Of a DNA stretch of 64,000 bases, positions 1 through 64,000 are shown piece after piece. Both the position numbers and the translations under genes were made by a program. The first letter of the stretch is position 1. Each line of letters opens with the position of its first letter. The stretch is from Flavobacterium sp. (GTDB taxonomy: Bacteria > Bacteroidota > Bacteroidia > Flavobacteriales > Flavobacteriaceae). The notes beneath the pieces were generated by a model. It ran no database searches and was not told the DNA's origin. It was given only the letters and a program-made list of their open reading frames with translations. Location of the stretch: the NCBI GenBank assembly GCA_023259675.1, contig JALRGT010000012.1, positions 22,835 to 86,834 on the forward strand, read 5' to 3'.

Positions 1-1
1 A

Positions 2-820
2 AAAGAGGTAGTTGGTTATTGTGTGAATAACGACATATATGTTATGCTTAATATTCACTGGGATGGTGGATGGCTGGAAAATAACATCACGAAAGCAAAG
101 CAGGAAGCTGTGAATGCTAAACAGAGAGCATTATGGCAACAAATTGCAACTGAGATGCGTGATTTTGACGAGCACCTGATGTTTGCCAGCGCTAACGAAC
201 CGAATGCTGATGATGCCGAAGAGGTAGCAGTTTTAGCATCATACCACCAAACCTTTGTTAAAGCTGTTCGCTCTACAGGTGGAAAAAACAGCCACCGTGT
301 ACTTATTGTTCAAGGTCCAAATACAAATCCAAAATTGACATTTGACTTGATGAACACGCTTCCTACAGATCCAACGCCGAATCGCCTTATGGTTGAAGTG
401 CATAACTATACACCATCACAGTTTTGCTTTGGGAGCAAAGACGAGAGCTGGGGTAAAATGATTTACTACTGGGGTAATGGTCATCATTCAACCATTGAAC
501 CTGACCGTAACGCTACATACGGAGAAGAGGACGAGATAATTGCTGATTACAACATGATGAAAACTAAATATATTGATAAAGGGATACCGGTTATCTTGGG
601 CGAATATGGGGCATATCGCAGGAACAATTCTGCAAATGTTCCCAAAGATTTGGAAACACACGAAGCTTCGGTGGACTATTGGATAAGTTTTACAACTAAA
701 GAAGCATTAGATCGTGGTATTAAACCTTTTTGGTGGGATATAGGGGCTGCAGTAGACAGACAAAATTTTAACGTAAAAGATCAACGTACAATAGACGCAA
801 TCATGAAAGGGTTAGAATAA
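2..820 (+). CDS. GH5 endo-glycanase, 5' end cut by window edge
   Basis: C-terminal part of a glycoside hydrolase family 5 retaining endo-beta-glycanase. The frame is open from base 2, so the GTG start in the ORF track is an artefact: the upstream codons read KEVVGYC and align with KEVVDYC in the complete GH5 at 33,604. Visible family motifs are HWDGGW, the acid/base motif NEP (in SANEPN) and the nucleophile motif GEYGAYRR. The subfamily is probably GH5_4-like (endo-xyloglucanase or endoglucanase), inferred from the locus and not proven. The signal peptide, if present, lies outside the window. It is the first visible gene of a long same-strand operon of glycan-degrading enzymes. Confidence 0.9.
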   Translation, partial: KEVVGYCVNNDIYVMLNIHWDGGWLENNITKAKQEAVNAKQRALWQQIATEMRDFDEHLMFASANEPNADDAEEVAVLASYHQTFVKAVRSTGGKNSHRVLIVQGPNTNPKLTFDLMNTLPTDPTPNRLMVEVHNYTPSQFCFGSKDESWGKMIYYWGNGHHSTIEPDRNATYGEEDEIIADYNMMKTKYIDKGIPVILGEYGAYRRNNSANVPKDLETHEASVDYWISFTTKEALDRGIKPFWWDIGAAVDRQNFNVKDQRTIDAIMKGLE

Positions 821-853
821 TTGTTTAGTTAACCTATTTAATATAATAAATAT

Positions 854-889
854 TCTCTGAGGTGTTGATTTTTAGCAATTCCTCAGAGA
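854..889 (+). other. Intercistronic hairpin after the GH5 gene
   Basis: TCTCTGAGG and CCTCAGAGA form a 9-bp stem around an 18-base loop, in the 201-base gap between the GH5 and GH29 genes. An A-run rather than a T-run follows, so it is not a canonical forward terminator. It may be an mRNA stability or processing element in the operon. Confidence 0.5.
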
Positions 890-1021
890 TTTAAAAAAAA
901 ATAAAAAGACAGTTAAAAAACTTATTTGAATTTTAAAATTACTCTTTTTTAGCAAATGCTATTTTATTTTCTTTTTTGAAGTCCTATAAAATCTAAAATA
1001 TACATAAAAAATAATTATTGC

Positions 1022-2665
1022 ATGAAAATCTTATCAACAACAGCATTCCTGTTATTGTTTAACTACACTTTATTATCACAAGAGAGTAAAATTATTGATG
1101 TAAATACAGACAAAGAACCTATTGCTTCAGGTAAATTTGAACCAACCTGGCAATCATTAAGTCAATATAAAGTTCCTGATTGGTTTCGTAATGCGAAATT
1201 TGGAATATGGGCTCATTGGGGACCACAATGTCAGCCTGAACAAGGTGACTGGTATGGCAGATTTATGTATAATGAAGGTAGTGAGCAATATAAATGGCAT
1301 ATAGAGCATTACGGACATCCATCACAAGTAGGTTTTAAGGAAGTAATCAATGATTGGAAAGCTGAGAATTGGAATCCTGAAAAGTTAGTAAAATTATATA
1401 AACGTGTTGGGGCACAATATTTTTTTGCTATGGCCAATCATCATGATAATTTGGATTTATGGAATAGCAAATATCAAGAATGGAATTCAAAAAGAGTAGG
1501 ACCTAAAAAGGATATTATAGAAGGATGGGCAAAGGCTTCAAAAAAATATCACTTACCATTTGGTTTAAGTGTTCATGCTGCTCATGCATGGACTTGGTTT
1601 GAAACATCCCAACTCTCTGATAAGGAAGGACCATTAGCGGGAGTTCCATATGATGGAAAGTTGACAAAGGCTGACGGTAAAGGTAAATGGTGGGAAGGAC
1701 TTGATCCACAAGAGTTGTATGCTCAAAATCATCCTCTTAGTCGTGGAACGAGCGAAAATATCACGTCATTGTGGGGACAATGGAATTGGGATAATGGAGC
1801 AAGTATTCCGGATCAGAAATATTGCGATAATTTTTATAATCGTACAATGGATTTAATAAATATATATAATCCTGATTTGCTTTATTTTGATGATACCACT
1901 CTTCCTCTTTATCCTGTTAGTAATGTAGGTTTAAAAATTGCTGCTCACTATTATAATACCAATATGTCCAAACACAAAGGGAAACTAGAAGCTGTGATGT
2001 TTGGAAAAGTATTAACTGAAGAACAAAAGGAATGTTTAGTTTGGGATGTTGAACGTGGGGCACCTGATAAACCACAAGAAAAAGCCTGGCAAACTTGTAC
2101 CTGTATTGGAGACTGGCATTATAGTAGAAGTGTTTACGAACAGAATAGATATAAATCAGCGGCAACAGTTATCCGAACTTTGATTGATATAGTGAGTAAA
2201 AACGGTAATTTATTACTAAATATTCCTGTTCGTGGAGACGGTACAATAGATGATAAAGAAGTTGCAATTCTTGAAAATATCGGTTCATGGATGGATGTTA
2301 ACAAAGAAAGTATTTTTGATACTCGTCCTTGGACTGTTTATGGTGAAGGGCCTTCAGTAGATTCGATTAATCCATTGAATTCTGCCGGATTTAACGAAGG
2401 GAAAGTTGGCTTTACTGAAAAAGATATTCGATTTAATCAAAAGAAGAATGTCATTTATGCTACGGTAATGGGCGTTCCAACCGAAGATGTAAATATTAAA
2501 GCTTTTGGGAAAAATAAAAATCATGCCAGAATCAAAAAAATTGAAATTCTTGGAAGTAAAGAAAAAATTGCTTGGACACAAGAATATGAATTGTTGAAAA
2601 TTTCAAAACTTAAACATTACCCTAATGAAATAGCAACTGTGTTCAAAATTACGTTAGATAAATAA
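1022..2665 (+). CDS. GH29 alpha-L-fucosidase, secreted
   Basis: Retaining alpha-L-fucosidase expected to remove terminal fucose from side chains in the periplasm or at the cell surface. The N-terminus is a Sec signal peptide (MKILSTTAFLLLFNYTLLSQ). Family landmarks in order are KFGIWAHWG near residue 60, NHHDNLDLW near 140, GPKKDI near 160, and LLYFDD near 290, where the aspartate is the expected nucleophile. The length of 547 residues suits the TIM barrel plus a C-terminal beta domain. In fucosylated xyloglucan the fucose caps a galactose, so this enzyme would act before the neighbouring GH2 galactosidases. Linkage specificity cannot be read from sequence. Confidence 0.9.
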   Translation: MKILSTTAFLLLFNYTLLSQESKIIDVNTDKEPIASGKFEPTWQSLSQYKVPDWFRNAKFGIWAHWGPQCQPEQGDWYGRFMYNEGSEQYKWHIEHYGHPSQVGFKEVINDWKAENWNPEKLVKLYKRVGAQYFFAMANHHDNLDLWNSKYQEWNSKRVGPKKDIIEGWAKASKKYHLPFGLSVHAAHAWTWFETSQLSDKEGPLAGVPYDGKLTKADGKGKWWEGLDPQELYAQNHPLSRGTSENITSLWGQWNWDNGASIPDQKYCDNFYNRTMDLINIYNPDLLYFDDTTLPLYPVSNVGLKIAAHYYNTNMSKHKGKLEAVMFGKVLTEEQKECLVWDVERGAPDKPQEKAWQTCTCIGDWHYSRSVYEQNRYKSAATVIRTLIDIVSKNGNLLLNIPVRGDGTIDDKEVAILENIGSWMDVNKESIFDTRPWTVYGEGPSVDSINPLNSAGFNEGKVGFTEKDIRFNQKKNVIYATVMGVPTEDVNIKAFGKNKNHARIKKIEILGSKEKIAWTQEYELLKISKLKHYPNEIATVFKITLDK

Positions 2666-2694
2666 TAATTTAATTATTGAGAAATTTTTTTTGA

Positions 2695-2775
2695 AAATTA
2701 AATTGTGATTTTTATAAAACAGCAGATGCCGATCAGAAATGGCAGTTGATGGATCGAATTTATAAAATGGATTAA
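2695..2775 (+). pseudogene. Possible C-terminal remnant of a lost gene
   Basis: Between GH29 and GH2 there is an open frame of 26 codons ending in TAA with protein-like composition (KTADADQKWQLMDRIYKMD). It has no start codon of its own and no obvious ribosome-binding site. The sequence looks like the tail of a larger protein whose body has been deleted, perhaps an earlier enzyme gene of the operon. No family is recognised. Chance coding potential in a short frame cannot be excluded. Confidence 0.3.
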
Positions 2776-2779
2776 GTAA

Positions 2780-6013
<3,234 letters not shown>

Positions 6014-6090
6014 TTTCTCAAAAATAAAGCATATTTATAATTCCAAGAGGAAAACCAGATTTCAAATAAAAGATTTCAAATAAAATAAAA

Positions 6091-7224
6091 ATGAATACCA
6101 AACTCTTTAATAAAACAATTTTAACGGCTATTTTGTGGGTCATCACTCTTATATCATGCGCAAGTTCTAATGATATGGAATCTTCATTGAATGTTCTTCC
6201 ATCATTGGTTTCGTTACCTGCAGAAAAATCAACATCAGAAATAAGTTTAAATAGTAATGACCGATGGAGTATTGTCAATTCAGCTTCATCCTGGTTACAA
6301 TTAAGCAAAACCAGTGGCAGTAGTGGTAGTGCTAAAATTCAGTTAACAGCAGAGCTTAATGACACAGGTTCAACACGTTCTGCGATATTGGATGTTTTTA
6401 CAAAAAATGGTCAATTGCGACGAATTTCAGTCTCACAGCTTTCTAAGGTTGAGCCAGTTGCACAAGATCCAAATTTTTACATTTTTCTTTGTTTCGGACA
6501 ATCAAATATGGAAGGTCAGGGAGCAATTGAAACGCAAGATAAGACTGTTGACAGTCGTTTTAAGGTTCTTCAATCAGTTCAATGTACTGGTCGGAATATA
6601 GGAACATGGTATACAGCCATTCCTCCATCGTGTCAGTGTAATACAGGTCTGTCACCGGTCGATTATTTTGGACGAACAATGGTTGAAAATCTGCCAGATA
6701 ACATCACTGTGGGTATTATCAATGTAGCTGTTGGAGGATCAGATATTAGGTTATTTGACAAAGATCTTTATCAGAATTATGTTTCTATGTATAATGAAGA
6801 GTGGTATTTGTCAAAAATTAGAGCCTATGATGGTAATCCGCGTAAAAGATTGATTGATATGGCTAAACAGGCACAAAAAGTTGGAGTTATTAAAGGTGTT
6901 CTTTTGCATCAAGGGGAAGCAAACACAGGTGATCCAAACTGGCCATCGTATGTGAAAAAAGTCTATAATGAAATGTTGGCAGATTTATCTTTAGATGCTA
7001 ACTCGGTGCCAATTCTGGCAGGAGAAGTAGTATCTGCTTCCGGTAATTGTTGTGGTACTTGGATGAATCCTATTATTAATACTTTACCTGTAACCATCCC
7101 AACTGCACACGTAATTTCTTCTGCAGGATGCACCTCACAAGATCCCGCCCATTTTGATTCGGCAGGGTACAGAATGTTAGGAAAGCGATATGGTGATAAA
7201 ATGCTTGAGTTATTGGGAAATTAA
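6091..7224 (+). CDS. BACON + SGNH (SASA/CE6-like) acetylesterase lipoprotein
   Basis: Predicted carbohydrate O-acetylesterase anchored as a lipoprotein (lipobox LISC). Residues about 35-120 look like a BACON beta-sandwich (RWSIVNSASSWLQLS), a module common in Bacteroidota surface enzymes. The rest is a SASA/DUF303-type SGNH hydrolase: GQSNMEGQG carries the nucleophile serine, HQGEAN is the conserved block, and DPAHFDSAGYRMLG carries the catalytic histidine. The neighbours suggest removal of acetyl groups from galactose or xylose residues so that the GH2 and GH31 enzymes can act. A sialate esterase is possible by family, but no sialidase lies nearby. Confidence 0.85.
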   Translation: MNTKLFNKTILTAILWVITLISCASSNDMESSLNVLPSLVSLPAEKSTSEISLNSNDRWSIVNSASSWLQLSKTSGSSGSAKIQLTAELNDTGSTRSAILDVFTKNGQLRRISVSQLSKVEPVAQDPNFYIFLCFGQSNMEGQGAIETQDKTVDSRFKVLQSVQCTGRNIGTWYTAIPPSCQCNTGLSPVDYFGRTMVENLPDNITVGIINVAVGGSDIRLFDKDLYQNYVSMYNEEWYLSKIRAYDGNPRKRLIDMAKQAQKVGVIKGVLLHQGEANTGDPNWPSYVKKVYNEMLADLSLDANSVPILAGEVVSASGNCCGTWMNPIINTLPVTIPTAHVISSAGCTSQDPAHFDSAGYRMLGKRYGDKMLELLGN

Positions 7225-7306
7225 GTAGAGAATCAGAGAAAGGTTAGTAATATATAATTGATTAATGCTCTCTACTGTAGTTGTCAAATTAAATTAAAAA
7301 AGAAAA

Positions 7307-9751
7307 ATGGAACAGCGTAATTATGAGGTTATAAACAAAACTAATATTAGATTATTAGTCATTCTATTTTTGCTTTTGCAAGGAAAGTTTATAGCTTATG
7401 CACAAGATAGAAATTACATTGAACGAAAACAACTGTTTGATATTGATTGGAAATTTTTTTTAGGTGATGTTCCAGAAGCTAAAGAAAATAATTTTATTGA
7501 TAAGGACTGGCGTAAACTCGATTTACCCCACGATTGGAGTATTGAAGGGAAAACTAACCCTCAAAATGTGACAGGCGGAGGCGGTGGATTTTTTCCGGCA
7601 GGTATTGGCTGGTATAGAAAAAGTTTCCTGGTTTCCAACGAATGGAAAGCAAAAAAAGTAGCTGTTTATTTTGAAGGAGTTTATATGAACTCTGAAGTTT
7701 TTATAAATGGAAAATCTCTGGGTGTTTATCCTTATGGTTATTCTTCGTTTAGTTATGATCTTACACCTTATCTCAATTTTGGGAAGGAAAATATTATTGC
7801 AGTAAAGGTTGATAATTCACAGCAAATGAACAGCCGCTGGTACAGTGGTTCAGGAATCTACCGTCACGTTTGGATGTTGGTTACTGATTCGGTGCATCTA
7901 GCGCATTGGGGTACAGCTGTTTCAACTCCTGTTGTCTCTGCAAAAAAGGCAAGCATACAGGTGAAATCGATTGTTAAAAACGAAACGAAATCAACTCAAA
8001 AGGTTGTAGTAAAGACTCAACTTAGTAATAAGAATTTAAAAAACGCTGGAAACGCTCAGATTCAAATTGAAATTCCTGCTAATAGCGAAAAGGAAATTAC
8101 CCAAACGATACAAGTATCAAACCCTAAACTTTGGACGCCTGACACACCTTATTTGTATCAGGCTCATATTCAGATAGTAAAAGATAAAAAAGTATTGGAT
8201 GATACCAAAATTGATTTTGGTATTCGTTCCATAAAATTTACTGTCGAGAAAGGATTTCAACTCAATGGAAAAACAGTAAAATTAAATGGTGGTTGTGTAC
8301 ATCATGATAATGGTTGTTTAGGTGCGGCTGCTTATGATCGTGCAGAGGAACGCAAAGTGGAATTACTAAAAGCAGCTGGATTTAATGCAGTGAGAACTTC
8401 TCACAATCCGCCTTCGGAATCATTTTTGAATGCTTGCGATAAATTAGGTTTATTGGTAATGGATGAATCTTTTGATTGCTGGAAAATTGGTAAGAATAGT
8501 AATGATTATGCGAAGTATTTCAATGAGTGGTGGCAGCGAGATTTAGAAGCGATGGTGTTACGTGACCGTAATCATCCCTCGGTTTTTATGTGGAGTATAG
8601 GCAACGAAATTCCTGAGAGAGCAGATCCTGAAGCTGTAAAAACAGCTCAAATGCTTATAAATGCCTTAAAGAAAATAGATAATACGCGTCCGGTAACGTC
8701 TGCCATTGTGGATAATGGAAAGGATTGGTCTGTTTTTGATCCATTAATGGCTGTACACGATGTTGCAGGATATAATTATCACTTGCATAGTGCTCCGGAC
8801 GATCATAAAAAAGTGCCTTCAAGAATAATTGTTCAGACTGAATCTTATCCTAAAGAAGCTTTCGCTAATTGGAAATTGGGACAAGAGAACAACTATGTAA
8901 TAGGAGATTTTGTTTGGACTGCTATGGATTATTTAGGAGAATCAGGAATTGGTCGTTATTATTATTCAGGCGAGGTGCCAGGTGAACATTGGGAGAATAA
9001 TTTTTTTCCATGGCATGGTGCTTATTGTGGAGATATTGACCTGATTGGTTGGAGAAAACCTATATCTCATTATAGAAGTATGCTGTATAATAATAAGGAG
9101 AAAATTTACATGGCAGTTCGTGAGCCTGAACCTTATCCTTTACAAATAAAGCAAACTTGGTGGTCTGTTTGGCCAACATGGGAGAGTTGGACTTGGCCGG
9201 GTTTTGAAGGAAAGGAGATTGAGGTTGAAGTGTATTCTAAGTATCCTAAAGTAAGGTTGTATCTGAATAATAAATTAATTGGAGAACAGGCAACTGCCCA
9301 GGAGCAACAATTTATGGCGACTTTTAAAATACCATATTCATCAGGAAAACTTAAAGCTGTTGGAGTTGAAAATGATAAAGAAATGGAATCAACCATGCTG
9401 CAAACTTCAGGAGAAGCTGTAAAAATGAGATTAACAGCTGACCGAAAAGATATACTTGCTAACGGTCAGGATTTATCTTATGTAACTATTGAATTAATGG
9501 ACAAAGAAGGAACTATTCAACCCAATGCCAACAACCGTTTACATTTTAAAATTGAAGGACCTGGTGTAATTGCCGGAGTTGATAATGCTGATTTGAAAGA
9601 TTTCGAAGCCTATATAGGTAATACACGTAAAGCTTGGAAAGGAAAGGCATTAGTTGTAATAAAAAGTACGCATGAAGCAGGTGATATTAAATTAACAGTT
9701 ACATCTCCCACTTTAGAAGAAACAACGATAAATATTAAAACAGTTAAATAG
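7307..9751 (+). CDS. GH2 beta-galactosidase with DUF4982-type C-terminus
   Basis: Second GH2 enzyme, 814 residues, with a signal peptide ending near AYAQ. Motifs are LPHDWSIEG, SRWYSGSGIYRHV, the acid/base motif WSIGNEIPER and the nucleophile motif VQTESYP. After the barrel comes a tryptophan-rich DUF4982-like domain (WWSVWPTWESWTWPG) and a terminal Ig-like domain. This architecture matches the Bacteroidota beta-galactosidases typical of xyloglucan and other plant-glycan loci, and differs from the LacZ-like enzyme two genes upstream, so the two probably have different substrates or cell locations. It lies 82 bases after the acetylesterase in the same operon. Confidence 0.88.
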   Translation: MEQRNYEVINKTNIRLLVILFLLLQGKFIAYAQDRNYIERKQLFDIDWKFFLGDVPEAKENNFIDKDWRKLDLPHDWSIEGKTNPQNVTGGGGGFFPAGIGWYRKSFLVSNEWKAKKVAVYFEGVYMNSEVFINGKSLGVYPYGYSSFSYDLTPYLNFGKENIIAVKVDNSQQMNSRWYSGSGIYRHVWMLVTDSVHLAHWGTAVSTPVVSAKKASIQVKSIVKNETKSTQKVVVKTQLSNKNLKNAGNAQIQIEIPANSEKEITQTIQVSNPKLWTPDTPYLYQAHIQIVKDKKVLDDTKIDFGIRSIKFTVEKGFQLNGKTVKLNGGCVHHDNGCLGAAAYDRAEERKVELLKAAGFNAVRTSHNPPSESFLNACDKLGLLVMDESFDCWKIGKNSNDYAKYFNEWWQRDLEAMVLRDRNHPSVFMWSIGNEIPERADPEAVKTAQMLINALKKIDNTRPVTSAIVDNGKDWSVFDPLMAVHDVAGYNYHLHSAPDDHKKVPSRIIVQTESYPKEAFANWKLGQENNYVIGDFVWTAMDYLGESGIGRYYYSGEVPGEHWENNFFPWHGAYCGDIDLIGWRKPISHYRSMLYNNKEKIYMAVREPEPYPLQIKQTWWSVWPTWESWTWPGFEGKEIEVEVYSKYPKVRLYLNNKLIGEQATAQEQQFMATFKIPYSSGKLKAVGVENDKEMESTMLQTSGEAVKMRLTADRKDILANGQDLSYVTIELMDKEGTIQPNANNRLHFKIEGPGVIAGVDNADLKDFEAYIGNTRKAWKGKALVVIKSTHEAGDIKLTVTSPTLEETTINIKTVK

Positions 9752-9914
9752 TGATTGAAAAAATTAATAGAACAGTAAAAGCGTTTTTACTTATAGAATT
9801 ATTACTTTTTTTATTACTGCTGTAGTAAAATGAAAATTCATGAATAAAAAATGGCTTCGAGTTTACGGACTAAAAGTATGTGCTATTAATCTGCTTAAAA
9901 TAAATTTTATAAAT

Positions 9915-12317
9915 ATGAGAATCAAAAATCTAATCATTACTTTGTTTATACTGATTAATGGGAATATCAGTGCCCAAACGTATCAAAAAACGGATTCTGG
10001 TGTAAAAGCTGTAATCGATTCTAAAAATATAGAGATCTGTTTTTATAACCCCTCTACTGTAAGAGTATTGAAATATCCACAGGGTAAATCTTATTCTCAA
10101 AAGAGTCTTTCTGTTATCCAAAATCCACAGAAAGTACCTTTTAAGTTAAAACAAAATGGTAATGAACTTTTAATAATTGGTGAAAAAATAAATATTGCTT
10201 TGAGTCTCAACAGTGGAAAAATTTCTTTTGCAACTAAAAAAGAGGTACTGTTTAGTGAGAAAGAAAACGGAACACTATTGACAGATTTTAATGATGCTGG
10301 TGTAAAAGCCTATTCTGTCTCTCAGGCATTCCTATTAGATAAAGAGGAACAAATATATGGACTTGGTGTTCAACAGGACGGGAAAATGTCTAAGAGAGGT
10401 GTCAAACTTAATATGATTCAGGGTAATACGGATGATTATATTCCCTTTTTTGTGTCAAATAAAGGATATGGATTATTTTGGGATAATTATTCACCTACCA
10501 TTTTTGAGGATACTCCTGAACAAACTAAGTTTACGTCACAGCTAGGTGATGGTGTGGATTATTATTTCATGCAGGGATCTGATACAGATGATGTAATAGC
10601 TAATTTTAGAAGTATAACGGGTGAGGTTCCTATGTTTCCTCTATGGACTTATGGTTTTTGGCAAAGTCGTGAACGTTACAAAAGCCAGGACGAATTGGTT
10701 GATGTCGTGAAAAAATTCCGTGAATTAAATGTTCCATTGGATGGAATCATTCAGGATTGGCAATATTGGGGAAATAATTACCTATGGAATGCCATGGAAT
10801 TTTTGAATCCTGGATTTTACGATCCTCAAAAAATGGTAAATGATGTGCATGGAATGAATGCTCATATGATTATATCTATCTGGAGTTCTTTTGGACCAAA
10901 TACAAAACAATTCAAAGAACTGGATAAGATGGGCGTATTGTTCAATTTTAAAACATGGCCAGAATCAGGTTCAGAAAAATTCCCTCCTAATCAGGATTAT
11001 CCTTCCGGGGTAAAAGTTTATGATGCATACAATCCTGCAGCACGTGATCTATATTGGAAATATCTTAATAACGGTATTTTTAAACTTGGAATGGACGGTT
11101 GGTGGATGGATTCCACTGAACCGGATCATTTAGATTTCAAAGATTCAGATTTAGATAGTAAAACATATCTAGGATCTTTCCGTAAAGTTAGAAATGCCTA
11201 TCCATTGATGACTGTTGGTGGCGTTTCAGATCATCAACGTTCGGTTACTTCAGATAAGCGTGTGTTTATCTTAACACGTTCAGCTTTTGCTGGTCAGCAG
11301 CGTTATGGTTCAAATACCTGGACAGGAGATATTGTTGCTTCTTGGAAAGCTTTGAAAAATCAGATTTCAGCTGGTTTAAATTTGTCTTTAAGTGGTATTC
11401 CTTATTGGAATAGTGATATTGGAGGTTTCTTTCTTTCGAATTTCAATAATCCTTTAGAAAATCCTGATTATCGTGAATTACATGTACGTTGGATGGAATT
11501 TGGTACTTTTTGTCCTATGATGCGTTCCCACGGTGAAGGATATCCGCGTGAGCTATACCAATTTGGTAAAAAAGGAGAACCAATATATGATGCAATAGAA
11601 AAATATATAAATCTTCGCTATAGTCTTTTGCCTTATATATATACTACTTCTTGGGATGTTACCTCAAATAAGTCAAGTATGACACGTGCTTTGGTTATGG
11701 ATTTTGCAGAAGACAAAAAAGCCTTGGATATTGATGATGAATTTATGTTTGGGAAATCAATTTTGGTTAGTCCGGTTACTCAACCTATGTATTCAAAACT
11801 GGTTGATTCTGCCAGAGTTGCTGATTTTAGTACCGTGAAAAGTAAAGAAGTTTATTTACCTAAAGGAACAGATTGGTATGACTTCTGGACCGCTGAAAAA
11901 TATACAGGAGGACAAACTGTTAAAAAAGAAACGCCAATTGATATTATACCAATGTTTGTAAAAGCAGGTTCTATACTTCCTTTTGGACCTAAAGTCCAAT
12001 ATGCCACGGAAAAGAAATGGGATAATCTGGAAATTCGCATATACGAAGGGAAAAACGGAGAATTCACTCTATATGAAGATGAAAATGATAATTATAATTA
12101 TGAGAAGGGTTCTTTTTCAACTATAAAATTTTTATGGAATGACAAAAACAGAACATTAACAATAGATATACAGAAAGGTAAATTTCCAGGAATGCTTAAA
12201 CAACGAAAATTTAATATTGTTTTAGTAAGGGAGAACAAGGGGATAGGCACTAATTTATCTCAAAAATACAATAGAGAGGTTATTTATTCCGGGAAAAAAA
12301 TCAATGTGGCATTGTAA
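9915..12317 (+). CDS. GH31 alpha-xylosidase-type enzyme, secreted
   Basis: GH31 retaining alpha-glycosidase. Motifs are YGFWQSRERYKSQDEL, IIQDWQYWG, the catalytic block WWMDSTEPD containing the nucleophile aspartate, and MRSHGEG. This signature is characteristic of alpha-xylosidases that remove xylose from the non-reducing end of xyloglucan oligosaccharides, although alpha-glucosidase activity is possible. The start is moved from 9840 to the ATG at 9915, which opens a signal peptide (MRIKNLIITLFILINGNISAQ); the first 25 residues of the longer ORF do not look like protein. GH97 follows after 24 bases. Confidence 0.9.
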   Translation: MRIKNLIITLFILINGNISAQTYQKTDSGVKAVIDSKNIEICFYNPSTVRVLKYPQGKSYSQKSLSVIQNPQKVPFKLKQNGNELLIIGEKINIALSLNSGKISFATKKEVLFSEKENGTLLTDFNDAGVKAYSVSQAFLLDKEEQIYGLGVQQDGKMSKRGVKLNMIQGNTDDYIPFFVSNKGYGLFWDNYSPTIFEDTPEQTKFTSQLGDGVDYYFMQGSDTDDVIANFRSITGEVPMFPLWTYGFWQSRERYKSQDELVDVVKKFRELNVPLDGIIQDWQYWGNNYLWNAMEFLNPGFYDPQKMVNDVHGMNAHMIISIWSSFGPNTKQFKELDKMGVLFNFKTWPESGSEKFPPNQDYPSGVKVYDAYNPAARDLYWKYLNNGIFKLGMDGWWMDSTEPDHLDFKDSDLDSKTYLGSFRKVRNAYPLMTVGGVSDHQRSVTSDKRVFILTRSAFAGQQRYGSNTWTGDIVASWKALKNQISAGLNLSLSGIPYWNSDIGGFFLSNFNNPLENPDYRELHVRWMEFGTFCPMMRSHGEGYPRELYQFGKKGEPIYDAIEKYINLRYSLLPYIYTTSWDVTSNKSSMTRALVMDFAEDKKALDIDDEFMFGKSILVSPVTQPMYSKLVDSARVADFSTVKSKEVYLPKGTDWYDFWTAEKYTGGQTVKKETPIDIIPMFVKAGSILPFGPKVQYATEKKWDNLEIRIYEGKNGEFTLYEDENDNYNYEKGSFSTIKFLWNDKNRTLTIDIQKGKFPGMLKQRKFNIVLVRENKGIGTNLSQKYNREVIYSGKKINVAL

Positions 12318-12341
12318 AATTATAATAATAAATATATCGAA

Positions 12342-14327
12342 ATGAAAAGAATTCTTTTAAGTACAATCATATTTGTGTTTTTGTCAACAGCTGTTGGTGT
12401 GGCTCAGGTTGTTCATTTAAAATCTCCTAATGGGAAAATTGATATGGTTTTAGAGAACGGAGCCAAAATTTTATGGTCTGTCAAACATGAAAATACTCAG
12501 GTTATAGCTCCTTCATCTATATCATTATCACTTGATAATGGAGTGGTATTAGGGAATAATGCAAAAGTTACAAGTATTAAAAACTCAAAAGTAAACAGCA
12601 GTTTTGCTACACCCATTTATAAAAAGAAAATGGTTGTTGATGAGTATAATCAGCTTATAGTTAACTATAAAGGTGATTTTGGTCTAATTTTAAGAGCTTA
12701 TAATGATGGTGTTGCCTACCGTTTTTTTACAAAGAGAAAAGGGCAAATAATTATAGAATCTGAAGAGGCTAATTTTAACTTTAGTGAAGATCATAAAGCT
12801 TTTATTCCTTATGTGCGCGATCTTAGAGAAAACGATATGTATGCCTCTGCTTTTGAAGTGATGTATGATGAAAAACCACTATCTAAATTTGTAAAAGATT
12901 CATTAGCAATAACTCCGTTTCTTATTGATTTAGGAAATGGAAAAAAGGCGGCTATTATCGAGGCTGATCTTGAGGATTATCCGGGTATGTTTTTAACCAT
13001 AAATAATCAGACAAAGCAAGAATTAAAGGGAGTATTTGCTCATTATCCAAAGGAAGAACGTTTAGGAGGGTATAACAATATGAATTATATGGTGTCTAAA
13101 AGAGAACCATATATCGCTAAAGTAGATGGAGCCCGTAATTTCCCTTGGAGAGCAGTAATTATAAGTGAGAGTGACAAAGAATTAGCTAATAATGATATGG
13201 TTCAAAAGCTTTCAGCTCCTTCCAGAATTGCCGATGTAAGCTGGATAAAACCAGGTAAAGTAGCCTGGGATTGGTGGAATGACTGGAATTTGTCTAAAGT
13301 TGATTTTAAGGCAGGAATTAATACGGAAACGTATAAATATTATATAGATTTTGCTTCTAAAAATAATATTGAGTATGTAGTACTGGATGAAGGTTGGAGT
13401 GAAGAAACTAATATGATGAAAGTTTCACCAAATATGAATGTTGAAGAACTCATTAACTATGGAAAACAAAAAAATGTAGGTATTATTCTCTGGGCTTCTT
13501 GGTATGCTATAAATCAGGTTTTAGATGATGCATTTTCGCAATATTCAAAAATGGGAGTAAAGGGCTTTAAAATCGATTTTATTGATCGTGATGACCAAAA
13601 AATGGTAAAATCGCTATATAATATAGCTGATAAAGCAGCAAAATATAAATTATTTATTGATTATCATGGTATGTATAAACCAACGGGTATTCAGAGAACC
13701 TATCCAAATGTTGTCAATTTTGAAGGGGTTAAAGGTTTAGAGAATGCTAAGTGGACACCAAATGATGATATGCCTTATTATGCTACTTGTATTCCTTTTA
13801 TCAGAATGCTGGCCGGTCCTATGGATTACACACCGGGAGCTATGCGTAATGCAACAAAATTAGATTTTCACCTTAGTAATTCTTTACCAATGAGTCAGGG
13901 CACCAGATGTCATCAATTAGGGATGTATACTGTTTATGAAGCGCCATTACAAATGATGGCTGATAGTCCAACAGCCTATATGAAAGAACAGGAGAGTACT
14001 AACTTTATTTCTCAGATTCCAACCACTTTTGATGAGACAATTGCCCTTGATGGAAAAGTTGGAGAATATGTTGCTATCGCCAGACGAAAAGGAAATAAAT
14101 GGTTTGTAGGTGGTTTAACAAACTGGTCATCAAGAGAAATGACAATAGATTTATCTTTCCTTGACAAAGGAAACTACTCCGCCGAAATTTTTAAAGACGG
14201 AATAAATGCAAATAAAGATGCTACAGATTATGTACGTGAAATAATTAATGTAACCAATGCTGATAAGTTAACAATAAATATGGCTAATGGAGGTGGTTTT
14301 GCAATTGTAATCAGTCCTAAAAATTAG
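12342..14327 (+). CDS. GH97 alpha-glycosidase (alpha-galactosidase or alpha-glucosidase)
   Basis: GH97 enzyme of 661 residues with signal peptide (cleavage near GVAQ), N-terminal beta-supersandwich, TIM barrel (WDWWNDWN, VVLDEGW, KIDFIDRDDQ, DYHGMYKPTG, VNFEGVKGLE) and C-terminal beta domain. GH97 contains both inverting alpha-glucosidases (SusB type) and retaining alpha-galactosidases. The aspartate in KIDFIDRDDQ sits where the retaining branch keeps its nucleophile, which favours alpha-galactosidase, but I could not align it. It is compactly placed between GH31 and GH3. Confidence 0.88.
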   Translation: MKRILLSTIIFVFLSTAVGVAQVVHLKSPNGKIDMVLENGAKILWSVKHENTQVIAPSSISLSLDNGVVLGNNAKVTSIKNSKVNSSFATPIYKKKMVVDEYNQLIVNYKGDFGLILRAYNDGVAYRFFTKRKGQIIIESEEANFNFSEDHKAFIPYVRDLRENDMYASAFEVMYDEKPLSKFVKDSLAITPFLIDLGNGKKAAIIEADLEDYPGMFLTINNQTKQELKGVFAHYPKEERLGGYNNMNYMVSKREPYIAKVDGARNFPWRAVIISESDKELANNDMVQKLSAPSRIADVSWIKPGKVAWDWWNDWNLSKVDFKAGINTETYKYYIDFASKNNIEYVVLDEGWSEETNMMKVSPNMNVEELINYGKQKNVGIILWASWYAINQVLDDAFSQYSKMGVKGFKIDFIDRDDQKMVKSLYNIADKAAKYKLFIDYHGMYKPTGIQRTYPNVVNFEGVKGLENAKWTPNDDMPYYATCIPFIRMLAGPMDYTPGAMRNATKLDFHLSNSLPMSQGTRCHQLGMYTVYEAPLQMMADSPTAYMKEQESTNFISQIPTTFDETIALDGKVGEYVAIARRKGNKWFVGGLTNWSSREMTIDLSFLDKGNYSAEIFKDGINANKDATDYVREIINVTNADKLTINMANGGGFAIVISPKN

Positions 14328-14462
14328 TTGAAATAAAAGAAAGAATATAGTTTTAAGCTAGATAAAAAATGAGCATAATACCGGATATATAATCTGGTGG
14401 AATTCAATTTTGGTTAAGGCTAATATTTAAAATATTCAAAGAAAATAGAAGAACATATTGTA

Positions 14463-16682
14463 ATGAAAGAAAGAAAAATTAGCATTTTAGTAATGTTATT
14501 TATCCTGTTGTCTGTTAACGGATGGGCACAAGTAGCTGTTTATCTAGATGAAAGTAAACCTATAGAAGTTCGTATAAAGGATGCTTTATCAAGGATGACA
14601 TTAGAAGAAAAAGTAGCGCTTTGTCATGCGCAAAGTAAGTTCAGTATTCCAGGTGTACCGAGATTAGGGATTTCCGAATTATGGATGAGCGACGGTCCAC
14701 ACGGAATACATGAAGAGCAATTATGGAACGCCTGGGATTCTGCTAAATGGACTAATGATTCGTGTGCGGCATTCCCTGCTTTAACTGCTTTGGCAGCAAC
14801 ATGGAACAAATCACTCTCAGCTAAATATGGTAAGGCAATTGGTGAAGAAGCACGATATAGAGAAAAAGATGTTTTGCTTGGACCAGGGGTTAATATTTAC
14901 CGTATCCCATTAAATGGACGCAATTTTGAATATTTAGGAGAAGACCCTTACTTAGCTTCTCAAATGGTTGTTCCATATGTTCAAGAGGTGCAGAAAAATG
15001 GAGTAGCTGCCTGCGTAAAACATTTTGCTGTAAATAATCAGGAAACAAACCGTATGGATATTAATGCAATATTGAGTGATAGAGCGCTGCATGAAATCTA
15101 TCTTCCGGCATTTAAAGCAGCTGTTCAGGAAGGAGGTGCCTGGAGTATCATGGGAGCCTACAATAAAGTACTGGGTCAGCATGCTTGTCATAATGAATTA
15201 CTGTTAAATAAAATTTTGAAAAAAGATTGGGGGTTTGACGGTGCTGTTATATCGGATTGGGGAGGAGTACATGATACAAAAGAAGCCGCATTATATGGAT
15301 TAGATATTGAAATGGGATCATTTACAAATGGTTTAACTAGTGAATCTGTATTTACATATAATGATTATTTTTTAGCAAAACCTTATCTTAAAATGCTAAA
15401 AGAAGGCAGTGTTCCAATGAGTACTGTTGATGAGAAAGCAGCAAGAGTTTTACGTTTGATTTTTAGAACTTCGATGAATCGAAATAGACCTTGGGGAAGT
15501 TTTGCCAGTGAAGAACATCATACTACTGCCCGTACTATTGCAGAAGAAGCTATTGTATTGTTAAAAAATAAAGCTGTAATTAAAAATGAGAAGCCTTTAT
15601 TACCGATTGATGGTAATAAATACCAAAATATTCTGGTAATAGGTGAAAATGCAACTCGTATATTAACTGATGGTGGAGGATCTTCAACCCTTAAAGTAAA
15701 AAGATATGTTTCACCATTAGATGGTTTAAAAAGTATCTACGGTGATAAAATTACGTATGCCCAAGGATATGAAGGTGGTAAATCCTTATGGGACAGAGAG
15801 GAAGTAATTCCTGAGACCAGAATAAAATCACTTAGAGATGAAGCTATTCAAAAAGCAAAAAAAGCTGATCTGGTTATTTTTGTAGGAGGATTGAATAAAA
15901 ACTATCACCAGGATAGCGAAGGTAGTGATCGTCCGGATATGAGACTTCCATTTGGACAAGATGAATTAATAACTTCCTTAGCAGCAGTTAACCCAAATAT
16001 TGTGTTTGTTTTATTTAGCGGTAATGCAGTTGAAATGCCATGGATACAAAACGTACCAGCCATTGTTCAAGGGTGGTATTTGGGATCTGAAGGAGGGAAT
16101 GCATTAGCAAATGTTTTAAGTGGTAAAGTAAATCCAAACGGGAAACTTCCTTTTTCTTTCCCTTTAAAATTAAAAGACTGTGGAGCACTTTCATTTGATA
16201 GTTCAGTATTTCCGGGAGATGGTGTAAATGTAAATTATAAAGAAGATATTTTAGTAGGATACCGTTGGTTTGATACTAAAAATATTCCGGTTCTTTTCCC
16301 ATTCGGATATGGCTTGAGTTATACCACATTTCAATATGGAAAACCTACAATTTCTTCAAAATCAATTACAGCAGCTGATTCAGTAGTAGTGACAATTCCG
16401 GTGAAAAATACAGGTAAAGTTGCCGGAAAGGAAATTGTTCAATTGTATGTTAATGATGAAAAATCAAGTTTACCACGCCCATTAAAAGAATTAAAAGCTT
16501 TTGAAAAAGTTTCGTTAGAACCTGGGGAAGAAAAATTAGTAAGCTTTACGATATCAAAAGAGGCTCTTTCTTTTTATGATGACAAAAAAAATACCTGGAT
16601 TGCAGAACCGGGAAAATTCAAAATTATGATTGGAGCTTCGGCAACCGATATCAAGGGTACAGTAGATTTTGTTTTGAAATAA
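14463..16682 (+). CDS. GH3 beta-glucosidase, secreted
   Basis: GH3 retaining exo-beta-glycosidase, 739 residues, with signal peptide (ending GWAQ). The N-terminal barrel contains MSDGPHGIH, GPGVNIYRIPLNGRNFEYLGEDP, KHFAVNNQE and the nucleophile motif VISDWGG. The second domain has GGLNKNYHQDSEGSDR, and a fibronectin-III-like C-terminus follows (PFGYGLSYTTFQYG). It probably releases glucose from cello- or xyloglucan-oligosaccharides after side-chain trimming, the last step in backbone breakdown. A 135-base AT-rich gap with no visible hairpin precedes it. Beta-xylosidase activity is the main alternative. Confidence 0.9.
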   Translation: MKERKISILVMLFILLSVNGWAQVAVYLDESKPIEVRIKDALSRMTLEEKVALCHAQSKFSIPGVPRLGISELWMSDGPHGIHEEQLWNAWDSAKWTNDSCAAFPALTALAATWNKSLSAKYGKAIGEEARYREKDVLLGPGVNIYRIPLNGRNFEYLGEDPYLASQMVVPYVQEVQKNGVAACVKHFAVNNQETNRMDINAILSDRALHEIYLPAFKAAVQEGGAWSIMGAYNKVLGQHACHNELLLNKILKKDWGFDGAVISDWGGVHDTKEAALYGLDIEMGSFTNGLTSESVFTYNDYFLAKPYLKMLKEGSVPMSTVDEKAARVLRLIFRTSMNRNRPWGSFASEEHHTTARTIAEEAIVLLKNKAVIKNEKPLLPIDGNKYQNILVIGENATRILTDGGGSSTLKVKRYVSPLDGLKSIYGDKITYAQGYEGGKSLWDREEVIPETRIKSLRDEAIQKAKKADLVIFVGGLNKNYHQDSEGSDRPDMRLPFGQDELITSLAAVNPNIVFVLFSGNAVEMPWIQNVPAIVQGWYLGSEGGNALANVLSGKVNPNGKLPFSFPLKLKDCGALSFDSSVFPGDGVNVNYKEDILVGYRWFDTKNIPVLFPFGYGLSYTTFQYGKPTISSKSITAADSVVVTIPVKNTGKVAGKEIVQLYVNDEKSSLPRPLKELKAFEKVSLEPGEEKLVSFTISKEALSFYDDKKNTWIAEPGKFKIMIGASATDIKGTVDFVLK

Positions 16683-16799
16683 GGCATTATAATAAATTTT
16701 AATTTGATATGAAATGAGTATATCTGAATAATTGGGGATAAACACCAAAGACGATATGCGAATTATCTATCACCGATAAAAAATAATCAATATCAATAT

Positions 16800-18374
16800 A
16801 TGAAAAATATATTTTTTCTTTTAACTTGTTTTTTAAGTTTCTATAGCAATTCAAATGCTCAGGGGTATAAGAATCCTGTTATTTCTGGTTTTCATCCGGA
16901 TCCAAGTGTGTGCAGAGTAGGGGATGATTATTATTTAGTAACCAGTAGTTTTGAATATTTCCCAGGGGTTCCAGTATTTCATAGTAAAGACTTAATTAAC
17001 TGGACAAAAATCGGTCATTGTTTGACTCGTCCATCCCAGCTTAAATTAGATAAATGTGCCCCTTCTGCGGGTATCTATGCACCAACTATCCGTTATAATG
17101 AGGGGCGTTTTTATATGGTTACTACTAATGTATCCGGTGGGGGCAATTTTTATGTATCTACTGATAATCCGGCCGGGGAATGGTCTGAACCTATTTTTGT
17201 GGAGCAGGGTGGAATTGATCCTACATTGTATTTTGAAGGAAACAAATGCTATTTTATTTCAAATGGTCAGGGGATTACCATTTCTGAAATAGATATAAAA
17301 ACAGGAAAAAGACTCACTGAGAGTAAAATTGTTTGGAATGGAACAGGCGGACGTTATCCGGAATCACCGCATATTTATAAAAAAGACGGATGGTATTATT
17401 TACTGATTTCTGAAGGGGGCACCGAATATGGGCATAAAATGACTATAGCCCGTAGCAAATCTATTTATGGGCCTTATCAGTCGAATCCTTCAAACCCGAT
17501 TTTTACACACATTGATGAAATTTCTCAAAGTAACCCAATTCAAGGGACTGGTCACGGAGATTTTGTTCAGGCTCACGATGGTTCCTGGTGGATTGTTTTC
17601 TTAGGATTTCGTCCACAAAGTTTATTGCATCACGTATTAGGACGTGAAACATTATTAGCACCGGTACGATGGGATGCAAATGCCTGGCCGGTAATCAATG
17701 GTAATGGTACAGTAAACATAGATATGAATGTACCTACTTTGCCGTTACACCCCGTAAAGCAACATGACTTTTCTACCAATTTTGATGAAACAAAATTAGG
17801 CGTCAATTGGAATTATCTTCGAAATCCTTTTATGAAAAATTATTCGCTAACGGAAAAGAAAGGTTCATTAAGGTTGAAAGCAAGCACCGTTACCTTAGAC
17901 GACAATGATTCTCCCACTTTTGTAGCACGCAGACAGGAGCATATTGATTTTTCGGCTACTACTGAGTTGTCATTAAATAATGCCAAAAAAGGCGACGAAG
18001 CGGGAATGACCGTTTATTATTCACCACAGGCACATTATGAGCTTTTATTAAAAAAATCAGAAAATGGCAAACATAAACTGTTAGTTCGTTATCACATGGG
18101 AGTTCTGAATCATATTGCAAATGAGATTGAAATTCCTGGTGATAAAATTTATTTGAAAGTGAAAGGGGATAAGGACTTTTACTCGTTTTATTATTCTTTG
18201 GATGGTAAGCAATTTAATTTCCTAAGCAAGATTAACGTTTGGTATTTGAGTTCTGAAACCAATGGAGGTTTCACGGGAGTTGTTCTTGGGTTATATGCGA
18301 CATCTCCAAATCAAAATACTAATGCCTATGCTGATTTTGACAAGTTTATATATAAACCCGGGGATTTAGACTAA
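16800..18374 (+). CDS. GH43 alpha-L-arabinofuranosidase / beta-xylosidase
   Basis: GH43 inverting enzyme with a five-bladed propeller. The catalytic triad is visible as FHPDPS (general base Asp), GGIDPTLYF (Asp) and YPESPHIY (acid Glu). A C-terminal concanavalin-like domain of about 190 residues (from HDFSTNFDE) is typical of the GH43_12 and related groups. A signal peptide ends at SNAQG. In xyloglucan loci such enzymes remove arabinofuranose side chains; beta-xylosidase is the alternative. It is the last gene of the first operon: a strong terminator starts 54 bases after the stop codon. Confidence 0.88.
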   Translation: MKNIFFLLTCFLSFYSNSNAQGYKNPVISGFHPDPSVCRVGDDYYLVTSSFEYFPGVPVFHSKDLINWTKIGHCLTRPSQLKLDKCAPSAGIYAPTIRYNEGRFYMVTTNVSGGGNFYVSTDNPAGEWSEPIFVEQGGIDPTLYFEGNKCYFISNGQGITISEIDIKTGKRLTESKIVWNGTGGRYPESPHIYKKDGWYYLLISEGGTEYGHKMTIARSKSIYGPYQSNPSNPIFTHIDEISQSNPIQGTGHGDFVQAHDGSWWIVFLGFRPQSLLHHVLGRETLLAPVRWDANAWPVINGNGTVNIDMNVPTLPLHPVKQHDFSTNFDETKLGVNWNYLRNPFMKNYSLTEKKGSLRLKASTVTLDDNDSPTFVARRQEHIDFSATTELSLNNAKKGDEAGMTVYYSPQAHYELLLKKSENGKHKLLVRYHMGVLNHIANEIEIPGDKIYLKVKGDKDFYSFYYSLDGKQFNFLSKINVWYLSSETNGGFTGVVLGLYATSPNQNTNAYADFDKFIYKPGDLD

Positions 18375-18427
18375 TTTAACGGTAAGTACAAATATAAAAG
18401 GATAAAAAATAGGGATGTCATTTTTTT

Positions 18428-18466
18428 AACAGCAGTAAATCTTAGTGTTTACTGCTGTTTTTTTTT
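18428..18466 (+). terminator. Rho-independent terminator of the GH5-to-GH43 operon
   Basis: A perfect 12-bp stem (AACAGCAGTAAA / TTTACTGCTGTT) with an 8-base loop is followed by a run of T. It closes the operon that enters the window from the left. Confidence 0.9.
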
Positions 18467-18616
18467 ATGGTGTGGATTCTTATTTTAATAATTGAAATCA
18501 GGAGTTTTCACCTTAATCTAATTATTATTCTTTTCACGAATAAATACATGATATAGTAGGCTAATTAATACAATTCACACCCTGTTTCGATACAATTTAA
18601 GTCGTTCTAGATGTTT

Positions 18617-18644
18617 TTTCTTACTAGATTTGTTTAGTAAGAAA
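18617..18644 (+). promoter_or_regulatory. Promoter -7 box inside a 10-bp inverted repeat
   Basis: TTTCTTACTA and TAGTAAGAAA are perfect inverted arms separated by 8 bases. The left end of the loop plus the arm edge spells TAGATTTG, a match to the Bacteroidota -7 consensus TAnnTTTG. No clear TTG lies 20 bases upstream. The site is 47-74 bases before the M23-like gene. A repressor bound to the repeat would cover the -7 box. The rest of the 316-base gap 18,375-18,690 holds only the operon terminator. Confidence 0.45.
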
Positions 18645-18690
18645 CTATTTTCAAACTATTAAATTAGGTTTAGTTTAAACATATAAAATT

Positions 18691-19617
18691 ATGATAAGAA
18701 AAAGAATATTTCAAATAGTGTTATTAATATTTTTCAGTATCAATCTTAAGGCTCAGAATCCTAAACTACTCATTACGGTAGAAAGAAATACTGATAATAG
18801 TGTAACTCTTAATTATACTAAGGAATTACCAGGTACCTATACTGTCGACCTAGAATTTGTGCAACTCGAAAATTCAGATGCTCAATTACATCAAAAAATA
18901 GTTGTCTCAGGATATAATGGTATGTTATTAAGATTAAACCCCATAAATAGGCAAACCCCTATTTCTTTGAGCTACAAATACACATCTGTGATTGGAAAGA
19001 TCAATCCAAAAGTTGATACTTTGGTTACTTATTGTCTTCCCTTTAAATTAAATAAAAAGATTACAATTAATGAAGCAATAAATTTGGATGAAAAGTATTT
19101 TAACAACGAAAAAGTAAAAACATGGAAAGTATATGTTGTAAATCTAAAAACGCCTGATACAGTATGTTGCATGCGTAAAGGAATTGTTGTTGATATTAAG
19201 AGAGATGAAAATTCAAATATTCTTAATGAAAAAAAATATACATCTAAAACTAATCAAATACTAATTGAGCATCAAGATGGAACTTATTCTAAATACATTG
19301 GTTTTGATAAAGATAAAATATTTGTAAAATTAGGTGAAGCGGTATATCCTCAAAATCAATTAGGTGTTTTAGGTTTGTATAATGTTGCTGCTTATCGATT
19401 GGATTTTTCCGTTTATTTTCTAGTTGATTATGATTTAGGTCAATTAAATAAACAAAATATGTTAAATAAAAAACTGCCTTTCCAGTACCTGACTCCTAAT
19501 TTTATAACCCAAAATGGTATTGAAAAATTAAAAGATCAAATAGAATATTCAGTAGTTAGCAACAAAGAAATTATAATTCAGGAATTGACTAAAAGAGAAA
19601 AGAAAAAAATTCAATAA
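18691..19617 (+). CDS. Secreted degenerate M23 (LytM-like) protein
   Basis: A 308-residue exported protein (signal peptide ending LKAQ). The C-terminal half resembles an M23 peptidase core: a block around RKGIVVDIKR, then IEHQDGTYSKYIGF, then VKLGEAVYPQNQLGVLG, which matches the usual order of the LytM fold. The zinc-binding HxxxD and HxH residues of active M23 enzymes are absent, so it is probably a non-catalytic relative. The N-terminal half is beta-rich and unrecognised. It has its own promoter and pairs with the Kelch lipoprotein 44 bases downstream. No link to glycan use is evident. Confidence 0.6.
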   Translation: MIRKRIFQIVLLIFFSINLKAQNPKLLITVERNTDNSVTLNYTKELPGTYTVDLEFVQLENSDAQLHQKIVVSGYNGMLLRLNPINRQTPISLSYKYTSVIGKINPKVDTLVTYCLPFKLNKKITINEAINLDEKYFNNEKVKTWKVYVVNLKTPDTVCCMRKGIVVDIKRDENSNILNEKKYTSKTNQILIEHQDGTYSKYIGFDKDKIFVKLGEAVYPQNQLGVLGLYNVAAYRLDFSVYFLVDYDLGQLNKQNMLNKKLPFQYLTPNFITQNGIEKLKDQIEYSVVSNKEIIIQELTKREKKKIQ

Positions 19618-19661
19618 TAATAGAATGATATCTATTGTATAAAAATAAATATTAACCACAT

Positions 19662-20741
19662 ATGAAAAAGATTTTATTAATACTGATGATTACATTATTT
19701 ATTGGATGTTCAAAAGATGATGTATTGAAAGAAACGGAAGTTGAAACACAAATACCTGAAATTGAAATTCAAGATCCTGAAGTTGAACCACAAACCCCTG
19801 AAGTTGAGTCGCAAATCCCGACAGACGTAACTCAAGAAATATTAAATATTAATGAAGAAGAATTTAGGTTTACTTCAAAAGCTAAAAAAAATATGCCTTT
19901 CCCGTCTTATGATTTTGGAGCAGAACTCTACAATGGGAAAATTTATGCTTTTCTAGGGACAGAAGACTATTATTTTTATAAGAATAATTCTTATGGTAAA
20001 GTTTGTGTTTATGATATTGAGCAGGATACTTGGAAAACGGTCAACAATATTCCTCAATATCAAGCACATGCTTCATCAACAATAATAGATGATAAAATTT
20101 ATCTTGTGGGAGCCTATGGATTTAAAAAAACAATTCAGGTTTATAATATTACCAAAAATGTTTGGGAGCAAAGTCTTACATTGCCTATTGGTTCCTATTG
20201 GTCAACAGTAGAAACTATAAACGGTAAGATTTATATTTTTGGTGGATATGCTGAGGGAGTTAATGGTTTGGGAATACAATTTTTGTCTACTGTCCAGATA
20301 TATAATCCTAAAACAAATCAGTGGACTTATGGAACTGAAATGCCTGAAAAAATCCAGACACCAAATTCTCTAATATATAATAATGAAGTTTATGTGTGGG
20401 ATCTAAACCTGATGTTAAAATATAATCCTGTTAATGAAAGCTGGACTTATGTAGATAAACTTCAATCCTATTCTAAAGCTTCACAAGAAGGAATTGTATT
20501 GAATGATTATTTACTTTTCATTTCAGGACAAAATGGACATAGTTTTAATGATAAAGCATCTAAGAAAATATACTTATACAATCCAAAAAAAAACAATTAT
20601 ATAGAATCTATTAGTAGTTTAACAACAGGTAGACATTATAACTATAATGTTTTTCAATATAAAAATAAAATTTATATTCTTGGAGGAAGGGAGGATCAAC
20701 AATGGAATGCCATGGATGATGTTGTTGAAATTACATTCTGA
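19662..20741 (+). CDS. Kelch-repeat beta-propeller lipoprotein
   Basis: Lipoprotein (lipobox IGCS) with an acidic linker built from about four degenerate copies of EVExQxP (residues about 25-55), followed by Kelch-type repeats to the end. Repeat marks are NGKIYAFLG, DDKIYLVGAYG, NGKIYIFGGYA and KNKIYILGGRE, each followed by Y/VYNxxxxxW strands. This predicts a six-bladed propeller displayed at the cell envelope, probably for protein or glycan binding; no catalytic function can be assigned. It is likely co-transcribed with the M23-like gene, and a terminator follows at 20,822. Confidence 0.75.
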   Translation: MKKILLILMITLFIGCSKDDVLKETEVETQIPEIEIQDPEVEPQTPEVESQIPTDVTQEILNINEEEFRFTSKAKKNMPFPSYDFGAELYNGKIYAFLGTEDYYFYKNNSYGKVCVYDIEQDTWKTVNNIPQYQAHASSTIIDDKIYLVGAYGFKKTIQVYNITKNVWEQSLTLPIGSYWSTVETINGKIYIFGGYAEGVNGLGIQFLSTVQIYNPKTNQWTYGTEMPEKIQTPNSLIYNNEVYVWDLNLMLKYNPVNESWTYVDKLQSYSKASQEGIVLNDYLLFISGQNGHSFNDKASKKIYLYNPKKNNYIESISSLTTGRHYNYNVFQYKNKIYILGGREDQQWNAMDDVVEITF

Positions 20742-20821
20742 TAACTAACAGAAACAATTTCAAAAATTTTAATGCAAAAATAATACTTTAAAACAAATGT
20801 TGCTGGTGTAAAACACCCCAG

Positions 20822-20856
20822 ACAGGTAGTATATAATAAAATACTATCTTGTTTTT
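20822..20856 (+). terminator. Imperfect hairpin terminator after Kelch gene
   Basis: ACAGGTAGTAT pairs with ATACTATCTTGT with one bulge and one G-U pair, and is followed by a short T-run. It is weaker than the other terminators in the window. Confidence 0.6.
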
Positions 20857-21063
20857 AAAGGTAAAATTTTAGGGCTTTATAATGTTGTTCGTTTTTTTAT
20901 TGTTTTGGGTTATAGTTGGTTTTTATTTCTAACTCAGTTGCATTCAATAATAAATTATGACTTCCTGATCCTGTTACTTCAAAGAGAGATAATGTGTTTG
21001 ATTGTTACTTCATAATTAATTTTCAATGGAGAAGGTATTCAATTGCCAAACAAATCTAAAATG

Positions 21064-21129
21064 ACACATAATGGTCTAATGCACGATACATTTTAAACCT
21101 TTTGTTTTTTTGAATATAAGGTAATTTTA
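21064..21129 (+). promoter_or_regulatory. Putative PUL activator site and promoter (GH2-esterase operon)
   Basis: A direct-repeat-like site, ACACATAA then CGATACATTTTAAACC, with the ACAT cores 22 bases apart. The downstream half matches the site upstream of susC over GATACATTTTAA. A -7-like box TAATTTTA starts 34 bases after the proximal ACAT, so the proximal half-site sits where a -33 element would be, as expected for an activator-dependent promoter. The regulator is unknown and no hybrid two-component gene is in the window. Confidence 0.55.
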
Positions 21130-21245
21130 TCTTTCATAAAAAAGTTTCCTGATTGAGGTTAATTTTTATGTAGTTATCCAAAATTGGATTATTCGTAGTC
21201 GGATTTTAAAAACTAGAAAGAAGTATTGTTGTGTAAATTTTAAAA

Positions 21246-23042
21246 ATGAATCAATTGCAAAAAAAAGTATCAAAGGGATGGATAATAAAAGCGTTATTTG
21301 TAGTCTTTTTAGTTAATCAGGCAAAAGCTCAAACGGCAATGGTAAATATCCAATCCCGGCATTTAACAAGCTTGAATGGGAAATGGAAAGTTTTAGTAGA
21401 TCCGGGAGGTATTGGAGATTGGAGAAAATTTTGGATAGAACCCAACCCTGAAAAAAAAACAGATTTTTTTGAATATTCATTTAATGGCGCACCGGAATTA
21501 AATGTGCCGGGAGACTTTAATTCGCAACTACGCGAGCTTACTTTTTTTGAAGGTAGTGTATGGTATAAAAAACAGTTCAATGTTTCTAAGAACAAAGATT
21601 CCAGATTGTTTCTGCATTTTGGTGCTGTTAATTATATTGCAGATGTGTATCTGAATGGAGAAAAACTGGGAAGCCATGAAGGAGGATTTACACCTTTTCA
21701 ATTTGAAATCACCGATAAAATTAAAGAAGGTGATAATACAATAATTGTAAAAGTAAATAATCGCCGTCTGGAAAATGGAATTCCCGGCTATGGTTATGAC
21801 TGGTTGAATTATGGAGGGATTACACGCGATGTAAGTATTATTGAAACTCAAAATACTTATATTGATGACTATTTCATTCAGTTAAAAAAAGGGAGTTTGA
21901 ATACGGTATTGGGTTGGATTCAACTAAAGGGAGTTCAATCGGAACAAAAAATTAAAGTAAAAATCCCGGAGCTAAATATCATTTATAAAGCAAAAACTAA
22001 TAAAAGTGGTTATGCAAAACTTGAATTTTCTTCTCGTTTCAAGTTATGGTCACCTGATAGTCCTAAATTATACAAAGTAACTATAGAAAGTGAAACGGAT
22101 ACAATTGTTGATGAAATAGGTTTCAGAAGTATTGAAACTAAACGAACTGAAGTTTTACTGAATAAAAAACCTCTTTTTATTAAGGCTGTAAATATTCATG
22201 AAGAAAATCCATTGAAAAAAGCCAGAGCCTATTCATTAGAAGATGATAAACTGTTGTTGAATTCTGCCAAAGAGTTGGGTTGTAACATGGTTAGATTAGC
22301 ACACTATCCACACAATGAAAACATGATTAAGCAAGCTGAGAAAATGGGATTAATGGTGTGGAGCGAACTTCCAATATACCAACATATTCAATTTTCGGAT
22401 AGTCTTGTTCCTGAAAAAATGGAGACAATGTTGGACGAAATGATTCGCAGAGATAAAAATCGTTGCGGAGTGGTTGTCTGGAGTCTTTCAAACGAAACCT
22501 ATTCAGACACTCCAAATAGGAATGAAGCACTTATTGATTTGACAAAAAAATGCAAGGCAATAGATTCTACCAGATTAGTGGTTCATGTTATAAATACGCA
22601 AGGGTATAATAATAATTCTTTTAATGTAGTAGATACCTTGTATAACTATTCTGATTTAATTGCTCTTAACGAATACATAGGTTGGTACATTCCATGGCAG
22701 GGCAAACCTTCGGAAGTGAAATGGAAAGTAGACTTCCCTAATAAAGCAGTGTTTATTTCTGAATTTGGAGGAGAGGCATTATTTGGCAGCAAAGGAGTTG
22801 TAGATGAAGCGGCTTATTGGACAGAGGAATATCAGGCACAGATTTATAAAAATCAAATAGAAATGTTTAAAACGATTCCTAATTTAAGCGGTGTTTGTCC
22901 ATGGATTTTATATGACTATAGATCTCTGGGAAGAATGCATCAGGTATATCAAAAAGGATATAATAGAAAAGGATTGATTTCTGACAATGGGGAAAAGAAA
23001 AAAGCCTGGTATATTATGAACGACTATTTTAATCAAAAATGA
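21246..23042 (+). CDS. GH2 beta-glucuronidase/galacturonidase-type enzyme (NxK motif)
   Basis: A 598-residue GH2 of short, GUS-like architecture: signal peptide (ending AKAQ), sugar-binding domain, Ig-like domain and TIM barrel ending the protein. The acid/base motif is WSLSNET and the nucleophile motif ISEFGGEA. Near the C-terminus is YNRKGLISDNGEKKKAW, equivalent to the NKKGIFTRDRKPK region of E. coli beta-glucuronidase, where the Asn and Lys of NxK recognise the uronate carboxyl. This supports action on beta-glucuronides or beta-galacturonides and sets it apart from the two galactosidases upstream. Its stop overlaps the next start by 4 bases (ATGA). Confidence 0.8.
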   Translation: MNQLQKKVSKGWIIKALFVVFLVNQAKAQTAMVNIQSRHLTSLNGKWKVLVDPGGIGDWRKFWIEPNPEKKTDFFEYSFNGAPELNVPGDFNSQLRELTFFEGSVWYKKQFNVSKNKDSRLFLHFGAVNYIADVYLNGEKLGSHEGGFTPFQFEITDKIKEGDNTIIVKVNNRRLENGIPGYGYDWLNYGGITRDVSIIETQNTYIDDYFIQLKKGSLNTVLGWIQLKGVQSEQKIKVKIPELNIIYKAKTNKSGYAKLEFSSRFKLWSPDSPKLYKVTIESETDTIVDEIGFRSIETKRTEVLLNKKPLFIKAVNIHEENPLKKARAYSLEDDKLLLNSAKELGCNMVRLAHYPHNENMIKQAEKMGLMVWSELPIYQHIQFSDSLVPEKMETMLDEMIRRDKNRCGVVVWSLSNETYSDTPNRNEALIDLTKKCKAIDSTRLVVHVINTQGYNNNSFNVVDTLYNYSDLIALNEYIGWYIPWQGKPSEVKWKVDFPNKAVFISEFGGEALFGSKGVVDEAAYWTEEYQAQIYKNQIEMFKTIPNLSGVCPWILYDYRSLGRMHQVYQKGYNRKGLISDNGEKKKAWYIMNDYFNQK

Positions 23043-23980
23043 AAAATTCAATTTTAAAAAAAAGTACATTGGCATTAATTTGCATGGTTGCTTCAGTAAC
23101 TATTTCGGGTCAAAGCAAAGTGATTGATTTATGGAACGGAAAACTTCCGGGAGCTATTCACAACGATAAATTCAAACAGGTAATTGATACTGTTGCGGGG
23201 TGGGTTGATAATCATTCTATTATCAATCCTAACCTCGATGTATATTTAGCTCCCAAAGAAAAGTCAAATGGTACCGCTGTTGTTATTTGTCCAGGTGGAG
23301 CTTATATTGGGATGGCTGTCAAACATGAAGGGGCACAGGTAGCCAAATGGCTGAATAGTTTAGGTTTAACAGCCTTTGTACTAAAATACCGTTTACCTAA
23401 TGATAGCATTATGATAAATAAAACCATCGGGCCCTTACAGGATGCGCAAAGAGCAATTCGTTTAGTTCGCAGTCATGCAAAAGAATGGGGTATCAATCCA
23501 CAAAAAATTGGAATTTTGGGATTCTCAGCCGGTGGACATCTGGCATCCACGCTTTCAACTCATTATAACGATAAAGTATATGAATCAGATGATACGACTA
23601 GTGCTAAACCCGATTTTTCTATACTAATATATCCTGTTATTTCTATGGATTCTAAAATAACCCATTGGGGTTCGCGTGAAAATCTGCTGGGGAAAGCACC
23701 CTCTCCGGAGTTGGTAAAATATTATTCTAATGAATTACAGGTAAATAAGGATACACCGCCAGCTTTTATGGCTCATTCTTTGAATGATGAAGCAGTAGTA
23801 GCACAAAACAGTATAAACTATGCCTTAGCAATGCATAAGTTTAATGTGCCATGTGAGCTACATCTTTATCAAGCTGGTGGACATGGTTATGGTTTAGGAA
23901 ATCCGTCGAGTACTGAGTCGTCATGGGCTGAATCTTGTCGGAAATGGCTTGAAATGAGAGGTCTTTTAGTTAAAAAGTAA
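23039..23980 (+). CDS. Secreted alpha/beta-hydrolase carbohydrate esterase
   Basis: A 313-residue esterase of the alpha/beta-hydrolase superfamily, close to the Bacteroidota BD-FAE/acetylxylan-esterase type. The signal peptide ends near TISGQ. The oxyanion region is CPGGAY, the nucleophile elbow GFSAGGH, the acid region HSLNDEAV and the catalytic histidine GGHGYG. It is translationally coupled to the GH2 gene, so both probably process one decorated side chain (an acetylated or feruloylated residue). It is a close paralogue of the N-terminal half of the next gene. Confidence 0.85.
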   Translation: MKNSILKKSTLALICMVASVTISGQSKVIDLWNGKLPGAIHNDKFKQVIDTVAGWVDNHSIINPNLDVYLAPKEKSNGTAVVICPGGAYIGMAVKHEGAQVAKWLNSLGLTAFVLKYRLPNDSIMINKTIGPLQDAQRAIRLVRSHAKEWGINPQKIGILGFSAGGHLASTLSTHYNDKVYESDDTTSAKPDFSILIYPVISMDSKITHWGSRENLLGKAPSPELVKYYSNELQVNKDTPPAFMAHSLNDEAVVAQNSINYALAMHKFNVPCELHLYQAGGHGYGLGNPSSTESSWAESCRKWLEMRGLLVKK

Positions 23981-24023
23981 CTGATAAATTTTGTAGAAAA
24001 TAACAAGTTTTATAATCAAATAA

Positions 24024-25811
<1,788 letters not shown>

Positions 25812-25822
25812 AATAGAAATAA

Positions 25823-26029
25823 CAACTAAAAAAAAATGCAAAAGATTGGATTTATTATGAATTGGGAATCAATGATGTAAATGCATTGAAAGAGAGGAAT
25901 AAAGTTGAAATAAATGCTAGAATATTTGAACGTACTTATTGTAAGTTGCTAATTTCCATGTGTCAAACAAAATCCTGGTATTATAAAAATACTGGGATTA
26001 CCATTCTTTTTTACTTCAGGCTGGCGTAA
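25823..26029 (+). pseudogene. Unrecognised 68-codon frame without start, probable gene remnant
   Basis: Downstream of the esterase fusion an open frame reads KDWIYYELGIND, then ALKERNKVEINARIFERTY, and stops with TAA. The composition is protein-like but no start codon or ribosome-binding site fits the full frame, and a TTG start would give only 55 residues, so the ORF track omits it. The remaining bases to 26,266 show no frame or repeat I can support. It may be the end of a deleted operon gene. No family is recognised. Confidence 0.35.
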
Positions 26030-26266
26030 AGATTAGTATGAAAAGTGGTATCCAGTTACAGTAGCAATAACTGCTATTGTAAGATGAATTGCAGCGAATT
26101 TTAATACTGTTTTAGTGGATTTTCCATGGATTTTTCACTATAAAACCAACGAGTTCTCTTTATTTTACTGTAAAATTAAAAACATCATAAATTTAGATGA
26201 TAAAATGATTTAAGGCCTTCATTTTTTGTAGTTAAAAATTATTTGCTTCAATTTGTTACTACTTAA

Positions 26267-26665
26267 TTATTTAGATTTTTCGTAATTACCCCTTGCTTCT
26301 TTGAATTGTTCAACAGAATTAGCTATCCAGTACCAAAGTGGTGTTACCTGAACCAAGAAACCACGTCCCAGAGAAGTCAATTCATATTCTACTCTTGGAG
26401 GTACTTCTGGATAAACAGTTCTTGAGATTAATCCGTCCCGTTCCAATTCGCGAACGCATTTTGTCAACATCTTTTGACTTATTCCAGTAATATTCTTCTG
26501 TAGATTAGAAAATCTCATTCGCCCATCTACCCCTAAAGTGTGTATAACAAATAGTGACCATTTGTTTCCAACATGATTTAATATATCACTTTTCAGATCA
26601 TCATTATCTTTATTTATAACTTTACAAATAGCATTCCATGCATTTAAAATTTCATCATCAGTCAT
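26267..26665 (-). CDS. HxlR-family winged-helix regulator
   Basis: A 132-residue HxlR/MarR-like transcriptional regulator. Family blocks are GNKWSLFVIHTL, the recognition region RFSNLQKNITGISQKMLTKCVRELERDGLISR, and the wing EVPPRVEYELTSLG. It has no cysteine at the N-terminal position used by redox-sensing YodB/HypR members, so the signal is unclear. It is divergent from the NmrA-like oxidoreductase at 27,027, a very common arrangement in which the HxlR protein represses the reductase and itself. A palindrome overlaps its own -7 box. Confidence 0.88.
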   Translation of the reverse strand: MTDDEILNAWNAICKVINKDNDDLKSDILNHVGNKWSLFVIHTLGVDGRMRFSNLQKNITGISQKMLTKCVRELERDGLISRTVYPEVPPRVEYELTSLGRGFLVQVTPLWYWIANSVEQFKEARGNYEKSK

Positions 26666-26717
26666 AAGTTTTTAATCTATTTTGAATTATGTTTTTTAGC
26701 AACATGTACTTTAGATT

Positions 26718-26736
26718 ATTTGTATAGACAAATTTA
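26718..26736 (-). promoter_or_regulatory. HxlR promoter -7 box overlapped by palindromic operator
   Basis: ATTTGT-ATAG-ACAAAT is a perfect 6-bp inverted repeat. On the minus strand it overlaps TAAATTTG, a match to the TAnnTTTG -7 consensus. The overlap fits autorepression. The 361-base divergent gap 26,666-27,026 also holds the oxidoreductase promoter. Confidence 0.5.
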
Positions 26737-26871
26737 TCTGAGATATAAAGGTAGAATAATAAATTCATAAAGGCATTACTTATATTTAAATTAAATATAG
26801 AATAAGTATGATATTTTTAGAATTAGAATAAATGTGTTAATTTATATATAAAGTTATAAATAATGATACTG

Positions 26872-26952
26872 GTATTCAAAATACTAACCTATAGGTAACA
26901 AACAAACATGTCGGTGCCTTATTGTTTTAAGGTGTTGATTATCATAATTTTG
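26872..26952 (+). promoter_or_regulatory. Promoter and palindromes upstream of NmrA-like gene
   Basis: TTG at 26,922 and TAATTTTG at 26,945 are separated by exactly 20 bases, matching the Bacteroidota sigma-factor promoter. Upstream lie two palindromes: GTATTcaaAATAC (26,872-26,884) and ACCTATAGGT (26,887-26,896). They are candidate HxlR operators. Confidence 0.55.
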
Positions 26953-27026
26953 CAATTGATAAGTATTTACAAAGTGTAACTACTTCATAAAAAAATACTT
27001 CCAATTAACACATTTTATAAAAAAAT

Positions 27027-27959
27027 ATGGAAAATAAATCAGTTTTAATTTTGGGAGCTGGTGAACTAGGTTTACCAGTAATCCGTAATATGGCACAGAA
27101 AGCAAAAAAGAATAATACAAACATTACAGTGTTGCTTCGTCAAGAAGCTATTGATACAGATGAAGTTGAAAAAAGACGAACTATTGACGAATTAAAAACT
27201 CTGGATATAACATTGTTGGCGGCGGATCTTTCAGCTCCTTCCTCAGAATTGGTTTCAATTTTTAAAAATTATGATGCTATTGTTTCCTGTACAGGTTATG
27301 GAAGTGGCGCTGGTGGATTTCAACTAAAACTGGCAAATGCAGTTCTGGAAGCTGGGGTAAAACGCTACTTTCCATGGCAATTTGGTGTCGATTTTGAAGT
27401 TATTGGACGTGGAAGTGCGCAAGATCTATTTGATGAACAGCTTGATGTACGTGAGCTTCTTAGAGGACAAAATGCTACAAAATGGGTTATTATCTCTACA
27501 GGATTGTTTACAAGTTATTTGTTTCAACCCTTTTTTGGTGTTGTCGATTTCGATAAAAAAGTTGTAAATGCATTAGGGAGTTTAGATACTGCAGTAACTG
27601 TTACCACTCCAGATGATATAGGGATGTTAACTGCTGAAATCTTTTTTGAAAAGCCAGCAATTGAGAACAGTATTATTTATATTGCTGGTGATACTATTAC
27701 TTATGGGCAATTGGGAGATGTTGTAGAAACATTGTCAGGGAAAAAATTTGAACGTACTGTTTCTGATTTAGAAGAGTTAAGAAATGATTTGAAAAATGAT
27801 CCGACAAATTTTGTTTACAAGTACAGATCTATTTTTGGAGACGGACGAGGTGTATCCTGGGACTTTAATACGAGCTTTAATTTTCAGAAAGGAATTAAGA
27901 CTACTTCTGCTAGAGAATGGGCAGAAAAAAATATAGACTGGAATCACAGTAAAATTTAA
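27027..27959 (+). CDS. NmrA-like / aromatic alcohol reductase, NAD(P)-binding
   Basis: Atypical short-chain dehydrogenase of the NmrA/isoflavone-reductase group, 310 residues, cytoplasmic. The N-terminal dinucleotide-binding loop is ILGAGELGLPV, followed by the family features CTGYGSGAGGFQ, RYFPWQFGVDF and TPDDIGMLTAEIFF. The substrate is unknown; members reduce small aromatic or quinone-like compounds or act as NADPH sensors. It is divergent from HxlR, which probably controls it. It does not look related to glycan use and is part of the island between the two PUL segments. Confidence 0.8.
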   Translation: MENKSVLILGAGELGLPVIRNMAQKAKKNNTNITVLLRQEAIDTDEVEKRRTIDELKTLDITLLAADLSAPSSELVSIFKNYDAIVSCTGYGSGAGGFQLKLANAVLEAGVKRYFPWQFGVDFEVIGRGSAQDLFDEQLDVRELLRGQNATKWVIISTGLFTSYLFQPFFGVVDFDKKVVNALGSLDTAVTVTTPDDIGMLTAEIFFEKPAIENSIIYIAGDTITYGQLGDVVETLSGKKFERTVSDLEELRNDLKNDPTNFVYKYRSIFGDGRGVSWDFNTSFNFQKGIKTTSAREWAEKNIDWNHSKI

Positions 27960-27992
27960 TTATAGCATGTAGTATCTTAGAATATAAATTTA

Positions 27993-28034
27993 AAAAGCTG
28001 AAATACATTTATGTTATTTCAGCTTTTATTTTTT
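27993..28034. terminator. Bidirectional terminator between convergent genes
   Basis: AAAAGCTGAAATA pairs perfectly with TATTTCAGCTTTT around a 9-base loop, with T-rich sequence on the right and A-rich on the left. It can serve the oxidoreductase and the converging membrane-protein gene. Confidence 0.85.
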
Positions 28035-28093
28035 ACATAGATCTTTTAAAAAAATGGAAAATTGAGCTTTAAAGAATTATTATAAAAAGAAAT

Positions 28094-28525
28094 TTATGAT
28101 AGCCAGATATGCCAAGGCAATCTACTCAAAACTAAGATAAAACCGACTCCATAAAAAAGGGCTACTGTTTTGTGCTTAGTATTTTCTTCAATGGCTCTTT
28201 TTGACTTTGCGTGACCAATAGTAATTAGTAGTATAGCAATCAACATCAAAAAAGGATGTTCTAAGGCATAAAATCGTAATGAAGCATTTTTCATCATTGT
28301 ACCAGATAAATTTGAAATACCCAGAGGAGAGAGTAAATATAGTATAATTCCAAAAACAAATTGCAGATGAGTTGCAATAAGTCCAAGAGTGAAAATTATT
28401 TTACTGCTTTTGGTAAAAGGACTTTTAGTAATCCAACCATAAAATGCATAAATTACAGCTACTACTAAAAATAATAATAAAAAGTACGCGACTAACGAAT
28501 GTGCGGTTTTGAATAGGGTATACAT
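28094..28525 (-). CDS. Four-helix membrane protein, possibly haem-binding
   Basis: A 143-residue integral membrane protein with four predicted helices. Histidines sit in or near each helix (H9, H53, H90, H105) plus H139 in PWHIW, a pattern seen in small b-type cytochrome-like proteins common in Flavobacteriia, so haem binding is possible but unproven. No signal peptide separate from helix 1. Next to it is an exported barrel-like protein transcribed from the same strand 82 bases upstream. Confidence 0.55.
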   Translation of the reverse strand: MYTLFKTAHSLVAYFLLLFLVVAVIYAFYGWITKSPFTKSSKIIFTLGLIATHLQFVFGIILYLLSPLGISNLSGTMMKNASLRFYALEHPFLMLIAILLITIGHAKSKRAIEENTKHKTVALFYGVGFILVLSRLPWHIWLS

Positions 28526-28607
28526 AATTTATTAATTGGTTTTAATTTATAAGTCATTAAGTGTTTTAAAAGAAGCGTATAGGTTGCTGATAAAAAGTTT
28601 TTTTATT

Positions 28608-29279
28608 TTAAAATAACAAAGCACTGACAAATACTCCAAAGTTATTTTCATTATGTTTTATAGGTCCATACCAATCAAAATTTGATGCTGCACCAAATGC
28701 AAATTCTTTATATCCCAAACCAGCTCTTAGCATGATATAACTTCTGTTATGAGTTCCTGATTCTGGAACAAATCCATGCATTGCTTGCAAACGGCTGTAA
28801 AAATTAAGTTTATCATTAATTTTGGGTTTGTATTCTATTAAAGCCAAACTTTCAGTAGCAAGATCATCAGCTAAATCTACTTTTGGATTTAGAATAATCA
28901 GTATTTCTGGAGTAGCATACGAATATATCAAACCTGCAACGGGTCTAAAACCATATAAGGGTGTATATTGCATACCCGAAGTTATATCAAGACCTTTAAA
29001 TAACCTATAAGTTAGATGTGCCTGAATCATTATATCAGGTGTCATTTCTTTTTCCCATGCGGCGGTGGCATTGGTAACACTAAAAAATCCTAGTTTAGGA
29101 ATACTTTGGAATTTCTTATTCACAAGTGATTGAAACATTACACCTCTACTGCCCACCATAGTCTCCATGCTTACAGGAGGATTTGCATTTGGTTTTTCAA
29201 TAGGATTTTCAACTTGAGCAAAAATAGCTGTAGTTGAAATTAACAATGTTGTAACAACTGAATTAAAGAACTTAGTCAT
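28608..29279 (-). CDS. Exported beta-rich protein, probable outer-membrane barrel
   Basis: A 223-residue protein with signal peptide (ending AIFAQ). The mature part alternates aromatic and polar residues in strands such as AHLTYRLFKGLDITSGMQY and NFYSRLQAMHGFVP, and ends in phenylalanine (SALLF), the typical C-terminus of outer-membrane barrels. No specific family is recognised. A long inverted repeat lies 33 bases upstream of its start. Confidence 0.5.
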   Translation of the reverse strand: MTKFFNSVVTTLLISTTAIFAQVENPIEKPNANPPVSMETMVGSRGVMFQSLVNKKFQSIPKLGFFSVTNATAAWEKEMTPDIMIQAHLTYRLFKGLDITSGMQYTPLYGFRPVAGLIYSYATPEILIILNPKVDLADDLATESLALIEYKPKINDKLNFYSRLQAMHGFVPESGTHNRSYIMLRAGLGYKEFAFGAASNFDWYGPIKHNENNFGVFVSALLF

Positions 29280-29311
29280 GTTATTTTTTTATTTATTTAT
29301 AATACGTTTAT

Positions 29312-29373
29312 GTTAAGTTTATTAGTTCTTAATAATTGATTGTATATCATTTTTAAGAACTAATAAATTTAAC
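29312..29373. repeat. 21-bp imperfect inverted repeat between AraC and barrel genes
   Basis: Arms GTTAAGTTTATTAGTTCTTAA and its near-perfect complement (one mismatch) are separated by 20 bases. No T-run follows in the direction of transcription, so an operator or leader hairpin is more likely than a terminator. It lies just upstream of the barrel-protein gene and downstream of the AraC-type gene. Confidence 0.7.
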
Positions 29374-29427
29374 AACGCAAAAGTATAATAAAGTGCACAG
29401 GAAAGGATGGTGCTTAGCGTGCCTATA

Positions 29428-30306
29428 TTAGGACAAATCGTGCATTAATTTTATTCTGTATTCGGATGGTGTGGTTCCCGTGAAATTTTTAAATAGTCTC
29501 GTAAAATAGGAGGTATCTTCGTAATTGAGATAAAAACTAATTTCTGAAATAGACTTGGTATTGTCTGCTAGTAAAATTTGGCTGTTTAAGATTGCAACTT
29601 CAGTAATTACTTCTTTACAGCTTTTGTTAAACACCATTTTAACGCATCTGTTTAAGTAATTTGAAGAGACAGTTAAACGATCGGCATAAAATGAAATACT
29701 TTTTTCAATTATAAAGTGTTGATATACTAATTGTTTAAACTGAATTGCTATTTGTTGGGGTCGAGAGATAGCTCTATGGTTTTTAGATAAAAGCAGTATT
29801 TTATTCAGCATTGCATTTGTTAAATTGCTGCTTGTTTGAATATTTGGAAACGCAGTGTCTAATTCTGTAGTGATTAATTGTCCGATACGATGCATCCAGT
29901 CACTGTCTACTTTTTCTAATTTCAAAATAGGATCGATCATGAATATATTTAAAAGATCCTGCTGATTAAATAAGATTGCCATCATTTCTTCTTCAATTAA
30001 AATAAAATAACCTTTTATGTTATTTGAAATTTTTTGTAAAGAAGTTATAGTGCCAGTTGAAATAAAAATCAGAGAATCTGCTTCGCACTCGTAAATCTGA
30101 TTATTGATTCGATTAATAAAACACCCTTCTCTGATATAGAATAAAAAGTGATAATCTGTTTGCAGGATGGGTAAAGGCAGTTTAAAATGATTGCTTAAAA
30201 AACGCAATGAATAAATTTGTAATGATGTTTTTTGCCACTGAAAATCTAGAGGGATATTTTTTAGATACTCCTCTTTAAACATTGTTGATGTGATTAATTT
30301 ATCCAA
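29428..30306 (-). CDS. AraC-family transcriptional regulator
   Basis: A 292-residue regulator. The N-terminal 170 residues form a cupin-like sensing domain. The C-terminal 100 residues hold two helix-turn-helix units (SISFYADRLTVSSNYLNRCVK, then SISEISFYLNYEDTSYFTRLFKNFTGTTPSEYR), the AraC/XylS signature. The adjacent downstream genes on the same strand, the barrel and membrane proteins, are plausible targets; control of the sugar genes is possible but unproven. Confidence 0.88.
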   Translation of the reverse strand: MDKLITSTMFKEEYLKNIPLDFQWQKTSLQIYSLRFLSNHFKLPLPILQTDYHFLFYIREGCFINRINNQIYECEADSLIFISTGTITSLQKISNNIKGYFILIEEEMMAILFNQQDLLNIFMIDPILKLEKVDSDWMHRIGQLITTELDTAFPNIQTSSNLTNAMLNKILLLSKNHRAISRPQQIAIQFKQLVYQHFIIEKSISFYADRLTVSSNYLNRCVKMVFNKSCKEVITEVAILNSQILLADNTKSISEISFYLNYEDTSYFTRLFKNFTGTTPSEYRIKLMHDLS

Positions 30307-30619
30307 AAAAATAAAACTGATTAGTAATCAAAGATAGTCATTAAACGATTGTTTTTCATTTGTAAAAATAGCATAAATTAGCACAAATGTAATTTTTTGT
30401 TTTGAAGAAAATGATTAACTTATGGTAATTGATTAACTCTAGCCTGTAAAGTTTTTAATTTTGTTAATTAAAATATGAGCTTAAATTTTATATTGCTCAT
30501 AATCAAAAAACTAATACGGAAGTAACTAACGAACCCGGGGGTTGGTTATTGTTTTAAAGGTTTGATTAATTATTGTTTCAAATCCTGAAATTATCACTCA
30601 TTATGAGAAAAAAGATTTT

Positions 30620-30900
30620 AAATCGCAGTATATGAATCATAGCGAAACTGAAAATTTGATTTAGGAACCGTAAAGTATGTAAACGCTGCGCATTCAAGCA
30701 GCTTTCCCGATGGTACTTATGTCGGAAACACTGGAGGCTTCGTGATAGAAACTTAAAGTAAAATATTTACATTGCTTATGGGATATCACTATGATAGTAA
30801 TCCGCATATTGAAATCAATCATAAAGAATCTATCCGCAAATTTTTAGGCAAAGGTAAGGAACTGCTGCTTTTGGAGGTAGGTGAGTTTTTAGAGTTGTAG
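30620..30900 (+). pseudogene. Decayed MBL-fold metal-dependent hydrolase (UPF0173-like)
   Basis: Broken fragments in order: YMNH, then after a frameshift KFDLGTVKYVNAAHSSSF and PDGTYVGNTGGFVIET, then an in-frame stop, then MGYHYDSNPHIEINHKES and a lysine-rich stretch ending in EVGEFLEL. These match the order of blocks in metallo-beta-lactamase-fold metal-dependent hydrolases (AVHSSSxPDGxYGGNPxGFVI, and HYDTFxxIxIDHxxA near the C-terminus). The N-terminal HxHxDH region and the middle third are missing. It has a frameshift, at least one internal stop and an internal deletion, so it is not functional. Confidence 0.8.
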
Positions 30901-31057
30901 CTGGAGACTCATAAGCTTAACACACATTTGATTTTATCTTACTTTGTATAAGGTTTAAAGTTGATAAAAGGGATTTTAAGTATTTAGAAATAGATTTTAG
31001 TTAAATTTATTAGTGAAAATATCTGTTTTAAATCTTAATATTTAAAAGTACATTAAT

Positions 31058-31090
31058 AAAAGGCAGCATTTAGAAAGAATGCTGCCTTTT
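31058..31090 (+). terminator. Rho-independent terminator downstream of the pseudogene
   Basis: AAAAGGCAGCATT and AATGCTGCCTTTT form a perfect 13-bp stem with a 7-base loop. It is probably a relic of the unit that contained the metallo-hydrolase gene, and insulates the GH42 promoter. Confidence 0.85.
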
Positions 31091-31249
31091 ATTAAGTTCA
31101 GACAGTATTACAATCAATGTTATATTTAAAGATGGTTTATTATTTGAGAGACTCTACTAAAAAAAGGTGAAAGGAAATTAAAAACATTTTGCATTGGATA
31201 TAATAATATGTTCCATATTTCATAATATTTCTCAGATATTAACAAAAAG

Positions 31250-31314
31250 CACGAAAACGATACCTAATTGGATACATAAGGATAATAAACAAAAAAAGGA
31301 AACAAATACTTTTG
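31250..31314 (+). promoter_or_regulatory. Putative PUL activator site and promoter (GH42 operon)
   Basis: TTGGATACATAAGG carries the GATACAT core found upstream of susC and the GH2-esterase operon. TACTTTTG, a match to TAnnTTTG, begins 33 bases after the ACAT core, the same spacing as at susC. The upstream half-site is weak (ACGAAAAC). No -33 TTG is present. Confidence 0.45.
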
Positions 31315-31495
31315 TAAGCTAGGTCTGGAAAATTAGTTTACGATGTTATTTTATTGTGTTTTTCATATTGAAAAAAAGAATGTCGACAACTAAATCATCA
31401 TTAAGCTATCAATATAGCTATTAATAGTATCTTAAAATGTAAGTCCAGACGATACGTATGTTATATTTTATAAAATTAATTGATTTAATATAAAA

Positions 31496-33583
31496 ATGAG
31501 ACAAAGCACTAAATTTTTACTTTTATTACTGGTATTTACGGGAATGACCGTGAGATCTCAAAACGCTAATAGATTTTTCCCTGAGAAAGATTTAATCTCT
31601 ACAGGTATATATTATTATCCCGAACATTGGAATGAAAACCAATGGGAACGTGATATCAAAAGAATTGCAGATATGGGATATGAATTTGTTCATATTGCAG
31701 AATTTGCTTGGTTTAAAATGGAACCAGTTGAAGGGCAATTTGATTTTGCTTGGTTAGACAAGGTGGTCAATCTTTGCGTGAAAAACAATTTGAAAATAGT
31801 TATGTGTACACCTTCGGCAACAACGCCAACCTGGATGCGTATTAACTATCCAGAAACTTTTATTATGGATGGCCATTATATTCGAGGAGAGAATGGTACC
31901 CGAGGATTAAACTCTACTACCAATGTTAAATACCAAATGTTTGTGAAGGGAATTGTTTCTGAAATGGCAAAACGTTATGGACAAAATAAGAATGTGGTAG
32001 GATGGCAAATTGATAATGAACCTCCTGCGATTGCAGATTATAGTCCGGATTCTCAGGATGCATTTAGAAAATGGTTGAAAAATAAATACCAAACAATAGG
32101 AGGATTAAATTTTGCTTGGGGTACTGCTTTTTGGAGTCAGTGGTTTAATAATTTTGATGAGGTGGTAATACCTAATACTACTTTAGTGGGTTGGTGGGGT
32201 AATAATCCTCATGCATTACTGGATTTTAAACGATATTGTGCAGATTCTCAGGCCGTGTTTCTTGATTTTCAAGCAGGGATTTTGAGAGAAAATATTTTAG
32301 CTAATCAATACATTACGACAAATTATACAGCGGTTTGCACAGGTGCCGATCCAAGAAGAACCAAAAAACTGGATTTCGCAGTTTATACGGCTTATCCAAA
32401 TGGTGGAAGTAATAATATAGGGGAAAATGGTTTTAGATTAGGAGATGGTAAAAATATTCTCTTTGCAGCTGAATATTATAAGTCTGTTGGAGGCTTTTCA
32501 GGAGTTATGGAAATTCAGCCAGGTCCTGTTAACTGGGGGAGCTATAATCCATTATTATTACCAGGCGCGGTGCGTATGTGGTTATATCACACTTTTGCAG
32601 CAGGCGGAAAATTAGCATGCTCCTATAGATTTCGTCAAATTAATTACAGTTCTGAGCAATACCATTCAGGTATCATGAAACCTGACGGAGTAACGCTCTC
32701 CCCCGGAGGTAAAGAGTACGTACAATTTATGGATGAAGTAAAATTATTACGTAAAAAATACAAACCAAATTCAAAAATGCCCCAAGCACTGACAGCCAGA
32801 TCAACGGCTATTCTTTGGAACCTTGAAAATTATTGGGCTATTGACAGACAAAAATTGACTTATCAGTGGGATACATGGAGCTATCCTGTTAAGTTTTTGG
32901 AAATGACCAAATCATTAGGGGCGCCAACAGATGTGATTTCGGAAGATACAGATTTTTCTAAATATAAATTTTTGATTGTGCCGGCTTATGATTTGGCTGA
33001 TTCAGATTTAGTTAAAAAATGGACAAATTATGTAACTAATGGAGGTCATTTGATTTTAACCTGTCGTACCGCAACAAGAAATCGTGATGGACATATTTGG
33101 GAAGGAGAATGGGCAGCACCCTTATCAAATCTTATAGGTGCACATGTAGAGTCAACAGATATGCTTTCGGCTTATAAGAATGGAGATGTTTTAATGAATG
33201 CTACAAATTACAAATGGAATAACTGGGCTGATTTGCTTACAGTTGATAAAGGAACAGAGGTATTGGCAACTTACAACAATCAATTTTATAAAGGAAAAGC
33301 GAGTGTTGTAAGGCGTAAAGTAGGAAAGGGATCTGTAATCTATATTGGTGTAGATACTGATGATTCAAAACTGGAGAAGGATATTTTAAGAAAGATGTAT
33401 ACAACAGCCGGAGCAACAATTGAAGATTATCCGGAAGGAATATATACTTATTGGCGAGATGGATTTTACTTCGCTGTAAATTATTCTTCAAACGAATATA
33501 ATATGAATTTACCTGAAACTGCAAAAATTTATGTTGGTAATAAATTGATACAACCAGCAGATGTCTTAGTTTGGAGTGAATAA
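31496..33583 (+). CDS. GH42 beta-galactosidase, secreted
   Basis: GH42 retaining beta-galactosidase of 695 residues with signal peptide (ending VRSQ). Motifs are YYPEHWNENQWERDI at the start of the barrel, CTPSATTPTWM, the acid/base motif WQIDNEPP and the nucleophile region MEIQPGPVNWG. A trimerisation-type domain follows from about residue 430 (KYKFLIVPAYDLADSDLVK) and a short C-terminal beta domain. Most characterised GH42 enzymes are cytoplasmic, so an export signal suits periplasmic removal of galactose from imported oligosaccharides. It is 20 bases upstream of the second GH5. Confidence 0.9.
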   Translation: MRQSTKFLLLLLVFTGMTVRSQNANRFFPEKDLISTGIYYYPEHWNENQWERDIKRIADMGYEFVHIAEFAWFKMEPVEGQFDFAWLDKVVNLCVKNNLKIVMCTPSATTPTWMRINYPETFIMDGHYIRGENGTRGLNSTTNVKYQMFVKGIVSEMAKRYGQNKNVVGWQIDNEPPAIADYSPDSQDAFRKWLKNKYQTIGGLNFAWGTAFWSQWFNNFDEVVIPNTTLVGWWGNNPHALLDFKRYCADSQAVFLDFQAGILRENILANQYITTNYTAVCTGADPRRTKKLDFAVYTAYPNGGSNNIGENGFRLGDGKNILFAAEYYKSVGGFSGVMEIQPGPVNWGSYNPLLLPGAVRMWLYHTFAAGGKLACSYRFRQINYSSEQYHSGIMKPDGVTLSPGGKEYVQFMDEVKLLRKKYKPNSKMPQALTARSTAILWNLENYWAIDRQKLTYQWDTWSYPVKFLEMTKSLGAPTDVISEDTDFSKYKFLIVPAYDLADSDLVKKWTNYVTNGGHLILTCRTATRNRDGHIWEGEWAAPLSNLIGAHVESTDMLSAYKNGDVLMNATNYKWNNWADLLTVDKGTEVLATYNNQFYKGKASVVRRKVGKGSVIYIGVDTDDSKLEKDILRKMYTTAGATIEDYPEGIYTYWRDGFYFAVNYSSNEYNMNLPETAKIYVGNKLIQPADVLVWSE

Positions 33584-33603
33584 AGATTATTAAATAGCTA
33601 TTA

Positions 33604-34758
33604 ATGTCTAAAAAAATCAAATTATTAGTTTTTTTTACGGTCTTTTTTTTGAGCTTTAATTCTTTTGCCCAATTACCTACTGCTCCAAAACTGGCTAAAC
33701 GTATGCATGTAGGTCTAAATTTAGGAAATACATTTGAGGCAATTTGTGATGAAGATGCATGGGGCGCAGGCAAAACCTCTCAGAAATTAATTGATTCCAT
33801 AAAAGCAGCAGGGTTTAATACTATAAGAATACCGGCGGCTTGGTTTTGCCATTCTGATACGATTTCAAGTACAATCGACCCTCAATGGATGGCTCGTGTA
33901 AAAGAAGTAGTTGATTATTGCATGAAAGATAAACTTTATGTAATTCTTAATATGCATTGGGATAAGGGATGGTTAGAAAATAGGATAAATGAAAAACATC
34001 AGCTAATAGTAAACGAAAGACTAAAACGTTATTGGTCTCAAATTGCTAATTATTTTAAAGACTATGATGAGCATCTGCTTTTTGCAGGAGCAAACGAGCC
34101 TAATGCAGCAAAACCGGAACAAATGGCTGTTTTAATGTCTTATTATCAGACTTTTGTTGATGCTGTACGTGAAACAGGAGGAAATAATAGTTCCCGTACA
34201 CTAATAATCCAAGGGCCGGAGACAAATATTGAGAAGACTCTTGAGTTTATGAATACTATGCCTAAGGATAAAATTGCTAACCGGCTTATGGTGGAAGTAC
34301 ATTTTTATTCTCCTTTTCAGTTTTGTCTAATGGAAAAAGATGCCGAATGGGGTAAAATGTTTTACTATTGGGGAAAAGATTTTCATTCTAAAACCGATAC
34401 AGAGCGTAATGCTACCTGGGGAGAGGAAGATACCATTGATAAACTTTTTCATGATATGAAAATAAAGTTTATTGACAAAGGAATACCTGTAATCTTAGGC
34501 GAATTTGGAGCTTATCGCCGAAAAATTGCTGATTTTGAAAATCAGGAACTTAATAATAAATCAGTGGAACATTTTAACGGATACGTTGTAAAAATGGCTA
34601 TTACAAATGGAATGATTCCCTATTATTGGGATATTCCAAATAATTTGTTCAACCGTAATACAGGGCAAATATTAGATAAAGGAGTTATAAATGCTATAAT
34701 GCAAGGCGCTAAAGATGCTAAAGTAAGCATGAAATCTCATTCAAAAAAGACTTTTTAG
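33604..34758 (+). CDS. GH5 endo-glycanase, complete paralogue
   Basis: Complete GH5 enzyme of 384 residues with signal peptide (ending NSFAQ). Landmarks are GLNLGNTFEA, TIRIPAAWF, LNMHWDKGW, acid/base GANEPN and nucleophile GEFGAYRR. It is highly similar to the truncated GH5 at the left edge along the whole shared length, so the two are recent paralogues that bracket the enzyme genes. Probable role is backbone endo-cleavage of a beta-1,4-glucan-type chain. The ending KSHSKKTF shows no sorting domain. Confidence 0.9.
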   Translation: MSKKIKLLVFFTVFFLSFNSFAQLPTAPKLAKRMHVGLNLGNTFEAICDEDAWGAGKTSQKLIDSIKAAGFNTIRIPAAWFCHSDTISSTIDPQWMARVKEVVDYCMKDKLYVILNMHWDKGWLENRINEKHQLIVNERLKRYWSQIANYFKDYDEHLLFAGANEPNAAKPEQMAVLMSYYQTFVDAVRETGGNNSSRTLIIQGPETNIEKTLEFMNTMPKDKIANRLMVEVHFYSPFQFCLMEKDAEWGKMFYYWGKDFHSKTDTERNATWGEEDTIDKLFHDMKIKFIDKGIPVILGEFGAYRRKIADFENQELNNKSVEHFNGYVVKMAITNGMIPYYWDIPNNLFNRNTGQILDKGVINAIMQGAKDAKVSMKSHSKKTF

Positions 34759-34896
34759 AAGGTATATCTATTGAATACAATTTATTTTTAACTAACTATT
34801 TATATATAAGTTCATTCTTTTCAATTCACTTTTCATTGAACACTAATTTTTTAAAACCAAACAAAATTTTATTAATTAATTTAACCATAATATTTT

Positions 34897-36585
34897 ATGA
34901 ATTCATTACAGTTGTATGATTACTTAGTTTTCTTATTTTATTTTTTCCTTGTTGCAGGATATGGATTTTATATTCATAATCGCAAGAAAAAAGAGAGTAT
35001 TTCTGCTTCTCATGATTATTTTCTTGCAGAGGGCTCTTTAACCTGGTGGGCAATTGGAACTTCCTTAATTGCTTCCAATATTTCTTCTGAACAGTTTATT
35101 GCAATGTCAGGAAACGGTTTTAAGATGGGATTAGCCATTGCAACATACGAATGGATGGCAGCCTTAACATTAATAATTGTTGCGGTCTTTTTTATTCCGG
35201 TATATCTAAAGAATAAGATTTATACCATGCCACAATTTTTAAGTCAACGATATAATGAAAATGTGGCTATGATTATGGCTGTATTTTGGTTGTTACTTTA
35301 TGTTATCGTTAACTTGACATCTATCCTTTATTTAGGAGCATTAGCTATCAATGGAATTTCAGGAATCAATGTAGATTTATGTATGTACGCTTTAGCTATT
35401 TTCGCCATTATCATTGCATTAGGAGGAATGAAAGTTATTGGATATACCGATGTTATTCAGGTGGTATTTTTAATTTTTGGAGGTTTAGTAACAACTTATT
35501 TGGCTTTAGATAAGGTAGCTGACTTAAATGGTCAGCATGGTATTGTAGAAGGATTTAACTATATGATGAACCAGTCAGGAGATCACTTTCATATGATTTT
35601 CAAAAAAGATAATGCTAATTTTCCAAGTTTACCGGGTTTAACTGTTTTATTGGGAGGAATGTGGATTGTAAACCTTAATTATTGGGGATGTAATCAATAC
35701 ATTACACAAAGAGCATTAGGAGCTGATTTAGAAACAGCTCGTGGTGGAATTTTGTTTGCTGCTTTTTTGAAATTACTGATGCCTGTAATTGTTGTTTTAC
35801 CGGGTATTGCTGCTTTTATAATTCACATGAAAGGAGGGTTACAAACAGAAATGCTTGGGGCTGATGGAGTTCTAAATCCGGACAGAGCTTATCCTGTTTT
35901 GTTAAATCTATTACCAACAGGATTAAAAGGGTTATCATTTGCTGCTTTAACTGCGGCTGTTGTTGCGTCATTAGCAGGAAAAGTTAATAGTATCTCAACT
36001 ATTTTTACTCTGGATATTTTTAAGAAAAAAATTCAGCCAGATGCTACAGAAAAGAGAATGGTACAAGTAGGAAAAACCACAGTGTTAGTTTCTATGCTTA
36101 TAGCAGTAATGATTGCACCTTTTTTAGGAATTGACAAAAAAGGAGGTTTTGAATTTATTCAGGAATATACCGGTTTTGTGAGTCCCGGAATTTTTGCAAT
36201 GTTCATTTTAGGCTTTTTCTGGAAAAAAACAAGTTCCAATGCCGCTATGTTTGCAACAATTGGTGGTTTTGTATTGTCTGTAATATTTAAATTCTTGCCA
36301 CAATTTGTTGACTTAGAATTTTTAAATACAATAGGATTTGCAACGTTAGTTGAGCAATCTGATAAAGCGATGCTTTATGAAATTCCTTTTTTGGACAGAA
36401 TGGGATTTGTTTTTGTGATTTGTGTATTGTTAATGATTGTTATAAGTTTAATTGATGCCAGAAGACAGCTTGCTGTAAAAGGATTAGAAGTTGATTCTAA
36501 AATGTTTAAAGTTAATAGTGGCTTTTTATCAGGTAGTCTTATTATAGTAGGTGTATTAGTCGCTTTGTATTCAGTTTTTTGGTAA
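34897..36585 (+). CDS. Sodium:solute symporter (SSS family), sugar transporter
   Basis: A 562-residue inner-membrane SSS-family symporter related to SGLT-type galactose/glucose carriers, with about 14 predicted helices. Characteristic stretches are DYFLAEGSLTWWAIGTSLIASNISSEQFI, WVNLNYWGCNQYITQRALGA and AALTAAVVASLAGKVNSISTIFTLDIF. It is in the GH42-GH5 unit, so it probably brings released monosaccharide or disaccharide (galactose, glucose or xylose) into the cytoplasm. A strong terminator follows. Confidence 0.88.
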   Translation: MNSLQLYDYLVFLFYFFLVAGYGFYIHNRKKKESISASHDYFLAEGSLTWWAIGTSLIASNISSEQFIAMSGNGFKMGLAIATYEWMAALTLIIVAVFFIPVYLKNKIYTMPQFLSQRYNENVAMIMAVFWLLLYVIVNLTSILYLGALAINGISGINVDLCMYALAIFAIIIALGGMKVIGYTDVIQVVFLIFGGLVTTYLALDKVADLNGQHGIVEGFNYMMNQSGDHFHMIFKKDNANFPSLPGLTVLLGGMWIVNLNYWGCNQYITQRALGADLETARGGILFAAFLKLLMPVIVVLPGIAAFIIHMKGGLQTEMLGADGVLNPDRAYPVLLNLLPTGLKGLSFAALTAAVVASLAGKVNSISTIFTLDIFKKKIQPDATEKRMVQVGKTTVLVSMLIAVMIAPFLGIDKKGGFEFIQEYTGFVSPGIFAMFILGFFWKKTSSNAAMFATIGGFVLSVIFKFLPQFVDLEFLNTIGFATLVEQSDKAMLYEIPFLDRMGFVFVICVLLMIVISLIDARRQLAVKGLEVDSKMFKVNSGFLSGSLIIVGVLVALYSVFW

Positions 36586-36612
36586 TGAAATGTTCATCTA
36601 ATTAATTCAAAG

Positions 36613-36642
36613 AAGCCGAAAAGTTAATTTTCGGCTTTTTTT
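36613..36642 (+). terminator. Rho-independent terminator after the symporter
   Basis: AAGCCGAAAA and TTTTCGGCTT form a perfect 10-bp stem with a 5-base loop, followed by a T-run. It ends the GH42-GH5-symporter unit. Confidence 0.9.
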
Positions 36643-37147
36643 ATGTTTTTTATTTTATTCAAATCAAGATAGATAACCTGATTTTGTTTCTAGTTTAATA
36701 GTCTTAATAAAAGCTAAAAAATTGATTTGTTTTCTGTTTAAATAACACATTTTACCCCCTATCAGGATACATTTTAACCCATGTAGATTAGTATGAATCC
36801 TTAATTTAGCATAAACTGATTTGCGATTATGAAAAATAAAATGATTATTAATTAATGATTATACAAATTAAATGATTTATAATTTATAATCATTTATTTA
36901 TTTATGATTTTTATTGTTTTTCTGTTGTTTTAGAAGCACTGTAATAAGCTGTTGAGAGACTTAAATTATAATAGATTCAGTAAAAAATAAATTAACCAAA
37001 TAAACCAAAATAAATTTGCCTATGATATAAAAAAAAGAAAGACAAATCAATTAACCTTACATGTCTTAATTTGAGGAAATCAGAAAGGATACTAATTTTT
37101 TAAGATGTGTTATATTAAAAAACCAACTAATTAATTATTAAAAGAAT
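36643..37147. other. susC upstream region with AT-rich TGATTA repeats
   Basis: It contains the activator-type site at 36,745 and then, at 36,838-36,915, a very AT-rich stretch with repeated TGATTA/TAATCA words and a small hairpin (AAATGAT / ATCATTT). TAAATTTG at 37,011 also matches the -7 consensus, but with no TTG 20 bases upstream. A leader of several hundred bases before susC is therefore possible. Confidence 0.45.
36745..36809 (+). promoter_or_regulatory. Putative PUL activator site and promoter (susCD operon)
   Basis: Direct repeat ACATTTTACCC and ACATTTTAACCC with starts 22 bases apart (two helical turns), inside a 36-base block with 24 identities to the one at 21,064. A -7-like TAATTTAG begins 33 bases after the proximal ACAT. 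This suits a dimeric activator bound on one face of the DNA. Confidence 0.6.
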
Positions 37148-40100
37148 ATGAAAAAACTTCAGAATAAAAGAAGTCATAGTTATCAAATTTTAGAATTTGA
37201 TTTAAAGACGAAGCTTAATGCATTGTTTCTTTTTATTAGCATTTTTACCTTACAATCCAAAAATGTTTATTCATCGACATTTGATATAAAATCCCCAGCT
37301 CATAGTAATATATTGCAACAAGCAACTATAAAAGGGACAGTATTGGATTCTAATGGACAGCCCTTACCAGGTGCCAGTATTGTAGAAAAGGGTACTAATA
37401 ATGGCACTCAAACGGACTTTGATGGGAAATTTTCATTAAATTTTTCCAATAGTAAGGCTGTTTTGGTAGTTTCCTTTGTCGGTTTTATTACACAAGATGT
37501 TGTTGTCAACGGACAAACAAATTTAAAAATAACTTTAAGCGAAAATGTAGCCTCATTAAATGAAGTTGTGGTGATAGGTTATGGAACGCAAAAGAAAGCA
37601 CTTGTTACAGGGGCTATCACTCAAGTAAGTGGTAAAGATCTTGAAAAAAGAAGTGCTGTTAATGCGCTTCAGGCTTTACAAGGACAGGCTCCTGGAATCA
37701 ACATTACTTCAACTTCGGGACAACCGGGTGAAGGTTTGAAAGTTATTATAAGGGGTTTGGGTTCTACAAAAAACAACGATCCGGCTTATGTAGTTGATGG
37801 TATTATTACAAATGACATTTCTTATTTAAATAATGCAGATATTGAGACTATATCTGTTTTAAAAGATGCGGCATCAGCTGCAATTTATGGATCTCAGGCT
37901 TCGAATGGGGTTGTTTTAATAACAACCAAAAAAGGGAAAAAGAACACAACTGCCCGTATTACTTTTGACCAGTATTATGGTACTCAATCAGTGGCCAGAA
38001 AAGTAGATTTATTAGATGCTACGGAATATGCTACTATTATAAATGAAATTGCTGTCAATTCAGGAAAAACGCCTTATTTTACTAATGCAGAAATTGCCAC
38101 TTTAGGAAAAGGAACTAATTGGATGGATAAGATGTTTGTTAATAATGCTGCCACTCAAAATTATTCTTTAGGAGCGTCAGGAGGTTCAGAGAGTTCGGTT
38201 TATTCAACATCTTTATCTTATTTAGGACAAGAAGGGGTTGTTGGGGGAAAAGATTTATCTAATTATGAAAGATATAATTTTAGATTTAATTCTGAACATA
38301 AACTGTATAATGATGTAGTAACCATTGGTGAAAATTTAAGTTTTGCCTATATTAATAGAAATGGTATTGGAGTTGGAAATCAATATAATAACTCACTTAG
38401 AAGCGCTTTTTCTGTGAGTCCGTTATTGCCAATGTATGATGCTGATGGTAATTATTTTAATACGAGAGAAAGTTCTGAACCATGGTTGACAGGAACATCT
38501 AATCCTTATGCAGAAATGGTTTATAATAATCAAAATGAAAGCAATAATCAAAAGTTGTTAGGTAATGTGTATTTGCAAATAGAACCAATAAAAAATTTAA
38601 CACTTAAAACAACATTAGGTTTAGATTATTATGCAGGAGAAGGACACTCGTACAGACCTCTTTATGATTTGTCCATTTATTCAAATAATTTGGTTCATAA
38701 TTCAATTTCTCAAAGCATGAATAAAGGTAAAACAATTACTTGGGATAATTTATTAACTTATAAATTTGATGTAGCTGATAATCACCATTTTGAAACGATG
38801 CTGGGTACATCTTCAATACGATTTAATGGGACCTTTATTAGTGCCAGTAATGTTGATACTTTTTTTAATGATTTAGATCATGCTTGGTTAGACAATGCAA
38901 CTAATTCTTCTGACGCTACTTTAATTGGAGGACCTAACGGAGGTAAATCTGAAAACTTTAGAATGTCATATTTTGGAAGATTAAATTATAGTTATAAAGA
39001 GAAATATTTAATTAATACAACATTAAGAGCAGATGGTTCTTCTAATTTTAGTCCACAAAATCAATGGGGCTATTTTCCGTCGGTATCTGTAGGTTGGGTA
39101 GCAACTAATGAAGAATTTTTAAATAATTCGAAAATTCTTAATTATTTTAAAGCAAGAGCAAGCTGGGGACAAGTAGGAAATCAGAATACCGATCCTTTTC
39201 AATATCTGGCATTAGTTAAAACAGCAACAACTAATTATACTTTTGGTAATCAGGAAGGAATGTTAACACCTGGTGGGTATCCTGATAGATTGGCTAATCC
39301 ATTTTTAAAATGGGAGACATCTGAACAAGTAAACTTAGGTTTTGATTCAAGATTATTGAACAACAGTTTGAGTGTTACCTTTGATTGGTACAGAAAAAAC
39401 AATAAGGACTGGCTTATTGTAGCACCTATTTATGCTACTGCCGGAGCTGAACCTCCTTTTATTAATGGTGGTAATGTAATTAATAAAGGTGTTGAATTAT
39501 CCTTACAGTATAATAATGATATTGGAGATTTTAATTATAGTATTTCTGCTAATGGTGCATACAATCAAAATACTGTTGGTGAAATTCCTACTGTAGATGG
39601 ACTTATTCATGGACTATCAAATCAGGTTTTTGTAAACGGACCTGAATTTTACAGAGCTCAAGATGGTTTTCCTTTAGGTTATTTTTGGGGTTATAAAACA
39701 ATGGGAGTATTTCAAAATCAACAACAAATAGATGATTATGGAATTCAGCCAACAGCAGTACCCGGAGATGTCATCTATAAAGATTTAAATGGCGATGGTA
39801 AGATTGGTGGTAATGAAGATAAAACGATGATTGGTAATCCTAATCCAGATTACACTTTTGGTTTCTCAATTTCCGGAAGTTACAAGGCATTGGACTTTTC
39901 AATTTCTGCCAATGGTGTAGCCGGAAACCAAATAGTACAATCTTACAGAAATCCAGGTGGTTTAGGAAACTTTACCTCTGCTATCTTAGAACGTTGGCAC
40001 GGTGAGGGGACTTCAAACAGAATTCCTCGATTAACAGATGATGGTAAGAACTATGGGACTTTTTCAGATCTTTATATCCACGATGGTGATTACTTAAGAA

Positions 40101-40330
40101 TAAATACAGTTACGATAGGATTTGATTTTGCAAAACTTAAGATGAGTAAACCGTTTTTTGCCACACAATTTAGAATGTATGTTTCGGCATTAAACTTACA
40201 TACATTCACAAAATATGATGGTATGGATCCTGAAATAGGGTTTGGAACTGATAACTTCTCTTCAGGTGTTGATTTAGGATATTATCCAAGACCAAGAACG
40301 TTTATGATGGGATTGAATGTTAAACTTTAA
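37148..40330 (+). CDS. SusC-like TonB-dependent outer-membrane glycan transporter
   Basis: A 1060-residue SusC/RagA-family porin. After an unusually long, basic N-terminus and signal segment come a CarboxypepD_reg-like domain (IKGTVLDSNGQPLPGASIVEKGT), the TonB box/linker (LNEVVVIGYGTQKK), the plug (APGINITSTSGQPG, YVVDGIITND, IETISVLKDAASAAIYGSQASNGVVLITTKKG) and a 22-strand barrel ending in GLNVKL. It imports oligosaccharides made by surface endo-enzymes, working with the SusD protein encoded just after it. The ligand is inferred only from the locus. Confidence 0.95.
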   Translation: MKKLQNKRSHSYQILEFDLKTKLNALFLFISIFTLQSKNVYSSTFDIKSPAHSNILQQATIKGTVLDSNGQPLPGASIVEKGTNNGTQTDFDGKFSLNFSNSKAVLVVSFVGFITQDVVVNGQTNLKITLSENVASLNEVVVIGYGTQKKALVTGAITQVSGKDLEKRSAVNALQALQGQAPGINITSTSGQPGEGLKVIIRGLGSTKNNDPAYVVDGIITNDISYLNNADIETISVLKDAASAAIYGSQASNGVVLITTKKGKKNTTARITFDQYYGTQSVARKVDLLDATEYATIINEIAVNSGKTPYFTNAEIATLGKGTNWMDKMFVNNAATQNYSLGASGGSESSVYSTSLSYLGQEGVVGGKDLSNYERYNFRFNSEHKLYNDVVTIGENLSFAYINRNGIGVGNQYNNSLRSAFSVSPLLPMYDADGNYFNTRESSEPWLTGTSNPYAEMVYNNQNESNNQKLLGNVYLQIEPIKNLTLKTTLGLDYYAGEGHSYRPLYDLSIYSNNLVHNSISQSMNKGKTITWDNLLTYKFDVADNHHFETMLGTSSIRFNGTFISASNVDTFFNDLDHAWLDNATNSSDATLIGGPNGGKSENFRMSYFGRLNYSYKEKYLINTTLRADGSSNFSPQNQWGYFPSVSVGWVATNEEFLNNSKILNYFKARASWGQVGNQNTDPFQYLALVKTATTNYTFGNQEGMLTPGGYPDRLANPFLKWETSEQVNLGFDSRLLNNSLSVTFDWYRKNNKDWLIVAPIYATAGAEPPFINGGNVINKGVELSLQYNNDIGDFNYSISANGAYNQNTVGEIPTVDGLIHGLSNQVFVNGPEFYRAQDGFPLGYFWGYKTMGVFQNQQQIDDYGIQPTAVPGDVIYKDLNGDGKIGGNEDKTMIGNPNPDYTFGFSISGSYKALDFSISANGVAGNQIVQSYRNPGGLGNFTSAILERWHGEGTSNRIPRLTDDGKNYGTFSDLYIHDGDYLRINTVTIGFDFAKLKMSKPFFATQFRMYVSALNLHTFTKYDGMDPEIGFGTDNFSSGVDLGYYPRPRTFMMGLNVKL

Positions 40331-40340
40331 TAAAAAGACA

Positions 40341-41915
40341 ATGAGAAAAATATATTCGTACATACTATTTTTAAGTATTACATTTTTAAGTTCATGTAGC
40401 TTAGAAACCGAGTCTTACACACAATTAAACATGGATAATTTTTATACTAAAGACCTTGCCTTTACTGCATTAACTGGTTGTTATGACGGTTTGCAGGTTT
40501 TAGGAGGTTTTGGATTTCCTTTAGTGAGTGAAATTATGTCTGATGACTGTTTTGGAGGTGCAGGAGCAGCTGATGGTTATGGTATTCAGGCTATTGATGA
40601 ATTTAATAAAGATCGATCGCCTTCTGATACTGATTTGTTTAATGATAATTGGAAAACCTATTATAAAGCCATTTATCGCTGTAATGTTTTTTTGTTAAAA
40701 ATGCAGGATGCTGATTGGGGAGAAGATGAGGCTTTACGAAAAACGTATGTATCTGAAGCTAAGTTTATTAGAGCTTATTTGTATTTTGATATGGTTCGTA
40801 TGTGGGGGAATATCCCTTTAGTACTAGAACCTTCTCCTGATAATATTCCTCAGGCTAATCCAGATGATGTTTATACTGCAATAGCGAATGATTTATTATA
40901 TGCAACTGAAAACTTGCCATCAACTGCTTACAATTCTGTTGATAATGGACGAGTTACTGTATGGGCTGCTAAATCATTATTAGCGAGAGTTTATTTGTAT
41001 TATACCGGATATTACGGAAAAACAGATTTAGTAGGTTTAGTTACTAAAGCTCAGGCATTACAGCATTTAGAAGACGTTATTACTTCGAGTGGACATGGTT
41101 TAGTTAATGATTTTTCTACCCTATGGCCAGCAGCTTCTGTTGGAAGTTATGCGGGGGAAGATAACAAAGAAGTTGTATTCTCTATTAAATATACTTACAC
41201 AAGTGATTATAATGGTAATTCTGATGGTAATCCTTGGATGGTAATGTTCGGAATGAGAGAGTTTTCTTATGTTCCTTATGGTTTTGGTTGGGGAGTAACG
41301 GTAAATTCTAAATTATGGAATGCGTATTCTGCTAATGATACCAGAAGGGTAGCTACAATGATTGGTGTAGAAGAAGAAGGAATTCCTTTTGATAAATTAA
41401 ATAGCCAACGAGAATATACAGGATATTATAATAAAAAATATTCGCCAATGTCTGAGTTAGATGGTAATGGTAATGTGGTTTCTGTAGTCGACGGATTTGG
41501 TGGAACTAATTTTCAGATAGGTCAATTTCAAGATTATACTGTTATGAGATATGCAGATGTGCTATTAATGGCGGCTGAATTAGGAAGTGCTAACGCACAA
41601 ACTTATTTTGATCAGGTAAGACAACGTGCTTATAAGGCAAATTTTGTGTCTATGCCTGTTAATCAAGCAAATATCATGAAGGAAAGACATTTAGAATTTG
41701 CATTAGAGGGTATCCGATATTGGGATTTATTGCGTCAGGGGGTTAGTGTTGCAGCTGCTGAAATAGCTGAGACTAGAACTATATTAAGTGGAGGTGTTTC
41801 TGAGACTAAAACAATTACTGCTGCTAAAATTGAAGCAGCTAAAGGATTGTCGCAAATACCTAACTCACAGATTACATTAACTGGCGGGGTATTAAAACAA
41901 AATGCAGGTTGGTGA
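40341..41915 (+). CDS. SusD-like (RagB) surface glycan-binding lipoprotein
   Basis: SusD/RagB-family lipoprotein with TPR-like helices. The ORF track starts at 40,317, inside susC. The ATG at 40,341 is preferred because it opens a lipoprotein signal with lipobox LSSC. Typical blocks are AIYRCNVFLLKM, AKFIRAYLYFDMVRMWGNIPLV, WAAKSLLARVYLYY and, near the end, RHLEFALEGIRYWDLLRQG. It forms the lid of the SusC transporter and captures the oligosaccharide at the cell surface. Confidence 0.95.
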   Translation: MRKIYSYILFLSITFLSSCSLETESYTQLNMDNFYTKDLAFTALTGCYDGLQVLGGFGFPLVSEIMSDDCFGGAGAADGYGIQAIDEFNKDRSPSDTDLFNDNWKTYYKAIYRCNVFLLKMQDADWGEDEALRKTYVSEAKFIRAYLYFDMVRMWGNIPLVLEPSPDNIPQANPDDVYTAIANDLLYATENLPSTAYNSVDNGRVTVWAAKSLLARVYLYYTGYYGKTDLVGLVTKAQALQHLEDVITSSGHGLVNDFSTLWPAASVGSYAGEDNKEVVFSIKYTYTSDYNGNSDGNPWMVMFGMREFSYVPYGFGWGVTVNSKLWNAYSANDTRRVATMIGVEEEGIPFDKLNSQREYTGYYNKKYSPMSELDGNGNVVSVVDGFGGTNFQIGQFQDYTVMRYADVLLMAAELGSANAQTYFDQVRQRAYKANFVSMPVNQANIMKERHLEFALEGIRYWDLLRQGVSVAAAEIAETRTILSGGVSETKTITAAKIEAAKGLSQIPNSQITLTGGVLKQNAGW

Positions 41916-41939
41916 TTTTTAAACTAAATTAAAAATATT

Positions 41940-42746
41940 ATGAAAAATATTCAAATAGTAATTGTTTCATTTTTAATACTGGTAGTAAGTTTACTATCAG
42001 TATCGTGTGAGCCAGATAGTCATTCATTAGAGAAACCATTAGATGAATCTATCTTAGATTTTGAAGTTTCTCAAAATCCAACTTATGACAATCAAATTTA
42101 TTTAAAGAGTAAGACAGCAAAAGCTACTGCTTACTGGGATTATGGAATAGGGATATCAAATAAATTAATGGACACTATTATAATTCCTTTTGCAGGAACT
42201 TATAAAATAGAGTATTCTGCTTTTTCACAAGGAGGTTATACAACAAAATCAGCGGATGTTACAGTAAGTGAAAATGATCCTGTATACTTTGCAGACCCCA
42301 AATGGGAATTGTTAACAAACCAAGCACTAGGCAAAACATGGCGGGTTGTAGCTGTTTATGTTGGGCCTCAAAGTGATTATAGAGCTAATTGGTGGCAACC
42401 AGACATTAGTGGAAACGCCTATTATCATGACACAGTTACTTTTGATCTAAATCAAGGATTTAATTATGCAATAGATGATCAAAGTGGAAATATTAAAACT
42501 GGTAAGTTTGTGCTTAAGCTAAATACTGATTATAATCCAAATGATAATATTGGCGCTTTTGATTACTTAACAATAATTGGAGAAGGTTTACCTGTAAAAG
42601 ATTTTGGAGGGGACGGTATAGGAACTACCTATAGAATTGCCAAGTTGACTGAGGATCAGATGATACTTAGTCAAGGAGCAGAATTTATTCCAGATAGAAA
42701 TGATCAAGATTGGTCTTGGTTTACCGTTTATGAGAGAGTTAATTAA
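41940..42746 (+). CDS. Surface lipoprotein in SGBP (SusE-like) position, PKD-like domain
   Basis: A 268-residue lipoprotein (lipobox SVSC). Residues about 35-110 look like a PKD/Ig-like domain with an unusual start (ATAYWDYGIGISNKLMDTI, GTYKIEYSAFSQGGYTTKS). The C-terminal 150 residues form an unrecognised beta-rich domain with many aromatic residues (YRANWWQPDISGNAYYHDT, DWSWFTVYERV), plausible for glycan stacking. Gene order susC-susD-lipoprotein is that of surface glycan-binding proteins. It is shorter than usual SGBPs, and no catalytic motif is seen. Confidence 0.65.
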   Translation: MKNIQIVIVSFLILVVSLLSVSCEPDSHSLEKPLDESILDFEVSQNPTYDNQIYLKSKTAKATAYWDYGIGISNKLMDTIIIPFAGTYKIEYSAFSQGGYTTKSADVTVSENDPVYFADPKWELLTNQALGKTWRVVAVYVGPQSDYRANWWQPDISGNAYYHDTVTFDLNQGFNYAIDDQSGNIKTGKFVLKLNTDYNPNDNIGAFDYLTIIGEGLPVKDFGGDGIGTTYRIAKLTEDQMILSQGAEFIPDRNDQDWSWFTVYERVN

Positions 42747-42824
42747 AAATTAAGCCAAGAAAATACATGTTTAGCTAATGAGTCGTCTTAAAATAGCTTG
42801 ACAAGTTTTACAATAAATTTAGTT

Positions 42825-42860
42825 AAAACCAGTGGACAATTGTTCACTGGTTTTTTATTT
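42825..42860 (+). terminator. Rho-independent terminator of the susCD operon
   Basis: AAAACCAGTGGACA pairs with TGTTCACTGGTTTT (one G-U pair) around a very short loop, followed by T. It marks the right end of the polysaccharide-utilisation region. Confidence 0.9.
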
Positions 42861-43261
42861 GACCACAGCAATAGCCTGATACCTGAAATCAGTAATGTTG
42901 GGAAATCAGTCTTTAAGAGATGTCATAACCTCACGAATAATTTTCACAATAGCAATACTTCTAATATTAGATAGAATAAAAGTGATAAATTAAATTCTTT
43001 TTTTCCAGAATCATTAGTAAGAAACAAATAGTATAAGTACCGTTATAGTTAAACAAAGATAAAGAGAATAAAAAAAATAGAATAGTCGACGGGATTGTAA
43101 AGTTAGTGTCGAACTCTTGTTTTTTTTTATTTAAGTTGCGGGTAATTAGATATTTATATGTGTTTAACTCAGATTGATATGTAGTTTTTTTTAATTGATC
43201 TATGATTTTTTTAAGAAAAAAGAAAATAATCATTTGTAAGTAATTGATTTTTAATGTTTTT
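42861..43261. other. Non-coding spacer between PUL end and tmRNA
   Basis: AT-rich sequence with no frame on either strand that I can support. The ORF-track entry at 42,967 is a low-complexity shadow that runs into the tmRNA. A short minus-strand stretch near 42,860-42,965 has a slightly protein-like reading but contains a stop. Confidence 0.5.
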
Positions 43262-43299
43262 ATAAATAAAAAAAGGAAGGTGTTCGATACCTTCCTTTT
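43262..43299 (-). terminator. Terminator of the tmRNA gene
   Basis: AAAAGGAAGGT and ACCTTCCTTTT form a perfect 11-bp stem. On the minus strand it is followed by a T-run, directly downstream of the tmRNA 3' end. Confidence 0.88.
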
Positions 43300-43300
43300 G

Positions 43301-43694
43301 TGGAGTCGCCGGGAATCGAACCCGGGTCCAAACAAGCAACTAATGCACTTTCTACACGCTTATTTCCTGATTGAATTTTCGACGCGGTGCCAGGCCAGAA
43401 ACAGCCACACTTTGCTTATCTACTTTAGTTTCGAAATCCACCCGTAGCTTGTGAAAATCTAGGTTTTAATTTACGATTCCCCTGTTCCGAACGCTAAAAA
43501 CCAGAGCTTTCGAGGAGAATCCTGCTTTCCTACCTAGTAGGACGAGGCTAATCTTACTATAATTCAGATTATGCAGCAAGAGCGTAGTTTCCTTCGCCGT
43601 GTAAAAGTTTTGAAACCTTTTATTAACGAGAATTGTCCCAGTTCTCGACGTGCTTATGAATCAATTCGACTTGCTGTCAAAACCAGTCGACCCC
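43301..43694 (-). ncRNA. ssrA: Transfer-messenger RNA (tmRNA)
   Basis: On the minus strand the sequence begins GGGGTCGACTGGTTTTGACAG and ends with a T-arm (GGGTTCGATTCCCGGCG) and CGACTCCA. The 5' GGGGTCG pairs with 3' CGACTCC as the tRNA-like acceptor stem. The CCA end is not encoded. The tag frame lies at 43,598-43,569 and reads GEGNYALAA then TAA, with the YALAA ending that targets rescued proteins for proteolysis. The 394-base length suits a one-piece tmRNA. Two ORF-track entries over it (42,967 and 43,244) are spurious. Confidence 0.96.
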
Positions 43695-43783
43695 ATTTAT
43701 TATTTCATAAATAATTTGAGTGTGCAAATGTACAACATAAAACTTAAAATACGATTGCTAATCTTAATGCTCTATTGCAAAAA

Positions 43784-44980
43784 TCATTCCTCTTTATCAT
43801 CTTTGTTGATTCGGAATGGATAATCGCCAAAAAGGGCAGCTAGTTTTTTGACATTATAGGTACTGCGGTTGAACTTATTGGATAAAGCAATAATTGTAAC
43901 TTTTTCTTCAGGTAAAGTTATATATGCCGATGTATTCCCGTGCCACCAGCCGTTGTGATAATAAAAATTCTTTCCATTGTCCCAATTAATCATTCGAATA
44001 CCTAATCCGTAATTTCGGGTTCCTTTGCGTTCGTTACTGTAACCGATGTATGCCAGTTTTAATAATTTAGGATCTAAAAAAAGTGCTGAATTTCTTCCAT
44101 TATCAAATTTCAATAAGTCCCTTGGTGTGGAATAAATGTTTTTGTCACCATATATGCCATCCAAGTAATCAAGATAAAATTCGGAAAAATTGCCTCTATA
44201 GGAAGGAGTTGCTGTTTTCTTGTCTTTTTCGTAATCAAAAACATAGGAATGAGTCATTTCCAACGGTTTAAAAATCATTTTTTCAACAGCATTTTTATAG
44301 GATGATCCAGTAATTTTTTCTATGATTAATGCCAACATGGCATAATTAGTATTGCAATAACTGAAACGGGAATCGGTTCTAAACTCCAAATCGATATTTT
44401 TTGTCGCCATTAGGGTCAAAATATCTTGATTGGTCAGTATTTTATGCCTGTCCCAAATTCCTTTTTTTTCCGTAAAATAAGCATAGTTACGCATGCCACT
44501 CCGATGACTTAATAATGTTTTTACGGTAACATCAGGATATGGAAATTCTTTTAAAATAGTGTTTACTTTTTGGTCTAAGGTTATTTTTTTTTCGCCAATT
44601 AACTTTAAAATAACGGTTGCCGTTATTACTTTACTGACCGAAGCAATATGAATGGGAGTCGTGCTCGTTATTAATAATTTTGATTTATAATTGGCATAAC
44701 CTTCATACTTTTCAAAAATAATCTGACTATTTTTAGCAACTAGAAAACTTCCGTTAGCCCTTTTTTTTGGCCAGTTTTTATTATAAAAAGCGGTAATCTG
44801 TTTCTCTTTTGAATGAATATACTCTTTGGAGAGTTTGGGACCTTGTGGGATTTTTATAACTCCTGTATCTTTTGAATTGTGTTTGTTATTGGTGGCTTTT
44901 TTATTCTGTTGGTTACAAGAAACTAAAACTAATAGTAGCAGAAGTAATTGTAGTATATTTGCTTTTTTTGTAAATATCAT
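43784..44980 (-). CDS. Serine hydrolase lipoprotein (class C beta-lactamase fold)
   Basis: A 398-residue lipoprotein (lipobox VSCN, Cys22) of the beta-lactamase/transpeptidase-like serine hydrolase family. The SxxK nucleophile is SVSK at residues 114-117, the tyrosine motif is YCNTNY, and the third block is YHNGWWHGN (HxG type, as in class C relatives and D-aminopeptidases). The length and motif spacing suit a peptidase or esterase rather than a clinical resistance enzyme. The stop is about 90 bases from the tmRNA 5' end. Confidence 0.85.
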   Translation of the reverse strand: MIFTKKANILQLLLLLLVLVSCNQQNKKATNNKHNSKDTGVIKIPQGPKLSKEYIHSKEKQITAFYNKNWPKKRANGSFLVAKNSQIIFEKYEGYANYKSKLLITSTTPIHIASVSKVITATVILKLIGEKKITLDQKVNTILKEFPYPDVTVKTLLSHRSGMRNYAYFTEKKGIWDRHKILTNQDILTLMATKNIDLEFRTDSRFSYCNTNYAMLALIIEKITGSSYKNAVEKMIFKPLEMTHSYVFDYEKDKKTATPSYRGNFSEFYLDYLDGIYGDKNIYSTPRDLLKFDNGRNSALFLDPKLLKLAYIGYSNERKGTRNYGLGIRMINWDNGKNFYYHNGWWHGNTSAYITLPEEKVTIIALSNKFNRSTYNVKKLAALFGDYPFRINKDDKEE

Positions 44981-45202
44981 GGGTAAATTGCTAGAATCGC
45001 AAATATATAGAATCGATAGCTTTTGGTAAGTATAATATCAAAACTTAACGTTATTTTATAAAAGTTTTTGAGACTGTTTTCTATCGATTTGAAGTCCAGC
45101 GTGTAATAGGCTCTAGTTTCTTTTTATTAGATAGAAAGGGCTATAAATAGCTTATTTTTACAACAAATTACACTTTGAAAGTTATAATATAAACACAAGA
45201 AT

Positions 45203-46405
45203 ATGAAATTCGGTATTTTAAAAGAAAGAAAAAGTCCGCCAGACAGAAGAGTTGTTTTTTCACCTGAAGAAATACAACGAATACAACAACAATATCCTAC
45301 TGTTTCATTTAAAGTGGAAAGTTCTGATATTCGGGTTTTTATCGATACACAATATGAAAATCTTGGAATTGAAGTGTCGAATGATATCTCTGATTGTGAT
45401 TTATTGATTGGTGTAAAAGAAGTTCCGGTTGCCAATTTAATTCCAAATAAATCTTATTTTTTCTTTTCTCATACGATTAAGAAACAACCTTATAATAGGG
45501 GATTATTACAGGCTATTTTAGAAAAAAACATTGATTTATACGATCATGAAGCGGTTGTTGATACTCATAATCAGCGCTTAATAGGTTTTGGAAAATATGC
45601 GGGTTATGTGGGAACGTATAATGCAATTCGTGCTTTTGGTATCAAATTCGAATTATTCAAATTGCCGAAAGCCAACACCTTGAAGGGCAAAGAGGAGCTG
45701 ATAGCTTATTTGAAGCGAATCGTTTTGCCGCCTTTAAAATTTGTTGTTACCGGTAAAGGCAAAGTAGGGATGGGGGTTAAAGAAATTTTGAACGCCATTA
45801 AAGTAAAAGAAGTTCCCGTGGATAATTATTTATCCAAAAAATATGCTCAGGCTGTATTTACCCAAATTGATGTCTTGGATTATAACAAACGCAAAGACGG
45901 ACAAGTTTTGGATTTTCAGGATTTTGTTCAAAATCCCCAAGATTACATTTCAGATTTTGAGCGTTTCACAAAGGTCTCAGATATTTATATTACGGGACAT
46001 TTTCATGCTAGTGAAGCTCCGGTCATATTGACTCGTGAGATGTTGCAATCCAAAGATTGTAAAATAAAAGTCGTAGCCGATATTTCATGTGATATCAATG
46101 GTCCAATAGCGTCTACCGTAAGAGTGTCAACAATTGAAGAACCCTTGTACGGCTATTTGCCATCAGAAAATAAAGAAGTCGATATTTTTCACCCTGCCGC
46201 TATTGTGGTGATGGCGGTTGATAATTTACCTTGTGAATTGCCAAAAGATGCCAGCGAAGGTTTTGGGGAAATGTTTTTGGAACATGTTATTCCTGCTTTT
46301 TTTAATGGAGATAAAGAAAGTGTTTTACAAAGAGCAAAAATTACTGAAAGCGGAAAATTGACGCCAAGATTCAGTTATTTACAGGATTATGTTGATGAGG
46401 AGTAA
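45203..46405 (+). CDS. Saccharopine/alanine-dehydrogenase-like NAD(P)-dependent enzyme
   Basis: A 400-residue cytoplasmic protein of the AlaDh/PNT superfamily, nearest to NAD-dependent lysine-forming saccharopine dehydrogenase (LYS1-type). The N-terminal domain starts FGILKERKSPPDRRVVFSPEE, the basic substrate-binding pattern of the group. The nucleotide-binding region is FVVTGKGKVGMGVKEIL, and VVADISCDINGPIASTVR is a conserved block. The precise substrate is uncertain. It converges with fumC across a repeat-rich hairpin region. Confidence 0.75.
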   Translation: MKFGILKERKSPPDRRVVFSPEEIQRIQQQYPTVSFKVESSDIRVFIDTQYENLGIEVSNDISDCDLLIGVKEVPVANLIPNKSYFFFSHTIKKQPYNRGLLQAILEKNIDLYDHEAVVDTHNQRLIGFGKYAGYVGTYNAIRAFGIKFELFKLPKANTLKGKEELIAYLKRIVLPPLKFVVTGKGKVGMGVKEILNAIKVKEVPVDNYLSKKYAQAVFTQIDVLDYNKRKDGQVLDFQDFVQNPQDYISDFERFTKVSDIYITGHFHASEAPVILTREMLQSKDCKIKVVADISCDINGPIASTVRVSTIEEPLYGYLPSENKEVDIFHPAAIVVMAVDNLPCELPKDASEGFGEMFLEHVIPAFFNGDKESVLQRAKITESGKLTPRFSYLQDYVDEE

Positions 46406-46521
46406 GTTATGAGTTAAGGGTTATGGGTTAAGGGTTATGAGTTATGGGTTATGAGTTAAGAGGTTTTGTTTTAGGTACCAATTATTTAATCTCCAACTTC
46501 TAACTTCTAACGTCTAACTTT
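46406..46521. repeat. Opposed heptamer arrays forming a bidirectional hairpin
   Basis: Eight consecutive 7-base units of the form GTTAWGR (46,406-46,461) are followed, after a 32-base spacer, by four units of the form YAACKTY (46,494-46,521) that are roughly their reverse complement. About five of seven bases per unit can pair, and a T-run follows on the plus strand. The block fills the gap between convergent genes, so it probably acts as a terminator derived from tandem repeats. Confidence 0.75.
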
Positions 46522-46524
46522 TTT

Positions 46525-47910
46525 TCAAACCATGTCTTCCGGTTTGACCCAAGCATCAAATTCTTCGGTGGTTACATAACCTAAACGTACGGCTTCCTCT
46601 TTTAAAGTAGTACTATTTTTATGGGCGGTTTGGGCAATCTCAGCTGCTTTATAATAGCCTATTTTTGTGTTTAATGCTGTTACCAACATCAAGGAGTTAT
46701 CAACCAATTCTTTGATTCGTTTGTAATTGGGTTCAATGCCTTGCGCGCAATGGACATCAAAAGAAAGGCAGGCATCTCCCAGTAATTGTGCCGATTGTAG
46801 GAAGTTAGCAGCCATCAAAGGTTTGAAAACATTCAATTCATAATGACCTTGCATTCCACCAACAGTGATGGCCACATCGTTTCCCATTACTTGGGCGCAA
46901 ACCATGGTTAACGCTTCACATTGGGTTGGATTTACTTTTCCGGGCATAATCGAAGAACCGGGTTCATTTTCCGGGATATGGATTTCTCCAATACCGGAGC
47001 GAGGTCCCGAGGCCAACATCCGAATGTCATTGGCAATTTTGTTTAAAGAAACCGCTAATTGTTTTAAAGCGCCATGTGATTCAACGATCGCATCATGAGC
47101 AGCCAAGGCCTCAAATTTATTTTCGGCAGTTACAAACGGGTGTCCTGTAAAGTCGGCAATATAGTGAGCCACTTTTACGGCATAACCTTCAGGAGTGTTC
47201 AATCCCGTTCCGACCGCGGTTCCTCCTAAAGCGATTTCGGATAAATGTGCTAAAGTGTTTTTAAGTGCTTTAAGACCATGATGGAGTTGGGCAACATAAC
47301 CGGAAAGTTCTTGTCCAAGAGTCAAAGGTGTAGCATCCATGAGGTGGGTACGACCTATTTTTACCACATCTTTATATTCATTGGCTTTTGCATTTAATGT
47401 GGCTCTTAATTGTTCAATATTTGGAATTGTATTTTCAATCAGAACTTTATAGGCGGCAATATGCATGGCGGTAGGGAAGGTGTCATTGGAGGATTGTGAT
47501 TTGTTTACATCGTCATTGGCTTTGATGAATTGTTCCCCTTCACCAATTGCATACCCTTTCAGTACTTGTGCACGATTGGCAATGACTTCATTGACATTCA
47601 TGTTGCTTTGGGTTCCAGAACCGGTTTGCCAAATTACTAAAGGGAATTGATCGTCTAGCTTGCCAGCGAGAATTTCATCGCAAACTTGGTCTATAGCGTC
47701 CCTTTTTTCGATTGCTAAAATACCTAAATCACAATTGGCGAAAGCCGCTGCTTTCTTCAAATAGGCAAAACCTGCAATAATTTCTTTTGGCATAGAAGCT
47801 GCAGCGCCTATTTTGAAATTATTCCGAGAACGTTCGGTTTGGGCTCCCCAATATTTATCGGCGGGTACTGGAACTTCTCCCATCGTGTCTTTTTCTATTC
47901 GGAATTTCAT
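46525..47910 (-). CDS. fumC: Fumarate hydratase class II
   Basis: A 461-residue class II fumarase that converts fumarate to L-malate in the TCA cycle. It carries the superfamily signature [11 protein letters not shown], and the substrate-binding blocks [25 protein letters not shown] and [16 protein letters not shown]. Length and N-terminus ([14 protein letters not shown]) agree with the family. The start is the ATG at 47,910. It is a stand-alone housekeeping gene. Confidence 0.96.
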
Positions 47911-48087
47911 TGGATAGTTTTTATTAGGATTATAGAAAGCTATTGTTTCTTGAAATCTCCTAGCCCCGATAGTAGTGAAAATCCTTATATGCCAGTGTTT
48001 GGCCTATAAGATTGCAACGGATAGCGGGAATAGCTTCATAAATTTACGCAATAATTACTTTTTAATGAAAATAGATTTGTTTTTTTA

Positions 48088-48118
48088 TTGCTAAGAAAAA
48101 ATAATAAACATACATTTG
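48088..48118 (+). promoter_or_regulatory. Bacteroidota-type promoter for the small membrane protein
   Basis: TTG at 48,088 and TACATTTG at 48,111 are separated by exactly 20 bases, a match to the -33 TTG / -7 TAnnTTTG consensus. The ORF-track start (TTG at 48,116) lies inside the -7 box and would be upstream of the transcription start, which supports the ATG at 48,146. Confidence 0.7.
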
Positions 48119-48145
48119 TACTTACATTCAAAAATTCCGGAAAAC

Positions 48146-48310
48146 ATGTTTGAATTTTCACAGTATTTAGGCTTTTTACTTTTCTTAACCATCCTTACAA
48201 TAGGATTTTGGTTAATGTTTTTCTTAGTGGGTTTCGTTCAGTTTTGGATTGGCGGAGCTTTAATTGAAAGATATAAAGCAAAAAAAGCAAAGAAAGAAGA
48301 ATCACTTTAA
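48146..48310 (+). CDS. Small single-helix membrane protein
   Basis: A 54-residue protein (MFEFSQYLGFLLFLTILTIG) with one or two hydrophobic helices and a lysine-rich cytoplasmic tail (RYKAKKAKKEESL). It has its own consensus promoter and a strong terminator, so it is probably a true gene. No family is recognised and no function can be given. The start at 48,116 in the ORF track is rejected because it falls within the promoter. Confidence 0.65.
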   Translation: MFEFSQYLGFLLFLTILTIGFWLMFFLVGFVQFWIGGALIERYKAKKAKKEESL

Positions 48311-48331
48311 GACTTAATTTGATTTTCAAAT

Positions 48332-48366
48332 AAAAAAAGGACCCGTTTTCACGAGTCCTTTTTTTT
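48332..48366. terminator. Bidirectional terminator
   Basis: AAAAAAAGGAC and GTCCTTTTTTTT form a stem with a small internal mismatch. It lies between the small membrane gene and the converging TonB-dependent receptor gene. Confidence 0.88.
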
Positions 48367-48371
48367 ATGGA

Positions 48372-50873
48372 TTATCCTGGAAATCCACCACCATCATCTT
48401 CTCCACCACCATTTCCATTTCTAGGGGCATTTTTATCTTTATCCGTTTTCTTCGTATTGATTCGGTACGTAAACGATAAGTTGAATTGTCTTTTTCTCCA
48501 TTGAAATTCACTGTAGGAGTTAACACTTGGTAAATTGGTTTCTGTTTTCCATTTTCTGGAATTAAACAAGTCACTTACATTAAAAGCAATCGTAGCTTTG
48601 TCTTTTAAGATATCTTTACTGAAAGCAGAATTTACGACATAATTACCTAAAGTTTTTCCTTGAGCAGTATTTCGTGGGCTAAAATACATTCCAGATAATT
48701 GCCAGTCAATTTTGCCGGGCAATGTTAAACGGGAGTTTATTCTAGAAAACCAAGAGAATGTCTCGTTGTTTAAATTTTGAGTAATATCATTATCGCCTAC
48801 AGCTGGGGTATAGGTGTATGTTCCAGTTGTTTTTACATTAGCTAGGTTGAAACTACTGTTTATTTTCCAAATTTTCAATGGAGTATAGTTTAATGTAAAT
48901 TCGAAACCAAATTGTTGTTCTTTGGCTAAATTGATAGGGCTACTTAATATTACAGGGTTATTTCCAACAAATTCACCCGTTTCTGAACGAACAAAAGAAA
49001 ATACATCGGTTGTGTTTTCAAGAAACATCGAGGTACTTAAGGTTACTTTCTCCCATTTTTTTAGATACCCTAAATCAAATTTATCTGTAAATGAGGGATC
49101 TAAGTCTGGATTTCCTCTAAATAAGTTAATATTACTAGCATAGTTTGTAGCTGGATTTAAGAAACGCCCTCTAGGTCTTGACAAACGTTTACTATAACTT
49201 AATGAAACACTACTTTTTTCGGTTATTTCATAATTTACAAAAGCACTAGGGAAAAAGTTGTTGTATTTCTTAGTGTTGAAACTGCTACCAGGTTCATCTA
49301 ATAAATTAATATCAATTTTTGTGTCTTCCCAACGTAAACCAAATAAATAAGAGAACTTATTCAATTTAAAGCCATACTGCGTATATAAAGCATTAATTCG
49401 CTCATTGTATTCTAAGGTATTTGAAAGATTAGTATTGATTACATTATTAGGCATAACAACGTAAGGATTAGTTAGATTGTTAAAGTTTCCTTTGTAACCA
49501 GCTTCAAACTGACTGCCTTCACCCAGTGGTAGCACATAATCTGTTTGTACTTGAAACATGTTTTGTTTCTGGTTGTTTTTAGTAACATCTAATTTAGCTG
49601 GATTACCACTTCCAATGGTCTCATCAGTAATAAGAGAATTGTCTGCATCTTTATTGATTGCGTAAGAAAGATCTAGCGTTAATTTGTGTCCTTGATCATT
49701 GAAGTTTTTCAAGAAATTGGATGTTAATTCAGTATTTTTTCCTATATCGTTTCCTGAGCTTAAACGGTTACGAGTAGAGATTAAATTTTTATTTGAATCG
49801 AAATTATAGAAGTTGACCAAATCGTTATTTGAGCCACTATTGTCTCTATAGCTTATAGAGTTTGTCCAAAATGTATTAGGCGCAAGAGTCCATTCTAAAC
49901 CGGTTTTTGTAGAAATTCCTTTTCTAATACGTTCTGTATCTCTATTTTCGTTGGTATATCCAATAATCTCATTACTGTTTAGTAAAGTTGAGTTTGTTAA
50001 ACCAGCCCCTTGACTTGTTCTATAATTATAACCTGTAGAAGTAAAAAAGTTTAGTTTTTCAGTTTTGTAATTTAAGTTGGCACTTAATCCGTAAGTTTCA
50101 GGAACTCCAGTTGAGGCAATAAAACTTCCGTTGAAACCTAAGTTTTTACCTTTTTTCAAAACAATATTTAATATACCTGCACCACCCTCGGCATCATAAC
50201 GAGCTGATGGATTAGTAATAACCTCTACTTTGTCAATGGCGTCAGCTGGTATTTGACGTAATGCCTCTGCCATGTTCAAGGAGTTTGAAGGGCGACCGTC
50301 GATAAAAATACGTACGTTTTCGTTACCACGTAAACTTACATTTCCTTCGATATCAACGGTAACTGATGGTACGTTTTCAAGAACATCACTTACAGTTCCT
50401 CCTTTTACTATCATGTCTTGACCAACATTATATACTTTTTTGTCAAGCTTAATTTCAACAGTAGATTTTTCGGCACGAATAACTACTTCATTCAATTGAG
50501 CAGCATCTTCGGCCAGTGCTATTGTACCTAAATTGGTGTTTTTTTCAAAGGAACGTTGTTTAAATTCGATGATTTTAAAAGAAATAAATTCTACTTTAAC
50601 ATTGTAAACGCCTGGTGAAACAATGATGTTGAATTCTCCTTTTGCATCGGTAATTCCTCCAGAAATTTCTTTTGGATTTTTAGAATTTACTAATGTAATT
50701 GTTGCATATTCCAAAGGTTGATTACTGGTTTTCTCAATAACTGTACCCGTAATTTTTATTTTTTCTCGTATTGGTGGGGACTGTTTGAGCAATGGAATAG
50801 ACTGTTGCCCATAATTAATAAAAAAACTTAGTAACAGTAATGCCGTCAAATACGATTTTAATGGATTTCTCAT
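48372..50873 (-). CDS. TonB-dependent outer-membrane receptor (CarboxypepD_reg + OMP_b-brl_3 type)
   Basis: An 833-residue outer-membrane receptor. After the signal peptide comes a CarboxypepD_reg-like domain (ITGTVIEKTSNQPLEYATITLVNS), then a TonB-box/plug region (LNEVVIRAEKSTVEIKLDKKVYNVGQD, ENVRIFIDGRPSN, VITNPSARYDAEGGAGILNIVLKKG) and a long barrel. The ending is unusual: after the last strand there is a glycine/asparagine/aspartate-rich tail (GGGEDDGGGFPG) instead of a terminal aromatic residue. It is not SusC-like in size and has no SusD partner. The substrate is unknown. Confidence 0.85.
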   Translation of the reverse strand: MRNPLKSYLTALLLLSFFINYGQQSIPLLKQSPPIREKIKITGTVIEKTSNQPLEYATITLVNSKNPKEISGGITDAKGEFNIIVSPGVYNVKVEFISFKIIEFKQRSFEKNTNLGTIALAEDAAQLNEVVIRAEKSTVEIKLDKKVYNVGQDMIVKGGTVSDVLENVPSVTVDIEGNVSLRGNENVRIFIDGRPSNSLNMAEALRQIPADAIDKVEVITNPSARYDAEGGAGILNIVLKKGKNLGFNGSFIASTGVPETYGLSANLNYKTEKLNFFTSTGYNYRTSQGAGLTNSTLLNSNEIIGYTNENRDTERIRKGISTKTGLEWTLAPNTFWTNSISYRDNSGSNNDLVNFYNFDSNKNLISTRNRLSSGNDIGKNTELTSNFLKNFNDQGHKLTLDLSYAINKDADNSLITDETIGSGNPAKLDVTKNNQKQNMFQVQTDYVLPLGEGSQFEAGYKGNFNNLTNPYVVMPNNVINTNLSNTLEYNERINALYTQYGFKLNKFSYLFGLRWEDTKIDINLLDEPGSSFNTKKYNNFFPSAFVNYEITEKSSVSLSYSKRLSRPRGRFLNPATNYASNINLFRGNPDLDPSFTDKFDLGYLKKWEKVTLSTSMFLENTTDVFSFVRSETGEFVGNNPVILSSPINLAKEQQFGFEFTLNYTPLKIWKINSSFNLANVKTTGTYTYTPAVGDNDITQNLNNETFSWFSRINSRLTLPGKIDWQLSGMYFSPRNTAQGKTLGNYVVNSAFSKDILKDKATIAFNVSDLFNSRKWKTETNLPSVNSYSEFQWRKRQFNLSFTYRINTKKTDKDKNAPRNGNGGGEDDGGGFPG

Positions 50874-50964
50874 TCCGTAATATAGATTTATGTTTTTATA
50901 TAGTCGTTAGACTTCAGAAAGTCAATTTAGTTAAAACGTGTTTTCATAATAAATTGTTAAAATA

Positions 50965-51306
50965 TCAAAGCACTTTTTTCCAAGAATCTTGTTCTCTGGC
51001 TATGAAGGCTTTATCGTCTTTGATTACAATGGGTCTTTCTATCAGAATTGGGTTTACCACCATGATTTTGATGATTTCTTCATCAGTTAATGGTTTGTTT
51101 TTAAAATTTTCTACCCAAATCTTTTCTTTCTGACGAACCAATTCTAAAGGTTTTAAATTCAATTTCTTCAAAAGAAGTACCAATTCTTCATAAGATGGCG
51201 GCGTCTCAAGATATTTTATGATTTCAAAAGATTTTCCTGCTTCTTGAATTTGAATTAAACAATTTCTGGACTTTCCACAGCGTGGATTATGGTATATTTG
51301 TATCAT
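50965..51306 (-). CDS. arsC: Glutaredoxin-type arsenate reductase family (ArsC/YffB-like)
   Basis: A 113-residue thioredoxin-fold protein of the ArsC family. The N-terminal catalytic cysteine is in HNPRCGKSRN, and the C-terminal RP motif (PILIERPIVI) positions the arsenate-binding arginine in true ArsC. No other ars gene is nearby, so a Spx/YffB-like role is possible. The ORF on the opposite strand (50,840-51,133) is a shadow. Confidence 0.75.
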   Translation of the reverse strand: MIQIYHNPRCGKSRNCLIQIQEAGKSFEIIKYLETPPSYEELVLLLKKLNLKPLELVRQKEKIWVENFKNKPLTDEEIIKIMVVNPILIERPIVIKDDKAFIAREQDSWKKVL

Positions 51307-51404
51307 GTTTTTTGATTGATGGAGTATTTAGATAAATAATTTATTTTAGAGTTGCAAAAATAAACTTTGAAAGATTAACAACAGTTAAATTAAATAAAAA
51401 TAAA

Positions 51405-52334
51405 ATGTTTGTAGAACAAGGAGTTAAAGAAGAAAATAGGTTTTGGAAGTATTTAATCGGTTCGGTGGTAATTATAATTTCCTCCTTCGTCGGGCAGATT
51501 CCAATGGTAGTTGGTTTTTTATTTGGCACAACGGTACAAGGTAAAATATATCCGACGAATAGCGAGGAGATGATGCATTTTTTTGAACCTAACATGACTT
51601 TGTTTTTGATACTGATTTCATTTGTTTTTACACTGATTAGTATTTATTATGTGGTGCGCTATTTGCACAATCAAACGATGCTATCTATTACAACTTCAAG
51701 AAAAAAAATAGATTGGAATAGAGTGTTTTTTTCATTTAGTATCTGGGCTTTCTTTACGATTATTTCGACATTAATTTTCTATTTCAACAATCCCGATAAT
51801 TTTGAAATTAATTTTAAACTGATTCCGTTTGTTATTTTGGTAATTATAGGTGGTTTACTAATTCCTGTTCAAACCAGTGTGGAAGAATTAGTTTTTAGAG
51901 GTTATTTAATGCAAGGATTTGCCAATTTGGCCCAAAACAAATGGTTTCCTTTGCTGATGACTTCAATTATTTTTGGTGCGATGCATTTTTTAAATCCAGA
52001 AGTGACCAAAATGGGAAATATTATTTTTGTGTACTACATTGGAACGGGACTGTTTTTGGGTGTGTTGACTTTAATGGATGAAGGGTTGGAATTGGCATTA
52101 GGATTTCATGCAGCCAATAATTTGGTCAGTGCCTTATTAATAACATCAGATTGGTCGGCTTTTCAAACGCATTCCATTCTGAAAGATGTCTCGGAGCCTA
52201 ATGCTGGTGTCGACGTGATCTTTCCCGTAATTGTAATTTACCCTATTCTGTTATATATTTTTAGTAAGAAATACAATTGGACTAATTGGATTGAAAAACT
52301 TACAGGTAAAATTGAAATTTTTAAATCTGAATAA
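51405..52334 (+). CDS. CPBP-family intramembrane metalloprotease
   Basis: A 309-residue multi-helix membrane protein of the CPBP/Rce1 (Abi) family. The catalytic glutamates are in VEELVFRGYLMQG (EExxxR), and the histidines in FGAMHFLNP and GFHAANN. Family members cleave prenylated or other membrane peptides or act in self-immunity; the partner here is unknown. It is 20 bases upstream of menE and probably co-transcribed. Confidence 0.85.
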   Translation: MFVEQGVKEENRFWKYLIGSVVIIISSFVGQIPMVVGFLFGTTVQGKIYPTNSEEMMHFFEPNMTLFLILISFVFTLISIYYVVRYLHNQTMLSITTSRKKIDWNRVFFSFSIWAFFTIISTLIFYFNNPDNFEINFKLIPFVILVIIGGLLIPVQTSVEELVFRGYLMQGFANLAQNKWFPLLMTSIIFGAMHFLNPEVTKMGNIIFVYYIGTGLFLGVLTLMDEGLELALGFHAANNLVSALLITSDWSAFQTHSILKDVSEPNAGVDVIFPVIVIYPILLYIFSKKYNWTNWIEKLTGKIEIFKSE

Positions 52335-52354
52335 TTATAATAAAAAATCCAGTA

Positions 52355-53407
52355 ATGAGAAAAATAACCTATAAAAATGTCCACAATTATTTTAAATTGA
52401 ATGGAATTCATCTCAATAAGAAGGAATTATGTACAGTTGCTTATTATTTGATTAAGGAAGGTGAAGCGTTTGAAAAATCGATTGGAGACTTCTTGTTGGA
52501 TTGGTTTGATGAGAAACCGTTTATCGATTTGCAAACTTCAGGTACAACCGGAACGCCTAAACAGATTCGTGTCAACAAGCAATCGATGGTAAATTCGGCT
52601 TTGGCGACAGGAGATTTTTTTGGATTACAACCGGGTGACAAAGCGCTGTATTGCTTACCAACCCAATATATTGCAGGGAAAATGATGTTGGTGCGAAGTT
52701 TTATTTTGGGATTGGACATCGATTTTGTTGCTCCAAGTTCTTCCCCTTTAGCCAGAAATGAGACTAAATATGATTTTGTTGCCATGGTTCCGTTGCAGGT
52801 TCAAAATTCATTAAAAGAATTGAAAAATGTAAAAAAAATGATTGTTGGCGGAGCAAAAATGAGTCCGGCTCTCGAGAAAAGTCTGTCTAAAGTTCCTACT
52901 GAAGTATATGAAACCTACGGAATGACTGAAACATTAACACATGTTGCAGCCAAAAAGATTGGGGAAAAAGCATTCACGGTTTTGCCTCATGTAGAGATTG
53001 AGAAAGACGATAGAAATTGTCTGGTGATTCATGCTCCAAATATTGTAGAAAATCCAATTGTCACCAATGATTTGGTCGAAATTCTAAATCATCGACAATT
53101 TGTTTTTTTAGGGCGTGTTGACAATGTGGTTAATAGTGGTGGAATTAAATTGATTCCGGAACAGATAGAAGACAAGTTAGCCGGTAAAATACAGTCTCCT
53201 TTTTTTGTGGGAGGAATTCCAGACGCTACATTGGGAGAAAAATTAGTTTTGGTAATTGAAGGAGAGAAAAAGAATGCTTTAGATGATTCAGTTTTTGATA
53301 AATTGGATAAATATGAAAAACCAAAACAGATTTTTAATGTTCCTCAATTTAGTTTAACCGAAAATGGAAAAATTAAAAGGAAAGAAATCTTAAAGAGCAT
53401 TTCGTAA
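52355..53407 (+). CDS. menE: O-succinylbenzoate-CoA ligase, short form
   Basis: A 350-residue AMP-forming acyl-CoA ligase that activates o-succinylbenzoate in menaquinone synthesis. The phosphate-binding loop is TSGTTGTPK, and later blocks are YETYGMTETLTHVA and FLGRVDNVVNSGGIKLIPEQIE. The protein is shorter than typical ANL enzymes because the N-terminal part is reduced, as is usual for MenE of Bacteroidota. No other men gene is in the window. It is transcribed with the CPBP gene and ends at a terminator. Confidence 0.85.
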   Translation: MRKITYKNVHNYFKLNGIHLNKKELCTVAYYLIKEGEAFEKSIGDFLLDWFDEKPFIDLQTSGTTGTPKQIRVNKQSMVNSALATGDFFGLQPGDKALYCLPTQYIAGKMMLVRSFILGLDIDFVAPSSSPLARNETKYDFVAMVPLQVQNSLKELKNVKKMIVGGAKMSPALEKSLSKVPTEVYETYGMTETLTHVAAKKIGEKAFTVLPHVEIEKDDRNCLVIHAPNIVENPIVTNDLVEILNHRQFVFLGRVDNVVNSGGIKLIPEQIEDKLAGKIQSPFFVGGIPDATLGEKLVLVIEGEKKNALDDSVFDKLDKYEKPKQIFNVPQFSLTENGKIKRKEILKSIS

Positions 53408-53432
53408 GGGATTTGTTTAAGAAAATGCAAAT

Positions 53433-53470
53433 AAAAAGAGGCTGCTTCGAGTGAGACAGCCTCTTTTTTT
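53433..53470. terminator. Bidirectional terminator between menE and doxX
   Basis: AAAAAGAGGCTG and CAGCCTCTTTTT form a perfect 12-bp stem with a 12-base loop, flanked by A-rich and T-rich runs. It serves both convergent genes. Confidence 0.92.
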
Positions 53471-53478
53471 CATGGTTC

Positions 53479-53901
53479 TTATTTGTTCATTTTGAAATAA
53501 TAATCGGCGGAATGTTTACCGCTGCCATAAAATAAGAAAAAGATACAAAACAAAAGAATCACGATTGCCAACAATAAATTTTGAGAATGCATTTCGCCCA
53601 TAAAATTCACTAAAATAGCACCCATTAATATCGGTAGTTGAGCTATAATGGCCCATCTGGTAAGTAAACCAAAAGCAATCATTATACCTCCAACCATGTG
53701 TGCCGGAGCAATATAATGAATAAGGAACATACCACCACCAATTTGGTCTATCGGTGATATTAAGTCAACCAAATACTGGATATTGGTAATAAAGTTAACA
53801 CCTTTAAAGAATAAAAAAACACCTAATGCAATTCGGACAAAATCTAAAGTCAAATACGTATGAGCATTAGCCCATTTGTTTAAGTTTTTTACTGTTATCA
53901 T
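53479..53901 (-). CDS. DoxX-family membrane protein
   Basis: A 140-residue protein with four predicted helices, in the DoxX superfamily (LDFVRIALGVFLFFKGVNFI, AHMVGGIMIAFGLLTRWAII). Members are small membrane proteins associated with redox or quinone stress, but most have unknown function. It is monocistronic, with a convergent terminator at its end. Confidence 0.82.
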   Translation of the reverse strand: MITVKNLNKWANAHTYLTLDFVRIALGVFLFFKGVNFITNIQYLVDLISPIDQIGGGMFLIHYIAPAHMVGGIMIAFGLLTRWAIIAQLPILMGAILVNFMGEMHSQNLLLAIVILLFCIFFLFYGSGKHSADYYFKMNK

Positions 53902-54482
53902 AACGCATAAGTTTAAAAGATAGTTGTACTAAGTTAATGATTTTAAATTAGATATGATTATTTAGGAGCGTGTTTTTTTTATCTGTTTGATTCTTTTAAA
54001 TTCTATACAAATACTGTCGCTTAAATTTTGTCGCTCTTGATTATTTCTAATTAACTTTTATTGTTCCGGTCACTATTATTTCTTTTTTGAACATCCCATT
54101 CTTCTTAAATGGGTTTAATTATTGGAGTTCTTAATTGATTTATTGCTTTTATACCTTGTTTTTTCAATCAATTTGATTTTAATTAAATAGTAGTCTTTTT
54201 GATACGTACTTGTACTTATTTTCTATGCGGATAAACTAACTTTTGATACTGAGTAAAATACGTGTAAAAATCAACATCCTTCAAGCCTGTTTCTCAATAC
54301 TATAAACCAAAAGAGGGGTTTCTTATTGTGATTTTTTTTTATGTCGTATGATAAATGAAAAATAAGAATATTACCCGATTTTATTGCTATTGTAATTTAA
54401 GGACAAGAATTAATGAAGTCCGTAATTTAAGTAATTTACTAATTTTAGCAGCTTTTTTTATGTAATAAAACATATTTTAGGC
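53902..54482. other. Long AT-rich spacer upstream of the globin operon
   Basis: No supported gene on either strand. Contains a small hairpin (CCCATT / AATGGG near 54,089-54,108), too weak to call a terminator. The length is unusual for this chromosome, and it could hold a small RNA or a decayed gene that I cannot recognise. Confidence 0.5.
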
Positions 54483-54569
54483 TGTCAATAGTTGACAAAA
54501 TTCGGGTGTAAAAAATGACTTAAAGCGAATCATTGGCAAGGTTTAAAAGATATAGTTCTCATAATTTTG
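54483..54569 (+). promoter_or_regulatory. Palindromic operator and promoter of the globin operon
   Basis: TGTCAA-TAG-TTGACA is a perfect 6-bp inverted repeat (54,483-54,497). TAATTTTG at 54,562-54,569 matches the -7 consensus, with no TTG at 20 bases. The palindrome centre is about 72 bases upstream of the -7 box, a distance compatible with activator binding. The protein is unknown; a Crp/Fnr-type regulator is one guess. Confidence 0.5.
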
Positions 54570-54635
54570 AAAAAACAACGTATGGTACTTAGGTAAATAT
54601 ACGTAACGACGTTAAACTCTTAAATAAATCAAATT

Positions 54636-55049
54636 ATGGAACCAAAAACAATCACATTAGTACAAGAATCTTTTGAAAAAGTAAAACCAATTGCATCAAC
54701 AGCGGCTAAAATATTTTATACTAAATTATTTGAACTGGATCCGGCGCTCAAACCGCTTTTCCCGTCAAATGATGAAGATATGGTTATCCAAGGAAATAAG
54801 TTGATGGTGATGTTGTCCAGTGCGGTAGCTGGTTTGAGTAATTTGGAGATGTTAATTCCTGTGCTACAGAATTTAGGAAAACGTCACGTAGAATACAAAG
54901 TAGAGCCTTTTCATTATCAAACGGTAGGGGAAGCCTTGTTAGGAACGTTAGCAGTTGGTTTAGGGGATGATTTTACGCCCGAAGTTAAAGAGGCTTGGAC
55001 CAATGTTTATGGTACCATGTCAAGCGTAATGATTGATGCATCTTATTAA
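54636..55049 (+). CDS. Single-domain bacterial globin
   Basis: A 137-residue globin of the single-domain Vgb/flavohaemoglobin-like class. The proximal histidine is H84 in NLGKRHVEYKV, and the distal E-helix region has Q52 (MVIQGNKLM). It carries no reductase domain, unlike Hmp, but an FAD/NAD(P)H reductase is encoded three genes downstream, so the pair could act as a two-component dioxygenase or NO-binding system. It is the first gene of a five-gene operon with a palindromic site upstream. Confidence 0.92.
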   Translation: MEPKTITLVQESFEKVKPIASTAAKIFYTKLFELDPALKPLFPSNDEDMVIQGNKLMVMLSSAVAGLSNLEMLIPVLQNLGKRHVEYKVEPFHYQTVGEALLGTLAVGLGDDFTPEVKEAWTNVYGTMSSVMIDASY

Positions 55050-55075
55050 TATAATTCATTTAAAATATACTTATT

Positions 55076-55903
55076 ATGAAAAATAGATTTCAAAACATAG
55101 TTTTAAAATTAGTGGTTTTTACATTCATGATTACGATTATCAATGCCTGTGGTGGTGTGTCAGAAGAAAAAGATTCCGCTGCAGATTCCGAAAATGTTTT
55201 CTCGGTTAATCAAGTTTTAGAAATGGTTGCCAACGAGAATGATGTAACCAGAACTTTATACACGAAAGCGATTGTTGGAGCAGGGAAAAAACAAGGAATG
55301 AAGTTTGACGAAGACTGGAGAAAAAATGAAGTGGAAGCAGGTCCTTTACCAGCACTTTTTCTGAGAGGGATTGCCACCAGTATTAAAAAAGGGGAGGTTC
55401 CATTAGGATTGTATTTAGGTTCTGATTTTCCGGTTAATAAAGCCAACAAGTTGAAAGGGACACAGGCTGAATTATTTGAATTGATTAAAAAAGATCAAAA
55501 ACCTCAATTCTTTTATGATAAAGAACAAAATTTACATACCGCCATGTTTGCAGATTTAGCCAGTGCCGATGCTTGTGTGACTTGTCATAATAATCACAAA
55601 CAAACGACTAAAAGTGACTGGAAATTAGGCGATGTTATGGGGTCGACCACTTGGCAGTACCCTTCTGATTCTTTGAGTTATAAAGGAGCTATTGCAGTGT
55701 TGAATGCGTATTCTAAAGGGACTATTGATACTTATAAAGAATATTTGGCAGAGGTATCTACGTTTAAAGAAAGTGAAAAACCGGAAATAGGAACAAAATG
55801 GCCTTCACAAGGAAAATATTTGCCAACTCCAGAAGTGTTTTTAGACAGTGTTAAAAAACTGACGGCGTACCATACCATGAAGAAATTGGTTCTGGCCAAA
55901 TAA
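55076..55903 (+). CDS. Haem-binding lipoprotein, DUF3365 (Tll0287-like)
   Basis: A 275-residue lipoprotein (lipobox INAC, Cys25). The mature region carries one c-type haem motif, CVTCH at residues 167-171, with the surrounding pattern ASADACVTCHNNH and KSDWKLGDVMG, as in DUF3365/Tll0287-type sensor-like haem proteins. It should face the periplasm. It starts 26 bases after the globin stop codon and is probably part of the electron chain or a periplasmic sensor in this operon. Confidence 0.82.
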   Translation: MKNRFQNIVLKLVVFTFMITIINACGGVSEEKDSAADSENVFSVNQVLEMVANENDVTRTLYTKAIVGAGKKQGMKFDEDWRKNEVEAGPLPALFLRGIATSIKKGEVPLGLYLGSDFPVNKANKLKGTQAELFELIKKDQKPQFFYDKEQNLHTAMFADLASADACVTCHNNHKQTTKSDWKLGDVMGSTTWQYPSDSLSYKGAIAVLNAYSKGTIDTYKEYLAEVSTFKESEKPEIGTKWPSQGKYLPTPEVFLDSVKKLTAYHTMKKLVLAK

Positions 55904-55945
55904 GCATTAAACATCTATTTTGTATCGTTAAAATTATAATTAAAA

Positions 55946-56422
55946 GTGAGAAATACCAAGTCAACCACTATTGGTCTGTTGCTACTATCTCTATTCTTAT
56001 TTCAGTATGTACTGAATTTAAGATGGGAATGGCTGTTTGACCTGCAACAACAGGAAATGTTCAAAAGGTGGTCAGGCTTTGGATTAGGATTATTTATTCT
56101 ATTTCAATGGTTGTTAACCTTTAGTAGAGTGATTAAAAAGTTTAAGAAATATTCTTTTAAAGTCACAAATCTTCATAAGTGGATTGGAGCCATAAGTCCG
56201 TTGTTTTTTTACATTCATAGTATGGAATTGGGGTATGGCTATTTGACTTTACTCGCTTATGTTTTTCTGATTAATACTTTAATTGGGTATTTTAATCTGG
56301 ATGTAATTAAGTCCACTAATGAAACTTTGTTCAAAGGCTGGATGATCGTTCACGTGGCATTTTCCTTTATTGTGACAATACTTTTGGTTTTTCATGTTGC
56401 GGTTGTTTTTTACTACAAATAA
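55946..56422 (+). CDS. Two-haem ferric-reductase-like membrane protein
   Basis: A 158-residue membrane protein with four predicted helices, starting at GTG. H77 and H91 in one helix and H136 and H150 in another form two pairs, each separated by 13 residues. This HX13H pattern is the haem-binding signature of the ferric reductase/NOX transmembrane domain. It has no FAD domain of its own; the next gene encodes one. The position of the pairs predicts haems near opposite membrane faces, so electrons can cross the membrane. Confidence 0.8.
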   Translation: MRNTKSTTIGLLLLSLFLFQYVLNLRWEWLFDLQQQEMFKRWSGFGLGLFILFQWLLTFSRVIKKFKKYSFKVTNLHKWIGAISPLFFYIHSMELGYGYLTLLAYVFLINTLIGYFNLDVIKSTNETLFKGWMIVHVAFSFIVTILLVFHVAVVFYYK

Positions 56423-56476
56423 TGTGTTGAGATTATTTTAAAACACGAGTTGCCAAATATTATTAAAAAGAAATAA

Positions 56477-57505
56477 ATGAAGTTAGTAGTAAAGGATATA
56501 AAAAGAGAAACAAAAGAAGCGGTAAGTATCTATTTTAAAAACGGCAATTTTTTCAATAAATTGAAATACAAACCGGGACAGTTTTTAACCTTATACGTTC
56601 CAGTCAATGGTAAAATAGAAAAGCGATTGTATTCTTTTAGCAGCAATCCGTACACCGATAAGGATTTAAAGATTACCGTTAAAGAAGTAGAAAACGGATT
56701 AGTTTCTAAATATTTATGCAATGGGGTAAAAATTGGAGACCAATTTGAAATTGAGAAACCCCAAGGCAGTTTTTTTGTTGAACCCAATAAAAAGGACCAA
56801 AAACAATATGTGCTTTTTGCGGGAGGAAGCGGAATAACACCTGTTTTATCAATAATTAAATCGGTGTTGACCAATGAACCCATGTCTAAAGTACTCCTTG
56901 TTTATGCCAATAAAAACAAAGAATCCATTATTTTTCATGAGGAAATTAATGCCTTGTTTGATGAATATCCAAACACTTTCAAAGTGGAGCATATCTTATC
57001 CGAAAATAATGAAACAAAAGAAAATTATCATTCTGGTTTAGCCAGTAATGTGCTTTACATCAAGATATTTAACAAACACAATCTTTTATTCGAAAATAAC
57101 ATTTATATGATTTGTGGCCCTTTTGGTTATATGGAAAAGACCAAAGAAATTTTAAGCTTAAATAAAGTCGAAAGGAAAGATATTTTAGTGGAGGTTTTTA
57201 AAAGTCCGGAGGTAAAAGTGTACGGAAAAGATCGTGTAAGCGATGTGGAAATTATCTTTAAAGGGCAAACCCATAAAATAAAAGTGCCGGGAAATAAATC
57301 AATTCTAAGTGTGGCCATGTCAAATAATATTGCCTTGCCATATTCTTGTAGGTCTGGTATGTGCTCCACCTGTAAAGGAGTTTGTGTTTCTGGTACTATC
57401 GAAATGACAGAAGGCCATTTTTTGGAAAAACCTGAAGTGGATAATGGTAAAATACTAACCTGTATCAGTTATCCAAAAAGTGAACAAGTAACTATTCAAA
57501 TATAA
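56477..57505 (+). CDS. FAD/NAD(P)H reductase with C-terminal 2Fe-2S ferredoxin domain
   Basis: A 342-residue cytoplasmic flavoprotein. FAD-binding domain with RLYSFSS, NAD(P)-binding domain with AGGSGITPVLS and MICGPFGYM, and a C-terminal plant-type ferredoxin domain with CRSGMCSTCKG plus a distal cysteine (ILTCISYP). The architecture matches Hcr/PaaE/phenol-hydroxylase-type reductases. It probably passes electrons from NAD(P)H to the membrane protein encoded immediately upstream or to the globin. It is a separate polypeptide, in contrast to NOX and Hmp. Confidence 0.88.
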   Translation: MKLVVKDIKRETKEAVSIYFKNGNFFNKLKYKPGQFLTLYVPVNGKIEKRLYSFSSNPYTDKDLKITVKEVENGLVSKYLCNGVKIGDQFEIEKPQGSFFVEPNKKDQKQYVLFAGGSGITPVLSIIKSVLTNEPMSKVLLVYANKNKESIIFHEEINALFDEYPNTFKVEHILSENNETKENYHSGLASNVLYIKIFNKHNLLFENNIYMICGPFGYMEKTKEILSLNKVERKDILVEVFKSPEVKVYGKDRVSDVEIIFKGQTHKIKVPGNKSILSVAMSNNIALPYSCRSGMCSTCKGVCVSGTIEMTEGHFLEKPEVDNGKILTCISYPKSEQVTIQI

Positions 57506-57515
57506 AAATCTAAGT

Positions 57516-58229
57516 ATGCTGAAAGTTAGCCCATTAAGAAAAAGACAATTTATAGGAGGAATTATCGGTTTGTCTCTGGGAGCTTTTCTTTTCTTTTTTC
57601 TTACGCTTGATTCTTCAGAAGAATATATTTCTCTGGGGCCAATGAATTCAGGTCATGCCGATTTTTCTTGTGTGGCCTGCCATGCGGATGCCAAGGGGAA
57701 TTTATCCCAACAATTACAATCTAATTTTGAACATCTAATTGGGATGAGAAAAAAGGGCGTTGATTTTGGTTCTAAAGATGTGGATGCCAATACCTGCTTA
57801 GCCTGCCATGATAGACCCAATGACCGCCATCCTACATATCGGTTTTCGGAACCAAAGTTTAAGGAAGCAATCCAACACATAGACGCGACCACCTGTATTA
57901 CTTGCCATACAGAGCATAAAGGTGAACGAGTTACCATTGCATCTGTTGAAATGAATTATTGTATGAATTGCCATAAAGATTTGAAAGTCGAAGAGGATCC
58001 CGTTGATGTTTCCCATGAGGAACTGATTGCCAAAAAACAGTGGTTCAGTTGTATTCAATGCCATGATTTTCATGGAAACCATACTTATAAAGTGGCGACA
58101 AAAATAAAAGACACCATCCCGATGAATGTCATTCAAACCTATCTAAAAGGGGGTAAAGATCCTTTTGGCAGCGAAAAAAAATACATTGGTTTATCGCAGT
58201 CTGAATGGTTGAAAAAAATGAAGCACTAA
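57516..58229 (+). CDS. Membrane-anchored pentahaem cytochrome c
   Basis: A 237-residue protein with one N-terminal anchor helix (IIGLSLGAFLFFFLTL) and five CxxCH haem sites: CVACH, CLACH, CITCH, CMNCH and CIQCH. Several histidines between them could give bis-His ligation. It resembles NapC/NirT- or cytochrome c3-like carriers, but the total of five sites and the C-terminal extension (GKDPFGSEKKYIGLSQSEW) are not standard. It starts 10 bases after the reductase and probably takes electrons from the membrane haem protein to a periplasmic acceptor. Confidence 0.88.
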   Translation: MLKVSPLRKRQFIGGIIGLSLGAFLFFFLTLDSSEEYISLGPMNSGHADFSCVACHADAKGNLSQQLQSNFEHLIGMRKKGVDFGSKDVDANTCLACHDRPNDRHPTYRFSEPKFKEAIQHIDATTCITCHTEHKGERVTIASVEMNYCMNCHKDLKVEEDPVDVSHEELIAKKQWFSCIQCHDFHGNHTYKVATKIKDTIPMNVIQTYLKGGKDPFGSEKKYIGLSQSEWLKKMKH

Positions 58230-58233
58230 ATGG

Positions 58234-58329
58234 TTTGTAATACCGAGATTTCGCATTTTTCCGAATAGTTATTGATTTAAATGAAGTAATCCTAGTGTTT
58301 TTAGGACAATCCGTATGGAGTATTACAAA
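58234..58329. repeat. Widely spaced 10-bp inverted repeat at convergent gene ends
   Basis: TTTGTAATAC (58,234-58,243) and GTATTACAAA (58,320-58,329) are perfect inverted arms with a 76-base spacer. They lie between the pentahaem cytochrome and CHAD genes and overlap the CHAD stop codon. It may form a long terminator hairpin; no T-run follows. Confidence 0.5.
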
Positions 58330-59078
58330 GCATTGAATTGTCTTTTTTCTTTTTCATTTAGTATTGAAATATATTCCTCGGTTTTTGGAGAGAAAGGTAG
58401 ATTAGAAATAAATTGAATGGCCGAAAAGGTATCGTGCCACTTGCCAATTTTTTTTTGTTGCTTGTTAAAGGCGGCAAAATCCAGTTCGATCTTTTTTTGT
58501 AATTCTTCGGGCAGGATATTATAGACATACATCATTTTTTTTATTTTTATCCTAAACTGATGCATTCCTTCTCGGTCTTTGTTCTTTAATTCGTTATTTG
58601 CTTTTTGACGCTCTTTTTTAAAATATTTTTTGATCGTTTTTTTGTCGGGAAGTATTTTAGGTAAAGTAACCTCTTCTCTAAAATACTTTACATATTTAAT
58701 GTAAAGAGGAATGTTTTTTATAAACTTTTTCACTTTACTGTTTTCTTTCTTTTTTAAACGAGCTATGAGTTTTTTTGGAAATTGTGGAAATGTATGGAGC
58801 AATTTGATGTTAATTTGGATCTCCCGCATTTTTCCTGCTTTATTGAATATGGGATTTAATTCATTCGTATAAAAACTTTCGTTGTAAATCGCTTCGGCAA
58901 AGGAATATATTGCTTTTATTTTTTTAATATCCAGTCTAATATGATGCAGACGTTCGGCCTCATTGTCTTCCATATAAGCGTTCAGCTGTTGTTCAACTGA
59001 TTTAAGGTAGCACCAAACATAATGATTTAATACGTCTATTTCCATTAGATTTTTATTGGTAATGGTTTTTTTGGACAC
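58323..59078 (-). CDS. CHAD-domain protein
   Basis: A 251-residue cytoplasmic protein with two helical repeats of the CHAD type. Conserved histidines and basic residues are in HHIRLDIKKIKAIYSFAE and GMHQFRIKIKKMMYVYNIL, and the closing block is KKIGKWHDTFSAIQFI. CHAD domains bind polyphosphate through their basic surface; it is rich in lysine here. No CYTH domain or polyphosphate kinase lies nearby. The start is the ATG at 59,078. Confidence 0.8.
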   Translation of the reverse strand: MSKKTITNKNLMEIDVLNHYVWCYLKSVEQQLNAYMEDNEAERLHHIRLDIKKIKAIYSFAEAIYNESFYTNELNPIFNKAGKMREIQINIKLLHTFPQFPKKLIARLKKKENSKVKKFIKNIPLYIKYVKYFREEVTLPKILPDKKTIKKYFKKERQKANNELKNKDREGMHQFRIKIKKMMYVYNILPEELQKKIELDFAAFNKQQKKIGKWHDTFSAIQFISNLPFSPKTEEYISILNEKEKRQFNAL

Positions 59079-59228
59079 AAATTATTCCCCGGTTTGTATC
59101 ATTGGTACATCTAAAAATATCTCAATGTGATTTATAGGAATGGATTAAATATAAGTAATTTAGATTAAAAATTAAGCTCATCTAGATTGAAAAAATTAGT
59201 GATTAAAAGATAAAGGAATATTAAAACT

Positions 59229-59337
59229 AACCCTTTGGGTGAAATTTTTAAAAACTGTTCTCGATACATTTTTTGTTGCGTTTTACTACACAAAAAACAC
59301 TCGAACTGACGTTTTTAGTAATTTCACACAAAGGGTT
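59229..59337. repeat. 109-base hairpin element with 27-bp imperfect terminal inverted repeats
   Basis: AACCCTTTGGGTGAAAT at the left and ATTTCACACAAAGGGTT at the right are inverted copies, extending to 27 bases with 3 mismatches. The interior is also partly self-complementary (TTTTTTGT / ACAAAAAA). It lies in the 360-base gap 59,079-59,438, which has no gene; the ORF-track frames here are by-products. It could be a MITE-like element or a large terminator. Confidence 0.7.
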
Positions 59338-59438
59338 AAGACTATTTCTAAAAAATCCAATTTTAAATTAGTTAGTGTTTGCTGTTTTCGAATGTATTTA
59401 GGCTTCTCCAAATTTTTAAACGAAATTATCAAAACGAA

Positions 59439-60356
59439 TTACCAAGACTCTTTCAGTTCTTTAATGACCTCAAATGCTTCGGTGTGGGTACGTTGAGAAA
59501 GCTTTGGTTCAATAATGCCGTGACCAGCTTCAACACCCACTTCTACAAATGTCATACTCCCAGGCTCAGGATTTATTGAAATACTTGCACTGCGATAAAG
59601 ATTCGGATTTACGATATAGTCCGTGTCAGGATCTACAATAAAAGTGTAGGAGCCGGGTGCTATCCGAATCTTGATATACGTCTGCCAACGTAACTGACCA
59701 ACTAATTGATTGGATAAAGAGATGTTTACAAATCTAGCGATACCAGCCGGTAGCTTTTTGGCAGGTTTAGACGACGCGATGTGGTACTGATAATCCCTTG
59801 GGCGGTAAAAATAAATGTAACTCTGTTCAGGAGTGGTGGATATTTCGACAAAAGTGCTACTGGGTTTCGGTAGTTCTATTCCTTTGGATTCTGCCCACTC
59901 GGATGCTCCAGACAACCAAGTTTTATCTTTGCCAACCGATGAACGTCCCCAATGTTTCATCGTATCATTTTGATCTAAAACGAAAAATAGCGCTTCTTTG
60001 GTTTCACTTTTAACGGTCATCATATTTCCCGAGTAATAGCCTCCTGCGATTACCATTGTCCCTGTTTTCTTTATTCGGCGTAGTCCGTAAACCAAGGTGC
60101 GTTGGTCTTCCAGCCATAAAGTAGCTGGTCCTAGATTCTCCAAAATGTCCTGTTTAGAGACGTTTTCTGATTGAAGGAATTCCAAGTTGGCATCGGTGAT
60201 ATTTTTCCCTTCTATAATTTTGGGTTTTGTCGGAACTGGAATTACGATACAACTTGAAGCGCACAATGCAATTAGAAAGCACCAAAAAGCTTTACTCAGC
60301 AAATTGGTATACGAAAGTCTAAAATTGAATATCGGTTTTGGTTTGATTGAAAGCAT
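59439..60356 (-). CDS. Lipoprotein with BamE-like and DUF2846-like parts
   Basis: A 305-residue lipoprotein (lipobox ASSC, Cys36). Residues about 55-125 look like a BamE/SmpA-type module (VSKQDILENLGPATLWLEDQRTLVYGL). The C-terminal half resembles DUF2846 domains (SYIYFYRPRDYQYHIASS, LRWQTYIKIRIAPGSYTFIV). The function is unknown, probably envelope-associated. The gene follows dlgD by 73 bases on the same strand. Confidence 0.65.
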   Translation of the reverse strand: MLSIKPKPIFNFRLSYTNLLSKAFWCFLIALCASSCIVIPVPTKPKIIEGKNITDANLEFLQSENVSKQDILENLGPATLWLEDQRTLVYGLRRIKKTGTMVIAGGYYSGNMMTVKSETKEALFFVLDQNDTMKHWGRSSVGKDKTWLSGASEWAESKGIELPKPSSTFVEISTTPEQSYIYFYRPRDYQYHIASSKPAKKLPAGIARFVNISLSNQLVGQLRWQTYIKIRIAPGSYTFIVDPDTDYIVNPNLYRSASISINPEPGSMTFVEVGVEAGHGIIEPKLSQRTHTEAFEVIKELKESW

Positions 60357-60429
60357 AATCTAAATCATTTGTTTTTTTGTGATAAAAAGAATGAGTCAGG
60401 AGACTTTGTTGCATCGTTTATATAAGGAT

Positions 60430-61452
60430 TTAACTGGCCGCCAATTCCAGTACTGTATTCCAAATTGCTTCATTTACCGGAATACCCTCTTTCAAGTTTT
60501 TTGCTCTTGTAAGTAAGGTTCTTTCTCCAGGATAATACGTTTTATTTCCGGGCTGCATAGGTTCTACATCATGGGTAAAATCGATAATTTCGTTAAGGAG
60601 TTTTTCTTGGATATTTTTATCATTAAATATTTCTGGATAAATACAAAGAAATACCTGAGAAATACCTGTTTCGTACTCTTTCAATCCAATTTTATACGTA
60701 GAATCTCCGGCGGATAGTAATGTGGCTAGCATATCCAGGATGATTGAAAGTGCCGAGCCTTTCCAATAGCCGATGGGTAATCCACGTTCTTTTGATAATA
60801 TTTTTTCTGGATCGTCGGAGAGTTCGTCGTTTTCGTCCCAACCACCAGGGTAGGGTAGCTTCTGGTTTTTTAGTTTATACTCCTTTATTTTTCCGAAAGA
60901 GAATTGTGAAATTGCCATGTCCAATACTACATGTCCATTTTTTCGTGGGATAGAAACGATAAAGGGATTATTCCCTATTCGGCTATCTTTTCCTCCCCAG
61001 GCAGGCATGTTGGGAAGTGTATTTGTGAAAAGGATAGAAATGCAACCGGCATCTGCGGCTTGCCATCCATAAAAGCCTCCTCTCATCCAGTGATTTGTAT
61101 TTCGCAAGGCTACTAGACCCATTCCGTGGAGTTTGGCTAGTTCAATGGCTCGGTTTGTACACTTTTTAGCATTGATTATTCCGGGGCCAAGATTACCATC
61201 CCATCTTTCGATACTCCCAAAAGTTTCTGCTTTTTCAGCCTCTGCATCCACTTGTATTACTCCTTCTTTGACATACTTGATAAAAAGAGGCACTCGATTA
61301 ATCCCATGAGAATTAACACCAGCCAACGAATTTTCTGTAAATGTATCGGCCATCGATTGGGCTTTTTCTTCAGTAAAGTTATATTTTAGAAAAAGCCGGT
61401 GCAGTACTTTCTGCATCTCTTGAGAAGTTATAAGTATTGGTTTTTCTGTCAT
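60430..61452 (-). CDS. dlgD: 3-dehydro-L-gulonate 2-dehydrogenase (YiaK-like)
   Basis: Malate/L-lactate-type NAD(P)-dependent dehydrogenase, 340 residues from the preferred start. Its blocks closely follow E. coli YiaK: GVNSHGINRVPLFI, NHWMRGGFYGWQAADAG, RIGNNPFIVSIPR and LPIGYWKGSALSIILDMLATLLSAG. YiaK reduces 2,3-diketo-L-gulonate, a step in ascorbate/uronate catabolism. The ORF track starts 17 codons upstream; the ATG at 61,452 is preferred because a Shine-Dalgarno-like AGAGGA precedes it. No other genes of that pathway are in the window. Confidence 0.88.
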   Translation of the reverse strand: MTEKPILITSQEMQKVLHRLFLKYNFTEEKAQSMADTFTENSLAGVNSHGINRVPLFIKYVKEGVIQVDAEAEKAETFGSIERWDGNLGPGIINAKKCTNRAIELAKLHGMGLVALRNTNHWMRGGFYGWQAADAGCISILFTNTLPNMPAWGGKDSRIGNNPFIVSIPRKNGHVVLDMAISQFSFGKIKEYKLKNQKLPYPGGWDENDELSDDPEKILSKERGLPIGYWKGSALSIILDMLATLLSAGDSTYKIGLKEYETGISQVFLCIYPEIFNDKNIQEKLLNEIIDFTHDVEPMQPGNKTYYPGERTLLTRAKNLKEGIPVNEAIWNTVLELAAS

Positions 61453-61605
61453 TTTTAGTCCTCTTTTAGTAAGAATGATGGCGTTTGTATCCTCTTTTTT
61501 CACGAACAGCTTAAGCGTGGTCTGTTTTATTAAAGGATTATTTTTATAAAGGTAAGGAGATGAAGGGAGTTTCCTTTACTTTGAATTTAATAAAAAGCAT
61601 AAAAT

Positions 61606-62463
61606 TTATTCAACAACAAAAACCGATGGCAATGCCAATAATTGGTATTGAATCGTTTTTGCCAAGCGGTAATCACCCAAGGCATTCGGATGTAGTCTAT
61701 CCATTTCTTTGTCATGAAAGTATTGTAAATGCGCATCGGCCATTGGAAACAGACCACTTATTGAATAGAGGTCAATCAACGGAACCGCCCAATACGAAGC
61801 CGCTTGTTTCAAAGCATCCACATAGGCATCGATATACAATCCCTGCCCGTTACTATAATTTTCGTCAGGTTGAACATTCTTATCGTTGAACTTAGCATAA
61901 CCCCTGTGAATCGGTGTCATAATAATAATTTGTTGTTGTGGGAAATTATTCTTCAGGTAGGACATCGCTTTATTAATTCGTCCGCAAAAAGTCGAATCAT
62001 TCAGGTTTGGAATGCGGTATTTACGTGTGACTTCTTTTCCGTTAAAGTTGGTTTGCTTTGTGATTTCACTGAAAAACTCACCCAACGGAGTACCATGCAT
62101 ATAGTCATTAGTACCTGCAAAAATCAGTATGGCATCAACGTTAGTTCCTTTTTCTTCTTGTAATTTCAAAGCCTGTTTGTAAATGTGATTCCATTGATTT
62201 CCACTGATACCATATACAAAAGGTTCTATACCCAGCAATTCATTTAAATACTCCCAATAAACACAAGTAGTTCCAATACGGCGTTTGTCTGTCATTGAGT
62301 CTCCCAGAAAAGCTACCCGCTTGCCCTGCCATTGTGAGTTTAGTGTTTTTTCTTGGTCTGCTAGTTTTACTTTTGGAGCAGCCGTTACAGCAGCTCGTTG
62401 TGCAAATCCTTTAAAACCAACTGTCAAAAAAAGGACAAAGGCAGTTGCTATTATATGTTTCAT
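61606..62463 (-). CDS. Secreted SGNH/GDSL hydrolase
   Basis: A 285-residue exported esterase. The ORF track extends to 62,604, but the added 47 residues fall in a repeat and are not conserved in appearance. The ATG at 62,463 opens a signal peptide (MKHIIATAFVLFLTVGFKGFAQ). SGNH blocks: FLGDSMTD (nucleophile Ser), ISGNQW, FAGTND, and DRLHPN with the catalytic Asp/His. Substrate is unknown; carbohydrate deacetylation is a common role of similar secreted enzymes. Confidence 0.85.
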   Translation of the reverse strand: MKHIIATAFVLFLTVGFKGFAQRAAVTAAPKVKLADQEKTLNSQWQGKRVAFLGDSMTDKRRIGTTCVYWEYLNELLGIEPFVYGISGNQWNHIYKQALKLQEEKGTNVDAILIFAGTNDYMHGTPLGEFFSEITKQTNFNGKEVTRKYRIPNLNDSTFCGRINKAMSYLKNNFPQQQIIIMTPIHRGYAKFNDKNVQPDENYSNGQGLYIDAYVDALKQAASYWAVPLIDLYSISGLFPMADAHLQYFHDKEMDRLHPNALGDYRLAKTIQYQLLALPSVFVVE

Positions 62464-62548
62464 GTTGTAATGTATTTTAGGATTGTGTAAAAATTGTTGT
62501 AAGAGCCAAGTCGGTTTCAAGAAATGGTTTCGATATTGATGAATCCAA

Positions 62549-62648
62549 CTCTCCAAAGTCTTCTCGAAAACGAAAGTAGTATTAGTAGAATGTACAGCAC
62601 ACACGAATTTTTAAGTGCATTTATTTTTTAAGAAACACTTTGGAGAGC
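62549..62648. repeat. Direct-repeat copy 1 with 11-bp inverted ends
   Basis: Bases 62,594-62,648 match 63,482-63,536 at 51 of 55 positions (starting ACAGCACACACG). In addition CTCTCCAAAGT (62,549-62,559) and ACTTTGGAGAG (62,637-62,647) are perfect inverted arms bounding a 99-base block. It lies upstream of the SGNH gene start. Confidence 0.75.
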
Positions 62649-62742
62649 CTTTAGATTTACATAATAAATTATTCTTAATTTTAGACTAATAAACAAACTG
62701 ATAAAGTGATAAAGTCAACCAGTTCGCAGTTGTTGGTTGTAC

Positions 62743-63324
62743 CTAGTACTTTTTTGTCGCAAGTATTATTCCTGTTGACCAATTCATCTTTGTTAGGTTG
62801 AAATCTTTTCTATTTTCTAAATATTCGATTAATTTATTGACATTTTCTTGATGTCCCTCAGGCCAATTTGGTTGTGACAACATATCATCAATAATATAAA
62901 AACCTCCGACTTTTACCAATTCCATAATTTCGTCTATTTCACTATATTTTCCCGGCCAAGCATCTGCAAAGACTAAATCAAATTTTTCACTATTGTAGTT
63001 TTTAATCCATTCGCTTCCGTCTGCACAAATAATATCAACTCTTTCATCAGTCCCAAAATAGCTTTTAGCTATATCAGTTAGTTTTGGGTCATTGTCAATA
63101 GTGACTAATTTAGAATCAGCATCCATTCCTTCAATCATCCAAGAAAGTGACAGCCCAATTCCAGTTCCAAGTTCTAATATTCTCGATTTTGGTTTGGAAG
63201 TAATAAGTGTCTTCAATAATGCCCCAATCAACAGATCTGAAGGCATAGTAAAACCGATTTCTTTCGATTTTGCTTCAATTTCAAAATGAAGTTTAGGTAG
63301 GTCTAAAATATTGGAATCTTTCAT
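62743..63324 (-). CDS. SAM-dependent O-methyltransferase (class I)
   Basis: A 193-residue class I methyltransferase close to the O-methyltransferase family 3 (CCoAOMT-like). The SAM-binding motif I is ILELGTGIGLSLSW, motif II VTIDNDPKLTDIA and later FDLVFADAWPGKYSEI and VGGFYIIDDML. The acceptor is unknown. It is monocistronic, with direct repeats on both sides (62,594 and 63,482), and no functional link to neighbours is visible; it could be a mobile cassette. Confidence 0.82.
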   Translation of the reverse strand: MKDSNILDLPKLHFEIEAKSKEIGFTMPSDLLIGALLKTLITSKPKSRILELGTGIGLSLSWMIEGMDADSKLVTIDNDPKLTDIAKSYFGTDERVDIICADGSEWIKNYNSEKFDLVFADAWPGKYSEIDEIMELVKVGGFYIIDDMLSQPNWPEGHQENVNKLIEYLENRKDFNLTKMNWSTGIILATKKY

Positions 63325-63459
63325 TTTTTTTTAATTTTTTGTATTTGGCGCTAACGGCAGACTGTGAAAAAACCGCTGTTTGATTAAAAACAAATATAAG
63401 AATATAGTTATATAAAAAGCAGAGTATTAGTTGTCAATTGGAATGGGGACGAAGTCGGG

Positions 63460-63477
63460 TCCCGAAAGCTTTCGGGA
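63460..63477. repeat. Perfect 18-bp palindrome
   Basis: TCCCGAAAGCTTTCGGGA is its own reverse complement. GC content is above the surroundings. It lies 5 bases before repeat copy 2 and may be a dispersed repetitive unit or a terminator core without a T-run. Confidence 0.8.
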
Positions 63478-63481
63478 TCGC

Positions 63482-63536
63482 ACAGCACACACGAATTTTT
63501 AAGTACGTTTATTTTTTAAGGAACACTTCGGAGAGC
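63482..63536. repeat. Direct-repeat copy 2
   Basis: A 55-base copy of 62,594-62,648 with 4 differences, in the same orientation, 888 bases apart. The pair flanks the O-methyltransferase gene and most of its spacers. Confidence 0.85.
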
Positions 63537-63694
63537 GGGGTTATGTTATTAATTACTATTTAATCACAAACTTGTCATCCTATGTTTGTATAAACTAAGA
63601 AAAGATGTTGTACTAGTATAATATACCACACGAAAGGATTCGTGGTAGCGAGGGGCTAATATCTTTGCAAATAGATGTTAATAGCAGTGTTTTT

Positions 63695-64000
63695 TTATGG
63701 TTTTATTATTTCCTTATATATTACAAATGAAAATGTATTTTCTAATGGAAATCTATAAGCACCTTTTGCTTTCATTAAATAAGCTGAAATTGCAGTCATT
63801 TCCCAAGCATCATATTCGTCCGCAAACCATTTACTTTTTGTCAAAGATTCTAAATCATTTTTCTTTCCATAATCTCTTACGATTACAATTTCAGTTTTAA
63901 CTGTTGGTTCTATATTTGGATTTGCCCAACTCCACAGCCAAGTTTTACTGATGGTCGAAATACTTCCAACTTCTTCATATTGTATTTCTACAATTTTATC
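63695..64000 (-). CDS. DUF6882-like protein, N-terminus cut by window edge
   Basis: The minus-strand frame is open from base 64,000 to TAA at 63,695-63,697, 101 codons, and is missing from the ORF track, which lists only a plus-strand shadow. The reading DKIVEIQYEEVGSISTISKT continues with WLWSWANPNI, then KSKWFADEYDAWEMTAISAYLMKA and GAYRFPLENTFSFVIYKEI. The WxWxWANP motif is that of small uncharacterised proteins annotated as DUF6882. The start lies beyond the window. The function is unknown. Confidence 0.7.
   Translation of the reverse strand, partial: DKIVEIQYEEVGSISTISKTWLWSWANPNIEPTVKTEIVIVRDYGKKNDLESLTKSKWFADEYDAWEMTAISAYLMKAKGAYRFPLENTFSFVIYKEIIKP

Follow-up and report, generated by a model that had tools for sequence, protein, structure and literature searches.

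A globin and reductase pair of nitrate assimilation is known from the Bradyrhizobium japonicum narK-bjgb-flp-nasC operon, in which a single-domain globin and an NAD(P)H flavin reductase, under nitrate control, protect against NO from assimilatory nitrate reduction; bjgb and flp adjoin the genes for nitrate transport and assimilatory nitrate reductase, and Flp also feeds NasC (PMC4724949). In the MsrQ-Fre system, a separate flavin reductase and a haem b membrane protein pass electrons to the periplasm, where the molybdoenzyme MsrP is the acceptor (PMC5676040). NOX and SpNOX proteins send electrons outward from a cytoplasmic FAD/NAD domain through HX13H pairs in TM3 and TM5, all within one polypeptide that ends at O2, and NrfB is a small, quinol-fed pentahaem c-type carrier near nitrite metabolism. 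The Tll0287/sCache_heme family has a CxxCH-bearing Cache fold; its domains sense NO when joined to signalling modules, the stand-alone proteins studied bind NO weakly and were termed redox proteins, and the reduced proteins produce superoxide with O2 in vitro (PMC12889525). A role as important nitrate assimilators has been proposed for marine Bacteroidota (PMC4315400).

The cassette described here lies in a 64-kb stretch of Flavobacterium DNA (the window) and consists of five open reading frames (Table 1) separated by exactly 26, 42, 54 and 10 bases, as a sequence-only reading of the window had stated. Pfam profiles and motifs also bore out the globin, the FAD, NAD and 2Fe-2S domains, the five CxxCH sites and the CVTCH motif named there. 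That reading had made its proposal depend on the five families occurring together elsewhere, and they do so, with the order kept, in 20 of 21 other genomes of the family that have the membrane protein. The last four genes are present in all 80 named loci, and the proteins of other genera are mostly 52–83% identical, in a fixed order. The five-gene set is a conserved unit, kept in marine relatives of Flavobacterium far beyond chance. No named system with this set was found in the open-access literature searchable here, in keeping with the earlier statement; in that literature, this near-constant companion of the marine Bacteroidota NrtABCD transporter is unnamed.

Table 1. Cassette genes, upstream elements and divergent neighbour, in window coordinates.
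Feature	Position	Strand	Remarks
Globin	54636-55049	+	First ORF; single-domain, cytoplasmic; Tyr28 = B10, Gln52 = E7, His84 = F8
Tll0287-like/sCache_heme lipoprotein	55076-55903	+	Second ORF; one haem c (CVTCH), no axial Cys
HX13H membrane protein	55946-56422	+	Third ORF; GTG start
NAD(P)H reductase	56477-57505	+	Fourth ORF; cytoplasmic; FAD, NAD and plant-type 2Fe-2S domains, PaaE/Hcr architecture
Pentahaem c-type cytochrome	57516-58229	+	Fifth ORF; N-terminal membrane anchor
Operator TAGGTAAATATACGTA	54590-54605		TANGTA-N4-TACNTA; 46 bases ahead of globin start
Bacteroidota-type -7 promoter element TAATTTTG	54562-54569	+	TAnnTTTG
Second operator-like palindrome TACGTACTTGTACTTA	54203-54218		Between divergent DoxX-like gene and cassette
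DoxX-like membrane protein	53479-53901	-	Divergent neighbour of cassette

The HX13H protein carries the two pairs noted earlier, H77/H91 and H136/H150, and all four histidines are invariant in 21 homologues. In the structural model, the pairs sit on TM3 and TM5 (helices 64–91 and 126–156), which is the two-pair arrangement (HX12-14H) of NOX proteins, and the predicted five-TM topology includes a positively charged loop B. The match to the Pfam family Ferric_reduct (PF01794) reached 19.5 bits, below the 28-bit cut-off, and 17 of the 21 homologues matched it weakly (best E-value, 4e-5). A structural search with the model returned no match at E < 0.001 (STEAP1 appeared at E 9.5), and a profile-based sequence search against solved structures found none. 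These features suggest that the protein is probably a two-haem cytochrome b. It is smaller than MsrQ, and the cassette differs from NOX and SpNOX in being split, in lacking TM6 and in continuing into haems c. In the reductase, FAD_binding_6, NAD_binding_1 and Fer2 all scored above the Pfam cut-off; the 2Fe-2S domain distinguishes it from Fre. The pentahaem cytochrome, which would take the place that MsrP has in the MsrQ-Fre system, contains six invariant histidines besides those of its five CxxCH sites, and it matched Pfam multihaem families of the cytochrome c3/c7 type as well as an MtrC/MtrF-type profile. Its match to an NrfB-like profile was weak (0.0012, below cut-off), and it differs from NrfB in being membrane-anchored and, presumably, fed by NAD(P)H instead of quinol. 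Two independent gene fusions, a reductase-TM-pentahaem protein in locus L043 and a fusion of a NirB-type FAD reductase with an HX13H protein in locus L156, tie the reductase to the pentahaem cytochrome or to the HX13H protein and thereby support a transmembrane relay from NAD(P)H to the periplasm. The L156 fusion adjoins a decahaem cytochrome and an sCache_heme lipoprotein, with no evident nitrate genes within ~7 kb on either side. The proposal made at first reading is thus borne out in part: a split, NOX-like route for electrons from NAD(P)H to haem proteins in the periplasm is well supported by the histidine pairs on TM3 and TM5, loop B and the two fusions. That reading had missed the regulon described below.

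The 16-bp palindrome TANGTA-N4-TACNTA was found ahead of the globin in 65 of about 75 loci, ahead of NrtA in 56 of 62, ahead of NasA-NirB in 34 of 38 and ahead of a Crp-type regulator in 38 of 63. The controls for these counts were the nap and nrf genes of the same loci and a Markov expectation; the operator was found ahead of neither NapA (0/11) nor NrfA (0/9), and it preceded 46 of 271 other ORFs, a set that did not serve as a control because it includes unlabelled cluster genes and opposite-strand frames. The window contains two matches to the pattern versus 0.15 expected, and in 64 of the 65 loci, versus 0.3 expected, a -7 element immediately precedes the operator. Within the window's own genome, most other operator sites are on one contig, ahead of porin-NrtA, Crp, NarK and NirB. 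None of the conserved nitrate neighbours is in the window; they are located on other contigs. Because the operator is common to the cassette, nrtA, nasA-nirB and crp, and the sites of its own genome are clustered, the assignment of the cassette to the nitrate-assimilation regulon is well supported. This nitrate context, obtained through the shared operator, is the new result here, and the operator renders the regulon immediately testable.

A NarL-type regulator was present in all 22 cassette genomes, and this regulator and the Crp protein are candidate readers of TAAGTATTAATACTTA. Crp as the sole reader is weakened by genome G179, in which the operator is present (as locus L113) and a search for Crp at E 1e-20 gave no match. 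The palindrome TGTCAATAGTTGACA at 54483-54497, considered as a Crp/Fnr site, was absent from all 74 related upstream regions, as were the other Crp/Fnr-type palindromes scanned.

Raw counts, taken with kinship ignored, showed that NrtB and NasA-NirB accompany the cassette in every cassette genome (21/21 each, versus 2/28 and 10/28 without it), and NasA-NirB and NrtB are its universal partners. By the same raw counts, NrfA (14/21 vs 3/28) and NapA (14/21 vs 4/28) are also enriched, and Nap or Nrf clusters stand immediately upstream of the cassette in many loci. These observations, with the weak NrfB-like match, would fit a supply line for periplasmic nitrate or nitrite respiration, in which the pentahaem cytochrome hands NADH-derived electrons to NapAB or NrfAH; however, NapA and NrfA are both missing from four cassette genomes (G111, G175, G179 and G209), the window genome lacks any match to NrfA and any close match to NapA, and the universal partners are assimilatory. 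Since the cassette does not always come with nap or nrf, and neither of these carries the operator, we consider a respiratory role unlikely. An outer acceptor with no link to nitrogen oxides, such as ferric iron, other metals or O2 (giving superoxide), as for a NOX or ferric reductase proper, would accord with the FRD-like membrane part, the MtrC/MtrF-type match and the superoxide chemistry of sCache_heme proteins (PMC12889525), but regulon and neighbourhood point to nitrate assimilation throughout and no iron-uptake genes were identified among the conserved neighbours, which makes this reading very improbable.

The globin (Pfam Globin, 7e-18) has the flavohaemoglobin-type TyrB10, GlnE7 and proximal HisF8; Y28, Q52 and H84 are invariant and align with HGbI (3s1i), its nearest solved structure. 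At 137 residues it is a globin domain alone, without the fused reductase of flavohaemoglobin-type NO dioxygenases. A separate reductase is encoded in its operon. The globin gene is on the cassette strand in 74 of 80 named loci. Since some Aquimarina encode it on the other strand and such a globin is missing from the fusion variant G231, the globin is an accessory member of the cassette; the sequence-only reading had recognized its presence and overlooked this status. The same reading had seen the haem of the lipoprotein in its CVTCH motif, but not its family. The lipoprotein scored 31.3 bits against PF11845 (Tll0287-like; cut-off 24.1; 3e-7), and the best structural match of its model was 5b82 (E 0.0087, probability 1.00, TM 0.54 by target); a sequence search with its profile found no match among solved structures. 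A cysteine inventory showed CxxCH in 20 of 20 lipoproteins, whose mature forms contain the lipobox and CxxCH cysteines only and lack the axial Cys of redox-type stand-alone members, as does the NO-binding member studied (PMC12889525). It further differs from the family in an extra C-terminal helical region and in its link to a relay. Because no Cys ligand is present, the haem should be open to NO.

As in Bradyrhizobium, globin and reductase appear to be co-regulated with nitrate assimilation, on the genomic evidence of shared operator and co-occurrence. The best reading is that the cassette works like Bjgb-Flp plus a periplasmic arm, namely the HX13H protein, the pentahaem cytochrome and the sCache_heme lipoprotein, all three of which the Bradyrhizobium operon lacks; in cassette genomes, NasA carries its own NirB-type reductase. 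The cassette is most likely an NO defence accompanying nitrate assimilation. We give about even credence to the full description, a nitrate-regulated, NAD(P)H-driven transmembrane relay with an NO-handling globin. Electrons from NAD(P)H would enter the cytoplasmic FAD/2Fe-2S reductase, which may dock at the cytoplasmic face of the HX13H protein, and would cross the inner membrane via two b haems, probably held first by H77/H136 and next by H91/H150. The membrane-anchored pentahaem cytochrome would receive the electrons and pass them to the lipoprotein. The presumed substrate is NO that the assimilatory enzymes make from nitrite; it would be removed or buffered on both membrane sides by a unit that shares its operator with nrtA, nasA-nirB, narK, nirB and crp. 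This terminal reaction is one that we infer. The same reductase may re-reduce the globin as a split flavohaemoglobin, converting NO to nitrate. This transfer is uncertain, because flavohaemoglobins are without the 2Fe-2S domain of the reductase and a globin of this kind is absent from G231.

A bolder version, which we regard as speculative and unlikely, makes the lipoprotein the terminal catalyst of a new NOX-like, NAD(P)H-driven periplasmic enzyme, removing NO either by reduction or by haem-made superoxide that captures it as peroxynitrite and nitrate; if true, nitrate-assimilating Flavobacteriaceae would own a hitherto unknown NOX-like NO-removal machine. Alternatively, the relay might set the redox or NO state of the lipoprotein, which would report to a nitrate-responsive two-component system or another partner while the globin tunes NO. 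The NO-sensing sCache_heme fusions (PMC12889525) and the constant NarL-type regulator would agree with such signalling, but the lipoprotein lacks an output domain, stand-alone members appear redox-type and a pentahaem relay is more apparatus than a sensor would need, so that we hold this to be quite improbable.

The divergent DoxX-like neighbour is 82% identical in the loci L044 and L045 and has no counterpart in any other cassette locus; its link to the cassette is limited to Flavobacterium. For the second operator-like palindrome, TACGTACTTGTACTTA, a match was observed at a comparable position in L045 (1310).

The operon that the sequence-only reading had described was confirmed as five genes with gaps of 26, 42, 54 and 10 bases. 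Profile searches matched their products to a globin, a Tll0287-like lipoprotein, a weakly ferric-reductase-like membrane protein with two HX13H pairs (the HX13H protein), an FAD/NAD/2Fe-2S reductase of PaaE/Hcr architecture, and a multihaem cytochrome. The HX13H protein was present in 22 of 251 family genomes, and in 20 of the 21 besides the window's own all five genes occurred in the same order and on the same strand. Searching GTDB species genomes with the lipoprotein alignment yielded 153 relatives; the analysis covered the best 80, nearly all of them from Flavobacteriaceae. The lipoprotein, HX13H protein, reductase and pentahaem cytochrome occurred together in all 80 loci and the globin lay on the same strand in 74, so that the expected co-occurrence was borne out and the cassette is a conserved unit. 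Within Flavobacterium it is rare, with two genomes besides the window's own in the GTDB scan and, among the matches listed from the phylum samples, none but the window's own. Some of the compared genomes were drafts.

The cassette is flanked by genes for NrtABCD-type transporters, NasA-NirB fusions, NarK, and NarL-type and Crp-type regulators, or by Nap/Nrf clusters. Between 21 cassette genomes (the window's own excluded) and 28 without it, compared by Fisher tests that ignore phylogeny, NrtB was found in 21 versus 2, NasA-NirB in 21 versus 10, NrfA in 14 versus 3, and NapA in 14 versus 4. In most loci the palindrome TAAGTATTAATACTTA lies about 42–67 bases before the globin, and 189 of 194 sites (up to two mismatches, 1.55 Mb scanned) precede cluster genes. 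The consensus stood before the globin in 65/76 cases, NrtA in 56/62, NasA-NirB in 34/38, Crp in 38/63, and the lipoprotein gene in 4/79; in the same scan it preceded none of 11 NapA and none of 9 NrfA genes. Four cassette genomes had neither Nap nor Nrf; that the cassette feeds electrons to Nap or Nrf is kept as a less likely rival reading. We regard membership of the cassette in a nitrate regulon as very nearly certain.

The palindrome is usually 7–10 bases 3' of a TAnnTTTG promoter element, and this distance from the -7 element (loci L044–L123) makes it overlap the expected transcription start, a position in keeping with a repressor, or with an activator of an unusual kind. A NarL-type regulator was encoded in 22/22 cassette genomes, including one (G179) with no Crp match. 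The enterobacterial NarL heptamer is TACYYMT; the half-site TACTTAT fits it, but in the opposite orientation, and the NarL-type regulator is a lead as the putative reader of the operator.

In the window, two matches to TANGTA-N4-TACNTA were found versus 0.15 expected. The draft genome holds ten: these two; six on another contig (C193), where they precede Crp, NarK, NirB and porin-NrtA, the last truncated at the contig end; and two others that are likely chance matches. Since the reversed control pattern gave seven matches genome-wide, the clustering of the sites is telling, not their count. C193 also encodes a PilJ-domain NarX-like kinase, a NarL-type regulator and a NirD-type Rieske protein; NrtB was not found in this draft genome because the contig ends there. 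A separate nitrate-reductase-like cluster on contig C175 comprises a 738-residue NasA-like molybdoenzyme, a ferredoxin, a short protein with a Tat-like signal, a membrane protein and two NarK.

Coordinates of the cassette, its operator-like sites and the compared loci
Feature	Location	Coordinates	Remark
Five-gene cassette	window	54636-58229	+ strand
Operator-like match	window	54590	intergenic region before cassette
Second operator-like match	window	54203-54218	same intergenic region; 300 bases upstream of DoxX-like gene; match at similar place in L045
DoxX-like gene	window	53479-53901	divergent; adjoins cassette only in Flavobacterium (window, L044, L045)
Nitrate-reductase-like cluster	L134 (C175)	9049-16973	without operator
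Three-gene version	L156	7038-11012	reductase-HX13H fusion, decahaem cytochrome, sCache_heme lipoprotein
Tandem globin genes	L040	9796-10780	at start of cassette

The AlphaFold2 model of the HX13H protein (pLDDT 83.7; helices 5-22, 37-53, 64-91, 99-119 and 126-156) places the His pairs in the same two helices as in NOX, TM3 and TM5; the TM6 of NOX is missing here. Loop B has a mean net charge of +4.5, so loop B and the N-terminus are predicted to lie inside (positive-inside rule). The NOX-like layout proposed earlier was thus supported by model and loop charge; the ferric-reductase profile cut-off was not reached and the model matched no solved fold, which limits the claim to similar working rather than membership. 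The pentahaem cytochrome has six invariant His in addition to five CxxCH, enough for five bis-His haems, and from its sequence seems to serve as a carrier and not as an enzyme. At L043 (genome G231, globin absent), reductase and pentahaem cytochrome form one 571-residue chain joined by a single membrane anchor; at L156, whose genome belongs to another, distant family of the phylum, a single protein combines a NirB-type FAD/2Fe-2S reductase with a membrane domain that lies at its C-terminus and bears two HX13H pairs. One fusion thus connects the reductase with the cytochrome and the other with the HX13H domain, and together they put the reductase on the inner side of the membrane and the haems c on the outer. 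An electron relay, taken alone, is therefore quite probable. The L156 version had no globin and no evident nitrate genes at the locus, suggesting that the relay core is used beyond nitrate too. Reduction of metal or O2 by the cassette itself is kept as an unlikely alternative. In other families of the phylum (L125–L128), a cNMP-binding/ferredoxin-type Fe-S protein gene precedes that of a multihaem cytochrome with nine CxxCH, directly 5' of which L127 encodes a 329-residue membrane protein with HX13H pairs and the same TM5-like motif at its end. This arrangement resembles the HX13H-multihaem pairing more loosely.

The top structural match of the lipoprotein model was Tll0287 (5B82, E 0.0087), whose family has been renamed sCache_heme in a preprint (PMC12889525). 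There, a stand-alone member with Cys/His haem ligation bound NO weakly, and a membrane-signalling member without that Cys bound it tightly (PMC12889525). Mature lipoproteins had no Cys beyond the lipobox and CxxCH in 20/20 family members, so their haem is expected to be open to NO. A signalling role for the cassette is a further, less likely rival reading. The closest solved structures to the globin were single-domain flavohaemoglobin-type globins (3s1i), and its Tyr28, Gln52 and His84 were invariant across the family. Among tested systems, the nearest precedent is narK-bjgb-flp-nasC of Bradyrhizobium, whose globin and NAD(P)H reductase guard the cell against NO arising in nitrate assimilation (PMC4724949); the cassette has an outward electron path in addition. 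Our preferred reading, drawn from this precedent and the added path, is defence against NO on either side of the membrane, and we give it overall about an even chance.

As a separate observation, the tandem globin arrangement of L040 recurs at L106 and L107.
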